Of a stretch of 21,123 nt of DNA, positions 1 through 21,123 are shown piece after piece. How positions within the stretch are numbered: position 1 is the stretch's first letter; each line of letters opens with the position of its first letter. The position numbers and the translations under genes were made by a program. Source of the DNA: a virus. The stretch is taken from positions 1-21,123 of the IMG/VR virus record IMGVR_UViG_3300012351_000031; one strand, given 5' to 3'. The notes under the pieces were generated by a model. That model searched no databases. It worked only from the letters and a program-made list of their open reading frames with translations, and had not been told where the DNA came from.

Positions 1-248
1 CCTGGGCAAAGATTATAATTTGTAAGATCAGGAACAACAAGAATCTTTTCTGCAAGGTTCATATGTTCTTCATTATCAAAAACATGTAAAATTTCAGTTA
101 CAAAATTCTCTTTACCATGCTTCTTAAATGCTCTATTAACTAACAAACCGGAACCAATATATCCATCATCCAAATTCTTTGTTTGATGTTTCCCAAGGTA
201 ATATTTACCATTAAGAATGTTAGTGGTTTTGTATATTGTATAGAACAT
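1..248 (-). CDS. GIY-YIG homing endonuclease, 3' end outside the window
   Basis: The first 82 codons of a GIY-YIG nuclease, read from an ATG at 248 and running off the window. The N-terminus reads MFYTIYKTTN, followed by the second module KYYLGKH and then DDGYIGSG, which is the classic layout of phage Seg/I-TevI-like enzymes. Such proteins nick or cut DNA and spread by homing. The start is preceded by an 11-bp inverted repeat (259-308) whose right arm covers the only SD-like bases (TGGTAGT), so translation may be controlled by RNA folding. It lies downstream of the Gly tRNA, a usual kind of insertion point. The catalytic Arg/Glu and the DNA-binding C-terminus are only partly visible or missing. 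The family call is secure. Confidence 0.88.
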   Translation of the reverse strand, partial: MFYTIYKTTNILNGKYYLGKHQTKNLDDGYIGSGLLVNRAFKKHGKENFVTEILHVFDNEEHMNLAEKILVVPDLTNYNLCP

Positions 249-258
249 TCGAATTATT

Positions 259-308
259 ACTACCAGACAGAGGACACATTGTTACATGTATTTATCATGT
301 CTGGTAGT
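259..308 (-). promoter_or_regulatory. Hairpin over the start region of the GIY-YIG gene, with ATAAATA in its loop
   Basis: Arms 259-269 and 298-308 are perfectly complementary (11 bp). The loop carries GATAAATA (289-296), which resembles a T4-type late promoter box. A transcript from upstream would fold and cover the weak SD, while one starting from the loop could not. T4 I-TevI is known to use this arrangement; applying it here is inference. Confidence 0.55.
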
Positions 309-313
309 CTATG

Positions 314-384
314 CGCGGACAGAGGGAGTCGAACCCTCGCTCAGGCGCTGGCAACGCTTGCGACTGCCGTAATCATTTGTCCGC
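314..384 (-). tRNA. tRNA-Gly (GCC)
   Basis: Acceptor GCGGACA pairs with TGTCCGC. T-arm is GAGGG/TTCGACT/CCCTC. The anticodon loop is TTGCCAG (GCC) on a five-pair stem with one mismatch. D-stem pairs are TGAT/GTCG with wobbles. No CCA is encoded; ATGC and GCAT flank the acceptor stem. Confidence 0.85.
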
Positions 385-391
385 ATTATAA

Positions 392-478
392 TGGTGCCTG
401 ATGAAGGTATCGATCCCTCGCGTCCCCGAAGAGTACAGTTTTACAGACTGGGTGGCCTCCTTAACCACATACTCAGGC
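392..478 (-). tRNA. tRNA-Tyr (GTA)
   Basis: Anticodon loop CTGTAAA, a long class II variable arm as usual for bacterial Tyr, T-arm GAGGG/ATCGATA/CCTTC, discriminator A and encoded CCA. Position 7:66 is mismatched. Confidence 0.9.
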
Positions 479-482
479 ATAT

Positions 483-557
483 TGGTTGCGAACCGTTGGA
501 GTCGAACCAACTATCTCCACCTTATGAGGATGGCGACTTACCGTTTGTCCTGGCCGC
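483..557 (-). tRNA. tRNA with CAT anticodon (elongator Met or Ile2)
   Basis: Anticodon stem CCATC/GGTGG with loop CTCATAA, and T-arm GTTGG/TTCGACT/CCAAC. The acceptor stem is poor: GCGGCCA against GGTTCGC has two or three mismatches and one extra A before CCA. It lacks the GGG/CCC initiator stem. CAT could be Met, or Ile (AUA) after lysidine modification; the sequence alone cannot decide. Confidence 0.72.
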
Positions 558-570
558 TGTAACTTTAAAA

Positions 571-660
571 GTACTTTGAAGCGGGAGTGGGAATTGAACA
601 CCACGACCTTCGATTTATGAGACCGACAAGCTACCTCTGCTCCATCCCGCATCAAAGTAC
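571..660 (-). repeat. 9-bp inverted repeat that prolongs the acceptor stem of the initiator tRNA
   Basis: GTACTTTGA (571-579) and TCAAAGTAC (652-660) are perfect complements directly flanking the tRNA. The acceptor helix would continue past a U-U mismatch for nine more pairs in the precursor. Confidence 0.8.
579..651 (-). tRNA. tRNA-fMet-like (CAT)
   Basis: The sequence tracks E. coli initiator tRNA closely: GAGC D-stem, TCGGT/CTCATAA/ATCGA anticodon arm, AGGTC variable loop. Position 1:72 is a U-U non-pair, in keeping with the initiator rule of no Watson-Crick pair there. The T-stem has one extra T (GTGG-T-G against CCCAC). No CCA is encoded. Confidence 0.82.
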
Positions 661-728
661 TTAATTGATGAAAAGGCTAAAAACTCCTCCTCTAATAACG
701 TTGTACATCCGAACTGTCATTGATCTCT

Positions 729-759
729 TATTTATACGATATTTATATGGCTATGTCAA
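729..759 (-). promoter_or_regulatory. Sigma70-like promoter, with overlapping late-type box
   Basis: TTGACA at 759-754, 17-bp spacer, TATAAA at 736-731. The -10 is part of TATAAATA (736-729), the T4 late-promoter consensus, so early and late recognition could share this site. It drives the fMet-Met-Tyr-Gly tRNA run. Confidence 0.75.
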
Positions 760-761
760 GC

Positions 762-920
762 TTAAATTTCAAATCCTGGAAAATTTCCTCCTAATGCTAC
801 CCATTTATTAAGTCTAGCTGCATTAATTTTCCATCTTCTAATAATCTCTTTACATTCTTTTGAAGTAGTAGCAAATTCGGCTTCTTTTAATGTAATAATC
901 CATAAGCATTCATATATCAT
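762..920 (-). CDS. Small hypothetical protein, 52 aa
   Basis: An open frame from ATG 920 to TAA 762, starting MIYECLWIIT and ending NFPGFEI. The middle is basic and helical (KECKEIIRRWKI). It begins nine bases after the end of the preceding frame and is preceded by the weak SD AAGAGA, as in a tightly packed operon. The stop sits within a few bases of the promoter at 729-759. No domain is recognised. Coding is likely from packing and composition, but function is unknown. Confidence 0.55.
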   Translation of the reverse strand: MIYECLWIITLKEAEFATTSKECKEIIRRWKINAARLNKWVALGGNFPGFEI

Positions 921-929
921 TTTATTCTC

Positions 930-1190
930 TTAAAATATCGGAAATATTGGATATACATCTGCACCGATCTCTTCATCGGTATATATGTGCAGCTTAGGAG
1001 GCTTTACCTTCTCCCATTTTCCACAAAAATCACTGCCTTTAGTTTTCCTAGGTGTAAGGCCTAATGAAGAATTCTTCACCTAATTAACTTCACAACTCTT
1101 AACTATAACGTCGTCTACTATTTCAGCGGTACCCTTCCAATAATTACAATTCGAGCAACGCTTTAGTAGAGGTTCCATTCTATCCATCAT
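930..1190 (-). pseudogene. Small Cys-rich (zinc-ribbon-like) protein interrupted by an in-frame UAG
   Basis: From ATG 1190, with SD AAAAGG, the frame starts MMDRMEPLL, carries CSNC, and meets UAG at 1082-1080 after 36 codons. Past this stop the same frame stays open for 49 more codons and supplies the second half of the metal-site pattern (SDFCGKW), ending in TAA just ahead of the next gene. CxxC-YW-C-DFCGxW is a pattern seen in many short phage proteins, so the UAG interrupts one ancestral protein. It could be a nonsense mutation, amber read-through, or a sequencing change. Other genes here end in UAG (6436, 7548) and no CTA-anticodon tRNA is present in the window, which favours a real stop. 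Confidence 0.55.
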
Positions 1191-1193
1191 AGA

Positions 1194-1295
1194 TTACCTT
1201 TTAAAGAAACACATTCTTCTTAGAGCTTGAGCCTGTTCAAATTCATTGGCTGTACACCAACAATTGAAACCAAGAGCTAGTAAAAGTATCTTCAT
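1194..1295 (-). CDS. Small hydrophobic-start peptide, 33 aa
   Basis: ATG 1295 to TAA 1194, starting MKILLLALGFNCWC, which looks like a short signal or membrane-anchor segment ending in cysteines, followed by a charged tail (NEFEQAQALRRM). The last codons AAAAGGTAA contain the SD of the next gene, so the two are translationally linked. It follows tRNA-Ser(CGA) by 11 nt. SD is weak (AGAAAGAAAAG). Function unknown; coding status moderately supported. Confidence 0.42.
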   Translation of the reverse strand: MKILLLALGFNCWCTANEFEQAQALRRMCFFKR

Positions 1296-1306
1296 TCTTT
1301 TCTTTC

Positions 1307-1392
1307 TGGCGGATGACTGACAGCACGATTGCCATACCTTTCGGTACCAGACGTTTTCGAAACGTTGCTACTCCCTGAGTAGTTAATCATCC
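1307..1392 (-). tRNA. tRNA-Ser (CGA)
   Basis: Acceptor GGATGAT/GTCATCC, discriminator G and CCA. Anticodon loop TTCGAAA, long variable arm GGTACC-GAAA-GGTAT. The T-loop is ATCGTGC, unusual because A58 is replaced. Confidence 0.88.
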
Positions 1393-1396
1393 ATAT

Positions 1397-1480
1397 TGGC
1401 GGAAGGCTGAGGTCTCGATCCCCAGACTATAGTCCCAATCGCTTTCCAAGCGATGCTGCTACCCAAGCAATTAACCTTCC
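1397..1480 (-). tRNA. tRNA-Ser (GGA)
   Basis: Acceptor GGAAGGT/GCCTTCC, G73 and CCA. Anticodon arm ATCGC/TTGGAAA/GCGAT, class II variable arm, T-loop ATCGAGA. Same architecture as the Ser genes at 1307 and 1996, so the three are probably duplicates that diverged in anticodon. Confidence 0.9.
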
Positions 1481-1978
1481 TTAAACTTTAGTCCTAAAGA
1501 CATAATCCCACAATGGGGAAGTGACTCCATAATTCATTTCTATTCCAGTCTCATGATGTAAATTATGATTACGAATAAGAGGCTTCATAAATCGATATGG
1601 AAGAGTCTTTGGTCTGTGCATAAAGAAATGCATGGTAATATAGCACAAATATCCTGTAGAAAAACCAATAAAGAGTGAGGCAACACCTAGGTAGGATGAT
1701 ACGACATATCCAACAAGATACATCAAAAAGATCTTCCAACCTTGAATACCGATATACTCTTCTACATCCATATGATGCATCCAATGATCTCGGCGATACA
1801 TTTTATGAAATATGAAACGATGAATAAGATATTCAGCTAGGCTCCATCCTAACATACCCAAGACAAATTGCCATGAGACAAATGTCACGAAGAAGAGAGC
1901 TGTCAGGATAAGGAATGGAATTGTAACAAAATCAGTAAAGTACTGTCTCTTATTCATCTTCCATGGGCTATTATACAT
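1481..1978 (-). CDS. Fatty-acid-hydroxylase-superfamily (sterol-desaturase-like) membrane protein
   Basis: A 165-aa integral membrane protein carrying the histidine clusters of the di-iron fatty acid hydroxylase superfamily: HRFIFH (53-58), HWMHH (65-69), HFFMH (117-121) and HNLHH (138-142). Hydrophobic stretches lie near 17-45 and 82-116. Members hydroxylate or desaturate lipids or carotenoids using O2; the length fits the short bacterial type. ATG 1978 is chosen over the GTG one codon earlier because SD GAGGAAG is then correctly spaced. It lies between two tRNA-Ser genes, whose ends abut its stop. The enzyme class is a confident call. The substrate, perhaps a host membrane lipid or a LPS acyl chain, is unknown. 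Confidence 0.85.
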   Translation of the reverse strand: MYNSPWKMNKRQYFTDFVTIPFLILTALFFVTFVSWQFVLGMLGWSLAEYLIHRFIFHKMYRRDHWMHHMDVEEYIGIQGWKIFLMYLVGYVVSSYLGVASLFIGFSTGYLCYITMHFFMHRPKTLPYRFMKPLIRNHNLHHETGIEMNYGVTSPLWDYVFRTKV

Positions 1979-1995
1979 CACTTCCTCTTGTGTAT

Positions 1996-2081
1996 TGGCG
2001 GACAGCTAAGGTCTCGATCCCTATACAGTTAAGTACCTCTTGTTTTCAAGGCAAGGTTGCGTCCCACGCAATTAACTGTCC
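1996..2081 (-). tRNA. tRNA-Ser (TGA)
   Basis: Acceptor GGACAGT/GCTGTCC, G73 and CCA. Anticodon loop CTTGAAA with a C-A mismatch at 31:39, long variable arm, T-loop ATCGAGA. Confidence 0.88.
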
Positions 2082-2082
2082 A

Positions 2083-2652
2083 TTATTTCTTATGAGCAAC
2101 AAGGTGAACACGCTTAGCAGCTAAATCATTACGCTCTTTACTATTCTTGTGCTTTTCATCATGATAAGCTTCTTCATCTCCTGAATGTACATTGACACCT
2201 TTGCGTGTCTTTGGATCAAATCCGTGTACATTTACATTTCGTTTTTGCTGGAGTTTATTCCAGACATTTCTTCCACCTGTGCTTTGAGTGTCGCTGCTAA
2301 GCGAGACGTTATGCTTACTAATAAGATGGTGATAAAAATCGTGAGCTTTAATCGTAGAATGTTCAGCTCCTGAGAGCGTTGCGACATGAAAGGTACTCTT
2401 TGGAGAGTTCTGACGTCCATCTACATGCTGTTCTACACGTCCTGTTGTATGGTTGTGTGCGAGGAAATGATCTCTAGCATTTGTATGTTCGTCTGTATTC
2501 TTTTTATAGAATGTATGATCGCCATGAGAGGAGAGCTTATTGAACCCCTTCTTGCTTAATTGTTCATGACTCATATTCTTACCAGCAAGCAATCCAAATT
2601 TTGTAGATCTTTTACGATCAATCTGGAGAACTTCATGGAGCCTTTTAAACAT
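2083..2652 (-). CDS. Histidine-rich hypothetical phage protein, possibly GNAT-fold-like
   Basis: 189 aa, basic and rich in His and Asn. The N-terminal part starts MFKRLHEVLQ. The C-terminal half has a pattern (FYHHLISKHN, SSDTQSTGGRNVW, VNVHGFD) that recalls acyltransferase-like domains in large myophages, where a short SD-x-QS-x-GG-x-x-W motif is typical; I cannot confirm this. Start ATG 2652 is chosen over GTG 2658 because AAAGG is then nine bases away. The SD lies in a short hairpin (2659-2675, ATACCT/AGGTAT) just after CATAAATA (2680-2673). Its stop is one base from tRNA-Ser(TGA). Confidence 0.6.
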   Translation of the reverse strand: MFKRLHEVLQIDRKRSTKFGLLAGKNMSHEQLSKKGFNKLSSHGDHTFYKKNTDEHTNARDHFLAHNHTTGRVEQHVDGRQNSPKSTFHVATLSGAEHSTIKAHDFYHHLISKHNVSLSSDTQSTGGRNVWNKLQQKRNVNVHGFDPKTRKGVNVHSGDEEAYHDEKHKNSKERNDLAAKRVHLVAHKK

Positions 2653-2658
2653 TATCAC

Positions 2659-2680
2659 ATACCTTTTATAGGTATTTATG
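2659..2680 (-). promoter_or_regulatory. Late-type box CATAAATA and a 6-bp hairpin over the SD of the next gene
   Basis: CATAAATA at 2680-2673, followed by arms ATACCT/AGGTAT (2659-2675) whose right arm is the SD of the gene starting at 2652. Confidence 0.4.
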
Positions 2681-3002
2681 ATGCTGTCCTATATCTTCCA
2701 TGTTCAAAATCATAGATCCAACGAGTGGTTGGAAATGCTTGAGCAGTAGGTCTTCTCTCTAGTTCTAGGAGTCTCCGAGCTGCACTGACGCATAATACCG
2801 TAAACTTGAAATGTGATCCACTAGCTTTGGTACTTTCAGGATCCCCACAACAAAATTGTCTTGTTGGATGAAGCTCTGCCCAATTGTCAGCTACATAAAT
2901 CGAAAGCTGATCGTATTCATCATCTGTCATGACATTATCGTCTAAGACATAATAGATATATGCTGCTACTAGAATTTTACGAGCTGCAAGGTCTGGGGTC
3001 AT
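2676..3002 (-). CDS. Hypothetical protein with a DNA-ligase-like N-terminal helix motif
   Basis: 108 aa. Residues 10-32 (AAYIYYVLDDNVMTDDEYDQL) match the short helical motif found at the N-terminus of NAD-dependent DNA ligases and shared by several unexplained phage proteins (Y-Y-x-D-x-x-x-T/S-D-x-E-Y-D-x-L). The adenylation lysine motif is absent, so it is not a ligase. Two Cys at 51-52 and an FPTTRW tail are seen. The ATG at 3002 overlaps the previous gene by 26 bases with only a weak SD, suggesting coupled translation. Function unknown. Confidence 0.65.
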   Translation of the reverse strand: MTPDLAARKILVAAYIYYVLDDNVMTDDEYDQLSIYVADNWAELHPTRQFCCGDPESTKASGSHFKFTVLCVSAARRLLELERRPTAQAFPTTRWIYDFEHGRYRTAS

Positions 3003-3201
3003 GTTTCATCAATAGAGAAAATGGAATCATAATAAGACAAGCTAAGGCTATTATCAAACCTATAGCTAATGTGCTACCTATCAAGAAAAACATCAGAATT
3101 GGTGCACTGATAGGAAATATAGTGCAATAAGGAATCTTAACCCATCGGGGCCAATGTTCGTATTGCAATCGAGACAGACGATATAATATTCGTTCTAACA
3201 T
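2977..3201 (-). CDS. Small two-helix membrane protein, 74 aa
   Basis: Starts MLERILYRLSRLQYEHWPRW at ATG 3201, chosen because AAGGAG lies six bases upstream; longer frames would read through the Arg tRNA. Residues about 22-62 are strongly hydrophobic and form two adjacent membrane segments (IFPISAPILMFFLIG and LIIALACLIMIPFSLL), after a basic N-terminus. The SD lies in the perfect palindrome TCCTTTATAAAGGA (3208-3221). It could be a holin-like or small membrane regulator, but nothing specific is visible. Confidence 0.62.
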   Translation of the reverse strand: MLERILYRLSRLQYEHWPRWVKIPYCTIFPISAPILMFFLIGSTLAIGLIIALACLIMIPFSLLMKHDPRPCSS

Positions 3202-3218
3202 CTTGTCTCCTTTATAAA

Positions 3219-3284
3219 GGACATATAGCATGGATCGGTCCTTCCAACCACTGCCGATCACCCTTTGGGTAGGGCTATATGTCC
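3219..3284 (-). ncRNA. Structured module, three-way junction with an 11-bp closing helix
   Basis: GGACATATAGC (3219-3229) and GCTATATGTCC (3274-3284) pair perfectly. Inside are ACCC-AAA-GGGT and a second hairpin GATCGG/CCGATC with a 15-nt loop. It starts five bases after the CCA of the Arg tRNA and ends at the SD palindrome of the gene at 3201. It is probably an RNA element in the transcript; no known class is recognised. Confidence 0.6.
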
Positions 3285-3288
3285 ATCT

Positions 3289-3370
3289 TGGCGACTCCTG
3301 CAGGACTCGAACCCGCATTTACAATCCAGTTACCTTGATCGCGTTTCGAAGACGCGTGGGTTAAGGAGCC
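3289..3370 (-). tRNA. tRNA-Arg (TCG) without a D-arm and with a long variable region
   Basis: Acceptor GGCTCCT/AGGAGTC, G73, CCA; T-arm GCGGG/TTCGAGT/CCTGC. Anticodon arm CGCGT/CTTCGAA/ACGCG is perfect with U33. Only five bases (ACCCA) follow TA at 8-9 where a D-arm belongs, while 23 bases separate anticodon stem and T-stem and can form a small hairpin around GTAA. Same build as the gene at 7011. Confidence 0.75.
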
Positions 3371-3571
3371 TCATTCTACTACTTTTAATGATCCTGCTGC
3401 AAGGACTTCTCGAAACGGTCCTTGATAACCTGTTTCAATTTTTCCTACAAACCAAACAAGACCCACATGATCCGGATTTCCGTTTACACAAACGGCATCG
3501 ACAGTCATATTAGGGCCACCATTGATTAATGTAACCACATCTCCTGGAGAAAACTTAGTAGTAATTTTCAT
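3371..3571 (-). CDS. YodC-like / DUF2158-type small protein
   Basis: 66 aa. The sequence KFSPGDVVTLINGGPNMTVDAV, then HVGLVWF, matches the small DUF2158/YodC family (F-x-x-G-D-x-V-x-L-x-S-G-G-P-x-M-T-V, then a W-F strand), an SH3-like beta barrel of unknown function. AAGGA lies six bases before ATG 3571, which overlaps the stop of the preceding gene (ATGA). The stop is next to the Arg tRNA 5' end. Family call good, role unknown. Confidence 0.75.
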   Translation of the reverse strand: MKITTKFSPGDVVTLINGGPNMTVDAVCVNGNPDHVGLVWFVGKIETGYQGPFREVLAAGSLKVVE

Positions 3572-3762
3572 TTTTTATCCTTATTATTAAAGAGTGTTTT
3601 TCCAACAGCTTGATAAGCTACTAAAAGATCTAATTCACCTGGTTTTATACCACGAAAAACATCAGGCCCCCATGTAAATGGGTAGGATCCATATACAGCA
3701 TTAAGAGCTTTCTTACGCTTCAGCTTATCCATATGAATTAATAGCTTTTCACGTTCAGTCAT
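3568..3762 (-). CDS. 64-aa protein with an isolated Walker-A-like segment
   Basis: Starts MTEREKLL and carries DVFRGIKPGELDLLVAYQ followed by AVGKTLF (about 36-59). Its wording is that of the region before and including the P-loop of RecA/DnaB-type ATPases (G-I-K-P-G-E-L then G-K-T), but the protein ends there, with no Walker B or other ATPase parts. The P-loop itself is imperfect (YQAVGKT lacks the leading Gly). The first eight residues repeat those of the next upstream gene. Start and stop overlap both neighbours by four bases. It is likely a remnant or a small binder; function unknown. Confidence 0.7.
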   Translation of the reverse strand: MTEREKLLIHMDKLKRKKALNAVYGSYPFTWGPDVFRGIKPGELDLLVAYQAVGKTLFNNKDKK

Positions 3763-3878
3763 TGATCATTTTCCTTATACGGCTTAAAATGTTCACCGTA
3801 TGCTTTTTGAAGTGCTTTTTGAAGTGCTTCGCCACGTTTCTTTTCTATATAAACTTGAAGCTTTTCACGTTCAGTCAT
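3759..3878 (-). CDS. 39-aa charged peptide, MTEREKL type
   Basis: ATG 3878 to TGA 3759, starting MTEREKLQVYIEKK and containing a short tandem repeat (ALQK twice, encoded by a duplicated 12-mer). Its first seven residues are identical to those of the following gene, so the two starts probably came from a duplication. The start overlaps the stop of the RusA-like gene (TAATG) and the stop overlaps the next start (ATGA). Predicted mostly helical. No function recognised. Confidence 0.6.
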   Translation of the reverse strand: MTEREKLQVYIEKKRGEALQKALQKAYGEHFKPYKENDQ

Positions 3879-4246
3879 TACCTAGCACCATCTCTCTTGG
3901 TTGGCTTTTCAGTGTACATTTTCGACATCTTCACTGATTGAATGTGTCGATCATCCGTAAGGATGGATGCACCTTTCATTGATTTGCCATCCATAGCCAT
4001 GTATATAGCTTCTAGAAGATGATCAAGGTCAGGAGAAGAAGGATTGGTTAAAACTAATTCCAAATCGATTGGGTGATCAATAGGAAAATCTACAATATTC
4101 CCAATTGCACGCTTAGCTACATAAAGAAGATCTTCACGAAATTTTTGAATGACTTCACGCTGTTGTCTCTTGTGAGGGCATCCATGAATATACATCCGCA
4201 TAACAGGAGGATGAGCATATTCATCATATTGGATTATTGCTTTCAT
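3878..4246 (-). CDS. RusA-like Holliday junction resolvase
   Basis: 122 aa, the usual RusA size. The C-terminal half has the family's acidic layout: SPDLDHLLEAIYMAMDG (71-87, with D73, D75 and D86) and LTDDRHIQSVKMSK (97-109, with D98 and D99 and a following Lys). RusA dimers cut four-way DNA junctions with Mg2+; in phages they resolve replication and recombination branches before packaging. The N-terminal part (VMRMYIHGCPHKRQQ) fits the family's first strand. The start overlaps the upstream gene by 23 bases. Assigned from motif spacing; good confidence. Confidence 0.78.
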   Translation of the reverse strand: MKAIIQYDEYAHPPVMRMYIHGCPHKRQQREVIQKFREDLLYVAKRAIGNIVDFPIDHPIDLELVLTNPSSPDLDHLLEAIYMAMDGKSMKGASILTDDRHIQSVKMSKMYTEKPTKRDGAR

Positions 4247-4616
4247 TGGTTTTCAACTTTTGGTCTCGTTCATATCGAAGAAGTGAAATTAATACTTCCT
4301 CTTCTATTTCTTTAACATAAATATCTGGATCTTGTAAAATAAAATATAATTGCCTAAAAGCAATCATATCATAAGAATCCCAATCGGAAAGTTTGAAAGG
4401 AAAATGAATGATTGGCTTCTGAGTGTTCCATCTCCGATGCCATGGCAATCCCCAATAATCAGACCATTCTTTATCATAAGCAGCTTTCTTTTCGTCATAA
4501 TCTTTCCATCGAGCTAGTTGCTCAGCAAGAAGATTATCATACATTAATTTAATACGAGCCGTGAAACGAGCTTTGGCTACTGGCTCGGTGCTGATTAGGA
4601 TTTTAATATCCGACAT
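4224..4616 (-). CDS. Hypothetical protein, 130 aa, Trp/Tyr-rich
   Basis: Starts MSDIKILIST. The middle is aromatic and charged (WKDYDEKKAAYDKEWSDYWG, about 37-56), the end is helical and acidic (KEIEEEVLISLL). AGGA lies only one or two bases before ATG 4616, an unusually short spacing. It starts 18 bases after the CCA of the tRNA at 4634 and leads the run of overlapping genes that contains the RusA-like protein. No family recognised. Confidence 0.65.
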   Translation of the reverse strand: MSDIKILISTEPVAKARFTARIKLMYDNLLAEQLARWKDYDEKKAAYDKEWSDYWGLPWHRRWNTQKPIIHFPFKLSDWDSYDMIAFRQLYFILQDPDIYVKEIEEEVLISLLRYERDQKLKTNESNNPI

Positions 4617-4633
4617 ATCCTACTTTCTTAAAA

Positions 4634-4724
4634 TGGTACGCCCGCCTGGTTTCGATCCAAGTCTAGAACGGTCATCTACCGCTAAAGAGTTTATAAGTCT
4701 CTCTCGTGTCCAACACCCGGGCGC
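4634..4724 (-). tRNA. Class II tRNA, leucine-like body, anticodon read as TAT (uncertain)
   Basis: Acceptor GCGCCCG/CGGGCGT with a G1-U72 wobble, A73, CCA. T-arm CTTGG/ATCGAAA/CCAGG and a long variable arm with hairpin GCGGT/ACCGT. The anticodon arm is GAGAG/CTCTT around nine bases (ACTTATAAA), or AGAGA/ACTCT with an A-A mismatch around CTTATAA. The centre reads TAT (Ile AUA). The D-arm and the bases before the anticodon resemble tRNA-Leu(TAA) with one inserted T. Confidence 0.75.
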
Positions 4725-4731
4725 TTAAAGT

Positions 4732-4944
4732 TTATCTTACGTCATAGAATTTGAATTTGGTCTGACCCACTCGCATGATAGCCATTGCATCATTGAAGTA
4801 GTACAGCTTATCAAACTCACAATTGTCACTGCCAGGATACTTGGGCAGTGATTTAGCCTCTGCTACAGTCAGCTTGTCCTTAAAGACCAGCGCCTGCATC
4901 TCTTTGTCGGCCATCTCATATTGCTCTTTAGTCATATCAGCCAT
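4732..4944 (-). CDS. Hypothetical protein, 70 aa
   Basis: Starts MADMTKEQYEMADKEMQALV at ATG 4944, picked because AAAGG is eight bases upstream and a strong promoter lies 23 bases before it; longer in-frame extensions would run through the promoter and the hairpin region. The N-terminal half is helical and charged, the C-terminal half has aromatic residues (FDKLYYFND, KFKFYDV). Its stop is seven bases from the tRNA at 4634, so gene and tRNA share a transcript. Function unknown. Confidence 0.7.
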   Translation of the reverse strand: MADMTKEQYEMADKEMQALVFKDKLTVAEAKSLPKYPGSDNCEFDKLYYFNDAMAIMRVGQTKFKFYDVR

Positions 4945-4966
4945 AACAAGACCTTTCGTTATTGTA

Positions 4967-4995
4967 ATAATAACAGATTCTAGAGGGGTTGTCAA
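4967..4995 (-). promoter_or_regulatory. Sigma70-like promoter
   Basis: TTGACA 4995-4990, 17-bp spacer, TATTAT 4972-4967. Start of transcription would be near 4960, leaving about 16 nt of leader before ATG 4944. Confidence 0.8.
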
Positions 4996-5032
4996 GCAGT
5001 TTGTTAGGCCACGAAAGGTCTTCTTTCCGCCT

Positions 5033-5170
5033 TTTCTACCTATATCCGTCGATATAAGCAGCCGCGCTCTTGAATTGGTACCAGTCACGGACGCAAATCC
5101 TACTGGCCCTCCACTATAACCGTCGCTATCTGGAGTTTTACCGAGCATGCTTCCGTCGAAGCGGTCGGTA
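5033..5170 (-). ncRNA. Structured RNA with three hairpins carrying the same CGACGG loop
   Basis: Hairpins at 5139-5170 (TACCGA/TCGGTA with inner GCTT/AAGC), 5109-5135 (CTCCA/TGGAG) and 5036-5061 (about 10 bp) all end in CGACGG. A fourth hairpin (5083-5106, CCAGT/ACTGG) lacks it. It starts nine bases after the CCA of the tRNA at 5179 and ends ahead of the promoter at 4995. Two of the loops read ACGGA, as in CsrA/RsmA-binding hairpins; that link is only a suggestion. Confidence 0.55.
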
Positions 5171-5178
5171 ATTGGTGT

Positions 5179-5254
5179 TGGTGCTCTCTGTCAGATTCGA
5201 ACTGACCCTGGACGGCTTCTTAAACCGCTATCTCTACCGCTGGATTAAGAGAGC
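5179..5254 (-). tRNA. tRNA with apparent AAG anticodon (Leu-like, short variable loop)
   Basis: Acceptor GCTCTCT/AGAGAGC, A73, CCA and T-arm GTCAG/TTCGAAT/CTGAC are canonical. Anticodon stem GCGGT/GCCGT (two wobbles) encloses TTAAGAA, giving AAG. The variable loop is short, unlike bacterial Leu. The 3' end of the HNH gene overlaps its 5' half. Confidence 0.78.
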
Positions 5255-5657
5255 TTTTCTTTTTTCTAAAATTGAATGTTTGTGAATGACAATTTGGACA
5301 TTGTAATTCAACATTTGAAAGACGATTGTTTTTATTATCACCATCCAAATGATGCATTTTTAGCACCAAAGGTTTTGCATTCCATATTTTATGGCCACAT
5401 GTCTTTTTTATTCGTGAAAGATACTTTCTCAAGACATCATATGAAACAACTTCATCATTTTGAAGTTTTTGTTCCGTAATAAGCCAAAATTTATCACTTT
5501 TGACCTTTAACATGTGTTTAGCGTCTTCACTATTAAAAACTTTACGCTTAGGATCAAAACCTTTCTTGAATGAAGGTGGCATCTTTAATGTGCCAGCATC
5601 TCTACGTTCAATAGCTTTTTGACTTATTTTAGCATTTATAGCTGCTTGATCGCGCAT
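5220..5657 (-). CDS. HNH homing endonuclease
   Basis: 145 aa with a full HNH beta-beta-alpha metal site: LKMHHLDGDNKNNRL (99-113) followed by CPNCH (120-124), with C87 before it. Such enzymes cut DNA and home into new genomes; no NUMOD is obvious, but the basic N-terminal half (KKGFDPKRKV) may bind DNA. ATG 5657 follows AGGAG by five bases. The SD is locked in a 13-bp hairpin (5661-5702). The last 11 codons and the UAA lie inside the tRNA at 5179, with the stop in its anticodon loop, so the enzyme may have landed against this tRNA gene. Confidence 0.88.
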   Translation of the reverse strand: MRDQAAINAKISQKAIERRDAGTLKMPPSFKKGFDPKRKVFNSEDAKHMLKVKSDKFWLITEQKLQNDEVVSYDVLRKYLSRIKKTCGHKIWNAKPLVLKMHHLDGDNKNNRLSNVELQCPNCHSQTFNFRKKKSSLNPAVEIAV

Positions 5658-5660
5658 ATT

Positions 5661-5702
5661 AACTCCTACTGTATGTTGTATTATTTATGTACAGTAGGAG
5701 TT
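5661..5702 (-). promoter_or_regulatory. 13-bp hairpin that hides the SD of the HNH gene, with CATAAATA in its loop
   Basis: Arms 5661-5673 and 5690-5702 are perfect complements. The 3' arm contains AGGAG, the SD for ATG 5657. The 16-nt loop contains CATAAATA (5689-5682), a T4-late-like box. Read-through RNA would be silenced and RNA started in the loop would be translated, as known for I-TevI. Confidence 0.7.
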
Positions 5703-5710
5703 CAAAATAC

Positions 5711-5777
5711 TTGTCTCGTTCACGCTTCTAAAGAGGAAGAGGATCGCTACTTAACCATCGTTATCATGGTGAGACAA
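5711..5777 (-). ncRNA. Structured module after tRNA-Lys, 7-bp closing helix
   Basis: TTGTCTC (5711-5717) and GAGACAA (5771-5777) pair around a 53-nt interior holding ACCAT/ATGGT with a 7-nt loop and CTTC/GAAG with a 7-nt loop. It starts two bases after the tRNA-Lys CCA. No known RNA class recognised. Confidence 0.45.
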
Positions 5778-5779
5778 AT

Positions 5780-5855
5780 TGGAGGACGCCAGGAGATTCG
5801 AACTCCTATTGTACTGATTAAGAGTCAGCTGCCTTGCCAGTCGAGCCAGGCGTCC
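5780..5855 (-). tRNA. tRNA-Lys (CTT)
   Basis: Acceptor GGACGCC/GGCGTCC, T73, CCA. Anticodon arm GCTGA/CTCTTAA/TCAGT; T-arm AGGAG/TTCGAAT/CTCCT. Overlapped on its 5' half by the end of the gene at 5818. Confidence 0.93.
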
Positions 5856-6009
5856 ATTTCATATGTTTAGAATTGATAATTTGCTCAGTATATTCATCAG
5901 TGACAGGATCTATATAGGAGATCCTTACCTGAAAATTAGACATCAGCTCTAATACTTCACACTCACAATAATAAGAGCCGTACATAGAAGAATGAATAAA
6001 TTGAGGCAT
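5818..6009 (-). CDS. Hypothetical protein, 63 aa, overlapping tRNA-Lys
   Basis: Starts MPQFIHSSMYGSYYCECEVL at ATG 6009, directly after the stop of the gene above, with a poor SD. The core ELMSNFQVRISYIDPVTDEY looks like a beta-rich small domain. The last 12 residues are encoded by the 5' half of tRNA-Lys, and the UAA is made by the last anticodon base plus the two following loop bases. Either the tRNA was inserted over the original end of the gene or the overlap is tolerated. Function unknown. Confidence 0.62.
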   Translation of the reverse strand: MPQFIHSSMYGSYYCECEVLELMSNFQVRISYIDPVTDEYTEQIINSKHMKWTPGSTGKAADS

Positions 6010-6010
6010 G

Positions 6011-6280
6011 TTATACTAACCTATATTCTCCGTCAATATTTCGAAGTGTGACGGGTTTGTGTAAATCTGAATGAGCTACTTCAATCTTATACAACGGACC
6101 ATCAAGTTCCTTTTGCCAAAATATCAAGAATTTATTAAGGACAGGGAACTGAGGAAACAAATCAAACTCTTGCCATACATATGATTGTAAAATCATTTGA
6201 TAATCAGGCATACGATAAAAGATGTGAGCAGTTGTTAGCGAATAGCCATTTAGTTGTCGAATAAATTCTACTGTAGCCAT
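6011..6280 (-). CDS. Hypothetical protein, 89 aa
   Basis: Starts MATVEFIRQLNGYSLTTAHI at ATG 6280, chosen because GGAGGT stands six bases upstream; an upstream in-frame ATG has no SD. The protein is aromatic (FYRMPDYQMILQSYVWQEFDLFPQFP) and ends with a mixed charged segment. It is followed one base after its stop by the next gene. No domain recognised. Confidence 0.7.
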   Translation of the reverse strand: MATVEFIRQLNGYSLTTAHIFYRMPDYQMILQSYVWQEFDLFPQFPVLNKFLIFWQKELDGPLYKIEVAHSDLHKPVTLRNIDGEYRLV

Positions 6281-6306
6281 GAAGTCACCTCCAGTCATTC
6301 AGTAGA

Positions 6307-6314
6307 TATTTATT
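6307..6314 (-). promoter_or_regulatory. Late-promoter-like box AATAAATA
   Basis: A one-mismatch match to TATAAATA, in the gap between tRNA-Lys(TTT) and the gene starting at 6280. Confidence 0.35.
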
Positions 6315-6318
6315 ATAT

Positions 6319-6393
6319 TGGTGGATCCTCTCGGTATCGATCCGAGTTCTCATGGGTTAAAAGGCCAGCGTCTTACCATCCGACTCAGGATCC
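6319..6393 (-). tRNA. tRNA-Lys (TTT)
   Basis: Acceptor GGATCCT/AGGATCC, A73, CCA; T-arm CTCGG/ATCGATA/CCGAG. Anticodon loop CTTTTAA, but stem CTGGC/CCCAT has only three pairs, with C-C at 31:39 and C-U at 27:43. Confidence 0.85.
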
Positions 6394-6435
6394 ATTCTTA
6401 TCAAGCTGTGCTGCCTTTTCTATGATCACATTCGC

Positions 6436-6831
6436 CTATCCAGGCTGCTTGACTTCGTATTCTTGTTTTAACATTTCTTGAATTTTCTTGTTATTGATAG
6501 TACCAGCACGTCTCATTAAGAGCAACAATGCTGTGAAAGGAGCAGGTATCTCCCACACTTCTTTCTTATATTTCTTCGCTGCTGCCATCATTTCATTGAT
6601 AATGAATTTAGCACATTGTGTTGGTGTAGGAATATGTTCTCCATACTTCTCTACAAAATAAGAGACATATTTGATAGGAACTTCTGTAGTATCATCAAAT
6701 TGTAACATATGCCATACTGCTATCATCGAAGGATGTTCAGCTGCAAACACTACTGCTTCAAAATAATCTGCTAATTTTAATTCTTTAACAAGAATATCAG
6801 CTTCATATTCAGGAAGGCCATAGGTGCGCAT
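6436..6831 (-). CDS. GatB/YqeY-domain-like protein
   Basis: 131 aa. It opens with YGLPEYEADILVKELKLADYFEAVV (4-28), the signature of the tail (YqeY-like) domain of GatB, the tRNA-dependent amidotransferase subunit (G-L-P-x-Y-D/E-A-x-x-L then L-A-x-Y-F-E), and ends with a helical RAGTINNKKIQEMLK that fits the second part of this domain. In GatB the domain grips the tRNA elbow and acceptor; the catalytic part is absent here. In a phage with three dozen tRNAs it may bind tRNA or help make Gln/Asn-tRNA with the host enzyme (inference). SD GAGG lies seven bases before ATG 6831. It ends with UAG, so UAG is a stop in this genome. Confidence 0.75.
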   Translation of the reverse strand: MRTYGLPEYEADILVKELKLADYFEAVVFAAEHPSMIAVWHMLQFDDTTEVPIKYVSYFVEKYGEHIPTPTQCAKFIINEMMAAAKKYKKEVWEIPAPFTALLLLMRRAGTINNKKIQEMLKQEYEVKQPG

Positions 6832-6845
6832 GTTTATCCTCTTAT

Positions 6846-6919
6846 TGGTCAGGGTAGCAAGAATCGAACTTGCGCCTCAGGCTTCCAAAACCCGCGATCT
6901 GCCACTGAAGTATACCCTG
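6846..6919 (-). tRNA. tRNA-Pro (TGG), copy 1
   Basis: Acceptor CAGGGTA/TACCCTG with the C1-G72 pair of Pro, A73, CCA. Anticodon arm CGGGT/TTTGGAA/GCCTG; T-loop TTCGATT. Confidence 0.9.
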
Positions 6920-6925
6920 TTGAAA

Positions 6926-7002
6926 TGGTCTATGTGGCAGGATTCGGACCTGCGACCCTTCCGCCCCAAACGGAATGCTCTACCAGACTGAGCCACACAT
7001 AG
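6926..7002 (-). tRNA. tRNA-Pro (TGG), copy 2
   Basis: Acceptor CTATGTG/CACATAG, A73, CCA. D-arm GCTC/GAGC; anticodon arm TTCCG/TTTGGGG/CGGAA; T-loop TCCGAAT. Same anticodon as its neighbour but a quite different body, so not a recent duplicate. Confidence 0.9.
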
Positions 7003-7010
7003 TTATTAAA

Positions 7011-7092
7011 TGGAGTTAACGGCGGGAGTCGAACCCGCATTTGCAATCCAGTTACCTGACTCTCGTTTCGTAGACGAGGGGGTTACGTTAAC
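7011..7092 (-). tRNA. tRNA-Arg (ACG) without a D-arm and with a long variable region
   Basis: Acceptor GTTAACG/CGTTAAC, T73, CCA. Anticodon arm CTCGT/CTACGAA/ACGAG has the same loop as E. coli tRNA-Arg(ACG). Only ACCCC stands where the D-arm should be. A 23-nt variable region holds CAG-GTAA-CTG. T-arm GCGGG/TTCGACT/CCCGC. Shares AGGTAACTGGATTG and the T-arm with the gene at 3289. Confidence 0.78.
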
Positions 7093-7096
7093 ATAA

Positions 7097-7170
7097 TGGT
7101 CCACCCTACTGGTACCGCCCCAGTGTTGCACGGTTATCGGCCGCGTGCCTTGCTTTTAGACGAAGGGTGG
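7097..7170 (-). tRNA. Non-canonical tRNA, anticodon GAT (Ile), C33, T-loop GGCGGTA
   Basis: All four stems pair well: CCACCCT/AGGGTGG, GTCT/AGGC, CGCGG/CCGTG, ACTGG/CCAGT, then A73 and CCA. The total of 74 nt fits a normal tRNA. Yet the anticodon loop is CCGATAA (C33), the T-loop GGCGGTA, and the D-loop AAAAGCA has no GG. The same three changes are shared with the gene at 7315. Confidence 0.75.
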
Positions 7171-7227
7171 ATGATTGATAACCTTTCTGAGGCGCTTCTA
7201 TGAGAGGCGTGAAAGGCATTGTTAAAT

Positions 7228-7309
7228 TGGCGTCGGGCGTGAGTCGTTACCCTCACATTCTTGCATTATCCTGCTGCAGCAGGCACAAAACACCTTTGTC
7301 AAACCCAAC
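7228..7309 (-). tRNA. tRNA-like gene with palindromic anticodon arm (possibly GCA, Cys)
   Basis: Acceptor GTTGGGT/GCCCGAC (two wobbles), G73, CCA. D-arm ACAAA-GGTGT-TTTGT. The anticodon arm is a perfect palindrome, CCTGCTGCAGCAGG; as CCTG/CAGG it leaves a six-base loop with U33 and GCA. Variable region 13 nt. T-arm GTGAG/CTCAC with the 8-nt loop GGTAACGA. It fills the gap between two other unusual tRNAs. Confidence 0.55.
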
Positions 7310-7314
7310 GTAAA

Positions 7315-7389
7315 TGGTGTGTCTTGTAGGTGCCGCCCCTACCGCCTTCTGCATGTCGAGCAGACGTTCTACTGATGAACTAAAGACAC
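7315..7389 (-). tRNA. Non-canonical tRNA, anticodon GAC (Val), C33, T-loop GGCGGCA
   Basis: Perfect stems GTGTCTT/AAGACAC, GTTC/GAAC, TCTGC/GCAGA, GTAGG/CCTAC, A73 and CCA, 75 nt in all. Anticodon loop TCGACAT has C33; T-loop GGCGGCA; D-loop ATCAGTA lacks GG. Sister of the gene at 7097. Confidence 0.75.
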
Positions 7390-7395
7390 GTGAAA

Positions 7396-7470
7396 TGGTG
7401 GACCTTATGTGAATTGAACACAACCCTCCCTCTCCGGAATGAGGGCGCATTACCAAATGCTTTAAGGCCC
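7396..7470 (-). tRNA. tRNA with 8-nt anticodon loop (CCG Arg or TCC Gly)
   Basis: Acceptor GGGCCTT/AAGGTCC, A73, CCA; D-arm AGCA/ATGC is normal. The anticodon stem CCCTC/GAGGG is perfect only if the loop is ATTCCGGA, eight bases. T-stem pairs four of five. The G3-U70 pair with A73 is the alanine identity pair, though the anticodon is not Ala. Confidence 0.78.
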
Positions 7471-7475
7471 GTTAT

Positions 7476-7552
7476 TGGTACTAGGTTTTGGATTCGAACC
7501 AAATGCTCCCGTTTCACAGACGGACCACCCTTTGCCATCGAGTATACCTAGC
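7476..7552 (-). tRNA. tRNA-His (GTG)
   Basis: Anticodon arm TCCGT/CTGTGAA/ACGGG, T-arm TTTGG/TTCGAAT/CCAAA, A73, CCA. Position 1:72 is G-U. Its first bases (GCTAG) contain the UAG stop of the upstream gene. Confidence 0.88.
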
Positions 7553-7823
7553 ATATAAACTTTTCAACCTTCATTGTCTTAAGGTTGATTCTATCGAATG
7601 ATATTCCTAACATCTTGGTTACAGTGATTGGAATAGGCCCACCAAATATACCATTATGTTTAGGAATAAAATCTAAATTGCAACGATCACACCAGAGCCT
7701 ATGCTCATATTCGGACCATTGAATATTCTTGTTACCACATTTGCAAGGAGGCAAGCCATAAGCAGCAGGCGCCATAACATAACAATGTGTTCTCTTCTTA
7801 ATATCTAATTTACGCTTTTTCAT
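7548..7823 (-). CDS. Conserved phage protein with a zinc ribbon, 91 aa
   Basis: Cys pairs CKC (27-29) and CDRC (45-48) form a likely zinc ribbon inside a segment (MAPAAYGLPPCKCGNKNIQW, then SEYEHRLWCDRC) that I recognise as a recurrent small protein of unrelated large phages, with the conserved tail FIPKHNGIFGGPIPITV and MLGISFDRINL. Its role is not known. The start at ATG 7823 has only a weak SD (GGATT). The UAG stop lies in the first bases of tRNA-His, so the two are processed from one transcript. Confidence 0.78.
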   Translation of the reverse strand: MKKRKLDIKKRTHCYVMAPAAYGLPPCKCGNKNIQWSEYEHRLWCDRCNLDFIPKHNGIFGGPIPITVTKMLGISFDRINLKTMKVEKFIC

Positions 7824-7839
7824 ATTTAATCCATAAGAA

Positions 7840-8192
7840 TTGATAGTAAGCCTGAGATTACAGCTAACATAACAGATCGTCCCGCATTATCCCTAAGGCT
7901 GCTAAGCCTACGGCCACGAAGGGCATTTAAGGGTTCTCGGACATCCCGGAAGCATTACCTCCGCATCTGTCAAGGTCGCTTTATTTTAAGTGGCAGCGTT
8001 TCCACTTTCACGTCGAACTACTCTCCGTTCATTGATCCACCAACCTTGCGAGCTGTTCACAGGCGCTAACCCGTTATGATTCTTCGAACAAGAAACAACA
8101 TCCGCCTTGCGAGCCTCAGTTGCCAACATTACCCATAGGGCTGTTGGATTTGACCTTTTACGTTCGACGCATTCCTAGACTTTGCGTTTTTG
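7840..8192 (-). ncRNA. Gene-free structured region, module 2 of a putative ornate RNA
   Basis: No convincing frame on either strand. Hairpins seen: CCAACA/TGTTGG (8123-8147) with inner CCC-TAT-GGG, AAGTGG/CCACTT (7988-8007), AGGCT-TAGC-AGCCT (7896-7909) and TTCTT-GTTCG-AAGAA. The decamer GCTCGCAAGG, a GCAA tetraloop motif, occurs at 8044-8053 and 8105-8114. It continues the folded region beyond the tRNA-like gene at 8193. Confidence 0.5.
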
Positions 8193-8266
8193 TTATACTG
8201 GTGGGATTTGAACCCACTGTTTTCTGCTTGATATGCAGACGACCATCCAATTAGTCATCTAGTGTA
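8193..8266 (-). tRNA. tRNA-like gene embedded in the structured region, apparent anticodon ATC
   Basis: T-arm GTGGG/TTCAAAT/CCCAC and anticodon arm TCTGC/ATATCAA/GCAGA are perfect. The acceptor TACACTA/CAGTATA has two mismatches, there is an extra base before the D-stem (GAC/GTC), and CCA is missing. The loop reads ATC (Asp GAU), which is rare since A34 is almost unknown outside Arg. It may be a decayed tRNA or part of the larger RNA. Confidence 0.55.
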
Positions 8267-8806
8267 GAACTTACCACGATGTGCTAGGTTGATGCCTCGA
8301 ATCCTTTTGGGAAACAAGATACATCACACCGCCTGTCTTTTGCCTTGCGAGCTACTTAACCATACTTCAAGATTTCGTCTCTCTTTCAGTTGACGAGAGC
8401 CGTCTTCTCTTATATTGCGGGTTGCCTTTGGCTGCGAACCTCAGACTCTGTTCCCCACTATACGTTACATATAACCACTGAACTTGTTTGCGTGTAAGGT
8501 ACTCCTTGCGGGAGTTTGACTTCAGCATGCTTTCACAGAGGCCGTCATCTTCTCCTTTCGAAACCCTACCAAGTCGTCATGTCTACCCCCACGGTAAAAT
8601 GAGGGCCCGTCGCCGGGAATGCCGTACTTGCTTGAATGGATCTGTTGTTCAGACGATGCTATGTAAGCTTCACATCTTTGGCCGAGTTGCCCCGGTTTAT
8701 CCTGATGACCTCAAGCGGCCATTACTCTTACTAAATAGATTAGAAACATGAAGGACGCTTAAGCGTCTGCAAATTCCTTCACCAAGGCGCGTTGTTTGTT
8801 TCTAAT
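8267..8806 (-). ncRNA. Gene-free structured region, module 1 of a putative ornate RNA
   Basis: 540 nt without a credible gene, starting at the base after the tRNA-Val CCA. ATTAGAAACA/TGTTTCTAAT (8739-8748 with 8797-8806) closes a domain with TGAAGGA/TCCTTCA and GACGC-TTAA-GCGTC. GNRA tetraloop hairpins include CCCG-GCGA-CGGG (8606-8617) and ACTCC-CGCAA-GGAGT (8501-8515); GCTCGCAAGG recurs at 8343-8352. Size, multi-hairpin make-up and place among phage tRNAs recall GOLLD or ROOL RNAs; not proven. Confidence 0.6.
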
Positions 8807-8880
8807 TGGTACTCCCTAGCGGAATCGAACCACTACCCTCGGTATGTAACACCGGTGAACTGCCATTATGCAAAGGGAGC
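8807..8880 (-). tRNA. tRNA-Val (TAC)
   Basis: Acceptor GCTCCCT/AGGGAGT with G1-U72, A73, CCA. Anticodon stem CCGGT/ACCGA (one mismatch) around GTTACAT; T-arm AGTGG/TTCGATT/CCGCT. Confidence 0.85.
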
Positions 8881-8885
8881 TTAAG

Positions 8886-9104
8886 TTAAGTTAATTTAAT
8901 TGTGTCTTCATATTGAGCATTATGGCCCAATTTAATGTTTTTCATTGCAGGCAATGTTGCCTGTAGAATGTATATTAAAGCTACCAAACCAATGATTAAC
9001 TTTGCGATTTGTCCAATTGGAGCTGGTAATCCTAGAAGGTCTATAATATAGAAAACAACAACCACCACGATGACTAGGATTAATAAAGAGATTAGAAGTT
9101 CCAT
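8886..9104 (-). CDS. Thivi_2564-like small membrane protein, 72 aa
   Basis: Starts MELLISLLILVIVVVVVFYI, then a short loop LLGLPAPIGQIAK and a second hydrophobic helix LIIGLVALIYILQ, ending in a soluble tail. Two membrane segments joined by a L-P-x-P turn are typical of a small bacterial and phage membrane family (Thivi_2564 type) of unknown role. AAAGG lies eight bases before ATG 9104 and a CATAAATA box is 37 bases upstream. A holin-like role is possible but not shown. The stop is five bases from tRNA-Val. Confidence 0.72.
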   Translation of the reverse strand: MELLISLLILVIVVVVVFYIIDLLGLPAPIGQIAKLIIGLVALIYILQATLPAMKNIKLGHNAQYEDTIKLT

Positions 9105-9140
9105 GTTAAGAACCTTTCCTTATTAATTATGATGATTTCT

Positions 9141-9148
9141 TATTTATG
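9141..9148 (-). promoter_or_regulatory. Late-promoter-like box CATAAATA
   Basis: Lies at the stop codon of the gene at 9144 and 37 bases before the start of the membrane protein gene. Confidence 0.35.
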
Positions 9149-9332
9149 TTATATCGAACCGTATATCAATACCCACCATATGGAATGATGCTTTACCGCT
9201 ATCGCGGACTAAATTCGTTAAAAGATCTTCGTTACTGCAAGGCACACAACGATAATTGAGGTAGTGGACATAACAATGTCTCAACCTAACCTTTGCGGAT
9301 CCTTCATCGCAATATTTACACCCTGTTTTCAT
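9144..9332 (-). CDS. Cys-rich small protein, 62 aa, probably leaderless mRNA
   Basis: Starts MKTGCKYCDEGSAKVRLRHC and carries CKYC (5-8) and CVPC (29-32), two likely metal-binding knuckles. The strong promoter at 9339-9367 ends only six bases before the ATG, so the transcript should begin at or next to the AUG and the mRNA would be leaderless; no SD exists. Function unknown. The N-terminal AUG-AAA start is well suited to leaderless initiation (general knowledge). Confidence 0.65.
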   Translation of the reverse strand: MKTGCKYCDEGSAKVRLRHCYVHYLNYRCVPCSNEDLLTNLVRDSGKASFHMVGIDIRFDIT

Positions 9333-9338
9333 TTTCAG

Positions 9339-9367
9339 ATAATAACAGGGTGTAAAACATTTGTCAA
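9339..9367 (-). promoter_or_regulatory. Sigma70-like promoter, leaderless start
   Basis: TTGACA 9367-9362, 17-bp spacer, TATTAT 9344-9339; ATG of the next gene at 9332. Preceded by ACCAC as at 10636 and 16654. Confidence 0.8.
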
Positions 9368-9376
9368 GTGGTAATC

Positions 9377-10108
9377 TTACGAAGCTGAACCATTTTGTAG
9401 AATATCATGGATACCTACATCATTGAAAGCAGCGTAAACATTCGCAAGCCATGTCTTCACATAACCACGAAGAACAAGAGAATGACGTGCAGGTTGCCCT
9501 GTGTTGTCAAGATTACCAATATATTGTGTAAAGGTAACACCAGCATTCTCAACGTGTTCTGCAGCAAGTGGATCTAGCTGAGGAATGTCGATAATTCCCG
9601 AACGAATATCACTGAATGCAGCATCATAAGCCTGCTTGTCCCAATCAAAGAATGTGGTGTTATTCACATGATTCTTAATCAAGAAGTGATTGGCACCTGG
9701 GATAACATCGGCTGTTAGCTTAATTTCGCGAAGTGATGCAAGGGTAGGACCCAATACATGCAAAATTGCCAAATTAACGTCTTTGTTTCGGACCATGTTC
9801 AATAGTCCTACTTCACCCATTGTTTTAAGTGTTGGTGATAAGAGTCCGGCCCTGACATCAATAATAGTTACAAGTTGAGATGTAAGCGTATCAAACACTT
9901 TCATTTGATTAGTAGACTTTGTGAGGTCTAGAATCTCAGTGGTTTGTGGATAAAACCTATGAAGGACACCAAAAGGCTCTTCAGTATCATATGCACGATA
10001 TTTTGTCTTATGGTCTACAGCGTAGTCAATAAGAGTCCTTGTAACAGTAGTTTTACCGACACCACCTTTGTCAGCACCCACCATAACAACGAGCGGTTTA
10101 AATTCCAT
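9377..10108 (-). CDS. Orphan ParA/MinD-superfamily ATPase (TraL-like)
   Basis: 243 aa. A deviant Walker A, KGGVGKTT (14-21), is followed by TIIDVRAG (81-88) in place of the usual D-x-x-G switch. The opening VVMVGADKGGVGKTTVTRTL is like the TraL-type ATPases of conjugative plasmids and their phage relatives. ParA proteins bind DNA or membranes in an ATP-dependent way to place plasmids or protein complexes; no ParB or parS-like repeat is seen here. GGAG precedes ATG 10108 by six bases. It is followed by the promoter at 9367. Superfamily call secure; role (genome or structure positioning, replication) unknown. Confidence 0.82.
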   Translation of the reverse strand: MEFKPLVVMVGADKGGVGKTTVTRTLIDYAVDHKTKYRAYDTEEPFGVLHRFYPQTTEILDLTKSTNQMKVFDTLTSQLVTIIDVRAGLLSPTLKTMGEVGLLNMVRNKDVNLAILHVLGPTLASLREIKLTADVIPGANHFLIKNHVNNTTFFDWDKQAYDAAFSDIRSGIIDIPQLDPLAAEHVENAGVTFTQYIGNLDNTGQPARHSLVLRGYVKTWLANVYAAFNDVGIHDILQNGSAS

Positions 10109-10146
10109 TATAACTCCATTATGTTTGTTGTTTTTAGTATTCGAAA

Positions 10147-10223
10147 TGGTATCCTAAGGCGGACTCGAACCGCCAACATTTAGTTTTTGAAACTAACGTC
10201 TCTGCCAATTGGACTATTAGGAC
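10147..10223 (-). tRNA. tRNA-Leu (CAA), short variable loop
   Basis: Acceptor GTCCTAA/TTAGGAT with G1-U72, A73, CCA. Anticodon arm TTAGT/TTCAAAA/ACTAA and T-arm GGCGG/TTCGAGT/CCGCC are perfect. Only five variable bases, unlike class II bacterial tRNA-Leu. Confidence 0.9.
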
Positions 10224-10292
10224 ATAAAAACATTGTGGAAGGACTCGTAAATCCTTCCACGCTTCAACCTTTAAAAGGGCGCGATAGAAAGA

Positions 10293-10553
10293 TTACTGAG
10301 CAGGTCCGCCTGCATTGAGGTTCTGCTTGAGAACGCAAACAGTACCAGAATTGTCAGTGATAAGACAAGCGTTAACGCCTTCCTCAACATGAACTGACTT
10401 GCGAATTGCTTCGTTTACTGCAACGCTTGCAGCAGTCGCTTCAGGATATTCGCTCTTTGGGTAATTAAGGGACGCAATGGTACCAAACTGACCTGCAAAC
10501 GCAGCACTCGAAAGCAAAGCTGAAAACACAACAGCAGTTACAACCTTCAACAT
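10293..10553 (-). CDS. Small secreted protein with signal peptide, 86 aa
   Basis: The N-terminus MLKVVTAVVFSALLSSAAFA (1-20) is a textbook Sec signal peptide with cleavage after AFA. The mature part (GQFGTIASLNYPKSEYPEAT) has two Cys (near 63 and 73) that could form a disulfide in the periplasm. AAGGAGAG lies eight bases before ATG 10553, and a promoter at 10608-10636 gives a 50-nt leader. No family recognised. It may act in the host envelope during infection, for instance in exclusion or lysis control (inference). Confidence 0.75.
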   Translation of the reverse strand: MLKVVTAVVFSALLSSAAFAGQFGTIASLNYPKSEYPEATAASVAVNEAIRKSVHVEEGVNACLITDNSGTVCVLKQNLNAGGPAQ

Positions 10554-10607
10554 ATTATAGACTCTCCTTAAAGTTAAGATCCGGTATGGATCATTTTCAA
10601 TTGTTAC

Positions 10608-10636
10608 AGTGTATCATGATTTGAATACATTGTCAA
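10608..10636 (-). promoter_or_regulatory. Sigma70-like promoter
   Basis: TTGACA 10636-10631, 17-bp spacer, TACACT 10613-10608. The -35 abuts the CCA of tRNA-Leu(TAA). Drives the secreted-protein gene and beyond. Confidence 0.75.
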
Positions 10637-10637
10637 G

Positions 10638-10713
10638 TGGTACTCCACACCAGACTCGAACTGGTACTTTGCAGGATTTAAATCTGCTGTCTCTGCCGTT
10701 GGACTAGTGGAGC
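10638..10713 (-). tRNA. tRNA-Leu (TAA), short variable loop
   Basis: Acceptor GCTCCAC/GTGGAGT with G1-U72, A73, CCA. Anticodon loop TTTAAAT on GCAGA/CCTGC (A-C at 31:39). T-arm ACCAG/TTCGAGT/CTGGT. Confidence 0.88.
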
Positions 10714-10722
10714 ATGAATAAG

Positions 10723-10808
10723 AAGTTGTGAGCTTTGTAGGCGGTTGGGTCATATGACCCACTCACAACTTTATGTAGGGAGTGACCCTACGCTGCCCGA
10801 AGGCCTTA
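10723..10808 (-). ncRNA. Structured spacer between two Leu tRNAs
   Basis: AAGTTGTGAG/CTCACAACTT (10723-10732 with 10762-10771) closes a module holding the perfect 16-bp palindrome TGGGTCATATGACCCA (10746-10761). Next to it are hairpins GTAGGG/CCCTAC and GCC-TTCG-GGC, the latter a stable UUCG tetraloop. It fills the whole gap after the CCA of tRNA-Leu(TAG). Confidence 0.5.
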
Positions 10809-10884
10809 TGGTGTTCTACCGGGGACTCGAACCCCGACTTGATGGCTTCTAAAACCACTCTCTCTGCCGTTGGAGTAGTAGAAC
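10809..10884 (-). tRNA. tRNA-Leu (TAG), short variable loop
   Basis: Acceptor GTTCTAC/GTAGAAC, A73, CCA. Anticodon arm GTGGT/TTTAGAA/GCCAT, T-arm CGGGG/TTCGAGT/CCCCG. D-arm nearly identical to that of tRNA-Leu(TAA). Confidence 0.9.
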
Positions 10885-10885
10885 A

Positions 10886-11119
10886 TTAACCTTTATTGAA
10901 TTCTTCTTGACCGATGGCTTCTACTTGCTCTCGTGTAAGAGTTTCAAAACGACCGTCATAAAACTCAGCGACTGGACGGATCCAAATCTGATCATTATCA
11001 ATCGATTGATAAACTACAACAGGATCACCATCTTGTATTGGTGCATTTGAAGCTTGAGCTATTCCACCACCTACGATATCGTAAATGGTTCCACGCTTTT
11101 TATGACGATAAAAGATCAT
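10886..11119 (-). CDS. DUF1653-like small protein, 77 aa
   Basis: Starts MIFYRHKKRGTIYDIVGGGI at ATG 11119, with AGGAAAGAG upstream; a longer frame would cover tRNA-Thr(GGT). The order Y-R-H-K-K-R-G-T-x-Y then VVVYQSIDNDQIWIRPVAEFYDGRF matches the small DUF1653/phage beta-barrel proteins (Y-R-H-x-K-G-x-x-Y ... V-V-Y ... W-V-R-P ... F). These are thought to bind small ligands or RNA, but no function is proven. The stop is one base from tRNA-Leu(TAG). Confidence 0.72.
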   Translation of the reverse strand: MIFYRHKKRGTIYDIVGGGIAQASNAPIQDGDPVVVYQSIDNDQIWIRPVAEFYDGRFETLTREQVEAIGQEEFNKG

Positions 11120-11138
11120 CTTCTCTTTCCTATTGAAA

Positions 11139-11213
11139 TGGTGCTCACTAGTGGAATCGGACCACTGCGCAGTCCTTACCAAGGACTGATTCTACCATTA
11201 AACTTAAGTGAGC
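11139..11213 (-). tRNA. tRNA-Thr (GGT)
   Basis: Acceptor GCTCACT/AGTGAGC, A73, CCA. Anticodon arm AGTCC/TTGGTAA/GGACT and T-arm AGTGG/TCCGATT/CCACT are perfect. Confidence 0.92.
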
Positions 11214-11266
11214 GTAAATACTATCCCCGCAACCAACTGCTTTTTCATAGAGCAATAAACTACTAA

Positions 11267-11341
11267 TGGAGCTTCCTGCCAGAATCGAACTGACGCGCAC
11301 TCGTTACAAATGAGTGATCCTACCACTAGACTTAAGGAAGC
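11267..11341 (-). tRNA. tRNA-Thr (TGT)
   Basis: Acceptor GCTTCCT/AGGAAGC, T73, CCA. Anticodon loop TTTGTAA on ACTCA/CGAGT (A-C at 31:39). T-arm GTCAG/TTCGATT/CTGGC. Confidence 0.9.
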
Positions 11342-11347
11342 ATAATA

Positions 11348-11752
11348 TTAAAGGTCTTGTTCACCAGGAGCCTTCTCTTTAGGCTCCTCTTTAGGCTTAG
11401 AACCTTCCATTGCCTTTACAACTTCATCCTTGAACGCTTGAACTTCAGCGTCTGTGAAGGGCTTTGATAATTCTTCTTTGGTTATTTTATTATTAGCTTG
11501 GAACCGATTCTTTATCATAAAGGTACGCGCCATGAATGTAGGCATATCCTTAGGTTCTAAACAAACAAACGAAGTCATGAATTGCATATCTTTAGGAACA
11601 TGCTCAGCAATTAACTTTGTTTGTGCAATACGCTCTACTTGAAGCTTTTTTTCACATAAATCTTTGGTAGCAAACTCTTCAGGTCCACCTAAAAGAGTAG
11701 GTGGCGTCCCTTGAATACCAAGAATGAAAGCTAAAACAATCTTATAGGGCAT
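11348..11752 (-). CDS. Hypothetical protein with hydrophobic N-terminus, 134 aa
   Basis: The N-terminus MPYKIVLAFILGIQG may be a short signal or membrane anchor. Two Cys (near 33 and 64) and a long charged C-terminal tail rich in Lys, Glu and Pro (KPKEEPKEKAPGEQDL) follow. AAAGGA precedes ATG 11752 by about ten bases. The promoter at 11785-11813 has its -10 inside a palindrome, so the gene may be controlled by a dimeric repressor. No family recognised. Confidence 0.65.
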   Translation of the reverse strand: MPYKIVLAFILGIQGTPPTLLGGPEEFATKDLCEKKLQVERIAQTKLIAEHVPKDMQFMTSFVCLEPKDMPTFMARTFMIKNRFQANNKITKEELSKPFTDAEVQAFKDEVVKAMEGSKPKEEPKEKAPGEQDL

Positions 11753-11778
11753 TATATAATGGTCCTTTCGTGTGAAGT

Positions 11779-11813
11779 TACCTTATCATAAGGTATTTAT
11801 CAACGAATGTCAA
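11779..11813 (-). promoter_or_regulatory. Sigma70-like promoter with a palindrome over the -10
   Basis: TTGACA 11813-11808, 17-bp spacer, TATGAT 11790-11785. TACCTTA/TAAGGTA (11779-11795) is a 7-bp inverted repeat centred on the -10, placed as an operator would be. GATAAATA (11801-11794) overlaps the spacer. Confidence 0.7.
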
Positions 11814-11831
11814 TGACCGTTTACATTAAAT

Positions 11832-11905
11832 TGGAGCCTGCAAGTGGGTTTGGACCACTACTCTCTTCCTTACGAGGGAAGGATTCTACTTTAAATTATA
11901 CAGGC
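11832..11905 (-). tRNA. tRNA-Thr (CGT)
   Basis: Acceptor GCCTGTA/TGCAGGC, T73, CCA. Anticodon arm CTTCC/CTCGTAA/GGAAG and T-arm AGTGG/TCCAAAC/CCACT are perfect. Confidence 0.92.
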
Positions 11906-11908
11906 GTA

Positions 11909-11980
11909 TTTGTTATGAGCTACCGTTAGATCTGCCACTAAGAGTTGGGCTGCTTACTTAAAAGGGCTATGCATAACAAA
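11909..11980 (-). ncRNA. Structured module ahead of tRNA-Thr(CGT), 9-bp closing helix
   Basis: TTTGTTATG (11909-11917) and CATAACAAA (11972-11980) are perfect complements around a 54-nt interior. It lies three bases upstream of the tRNA 5' end. No class recognised. Confidence 0.45.
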
Positions 11981-11984
11981 TTAA

Positions 11985-12260
11985 AATACTAACTCTAGGT
12001 CTTCAGTTATTCATCGGCTAGGGAAGACTCCACGCAGTGCCGATCCAGATGTTCCAGTGTCAAGTTAGCTGTGGAACCCACGCCTCGAATTGTAAGTTGT
12101 AGGCGTGTATTGACGCCTCGTTCTTTTTGATAATGCATTCTGGGCGTCCTATTTGTTAGACGACAGGGCAGCTAAAAACACCTTTATGCTCTTAGCTGCC
12201 CCGGAGGGCATTTCTCCCACATTTCCCAAAAGACCTTTAAGGTCTCCCTTATCACTCTCT
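11985..12260 (-). ncRNA. Gene-free region with a chain of hairpins
   Basis: No supported frame. Inverted repeats include ATCGGC/GCCGAT, GTTCCA/TGGAAC, CACGCCT/AGGCGTG, GACGCC/GGCGTC and the 10-bp GGGCAGCTAA/TTAGCTGCCC near 12165-12200. A small terminator-like hairpin AGACCTT/AAGGTCT (12231-12245) followed by TTTT lies near the upstream end. It probably is a folded spacer RNA; no known family is recognised. Confidence 0.45.
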
Positions 12261-12270
12261 TACAACATAT

Positions 12271-12344
12271 TGGAGCGGGTGCCGGGACTCGAACCCGGTT
12301 CTACTGCTTGGAAGGCAGGGGCACAACCTATATACCACACGCGC
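12271..12344 (-). tRNA. tRNA-Gly (TCC)
   Basis: Acceptor GCGCGTG/CACCCGC with one C-C mismatch at 4:69, T73, CCA. Anticodon loop CTTCCAA; T-arm CCGGG/TTCGAGT/CCCGG. Confidence 0.88.
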
Positions 12345-12444
12345 ATTGATTTATCCAGGTGTTTTGTGAGGTACCCTGGAACCTCAATCGGTAAGCGTGC
12401 ATAAGACAGGAAGCGCTGAACCGTCTTAAACGTAATCCGACGAA

Positions 12445-12553
12445 ACAAGAAGATTTCTAGTTAAGATAGCCACAATAAGGATCTTTTGAAAGCTTATCGT
12501 CTAACTACAATAACGTCTGAGCGCCTTTCCATTACAGTCCGGACTCTTCTTGT
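12445..12553 (-). ncRNA. Structured module after tRNA-Glu, 9-bp closing helix
   Basis: ACAAGAAGA (12445-12453) and TCTTCTTGT (12545-12553) pair perfectly and begin two bases after the tRNA-Glu CCA. The interior includes the palindrome AGTCCGGACT. The remaining 12345-12444 holds AAGAC/GTCTT and GAGGT/ACCTC hairpins and no gene. Confidence 0.45.
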
Positions 12554-12555
12554 AT

Positions 12556-12633
12556 TGGTAGTGCCAAGGGGACTCGAACCCCTATTATCCTGATTGAAAG
12601 TCAAGAGTACTATTCCAGTTATACGATGGCACC
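12556..12633 (-). tRNA. tRNA-Glu (TTC)
   Basis: Acceptor GGTGCCA/TGGCACT with G1-U72, A73, CCA. Anticodon arm CTTGA/CTTTCAA/TCAGG; T-arm AGGGG/TTCGAGT/CCCCT. Confidence 0.9.
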
Positions 12634-12637
12634 GTAT

Positions 12638-12711
12638 TGGCGATCCGTAGGAGTTTCGATCTCCTGACAACTGTTAGACAGACAGTTATGTTACCATTAC
12701 ACTAACGGACC
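12638..12711 (-). tRNA. tRNA-Asp (GTC)
   Basis: Acceptor GGTCCGT/ACGGATC, G73 as usual for Asp, CCA. Anticodon arm ACTGT/CTGTCTA/ACAGT; T-arm AGGAG/ATCGAAA/CTCCT. Confidence 0.92.
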
Positions 12712-12717
12712 TTGAAT

Positions 12718-12791
12718 TGGCACGAGTTGAAGTAATCGAAACTTCGTAGGCTGTTTTGGAGGCAGCTGTTCTACCACTGAACTAAACTCGT
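12718..12791 (-). tRNA. tRNA-Trp (CCA)
   Basis: Acceptor ACGAGTT/AACTCGT, G73, CCA. D-arm GTTC/GAAC; anticodon loop CTCCAAA on GCTGC/ACAGC (C-A at 31:39); T-arm GAAGT/TTCGATT/ACTTC. Confidence 0.92.
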
Positions 12792-12807
12792 ATATGTAAG
12801 AACATTG

Positions 12808-12878
12808 AAGCGGGTAAGGGAGTCGAACCCATATTCACGGAGTCAAAGGCCGGTGTCTTGCCGTTGGACGAACCCGCA
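12808..12878 (-). tRNA. tRNA-Gln (TTG)
   Basis: Acceptor TGCGGGT/ACCCGCT with U-U at 1:72, no encoded CCA. D-arm GTCC..GAC, anticodon loop CTTTGAC, T-arm TGGG/TTCGACT/CCCT. Flanks AGAACAT/ATGTTCT (12799-12805 with 12882-12888) extend the acceptor helix, as for fMet. Confidence 0.85.
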
Positions 12879-12894
12879 TCGATGTTCTCTTTTG

Positions 12895-12902
12895 TATTTA
12901 TA
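12895..12902 (-). promoter_or_regulatory. Late-promoter-like box TATAAATA
   Basis: Exact match to the T4 late consensus, just upstream of tRNA-Gln and its flanking repeat. Confidence 0.45.
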
Positions 12903-12909
12903 AGCACAC

Positions 12910-12980
12910 AAATCACTATGGGACTCGAACCCATATTAACCCCTGTCACGGGGCCGTCCTAGCCATTAGACGAAGCGAAC
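12910..12980 (-). tRNA. tRNA-like gene, apparent anticodon GAC
   Basis: T-arm ATGGG/TTCGAGT/CCCAT and D-arm GTCT/GGAC are clear and Glu-like. The anticodon hairpin CCCC/GGG(G) leaves GTGACAG or a six-base loop; GAC is the likeliest reading. Acceptor GTTCGCT/AGTGATT has a T-T mismatch and a wobble, and CCA is missing. It could be degraded. Confidence 0.6.
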
Positions 12981-13048
12981 TCACCAAAGAGAGGTTTGCA
13001 GACCCGTGCTTGGTGGTGTGTTACTCCCAAAATCCAAACCCTGCAAGG

Positions 13049-13324
13049 TCAAGACTGAGGAGCAATTGGTAGCTCAGGAAGAAATCGAATCTTCTTTAGG
13101 CCCTTATGAGGAGCCCGTCCCAACCATGGACAGAGCCGTATAAAATGAAGACCGTCCCATCCGACTGTTGTTCCGCCTCTGTACACTTCCATAAAGGAAG
13201 TCACCTCGACTTGGCAGTCCCCAACATCCACGTCTTCAGTGTTGGGCCAGTAATTGTGCGCCGATATTTTCCACTTTACAAGAAAGGGCGCGTCGGCCGC
13301 CAACGCAGAGAAATATTGTGCCAC
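13049..13324 (-). CDS. Hypothetical protein, 91 aa, GTG start uncertain
   Basis: Reads MAQYFSALAADAPFLVKWKI, then VGDCQVEVTSFMEVYRGG and GWDGLHFIRLCPWLGRAP: composition looks protein-like. GTG 13324 has AGGTG about eight bases upstream. The same frame stays open for some 30 codons further up without a standard start and also reads like protein (for example FAGEEN), so the gene may be longer, use an odd start, or be truncated. It is more GC-rich than the T4-like genes and sits in a tRNA field, which suggests a separate origin. Function unknown. Confidence 0.42.
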   Translation of the reverse strand: MAQYFSALAADAPFLVKWKISAHNYWPNTEDVDVGDCQVEVTSFMEVYRGGTTVGWDGLHFIRLCPWLGRAPHKGLKKIRFLPELPIAPQS

Positions 13325-13457
13325 GTTCTCTTCACCTGCAAAGGTTAATGAGCATCGAAGTTTTCCGGCACGCGAAAAGAGGTACTTGACGCTTCTTATG
13401 CAAGAATAAAGGAGTTACATAGAGTACCCATCAGGATTCTAATGCCTTACGTCAAAT

Positions 13458-13531
13458 TGGTGGAGTAATCGAGAATCGAACTCAATGACAGTCGCTGTGC
13501 AAGAGCAACCCGCCACCCCATGGCCTACCCC
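13458..13531 (-). tRNA. tRNA-Ala (TGC)
   Basis: Acceptor GGGGTAG/TTACTCC with the G3-U70 identity pair, A73, CCA. Anticodon arm TTGCT/CTTGCAC/AGCGA; T-arm TTGAG/TTCGATT/CTCGA. Confidence 0.92.
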
Positions 13532-13533
13532 AT

Positions 13534-13626
13534 TTATCTTATGCTCAACTCCCTGGAATCGAACCAGGCTCGCGAACGTTAACAGCGCAGCTGCACACCT
13601 TGTGCATTGAGTTGAGCGTAAGATAA
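13534..13626 (-). repeat. 18-bp inverted repeat extending the acceptor stem of tRNA-Asn
   Basis: 13534-13551 and 13609-13626 match in 17 of 18 positions when one is reverse-complemented. The inner seven pairs are the tRNA acceptor stem, the outer ten are flanking sequence. Confidence 0.8.
13544..13615 (-). tRNA. tRNA-Asn (GTT)
   Basis: Acceptor TCAACTC/GAGTTGA, D-arm TGCA/TGCA, anticodon loop CTGTTAA on a weak stem, T-arm CCTGG/TTCGATT/CCAGG, G73. No CCA is encoded; the helix continues into the flanks. Confidence 0.85.
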
Positions 13627-13632
13627 AAATAG

Positions 13633-13640
13633 TATTTATA
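13633..13640 (-). promoter_or_regulatory. Late-promoter-like box TATAAATA
   Basis: Exact consensus, directly upstream of the tRNA-Asn repeat and at the 3' end of the structured RNA. Confidence 0.45.
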
Positions 13641-14074
13641 TATAGTAACTTTTCGCTCCGTATACCTTGGCTTCCTAGCCTCCGTATAGTACAAGGGTCA
13701 TTAGCACCGCGATAGGTAATGCTAACTTGTCCGTTTACACTCTTGAGTTAGGGGTACCTTCTACATACTGTAGAAGTTAATGCCGCTCTAAGAGCCGATT
13801 GTCGTTACTTATAGAGGGGAAAGGTTTTGTCTATCTGTCCCCGCTCCTGCGGGTCAGAGACCAGCAGAAGTATTAGAGTAGAACGCCTTCGATCCCGAAG
13901 GACATCATATTACGCAAAGGCTCTTGGCCTCTGGGTGATATGATAGTAGTATTTTTACTGCGTTCTAACATTAGCATCCTTGAGTAAATGAATGGGGCTT
14001 ACGTTTCCACTCGTGTTTCGGCCCCATTCGGTACTTTAAATTCTTTCGTGATCAAATATTCTATATCGTTCTAT
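13641..14074 (-). ncRNA. Putative structured RNA of about 430 nt with its own promoter
   Basis: No credible gene. Nested helices TAGAACGC/GCGTTCTA (13879-13886 with 13960-13967), ATCATAT/ATATGAT (13904-13910 with 13938-13944) and CCTTCG-GGAT-CGAAGG form a multibranch domain. Others: GAATGGGGC/GCCCCATTC (13990-14029), CCCG-CAGGAG-CGGG, TTAGCA/TGCTAA and CTTCTAC/GTAGAAG. Several loops hold GGA. The promoter at 14109 points into it, and tRNA-Asn and Ala follow on the same strand. Possibly an ornate phage RNA. Confidence 0.6.
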
Positions 14075-14109
14075 TTATACAGCATACACGGTTAAATCGG
14101 GTATGTCAA
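14072..14109 (-). promoter_or_regulatory. Sigma70-like promoter with adjacent TATAAATA
   Basis: TTGACA 14109-14104, 17-bp spacer, TATGCT 14086-14081; TATAAATA follows at 14079-14072. It points into the structured RNA. Confidence 0.78.
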
Positions 14110-14120
14110 CAATTATTTTT

Positions 14121-14150
14121 CGGATTAGGCAAATCTTTTCGTCTAATCCG
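14121..14150 (-). terminator. Hairpin after the basic-protein gene, terminator-like but without a U-tract
   Basis: CGGATTAG (14121-14128) pairs with CTAATCCG (14143-14150), nine bases after the stop codon at 14160. The following bases on the transcript are AAAAAUAA, so efficient Rho-independent termination is doubtful; it may protect the mRNA 3' end. Confidence 0.35.
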
Positions 14151-14159
14151 ATTTCTTGT

Positions 14160-14354
14160 TTAGAATCCGCGAATTGCCACCTTAACTCGCTCTACTGCTG
14201 CACTGGCGACCAGGTCATTAGTGAAGCGAAGAAGATGCTTCTTCAATCTTACGAGTTTGTTACGCTCGCGCTGATTGCGGTTCTTGTAGTTTTGGCAGAA
14301 AAGGGCATTGCGGCCCCATTTCCGCTGTTTCTTAGTAGCTTTGGCACCTGCCAT
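14160..14354 (-). CDS. Small very basic protein, 64 aa
   Basis: Starts MAGAKATKKQRKWGRN and continues NRNQRERNKLVRLKKHLLRF: about a third of the residues are Lys or Arg, and the N-terminus recalls ribosomal or nucleic-acid-binding tails. AAGGAG stands ten bases before ATG 14354, 76 bases downstream of a promoter -10. Some T4-like phages carry similar short basic proteins of unknown role. Nucleic acid binding is the likely activity (inference). Confidence 0.68.
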   Translation of the reverse strand: MAGAKATKKQRKWGRNALFCQNYKNRNQRERNKLVRLKKHLLRFTNDLVASAAVERVKVAIRGF

Positions 14355-14427
14355 AACGATTGAACTCCTTTATTGTTGGTTCATAACGTCATGACGGCCA
14401 CCTTTTTGTTGATATCGTCTTGTATTC

Positions 14428-14458
14428 TATTTATACGACATATGCGAACACATGTCAA
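14428..14458 (-). promoter_or_regulatory. Sigma70-like promoter overlapping TATAAATA
   Basis: TTGACA 14458-14453, 17-bp spacer, TATAAA 14435-14430, the latter inside TATAAATA (14435-14428). Same composite as at 729-759. Confidence 0.78.
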
Positions 14459-14463
14459 GCGGT

Positions 14464-14568
14464 TTAAAACAGGAGAGCAAAAAGAAATAATATAGCTAAA
14501 ATGGCTAAGAGTTCTGAGGGGTTAATAGCCTTCTTAGTAGAAAGATCTTTTCCTATCTGAGTAATCAA
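14464..14568 (-). CDS. Small membrane peptide, 34 aa, TTG start
   Basis: TTG 14568 overlaps the UGA of the gene above (TTGA) and follows GGGAG by six bases. It encodes a short polar head (ITQIGKDLSTKKAINPSE) and one hydrophobic helix (LLAILAILFLFALLF) that ends the protein. The layout matches the other one-helix peptides of this genome (17957, 15628). Function unknown; possible membrane-protein modulator. Confidence 0.5.
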   Translation of the reverse strand: MITQIGKDLSTKKAINPSELLAILAILFLFALLF

Positions 14569-14858
14569 TATGTACTCCCTACAGCCATTACACCAATAAG
14601 AGCATAAGCTCGGTGAAGTTCTTCGGCGAGCGCATTGAAATCATCATAAGTCCATTCCAATTCATCCCGCAGTTCATCGATGATATTCAAACGAATATCC
14701 TTCTTGCGCTGCAGTCCTCGATTGACACGCTGAGCCGAATTAAGCTTGCGTGTCAATTCATTGATTTCCTTCGCCTGATTAGTCACCTTCGTTTGAAGGA
14801 AAGAAATCAGTGATCGGGTATTTTCTTCTACTTTCACAACATACTCTTCATTTGTCAT
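14565..14858 (-). CDS. Coiled-coil protein, 97 aa
   Basis: Starts MTNEEYVVKVEENTRSLISF. Residues about 10-80 form an uninterrupted charged heptad pattern (TKVTNQAKEINELTRKLNSA and DELRDELEWTYDDFNALAEE), hence a coiled coil, with a short hydrophobic end (ALIGVMAV). ATG 14858 lies inside the end of the preceding gene, 11-base overlap, so they are translated together. It may be a scaffold or a partner for the short proteins next to it; no family recognised. Confidence 0.68.
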   Translation of the reverse strand: MTNEEYVVKVEENTRSLISFLQTKVTNQAKEINELTRKLNSAQRVNRGLQRKKDIRLNIIDELRDELEWTYDDFNALAEELHRAYALIGVMAVGSTY

Positions 14859-15069
14859 CTTTTGTTTCCAATTCTGTTAAAATCTCTTGATGAAACTGCG
14901 TCATAGTTTCCAATTCTGTTAAAATGTCTTGATGAAACTCCATCACAGTTTCAACTCTCGAAAGCAGGAGCTGCTTAGCCTCTGCATCCATGGTTACTCC
15001 CTGTACAAGTCTGTAGAGGATAGCGAATTGCATAGCAGAAATTTCTGCATAGGTCTTTGCCTGCTTCAT
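14848..15069 (-). CDS. Helical protein with an internal tandem repeat, 73 aa
   Basis: Starts MKQAKTYAEISAMQFAILYR at ATG 15069, where AAGG and GGAG lie just upstream; an earlier ATG at 15126 lies deep in the preceding gene with no SD. The C-terminal third is a near-exact duplication: FHQDILTELET then FHQEILTELET, made by a tandem DNA repeat of about 42 bases (14865-14950). All helical. Function unknown. Its end overlaps the coiled-coil gene. Confidence 0.62.
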   Translation of the reverse strand: MKQAKTYAEISAMQFAILYRLVQGVTMDAEAKQLLLSRVETVMEFHQDILTELETMTQFHQEILTELETKDDK

Positions 15070-15094
15070 GTAGCCTTGCTCCCAAATAGTTCTC

Positions 15095-15328
15095 TTAGGA
15101 CAGTTTTGTTTCCATAGGTGGACCATTCTTTATATTTCCACCCACCCTTATAGTCCCAAAGGGCTCTCCATTAATTTCGAAGCCCCAAGAATATCTTACC
15201 TTATCGGTATCATCCTGACAATTAGGCTTGAAACCTAGAACCTTACAAATTTCGTCATGAGAAATCCCTGTAAGAGCACCGGTTTTGCATGGTCCCACAT
15301 GTGGGACAGGAATGATTTCAGTACTCAT
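15095..15328 (-). CDS. Hypothetical protein, 77 aa
   Basis: Starts MSTEIIPVPHVGPCKTGALT at ATG 15328, inside the stop of the gene above (ATGAGTACTGA), so translation is coupled. The core YSWGFEINGEPFGTIRVGG looks like a small beta domain. The DNA for residues 7-12 is part of a perfect 16-bp palindrome, GTCCCACATGTGGGAC (15292-15307). No family recognised. Confidence 0.62.
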   Translation of the reverse strand: MSTEIIPVPHVGPCKTGALTGISHDEICKVLGFKPNCQDDTDKVRYSWGFEINGEPFGTIRVGGNIKNGPPMETKLS

Positions 15329-15641
15329 CTTGATCAAACTCCTCGTCATATTTTTCGCCTTTCCATCGGGCGATATGTCCAGCAATACGCGAATCTTCAG
15401 CGAAATAGAAGACCCAATCCCCTACTTCCTTCTTGCAATCCTTATCAACATACTCGAACCCGCCATAATATTCGATAGTACCCTGGCGCTCCTTCCGAAT
15501 GGCGATTGCGTCGTCATTAACGAAGAGCATGTAACAACGTTCATCCAAGCCAAGATCCTTCGCCGGAACTTTGGTAAATTCCTTAGAAATATGGTTGGTT
15601 ATTTGAATGTTGAACTTCTCGATCAGGTCAAGAATGGACAC
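15318..15641 (-). CDS. Hypothetical protein, 107 aa, GTG start
   Basis: Starts (GTG 15641) MSILDLIEKFNIQITNHISK, continues with an alpha/beta-looking core (CYMLFVNDDAIAIRKERQGT, EYVDKDCKKEVGDWVFYF) and ends very acidic (KYDEEFDQDEY). GGAG lies ten bases before the GTG, within the end of the 44-aa membrane gene, which it overlaps by 14 bases. Function unknown. Confidence 0.66.
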   Translation of the reverse strand: MSILDLIEKFNIQITNHISKEFTKVPAKDLGLDERCYMLFVNDDAIAIRKERQGTIEYYGGFEYVDKDCKKEVGDWVFYFAEDSRIAGHIARWKGEKYDEEFDQDEY

Positions 15642-15762
15642 GGTTGAGTTTCTCCATAATCAAAGGAGGAATAACATGCCACAGTGTCCACACGACCTGA
15701 TAGGTCCAGAAGAACACGATGACGTTTAACGCGAAACGAATAATCAAGTCACCCATAATCAT
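15628..15762 (-). CDS. Small membrane protein, 44 aa
   Basis: ATG 15762 overlaps the UGA of the gene above (ATGA); a second ATG two codons on is also possible. Residues about 5-35 (LIIRFALNVIVFFWTYQVVW) form one aromatic membrane helix followed by a basic tail. It lies in a run of overlapping short genes. Function unknown. Confidence 0.55.
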   Translation of the reverse strand: MIMGDLIIRFALNVIVFFWTYQVVWTLWHVIPPLIMEKLNRVHS

Positions 15763-15992
15763 GCATTCAGAATGGTTTGCAACAGTTTCTCGGAGAATCC
15801 CGTTGCCACAATCATGGCTTTAAGGGCTTCGATTTTCTTGGCCGCGACCGCGACAATTTGATGGTCATTCCAATGAGCAGACCCATTGGGTCCACCTTCA
15901 AAGCCCCAAAGAGCAATGGTAAGATCTTCCATCGCAACATCCATCGAGTCGCGATATTCGCGGTCGGATAACTTAGAGTTAGGATAAGACAT
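15759..15992 (-). CDS. Hypothetical protein, 77 aa
   Basis: Starts MSYPNSKLSDREYRDSMDVA at ATG 15992, with AAGGTG six bases upstream and overlapping the end of the previous gene. Helical segments (EDLTIALWGF, HQIVAVAAKKIEALKAMIVA) surround a Gly-rich turn. No family recognised. Confidence 0.64.
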   Translation of the reverse strand: MSYPNSKLSDREYRDSMDVAMEDLTIALWGFEGGPNGSAHWNDHQIVAVAAKKIEALKAMIVATGFSEKLLQTILNA

Positions 15993-15994
15993 TT

Positions 15995-16234
15995 TCACAC
16001 CTTGTTGATCGGGTGACCTGCGACAGCGGCTTCTGCCATTGCACGCAATTCAGCCTTGGTGGGCTCCATGGAATTACGATACGAGCGCATTCCCACACGC
16101 TGGGAACGAACTTTTTCATTCACCTTCGGACCCGTATTGCGGATCCAGAGAGGATGCCCAAATTCGTCGCGTGCATTATAATCAACTTCGACAGAAGAAG
16201 ACACAACATTCGAGGTATTCGTGAGTTCGGACAT
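15995..16234 (-). CDS. Hypothetical protein, 79 aa
   Basis: Starts MSELTNTSNVVSSSVEVDYN; the middle is polar and basic (NEKVRSQRVGMRSYRNSMEP) and the end helical (TKAELRAMAEAAVAGHPI). First gene after the promoter at 16265-16293, with a leader of about 24 nt and no good SD. Start of the operon that runs to 14464. Function unknown. Confidence 0.64.
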   Translation of the reverse strand: MSELTNTSNVVSSSVEVDYNARDEFGHPLWIRNTGPKVNEKVRSQRVGMRSYRNSMEPTKAELRAMAEAAVAGHPINKV

Positions 16235-16264
16235 GAGATTTCGCTACGGGTTCATCATTTTATT

Positions 16265-16293
16265 ATAATAACGTATTAGGAAGGGTATGTCAA
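16265..16293 (-). promoter_or_regulatory. Sigma70-like promoter
   Basis: TTGACA 16293-16288, 17-bp spacer, TATTAT 16270-16265. Drives the run of small genes from 16234 to 14464. Confidence 0.8.
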
Positions 16294-16298
16294 CACCT

Positions 16299-16321
16299 AA
16301 AAAACACTGTAGTTTCAAGTG
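16299..16321 (-). terminator. Weak Rho-independent terminator
   Basis: CACT/AGTG stem (9-nt loop) followed on the minus strand by TTTTTT (16304-16299). Between the small RNA and the next promoter; 16322-16440 otherwise shows only the hairpin TGCATGA/TCATGCA. Confidence 0.4.
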
Positions 16322-16440
16322 GGTAGTAGTAACCTATTGAAATCATTACACAAAAGATTTGACATTTGAGCTTCGCTACTTCTTGTCGGGTATTCTTACG
16401 GGGAACTGCATGAGAATTCATGCAATCAAATCAAGGGGTT

Positions 16441-16474
16441 AGAGAAAGAAACGAGGACCTGATCAGGGTCCCCG
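16441..16474 (-). terminator. Rho-independent terminator of the small RNA
   Basis: CGGGGACC (16474-16467) pairs with GGTCCTCG (16459-16452) with one G-U, then TTTCTTTCTCT. A strong stem and a pyrimidine-rich tail. Confidence 0.65.
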
Positions 16475-16619
16475 CTCTTAACACATTCTAATTCATCTAT
16501 ACTATCAATAATTTATAAGGTTGATGCTCTGTATAACCTTTCGGTTACATGACGGCCTCCTACGTTATACATTAAGAAGATCCTTTTTCCAAGGGCGTGT
16601 TACTCCCTGGACCTTCATC
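16441..16619 (-). ncRNA. Putative free-standing small RNA, about 179 nt
   Basis: A strong promoter (16626-16654) at one end and a terminator at the other enclose 179 nt with no gene of useful size. Internal structure: GTAACC-GAAA-GGTTAT (GNRA loop) alternating with a longer GTATAAC/GTTATAC pairing, and CCAGGG/CCCTTGG. The strong SD-like GGAGG is followed by AUG-UAA, a start-stop pair. A 17-codon frame starts close to the predicted 5' end, so a leaderless peptide cannot be excluded. Confidence 0.62.
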
Positions 16620-16625
16620 TATCAT

Positions 16626-16654
16626 AATATAACAGTTCTAGCGTCGGTTGTCAA
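16626..16654 (-). promoter_or_regulatory. Sigma70-like promoter of the small RNA
   Basis: TTGACA 16654-16649, 17-bp spacer, TATATT 16631-16626, right after the stop of the gene at 16663. Confidence 0.8.
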
Positions 16655-16662
16655 GTGGTAGT

Positions 16663-17079
16663 TTAGCCCATTTGTGCGAATCTTGCCTTTAATTTTGCCC
16701 AAGTTTCGTTGTCAATTTCGTCTAACATCTCTTTGGTAAGAGTCACGTCATCATTTCCGTGGTTCTCGAACAAATCTCTGATATCTGCTGGGCAAGCATC
16801 CCAGAGACCATCATCTTTAAGAATACCAGGAACAAAATTAGCCTTAAAAGAACCAATAACAATTGGGAGAGGGAAATTATATTTACGTACTATAGGTTTA
16901 GGCTTAGGAGCTGGAGCTACTTTTTGCTTCTTAACTTTAATAGGTTCAGGACCTGGTTGAGATTTTTTGACAGGTTCTCGCATACTGTCTGCTAACTTCT
17001 TAGCATCAGCTGTAATGTCTAACGGATCACCAATTCCGAGTGTCTTCTCAACTGTAGCAATGATGTCCTTGACGCCCAC
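16663..17079 (-). CDS. Hypothetical T4-like-block protein, 138 aa, GTG start
   Basis: Starts MGVKDIIATVEKTLGIGDPL. A helical head (about 1-35) is joined by a Lys/Pro-rich linker (KSQPGPEPIKVKKQKVAPAP, 39-58) to a compact C-terminal part (FPLPIVIGSFKANFV to the end), so two domains seem likely. GTG 17079 has GGGAAAG a few bases upstream and follows the exonuclease stop by one base. The block around it is T4-like, but I do not recognise this protein. Confidence 0.66.
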   Translation of the reverse strand: MGVKDIIATVEKTLGIGDPLDITADAKKLADSMREPVKKSQPGPEPIKVKKQKVAPAPKPKPIVRKYNFPLPIVIGSFKANFVPGILKDDGLWDACPADIRDLFENHGNDDVTLTKEMLDEIDNETWAKLKARFAQMG

Positions 17080-17080
17080 T

Positions 17081-17737
17081 TTACTTTCCCTTCCCGGTAA
17101 AGATTTCTATAACTTCAGGAATAAATTTCTCTCGCTTTTCGACATAAAAGCAAGGCTCTTCGAACTCAGGTATATTTATAATAACTACATAATGAGCTCT
17201 TACGAGCTTTCGTTCTTCAAGCATAATTGAGTATGCAGTTGTCTGATGAAAATAACCACGCTTAAGACAATCGTCATAAGAAAGCTTTTCTTTGGAGGTC
17301 TTATAATCAGCAATTGATAACATCCGATCCCATGAACAAATGAGATCGGTCTTTCCTGCTGTTCTAAGATATTTTGACCAAAGGGGATATTCAATTCCCA
17401 AAATATTACCTACATGCTCATCAAGCATAGGCATAAGCTTCTTCATGATCTGCTTATTGTTAGGCATAATCTTCATCATGGGATCTTGGTTCATCAAATA
17501 AGTTTCAATGAGACCATGAATGATTGTACCGTGATTAGAAGCCATCGCACTCTCACGATTAGCTGTCTCTTCTCCTATAGCTTTCTTCCATTCAACTAAA
17601 AAAGACTTGTCTTGATGGTCCCCAAGAATAGTAGTAACTGAACGAAGGTCACCTATAGGTGAATGATAAAACCTACCCTCTTCAGTTGTATTAGAGGGTA
17701 GTTCTTCACTAGAAAGAAAGTGGTGATTAAAAATCAT
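17081..17737 (-). CDS. PD-(D/E)XK exonuclease, MGME1/RecB-like
   Basis: 218 aa. Nuclease motifs in order: HGTIIHGLIE (69-78, the RecB-family R/H-G-x-x-x-H-x-x-x-E element), E116, AGKTDLI (127-133 with D131) and IADYKTSKE (142-150 with D144 and K146), then QTTAYSIMLEE, which fits the Q-x-x-x-Y motif. Such enzymes degrade DNA ends, and T4-like phages often carry one near replication genes. ATG 17737 lies inside the end of the preceding gene (11-base overlap). Family call strong; in vivo role probably DNA processing in replication or recombination. Confidence 0.82.
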   Translation of the reverse strand: MIFNHHFLSSEELPSNTTEEGRFYHSPIGDLRSVTTILGDHQDKSFLVEWKKAIGEETANRESAMASNHGTIIHGLIETYLMNQDPMMKIMPNNKQIMKKLMPMLDEHVGNILGIEYPLWSKYLRTAGKTDLICSWDRMLSIADYKTSKEKLSYDDCLKRGYFHQTTAYSIMLEERKLVRAHYVVIINIPEFEEPCFYVEKREKFIPEVIEIFTGKGK

Positions 17738-17957
17738 TAATTGTAGATCCAGGATGTGCTTTCTTCATTGCCTTAAGCTTCTCACGCCATTCAATATCAG
17801 GTTTTTTAAGACCCATCCCTGAATGAATGAGAGGCATTCCGATTGCAATTTCCCACTCAGGATTTTGTTCTTCCCATGTGTCAATGTGAGAGATAGGCAT
17901 ATCCACAGTGTGTTCAATTACACCGGATTCTTTGTGTCTTATTGAGTAAATGGGCAT
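17727..17957 (-). CDS. Conserved T4-like small protein (FmdB-like N-terminus), 76 aa
   Basis: Starts MPIYSIRHKESGVIEHTVDM, the opening typical of a small T4-like/cyanophage protein family (M-P-x-Y-x-F/I-R-x-K-x-T/S-G), then MPISHIDTWEEQNPEW and the tail REKLKAMKKAHPGSTI, also characteristic. FmdB-type relatives carry a zinc ribbon, but no Cys pairs are present here. AGAGGA lies before ATG 17957, which overlaps the stop of the 23-aa peptide (TGATG). Role unknown; possibly a head or replication accessory. Confidence 0.72.
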   Translation of the reverse strand: MPIYSIRHKESGVIEHTVDMPISHIDTWEEQNPEWEIAIGMPLIHSGMGLKKPDIEWREKLKAMKKAHPGSTINDF

Positions 17958-18028
17958 CAAGCATCCTCTTTCCATTTCCTATATTGAGCTACAAGAATAA
18001 TAAGCACCAAAAAGAGAATTAGTGCCAT
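17957..18028 (-). CDS. 23-aa single-helix membrane peptide
   Basis: ATG 18028 overlaps the UAA before it (TAATG) and the UGA overlaps the next ATG. It encodes MALILFLVLIILVAQYRKWK: one hydrophobic helix and a basic tail. Perfect overlap on both sides and a composition bias support translation. Function unknown. Confidence 0.5.
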   Translation of the reverse strand: MALILFLVLIILVAQYRKWKEDA

Positions 18029-18177
18029 TATTCCTCTCCATCACTTTCTAGTTCTTCGTGCTTGTCTGTGATAATGCGAAGGCGCTTCGCTCTACGCTCC
18101 CGAAACTCTTCGGCCTTCATTTCAGAATCGTATTCTTCTTCTCTATCATACCACTTACGATGCTTACTTTTCGACAT
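18028..18177 (-). CDS. Small highly charged protein, 49 aa
   Basis: Starts MSKSKHRKWYDREEEYDSEM and ends HEELESDGEE; nearly half the residues are charged, so it is a single long helix with basic and acidic patches. AAGG stands eight bases before ATG 18177. It overlaps the GIY-YIG gene end by 14 bases in another frame. Function unknown. Confidence 0.6.
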   Translation of the reverse strand: MSKSKHRKWYDREEEYDSEMKAEEFRERRAKRLRIITDKHEELESDGEE

Positions 18178-18694
18178 TGTAAGACCTTAATTTATTATAT
18201 TCTGATAAATCAGGACGTAAATTCCCTTTATTCTTTTTACCATAATTATTCCCAATATTACCATGGGGCTTTTTAGGTACAACAATTTTCACTTTCTTTA
18301 CTCTTTTTCTATTAAGACCTGCAAAACTTATTTTAGCCCTAGATTCTGCAGAGTGTGTTTTACCAAACATTGGGCCATGTTCTCTTGTAGTAGGATCACA
18401 ATATAATCCAATTGCTTTATTAATGTATAGAGGATTTTTAATTACACTTAAAGTTTTTTGAAATTCAATTTCACGTTCATTTGCTTCTTTAGCACTATTA
18501 TGACTAGAAATTATTATTGTTTTAAACAATTCAGGATTCTTTTTTAATTCTTCTTTCCAAAGAATTTTATAGGACTTTGACGCAACAGTTCCATGATATC
18601 CATTTTGAATTTTTTTCCTTGTAGAATATCCAACATAGAAAGGTGGTAACTTATTTCCTGAATATATTGTTAAATAAGTACAATATTGACTCAA
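18164..18694 (-). CDS. GIY-YIG homing endonuclease with NUMOD3-type DNA-binding motif
   Basis: 176 aa. The nuclease half has YLTIY (7-11) and PFYVGY (18-23), then HNSAKEANEREIEFQ (66-80) with the catalytic Glu region. The C-terminal half carries FGKTHSAESRAKIS (110-123), a NUMOD3 motif that grips the minor groove, followed by a basic tail. A TTG at 18694 overlaps the UGA of the DUF6433-like gene (TTGA), so it was inserted exactly behind it and is coupled to it. Low GC, AT-rich codons, compared with flanking genes, fit a mobile gene. Confidence 0.85.
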   Translation of the reverse strand: MSQYCTYLTIYSGNKLPPFYVGYSTRKKIQNGYHGTVASKSYKILWKEELKKNPELFKTIIISSHNSAKEANEREIEFQKTLSVIKNPLYINKAIGLYCDPTTREHGPMFGKTHSAESRAKISFAGLNRKRVKKVKIVVPKKPHGNIGNNYGKKNKGNLRPDLSEYNKLRSYNVEK

Positions 18695-19113
18695 TAAACT
18701 AATAATCCTGGATAGGCTTCATTGATCAGTTCTTTTGTTATACCAACATACTTCTCTGGCAACTTCTTATTACGCACTGCCAGTACAAATTCTGCATCCT
18801 TATTCCCAACTGTCTCAAGAAGATTCACAAACAATTCCTGCTTGCGATTCTGCTTAAGGGTTGGATGACCTCCCATATGAAATAAGTACATGCGCCTTAC
18901 TTCAGCGAAGAGCATTCCTTCATTATCGTCAATCTGTGTTTTCTTGTAAGGAGGATCTGTTTCAGGTAGATCCCAGACAAGGTTTGGATCAAATGCCATT
19001 TTTAGCATTTGGCCATACATTTTATCGAAATTTTTTCGAAGATAGTCGATTTTAGCTTCTTTAGTTGGCTGTTCAGCAGCTTCGCTGGTGATTTCTGCCA
19101 TAGATAATTTCAT
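18691..19113 (-). CDS. DUF6433-like conserved T4-like protein, 140 aa
   Basis: The order DYLRKNFDKMYGQMLKMAFD, then VWDLPETDPPYKK, then MGGHPTLKQNRKQELFVNLL, VRNKKLPEKYVGITKELINE and a final AYPGLL is that of a protein conserved in T4-like and cyanophage genomes (DUF6433), encoded near RNase H and UvsY genes. Its function is not established. AGGA lies eight bases before ATG 19113 and the gene starts one base after RNase H. The GIY-YIG gene follows its stop directly. Confidence 0.75.
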   Translation of the reverse strand: MKLSMAEITSEAAEQPTKEAKIDYLRKNFDKMYGQMLKMAFDPNLVWDLPETDPPYKKTQIDDNEGMLFAEVRRMYLFHMGGHPTLKQNRKQELFVNLLETVGNKDAEFVLAVRNKKLPEKYVGITKELINEAYPGLLVY

Positions 19114-19114
19114 T

Positions 19115-19996
19115 TTAAAAATCCTGTATTTGCTCCAAAAGATTGGAGAGTTTGTTTTTCACAAAATAGGTGAAGAGCCGCGACCGGCCCTTTCCTTCTT
19201 GCGCGTCATATTCTGTCATAATCTCTTCAACAAGGTCTTTTGGACACTGTTTTAAATCAATAAGTGTTCTATTACGATTATAGTTCAGTTCGTGCTCTTT
19301 GTCAAGACATCCTAAACTAAGCTCTTGTAAGAGTTCTTTTAAGATCTTACTCTTTAATGGCCGCTGCCGTTTGTCAGGGTTAACAAAAGAGTCGTCATCG
19401 GATATAACATTTGGGATTCCATCGCCGACATCGCCGCGTAGGATATGTTCACGAAGATAGGCGACAGGATTAAGTTCTGATACAAATTTCTTACGTGTTG
19501 GATCATACTGTTTTACCCTTTCAAAGGTTTGGAGTTGGCAGAAATCGTGATCTCCTGAAATAATAAGGACATCTCTTTTAGGCGCTTCTCGTATGACGAT
19601 TTGAGCAATAACATCATCTGCTTCTGCTCGCTCGTTAATAATAACCCGGTACGGGAAATACTCTTTGAGTTCCTGCTTGATTGTTGCAAATGTCTTGAAT
19701 ATTTCCGTCCAGTTGATAGACGAAGCATCTCTGGTTGTTTTCCTTGATGCTTTATAATACTGAAATATCTCTCGCCGCCAGGAGTATCCATCTGTTGCAA
19801 TAACAACCTCTTTATATTTAGGAAATTTCGTCTTATTATAACGAATGCTGTTAAGAACCATGTGACGAAGGAGGCCTTCGTCAACTGCCATACCCTTCGG
19901 TGTGATCACACCGAGATCATTTTTGTATTTACCAGAGAGCTGCATAGCTAGATTTGCAATTAAAATCTGCTGTATATCAAATAAAAGAATACTCAT
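19115..19996 (-). CDS. rnh: T4-type RNase H (5'-3' exonuclease, FEN family)
   Basis: 293 aa, near the 305 of T4 Rnh. Metal-site residues of the FEN-1/T4 RNase H fold are in order: D7, D69 (IATDGYSWRRE), E125/D127/D128 (RAEADDVIA), D149/D151 (SGDHDFCQL) and the helix-hairpin-helix GDVGDGIPN (188-196). The C-terminal YFVKNKLSNLLEQIQDF matches the T4 end. It removes RNA primers and short DNA flaps during lagging-strand synthesis. GAAGG lies five bases before ATG 19996 at the stop of the previous gene. Confident. Confidence 0.92.
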   Translation of the reverse strand: MSILLFDIQQILIANLAMQLSGKYKNDLGVITPKGMAVDEGLLRHMVLNSIRYNKTKFPKYKEVVIATDGYSWRREIFQYYKASRKTTRDASSINWTEIFKTFATIKQELKEYFPYRVIINERAEADDVIAQIVIREAPKRDVLIISGDHDFCQLQTFERVKQYDPTRKKFVSELNPVAYLREHILRGDVGDGIPNVISDDDSFVNPDKRQRPLKSKILKELLQELSLGCLDKEHELNYNRNRTLIDLKQCPKDLVEEIMTEYDAQEGKGRSRLFTYFVKNKLSNLLEQIQDF

Positions 19997-20401
19997 TTAG
20001 CCTTCAAGTTCTATGAACCCTTCAGATTCTTCTTCTGGTTCTAATTCAATGTTAAGTTTCGTTACAATTTTAAGTATATCGTCATCCAACTTTTCAAAAA
20101 TTTCTTCTGAGAGTTTTTGGAACGGGTGATTGATATTATAGGTTTGTAGTAGAGCTGATCTTATGGCTTCTACTATAAATGCACCTTCTTTGACGTTATT
20201 GGTATTAGAAAGATCAAACCCACCCGAGGTAAGATATCTAAATAGTATTGGTAGAACTTCCCCTACTGTTTCATCAACATGCATAATATGTAGGGCTTTA
20301 ATGTTATCTTCATTCTCTAAAATAACATCTTCTACTTCTTGTTTATAAATTCGTTCTGGATATAATATTCTAGTTGTAGGAAATTGTATAAGATCACCCA
20401 C
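19997..20401 (-). CDS. Conserved T4-like hypothetical protein upstream of RNase H, 134 aa
   Basis: Starts (GTG 20401) MGDLIQFPTTRILYPERIYK; the centre VGEVLPILFRYLTSGGFDLS and EAIRSALLQTYNINHPFQKL resembles a small protein often found just upstream of rnh in T4-like cyanophages (an early I-x-F-P motif and a later N/D-H-P-x-x). The C-terminus is acidic. AAGGGA lies about nine bases upstream. Function unknown. Confidence 0.7.
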   Translation of the reverse strand: MGDLIQFPTTRILYPERIYKQEVEDVILENEDNIKALHIMHVDETVGEVLPILFRYLTSGGFDLSNTNNVKEGAFIVEAIRSALLQTYNINHPFQKLSEEIFEKLDDDILKIVTKLNIELEPEEESEGFIELEG

Positions 20402-20431
20402 TCTATGTTCCCTTCAAGGTTCATGTAGTGG

Positions 20432-20439
20432 TATTTATG
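20432..20439 (-). promoter_or_regulatory. Late-promoter-like box CATAAATA
   Basis: In the 38-base gap between the glycosyltransferase and the gene starting at 20401. Confidence 0.4.
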
Positions 20440-21123
20440 TTAAGCTCTATAAGTGAATTGTTCTTCATCAAACTCTAACGGAGTTTCATTAGCGATAATC
20501 TGTTCAAGGAAGTTTTTCCACTGAACCTTACGAATATCCCAATTATAGAATACATCTGCATAGGATTTCTGAGAAGCTAGACGAGTCCCCAAATTTCCAT
20601 CTTTCTTCTTGATTTCTTCACAAGTTGCATCAAGCATTCCCAGAAACATCTTAGCATGATTTTCAGGATTTTCCTGCCAACGATACATTGATGTCCAGTT
20701 AGCAGCAGTTTCAGGAAGAGCTGCAAAATCTGGATGAACACATACTAGGCCAGCACTCATAGCTTCCATGAGACAAAGACAAGAGGTTTCCTGCCAGGTA
20801 GAAGGATAAGCAAAGATGTCAGCTTTTGACAATGCAATTCTTACTTCATCATTTGGAACTGCACTGTGATATGTGATTTTTTCATGATTTTCGCAGAAGT
20901 CGAATAGATCTTTAAATTCTGCGTCACGTCCTTCCCATCCATAGAGCTTGAATGAGGAATATACGTCAAGATGCACTTCAGGATGACGCTTGACTAGTTC
21001 ATCATAAACTGTAAGTAGGATGTTAAGTCCGCGGTGAGGAGTGGTGTGATAGAGAAGACGAATGGTATCATCTGCCATTACTGTTGAAGCAATAGGTTTG
21101 ATTGCATTCTGCATTACTACGCA
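20440..21123 (-). CDS. GT-B glycosyltransferase (GT4-like), 5' end outside the window
   Basis: The frame is open to the window edge, so the N-terminal half is missing. The visible part is the nucleotide-sugar-binding domain: IRLLYHTTPHRGLNIL (start of the C-terminal Rossmann fold), DIFAYPSTWQETSCLCLMEAM (99-119) with the E-x7-E motif (E109, E117), and AGLVCVHPDFAALPE. Retaining enzymes of this fold move a sugar from UDP or GDP onto a sugar, DNA base or protein. In T4-like phages they may modify DNA or capsid or tail proteins; no target is visible. A first ATG at 21114 is not a credible start. Confidence 0.88.
   Translation of the reverse strand, partial: CVVMQNAIKPIASTVMADDTIRLLYHTTPHRGLNILLTVYDELVKRHPEVHLDVYSSFKLYGWEGRDAEFKDLFDFCENHEKITYHSAVPNDEVRIALSKADIFAYPSTWQETSCLCLMEAMSAGLVCVHPDFAALPETAANWTSMYRWQENPENHAKMFLGMLDATCEEIKKKDGNLGTRLASQKSYADVFYNWDIRKVQWKNFLEQIIANETPLEFDEEQFTYRA

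Follow-up and report, generated by a model that had tools for sequence, protein, structure and literature searches.

The window, that is, the whole stretch of DNA analysed here, is a 21,123-bp IMG/VR virus record (IMGVR_UViG_3300012351_000031) whose source is a tailed phage carrying many clustered tRNA genes; Rfam scored 25 tRNA matches in it, every one on the minus strand. Within it lie two genes with an alternative elbow, a 74-nt tRNA-Ile(GAU) gene at 7170-7097(-) and a 75-nt tRNA-Val(GAC) gene at 7389-7315(-). The first-pass annotation had described two complete cloverleafs of normal lengths with A73 and an encoded CCA, naming no strand, and both are indeed present, on the minus strand: the 7/4/5/5 bp stems are all paired, loop sizes are normal, both genes encode A73 and CCA, and minimum-free-energy folding gives the cloverleaf in either case (z -2.3 for tRNA-Val). 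The tRNA-Ile has an acceptor stem CCACCCT/AGGGTGG, followed by TC, a D-stem GTCT/AGGC closing the D-loop AAAAGCA (7151-7157, minus), a single A, an anticodon stem CGCGG/CCGTG with the loop CCGAUAA (7134-7140, minus; C33, anticodon GAU), CAAC, and a T-stem ACTGG/CCAGT closing the T-loop GGCGGTA (7113-7119, minus), with A and CCA at the 3′-end. The tRNA-Val is built likewise from GTGTCTT/AAGACAC, TA, GTTC/GAAC closing AUCAGUA (7370-7376, minus; ATCAGTA in DNA), G, TCTGC/GCAGA with the loop UCGACAU (7353-7359, minus; C33, anticodon GAC), AGGCG, and GTAGG/CCTAC closing GGCGGCA (7331-7337, minus), before A and CCA.

The Rfam model RF00005 gave the tRNA-Val 44.5 bits against a gathering threshold of 29 bits and did not report the tRNA-Ile at E<=1, and ARAGORN, run on the window, reported neither 7170-7097(-) nor 7389-7315(-). 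A pattern for the GGCGGYA/AG elbow matched twice in the window and never in 100 shuffles, and since the shuffles were empty and the same elbow occurs in dozens of other phages, the pair is not a chance product. That the genes are not decayed, as had also been claimed, is borne out by their complete stems and by the recurrence of the elbow elsewhere, which together rule out a sequencing artefact or decay as the source of the odd loops; a wrong-strand reading is ruled out as well, because the loops share their strand with all other window tRNAs.

Several further RNA features were observed in the window. A GOLLD RNA (7849-8332, minus; 154 bits) adjoins the tRNA cluster, and a tRNA-like gene at 8192-8266 sits within it. 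Two tRNA-Arg-like genes, at 7014-7092(-) and 3292-3370(-), with the anticodons ACG and UCG, have a CCC-rich linker in place of the D-arm, and both have a long variable region with the common sequence AAGGTAACTGGATTG[CT]AAATGCGGGTTCGA; their predicted folds suggest phage tRNAs that lack the D-arm. Between the tRNA-Ile and tRNA-Val genes lies a third tRNA-sized fold (7228-7312, minus); CCA follows its acceptor-like stem (CGTTGGG/CCCGACG), an arm GTGAG-GGTAACGA-CTCAC is present, and a normal anticodon arm is lacking. The window tRNA-Leu genes (5179-5254, 10147-10223, 10638-10713 and 10809-10884, all minus) measure only 76-77 nt, and those read by hand have a short variable region, in contrast to bacterial tRNA-Leu, whose variable arm is usually long; short-arm Leu tRNAs occur as well in another phage, G005, described below. 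Two more tRNA-like cloverleafs with CCA, at 4638-4724(-) and 13462-13531(-), went unreported by ARAGORN.

The phage genes identified in the window with PHROGs encode exonucleases, HNH and homing endonucleases and a glycosyltransferase, and this comparison gave no clue to host or defence besides the exonucleases, HNH and glycosyltransferase. The closest matches of the window exonuclease include Methylophilales phage Melnitz, Stenotrophomonas phage DLP_6, Caulobacter phage Cr30 and Sinorhizobium phage phiM19. The neighbouring protein at 6436-6831 returned no matches as a query for related viral loci, and the tRNA pair region, compared by blastn with phage records, returned weak matches to ordinary tRNAs and nothing else.

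Elbow contacts and anticodon loops of the two tRNAs

The canonical elbow is formed by G18-Psi55, G19-C56, T54-A58 and Y60 (PMC7912444). In standard numbering the positions of a 7-nt D-loop are 14, 15, 16, 18, 19, 20 and 21, so that AAAAGCA (A14 A15 A16 A18 G19 C20 A21) and AUCAGUA both carry A18 and G19, and the T-loop of the tRNA-Ile is G54 G55 C56 G57 G58 U59 A60. The T-loops GGCGGTA and GGCGGCA do stand in place of TTCRANN, as first reported, whereas the accompanying statement that the D-loops lack the GG pairing partner holds only in part: GG is absent, but A18-G19 is there, so G19-C56 can still form. Among the three canonical contacts, G19-C56 stays and the other two are exchanged, G18-U55 for A18-G55 and U54-A58 for G54-G58, base 60 changes from a pyrimidine to A, and G53-C61 and R57 are retained; G55 thus faces A18, and 19-56 is Watson-Crick. 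Judged from the genes, the elbow appears to have been swapped for another contact on both sides and not lost, and A18-G55 and G19-C56 would pair in three dimensions, an assignment that rests on the fixed register of the 7-nt D-loop.

C33 had been listed in the first pass together with the elbow changes. It is real in both window tRNAs, but it is not tied to the elbow and was rejected as part of an elbow syndrome, because canonical-elbow phage tRNAs carry it too: C33 occurs in 29/499 phage tRNAs, namely 11/280 with a canonical and 18/219 with a variant elbow. It is a second peculiarity, independent of the elbow. C33 is found mostly with G34 anticodons (GAU, GAC) and mainly in YCGAN loops, chiefly of Ile GAU and Val GAC, with either elbow type; for instance, the canonical-elbow tRNA-Val(GAC) of Xanthomonas phage X1 (L381:857) has the loop UCGACAC, near-identical to UCGACAU of the window tRNA-Val. 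C33 in YCGAN loops could be a separate escape from anticodon nucleases.

Rewired elbows recur in phage tRNAs

With both loops fixed, the search pattern recovered numerous full cloverleafs from viral contigs other than the window. A scan of IMG/VR in which the GGCGGYA T-loop, G53-C61, U33, A37, A21, U8 and ACCA were fixed and 18-19 were left free gave a complete listing of 105 stretches; after filtering for paired stems, 60 distinct cloverleafs of many isotypes were obtained, and A18G19 was found in 60/60. As a control, TTCGA cloverleafs across these same phage loci (2 Mb) have GG at 18-19 in 187/187. Two further IMG/VR scans, with the D-loop predicted beforehand for the T-loops GGCAGYA and AGCGTNA and with 18-19 again left free, gave AG in 72/72 and 96/96 cloverleafs, respectively, among the matches listed. 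Across the members with G55, A18 lies opposite and 19-56 is Watson-Crick in 182/187. The first-pass reading that both sides of the elbow had changed together, which points to selection, is supported by the co-change seen in all three scans, and the possibility it had raised, that no homologue would carry the same changes, is decisively contradicted. The window pair falls within a class of rewired-elbow phage tRNAs that is widespread and has gone largely unnoticed.

The share of rewired tRNAs differs between phages. The variant elbow is present in 17/18 cloverleafs of G005 (107 kb) and 13/14 of G004 (219 kb), the tRNA set of G006 is mixed (14/37 variant, 23/37 canonical), and G011 and G007 also keep canonical-elbow tRNAs. 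G005 (IMGVR_UViG_3300025838_000023; L357-L362) was further seen to encode a CCA-adding enzyme, GroEL, a class II aminoacyl-tRNA synthetase and a Tad3-like Thoeris inhibitor. Most tRNAs with a long variable arm have the canonical elbow (217/245 among the matches listed). When cellular genomes were searched with the same pattern, three cloverleafs were found among 118 stretches in the matches listed: the first is identical to a viral-contig gene and lies within a Bradyrhizobium tRNA array, the second is on a short Obscuribacter MAG contig carrying several tRNAs, and the third, within GC-rich coding sequence that has no other tRNA, is probably due to chance. A pattern too loose to be informative, applied to 399 genomes of one phylum, gave matches no more numerous than its reversed control. 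Among the cellular matches listed, the rewired-elbow class appears largely viral or mobile. The Bradyrhizobium array (sp. Ai1a-2, L272, NZ_AUEZ01000004) holds at least 22 tRNA genes in the same gene order as the viral contig L214 of IMG/VR, with a sequence-identical variant tRNA-Val, and could represent a prophage or a mobile array of tRNA genes.

Both elbow loops change in compensation

Cloverleafs with a non-UC elbow were gathered in two samples of 219 and 451 (about 670), the second being among the matches listed. In 7-nt D-loops, the combinations at 18-19/55-56 are GG-UC (canonical), AG-GC, GA-UU, GU-UA, AC-GG and AU-GA, and AA-GU appears in the second sample; 19-56 takes all four Watson-Crick pairs (GC, AU, UA and CG), and 18-55 has two main states, G-U and A-G. 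Compensation was counted on 7-nt D-loops (fixed register), with the scan-target loops excluded, against 5,000 shuffles in which kinship is ignored. 19-56 is Watson-Crick in 141/145 of the first sample (shuffles: mean 109, maximum 118) and, among the matches listed, in 374/381 of the second (mean 338, maximum 346), and 18-55 is GU or AG in 140/145 (mean 79, maximum 99) and, again among the matches listed, in 368/381 (mean 284, maximum 305). When the D-loop register is slid, the signal vanishes. Positions 54, 58 and 60 co-vary too, U54-A58 going mostly with U60 or C60, and G54-G58 and A54-U58 mostly with A60. Two tRNA-Lys genes (L076 and L135) that differ at 6/52 core bases combine AG with GGCGG (L076) and GG with GUCAG (L135), a contrast which indicates that 18-55 flips as a unit with G54-G58 constant. 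The shuffles ignore shared ancestry, and the weight of the compensation rests on the variety of isotypes, stems and contigs; the compensated elbow structure is well supported and, in our judgement, very probably correct.

Identity elements and cultured phages

Identity elements were scored on class members (Ala G3-U70 and His C73), as distinct from the window Ile and Val genes. G3-U70 is present in 20/20 variant tRNA-Ala of the first sample and 15/15 of the second, among the matches listed, and in only 3/199 and 3/436 of the non-Ala variants (6/635; second sample among the matches listed). C73 is found in 14/15 variant tRNA-His of the first sample, 11/15 of which also have G-1, and in 14/18 of the second, among the matches listed; U33 is kept in 199/219 variant tRNAs. 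With these elements kept, the class looks like chargeable, decoding tRNAs and not decoys, its members presumably being transcribed and charged, and the decoy reading offered earlier for the window pair is disfavoured.

Conservation in cultured phages points the same way. A tRNA-His with the D-loop AAAAGUA and the T-loop GGCGGUA or GGCAGUA is conserved in Streptomyces phages (Boydwoodruffvirinae) despite stem changes, as read in eight genomes (Mildred21, Warpy, Bmoc, Targaryen, LilMartin, Coruscant, Mandalore and Jay2Jay), and relatives of it are found in 33 records; it is annotated in some genomes and missed in others, and several of these genomes also have a canonical tRNA-His. Xanthomonas phage X1 has milder variants, UUUGA with a GA-containing D-loop, and AUCGU. 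A blastn search with concatenated variant tRNAs gave few matches, Mildred21 and X1 among them. Such conserved variants point to selection for a chargeable, decoding tRNA, as far as sequence comparison can tell.

To our knowledge, 18-55 and 19-56 are regarded as invariant elbow pairs, on which tRNA finders depend. ARAGORN recovered 276/280 canonical and 84/219 variant tRNAs, including 7/67 with GGCGG and 0/24 with GGCAG, and with so low a recall of the variants many phage tRNAs must be absent from annotations. In the open-licence literature searched, no account of phage tRNAs with compensated elbows was found; the rewired molecules are tRNAs, with an elbow type not described there.

Discussion

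Based on these findings, we propose that phage tRNA elbows have been rewritten by compensatory change and thereby escape something that reads the canonical elbow, a reading to which we assign a probability of about 0.6. The elbow would be rewritten as coupled modules, with 18-55 as G-U or A-G, 19-56 as any Watson-Crick pair, and 54-58 (with base 60) as U-A, G-G or A-U, and the L-shape, charging and decoding would be preserved, as the kept stems, CCA and identity elements suggest. The near-universal GG and UUCRA read by host factors would be eliminated from the phage tRNA. U54, U55 and A58 are the targets of TrmA, TruB and TrmI (PMC7912444), and in a tRNA with no U54, U55 or A58 these targets would be gone; elbow-reading nucleases would likewise be left without a canonical T-loop or D-loop sequence. 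The benefit would be phage tRNAs that stay usable while an agent recognizing the canonical elbow cuts, modifies or withdraws those of the host, and shielding from tRNA-cutting defences or modification enzymes, as the first pass had suggested, may be the best reason available. Elbow escape is the leading explanation in view of its precedents: phage tRNAs evade tRNA-cutting defences via anticodon-loop changes (PMC10264068), T5 tRNA-Lys evades PARIS AriB (PMC12409363), the toxin CdiA-CT E479 cleaves inside the T-loop (PMC9086364), and the CRISPR nuclease Cas12a3 trims tRNA 3′ CCA tails, touching the T-arm backbone (PMC12851939). By analogy with these systems, the odds that escape from an elbow-reading host factor is the reason for the change seem about even, any particular agent being a candidate. 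That the elbow has been rebuilt time and again in diverse phages to escape an undescribed, common bacterial system recognizing the canonical elbow is a more tentative proposal, which we place somewhat below even odds. Canonical tRNAs stand beside variant ones in many phages (as in G006), which indicates that the escaped agent would not be uniformly imposed.

The main rival is near-neutral compensatory drift, in which, phage tRNAs being dispensable, weakened intermediates are tolerated and the elbow moves among pairings compatible with the fold, with nothing escaped. Part of the elbow pattern could come from such drift in non-essential genes, as the mixed tRNA sets of many phages, the several different elbow solutions side by side, an R57 free to flip (GGCGG versus GGCAG between the tRNA-His of Mildred21 and Jay2Jay) and an intermediate, G54-G58 with G18-U55 in the L135 tRNA-Lys, are all consistent with it. 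As the whole explanation, however, drift is less likely than escape: an uncompensated 19-56 is rare (4/145, and 7/381 among the matches listed), 54, 58 and 60 switch as a set, a small number of loops recurs convergently in many isotypes and contigs, and cellular genomes could drift too, yet they gave three cloverleafs among the 118 matches listed.

Considerably less probable is a marking of self and non-self, whereby the phage's own enzyme destroys or blocks canonical-elbow host tRNAs and the rewired ones are spared. The almost complete conversion in G005 and G004, as well as the CCA-adding enzyme and class II aminoacyl-tRNA synthetase encoded by G005, would fit this explanation, but most phages (G006, G011 and G007) keep canonical tRNAs open to the same enzyme, and these mixed sets make an own elbow nuclease unlikely as a general explanation; Pfam, moreover, identified no elbow nuclease among the 36 G005 phage genes scanned. 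The least probable explanation, that these are non-translational tRNAs, serving as amino-acid donors off the ribosome or as nuclease sponges, draws on the loss of the canonical elbow and the C33 of the window pair, which would be expected to weaken ribosome use, but has against it the prevalence of U33, the almost complete isotype range, the retained identity elements and an elbow compensation that a decoy would not need.

If the rewired elbows do represent escape, the class points to an elbow-reading selective agent, which would be a target of a new kind in the arms race over tRNA. With their compensated elbow swaps, these phage tRNA genes, hundreds in number, also amount to a natural mutagenesis experiment on tRNA architecture, in which a rule that ranks among the most general in tRNA structure is broken in a rule-bound manner, and through the Streptomyces phages, which have laboratory hosts, the class is open to direct test.

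Compared with the canonical tRNA elbow, the phage class uses the same positions and the same stacking logic and keeps R57 and G53-C61, but differs in having A-G at 18-55, G-G (or A-U) at 54-58 and A60, and in other members A-U, U-A or C-G at 19-56. Suppressor tRNAs with altered D/T-loop pairing, selected in the laboratory by the Steinberg group, reportedly function in E. coli with alternative elbows; those are artificial, whereas the phage elbows are natural and recurrent. The staphylococcal peptidoglycan tRNA-Gly, which lacks GG and TPsiC and is used outside the ribosome, is a bacterial tRNA that resembles the class in its altered D- and T-loop signature, but it is a single cellular isotype, whereas the rewired tRNAs are phage-borne, of many isotypes and compensated; a cell-wall tRNA of the Staphylococcus kind is ruled out by the many isotypes and the compensated elbows. 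Cas12a3 and CdiA-CT E479 show that the T-arm or T-loop can be engaged by nucleases of immune or toxin systems, and are candidate pressures only, Cas12a3 contacting mainly shape and backbone. Like the defence-evading phage tRNAs (PMC10264068; PMC12409363), the rewired class is altered where a host factor reads, with decoding kept; however, T-loop, D-loop and elbow go unmentioned in one of these reports (PMC10264068), and in the class reported here it is the elbow that has changed, in nearly every isotype and with compensation in both loops.

Follow-up and report, generated by a model that had tools for sequence, protein, structure and literature searches.

A GOLLD RNA gene in a phage tRNA array

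The window, i.e. the whole stretch of DNA that was analysed, is a linear IMG/VR virus contig of 21,123 bases in which ARAGORN detected 23 tRNAs. Between positions 7840 and 8806 we found no credible gene on either strand, in agreement with the preliminary description of this DNA; the sole ORF of at least 60 aa inside the region was a mechanical 87-aa frame on the plus strand (8488-8751, TTG start). Read on the minus strand, the region begins directly after tRNA-Val and includes another ARAGORN tRNA, the embedded tRNA-like unit reported before. The repeat GCTCGCAAGG, noted previously, is present in three exact copies (0.02 expected), and its stem-bearing variant was likewise recovered. The promoter-like site upstream scores 11/12, with 6 such sites found vs 5.1 expected. 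The features are as follows:

9339..9367, minus strand: promoter-like TTGACA-17-TATTAT with TG, preceding small ORFs, tRNA-Val and GOLLD (by consensus match alone)
8807..8880, minus strand: tRNA-Val(tac), immediately upstream of GOLLD (ARAGORN)
7849..8806, minus strand: predicted GOLLD RNA gene, whole element (putative 5′ end at 8806; homologue support from about 8746)
8739..8806, minus strand: 5′ terminal stem-loop, 10-bp ATTAGAAACA/TGTTTCTAAT (8806-8797 with 8748-8739) around GACGC-TTAA-GCGTC, mostly beyond the homologue-shared region
8333..8746, minus strand: GOLLD 5′ domain (nhmmer homologues joined to the 3′ domain; 16-sequence covariation)
8502..8514, minus strand: CTCCCGCAAGGAG hairpin, the stem-bearing variant
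8343..8352, minus strand: GCTCGCAAGG copy 1, within the 5′ domain (exact repeat)
7849..8332, minus strand: GOLLD 3′ domain (RF02032, model 1-416/416)
8284..8288, minus strand: linker-closing helix, 5′ strand CCTAG (92-sequence alignment: 99.5% of the helix paired, with 10 additional types of pair)
8267..8283, minus strand: 5′ flank of the tRNA slot, CACATCGTGGTAAGTTC (family form CACATCGCAGTAGGTT)
8192..8266, minus strand: putatively captive tRNA-like domain, ARAGORN tRNA-Asp(atc), with acceptor mismatches and no CCA
8230..8232, minus strand: anticodon AUC (A34) of the tRNA-like domain, in a 7-nt loop (8234-8228)
8180..8191, minus strand: 3′ flank of the slot, AAAAACGCAAAG
8174..8178, minus strand: linker-closing helix, 3′ strand CTAGG, pairing with CCTAG 8288-8284
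8105..8114, minus strand: GCTCGCAAGG copy 2, aligned to ggcuCGCAAggcc of the GOLLD consensus (exact repeat and Rfam alignment)
8044..8053, minus strand: GCTCGCAAGG copy 3 (exact repeat)
7849..7862, minus strand: conserved GOLLD 3′ end TGTAATCTCAGGCT (Rfam alignment)

A large ornate RNA of the GOLLD or ROOL kind beside tRNA genes had been suspected here, and a covariance-model search had been proposed. Using cmscan against Rfam, the minus strand from 8332 to 7849 matched GOLLD (RF02032) from end to end with 154.4 bits (E 5.6e-43), which is barely above the curated gathering threshold of 150; ROOL and HEARO gave no match even at E up to 1. The threshold was passed by all 16 relatives tested. The record holds no other GOLLD. 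Phage origin, the position within or beside a tRNA array and a length of about 800-960 nt are shared with known GOLLD RNAs (RF02032). The region is thus almost certainly a GOLLD RNA gene, which would be transcribed leftwards in the phage tRNA array.

The Rfam GOLLD model leaves the 5′ half uncovered, which could favour a new class of ornate RNA. However, nhmmer found relatives of this half (8806-8333) that are directly joined to the GOLLD 3′ domain (L186, 3e-19; L196; L144; L064), and in 15 other GOLLDs the conserved 3′ domain is preceded by a homologous 5′ domain with compensatory changes. The RNAalifold consensus of 16 sequences contained 93 pairs, with 89.6% of cells paired and two-sided changes in 77 pairs; since it was predicted on the same alignment, these counts are biased in its favour, although many pairs are compensated. 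Homology starts around 8746, and the relatives do not cover the 5′-most 60 nt, including one arm of the perfect 10-bp stem. Joined to the 3′ domain in relatives and carrying compensatory changes, the 5′ half (about 8746-8333) belongs, on the sequence evidence, to the GOLLD element.

Compensating changes among homologues, named beforehand as a test of the proposal, are therefore present both here (77/93 consensus pairs) and in the slot helices described below. The dense folding that had been pointed out holds insofar as structure is supported by the covariance-model match and the compensatory changes; the folding energy was not above chance, with z −0.76 for the 967 nt and −0.80 for the 5′ half vs shuffles, and hairpin density alone is therefore insufficient for a claim of structure. 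Of the two options put forward, new member or new class, the first applies: the element is a divergent addition to GOLLD, with 60% identity to its nearest relative in the sampled tree, and does not form a class of its own. Given the full-length GOLLD match, a new class or a member of ROOL or HEARO is extremely improbable, and we rejected these candidates as refuted by the sequence evidence. ROOL resembles the element in being phage-borne, located beside tRNA islands and an RNA-only cage; its sequence is unrelated.

Elsewhere in the window, a second gene-free stretch of about 430 nt (13640-14075, minus strand) had a folding energy of z −4.2 vs shuffles (0/100), with a TTGACA/TATAAA-like promoter ahead of it around 14111-14075. 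It had no Rfam match and is possibly a separate structured RNA. ARAGORN and Rfam missed at least two tRNA-like sequences at 13460-13605 (minus strand), one with a 7-bp GCTCAAC/GTTGAGC acceptor and one ending in CTCCACCA. The 68 nt at about 13542-13610 (minus strand) share 82% identity with a segment of 26 records from Caulobacter phages (phiCbK group), in one of them a tRNA-Ile, which may hint at the kin or host of the phage. The anticodons of two tRNAs (7396-7470 and 12909-12981, minus strand) were read by ARAGORN as four and two letters (tccg, ga), and a tRNA-Leu(aag) is located at 5179. A protein with a fatty acid hydroxylase domain (PF04116, 1.4e-16) is encoded at 1481-1981 (minus strand), an unusual phage cargo.

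A tRNA slot in the GOLLD linker

The embedded tRNA falls in the unpaired, insert-bearing stretch of the GOLLD model, which is the linker between the two domains. The element shares with env-38 GOLLD (RF02032), known as a 14-mer from cryo-EM, a 3′ domain matched end to end, a separate 5′ domain and a variable linker between them (PMC12286853). It differs from env-38 in its divergent sequence; moreover, the linker of env-38 is short and disordered, whereas here it holds a tRNA-like domain. In the cryo-EM work, the linker lies inside the 14-mer, and tRNAs are sometimes present there (PMC12286853).

Pattern scans of IMG/VR for conserved GOLLD 3′ motifs yielded about 200 candidate stretches, 114 of which were retained by an iterated nhmmer profile. 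Scanning for the slot flanks, with or without a tRNA between them, gave at least 120 viral contigs with at least 91 distinct slots plus that of the window, all matching the GOLLD profile. The linker of relatives reads ...GCAACTGxGxCAGCACATC..AGTAGGTT-(tRNA)-AAAAACGCAAAGACTGxCxCGGT..., with GxGxCAG pairing with CTGxCxC. No close relatives were found via a neighbouring protein, and blastn of the region against isolated phages gave no match. We also searched genome contigs for prophage relatives with the slot pattern; none of the 11 matches had a GOLLD signature, and on reading they were judged to be chance matches.

In the alignment of 92 sequences, the closing helix was 99.5% paired, and the inner four acceptor pairs and the D, anticodon and T stems were 90.5-99.1% paired; the values were 67-87% after column shuffling and 21-62% when partners were slid. 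The window unit has fully paired anticodon and T stems. In a set not chosen by the slot, ARAGORN found a tRNA in the slot of 31/39 GOLLDs of a long subclass vs 0/67 of a short subclass. The elbow of the linker tRNAs is conserved, with GG in the D-loop of 80/82 and TTCRA in the T-loop of 79/82. A group of linker tRNAs to which ARAGORN is blind (L315, L323, L332, L369, L370, L377 and L387) has a shortened D-loop and an altered T-loop; these would be later stages of tRNA decay or adaptation.

Among cultured phages, Phaeobacter phage MD18, phage DSS3_MAL1 and Sinorhizobium phage Phosso have a threshold-passing GOLLD whose linker contains a tRNA-like unit with an Arg(TCT)-type loop. The GOLLD of Roseobacter phage DSS3P8 (150.7 bits) is without a recognisable unit of this kind. 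In several phages, a tmRNA gene of the permuted or alphaproteobacterial type lies downstream of GOLLD (L425, L426 and L427, which are cultured roseophages, and L178).

Acceptor stem and anticodon of the linker tRNAs

The comparison covered 82 distinct linker tRNAs and, from the same loci, 1183 distinct free ones. Acceptor registers derived from ARAGORN ends or from a fixed D-stem length were unreliable, the latter for free tRNAs too, and a best-register rule was used for both sets instead. Mismatches in the linker vs free tRNAs amounted to 43% vs 5% at pair 1-72, 55% vs 1% at 2-71 and 39% vs 1% at 3-70 (p 6e-21, 1e-48 and 1e-32, values that treat related sequences as independent and are to be read as effect sizes). 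At pairs 4-69 to 7-66 the two sets did not differ (n=82 and n=1183). An encoded CCA was found in 3/82 linker tRNAs vs 1059/1183 free tRNAs. A smaller comparison of 31 linker with 546 free tRNAs gave the same acceptor picture. ARAGORN favours intact tRNAs; therefore, its bias runs against the finding of acceptor defects. A few linker tRNAs look near-intact or bear CCA (L105, L192 and L317 are examples), and these could be released from GOLLD.

The embedded unit of the window does not form a seven-pair acceptor stem and has two mismatches in either register tried, one close to the tip and the other further towards the base, so that it fits the pattern of the subfamily only loosely. It lacks CCA, which is encoded in 18/22 free tRNAs of the window. 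Bacteria read Asp codons with GUC; the anticodon AUC (A34) for Asp is not in normal bacterial use, and a normal tRNA-Asp(GTC) is located at 12638. The linker unit of MD18 and DSS3_MAL1 carries the annotation tRNA-Arg but differs from the tRNAs next to it in its short acceptor and its lack of CCA.

The unusual feature of the linker tRNAs is the combination of a conserved body with a free anticodon. Among pairs of tRNAs with at least 90% identical bodies outside the anticodon loop, the anticodon differed in 17/38 linker pairs vs 1/305 free pairs; when each tRNA was used once, it differed in 8/19 linker vs 6/193 free pairs (p 2e-6). Per site, linker tRNAs differed by 0.19 in the anticodon and free ones by 0.016; for stems and other loops, the values were about 0.03 and about 0.05, respectively. 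Identical bodies with changed anticodons were found in L344 Asn(GTT) and L390 His(ATG), in L329 Lys(CTT) and L378 Arg(TCT), and in L150 Pro(TGG) and L391 Ser(TGA). On a tree of the GOLLD flanks with the slot left out, at least 27 anticodon changes were needed among 56 members. Stop, A34 or non-triplet anticodons occurred in 12/82 linker vs 22/1192 free tRNAs, and U36 was enriched (61/78 vs 406/1182, counts in which kinship is uncorrected). The anticodon loops keep the form of a tRNA, mostly CUNNUAA or close to it. The embedded anticodon was unrelated to the free tRNAs at its locus (18/46, compared with 20 after shuffling). The clade of the window (L317, L346, L373, L138 and the window) contains solely odd linker anticodons (ATG, ATC, CTA, an 8-nt loop and TCA), with the grouping unsure owing to long branches in the GOLLD-flank tree.

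The GOLLD flanks of the same pairs differ mostly by 10-30%, similar to the divergence of the anticodon. The anticodon rate therefore fits relaxed constraint as well as diversifying selection.

Probable captive tRNA mimics and their possible roles

Because the outer acceptor pairs are broken, CCA is lost and anticodons are swapped on near-identical bodies, the linker units are probably captive, uncharged mimics. We regard it as likely, judging by these features, that the linker tRNA is captive and does not decode. A precedent exists in Mycobacterium aubagnense, where a pseudo-tRNA inside GOLLD gave no detectable tRNA product (PMC6582537). Both that GOLLD and ours lie within a tRNA array and have a defective internal tRNA. 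The M. aubagnense GOLLD, however, is one bacterial case, whereas the defect described here is systematic in phages, affects mainly the outer acceptor pairs and is accompanied by anticodon turnover.

The opposite reading, a working tRNA that is excised from GOLLD, completed and then serves in translation, would explain why many linker units are called tRNAs by ARAGORN and Rfam, why GenBank annotates tRNA-Arg in the linkers of MD18 and DSS3_MAL1, and why a few units have a near-complete acceptor and CCA. It is nevertheless very unlikely, since the outer acceptor pairs are broken in about half of the units, CCA is almost never present, in contrast to 90% of free tRNAs of the same loci, and the anticodon changes without the body, stop and A34 anticodons included. 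Moreover, the free tRNAs of MD18 and DSS3_MAL1 end in CCA, but the linker unit does not.

In the reading that we prefer, and consider on balance probable as a whole, GOLLD carries captive, uncharged linker tRNA mimics as bait or adaptor. The RNA would assemble into the known 14-mer cage with the linker tRNA inside; this tRNA would be neither excised nor charged but stay in the RNA and present its anticodon arm. Each cage might then offer up to 14 mimics, as bait or as adaptor, to anticodon-arm-reading proteins, of which anticodon nucleases of the host are the most plausible. A bait for such nucleases would explain the fast anticodon on a fixed body. A role as bait is conceivable at a tentative level. 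It would fit the known phage-host conflict over tRNAs, in which phage tRNAs with altered anticodon loops evade anticodon nucleases (PMC10264068). Those tRNAs resemble the linker units in their variable anticodon loop and their occurrence in phage tRNA arrays; however, they are proposed to be working and nuclease-resistant (PMC10264068), whereas the linker units of GOLLD form part of a large RNA and their acceptors are defective. More specifically, this GOLLD subfamily might be an anticodon-programmable decoy, with one unchargeable mimic per monomer inside the cage and an anticodon that the phage adjusts to whichever tRNA-cutting or tRNA-modifying defence its current host has, although we regard this version as rather doubtful.

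About as likely as the bait role is that the unit is a structural filler, a tRNA body that helps GOLLD to fold or fills the cage and whose idle anticodon drifts once charging is lost. The body is conserved and covarying, the anticodon and the GOLLD flanks change at roughly equal rates and odd anticodons are enriched, all of which such a filler would account for. It is also consistent with the lack of an ARAGORN tRNA in 67/67 short-subclass and 8/39 long-subclass GOLLDs, from which it follows that the cage does not require a tRNA. On the other hand, the retained tRNA form of the anticodon loops and the excess of U at position 36 relative to free tRNAs (again with kinship uncorrected) do not correspond to a random spectrum, and a filler need not keep the D-loop GG and the TTCRA motif, yet both are kept in more than 95%.

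The GOLLD cage was solved with the linker unresolved (PMC12286853). GOLLD itself, its place by tRNA genes, a possible internal tRNA and one pseudo-tRNA case are already known. In the literature searched, which was mostly open-access, we found no earlier description of outer acceptor pairs being lost systematically, of anticodons turning over while the body stays fixed, or of the two subclasses. To our knowledge, no function of GOLLD has become known since its discovery. Taken together, the tRNA body, the broken acceptor tip and the labile anticodon in one subfamily make a specific function of GOLLD testable in cultured phages, and an anticodon-programmable decoy, if true, would give GOLLD a function. 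Some public phage ‘tRNA genes’, such as the tRNA-Arg of MD18 and DSS3_MAL1, probably belong to GOLLD rather than being tRNAs, which would affect studies of phage tRNA content and codon use.
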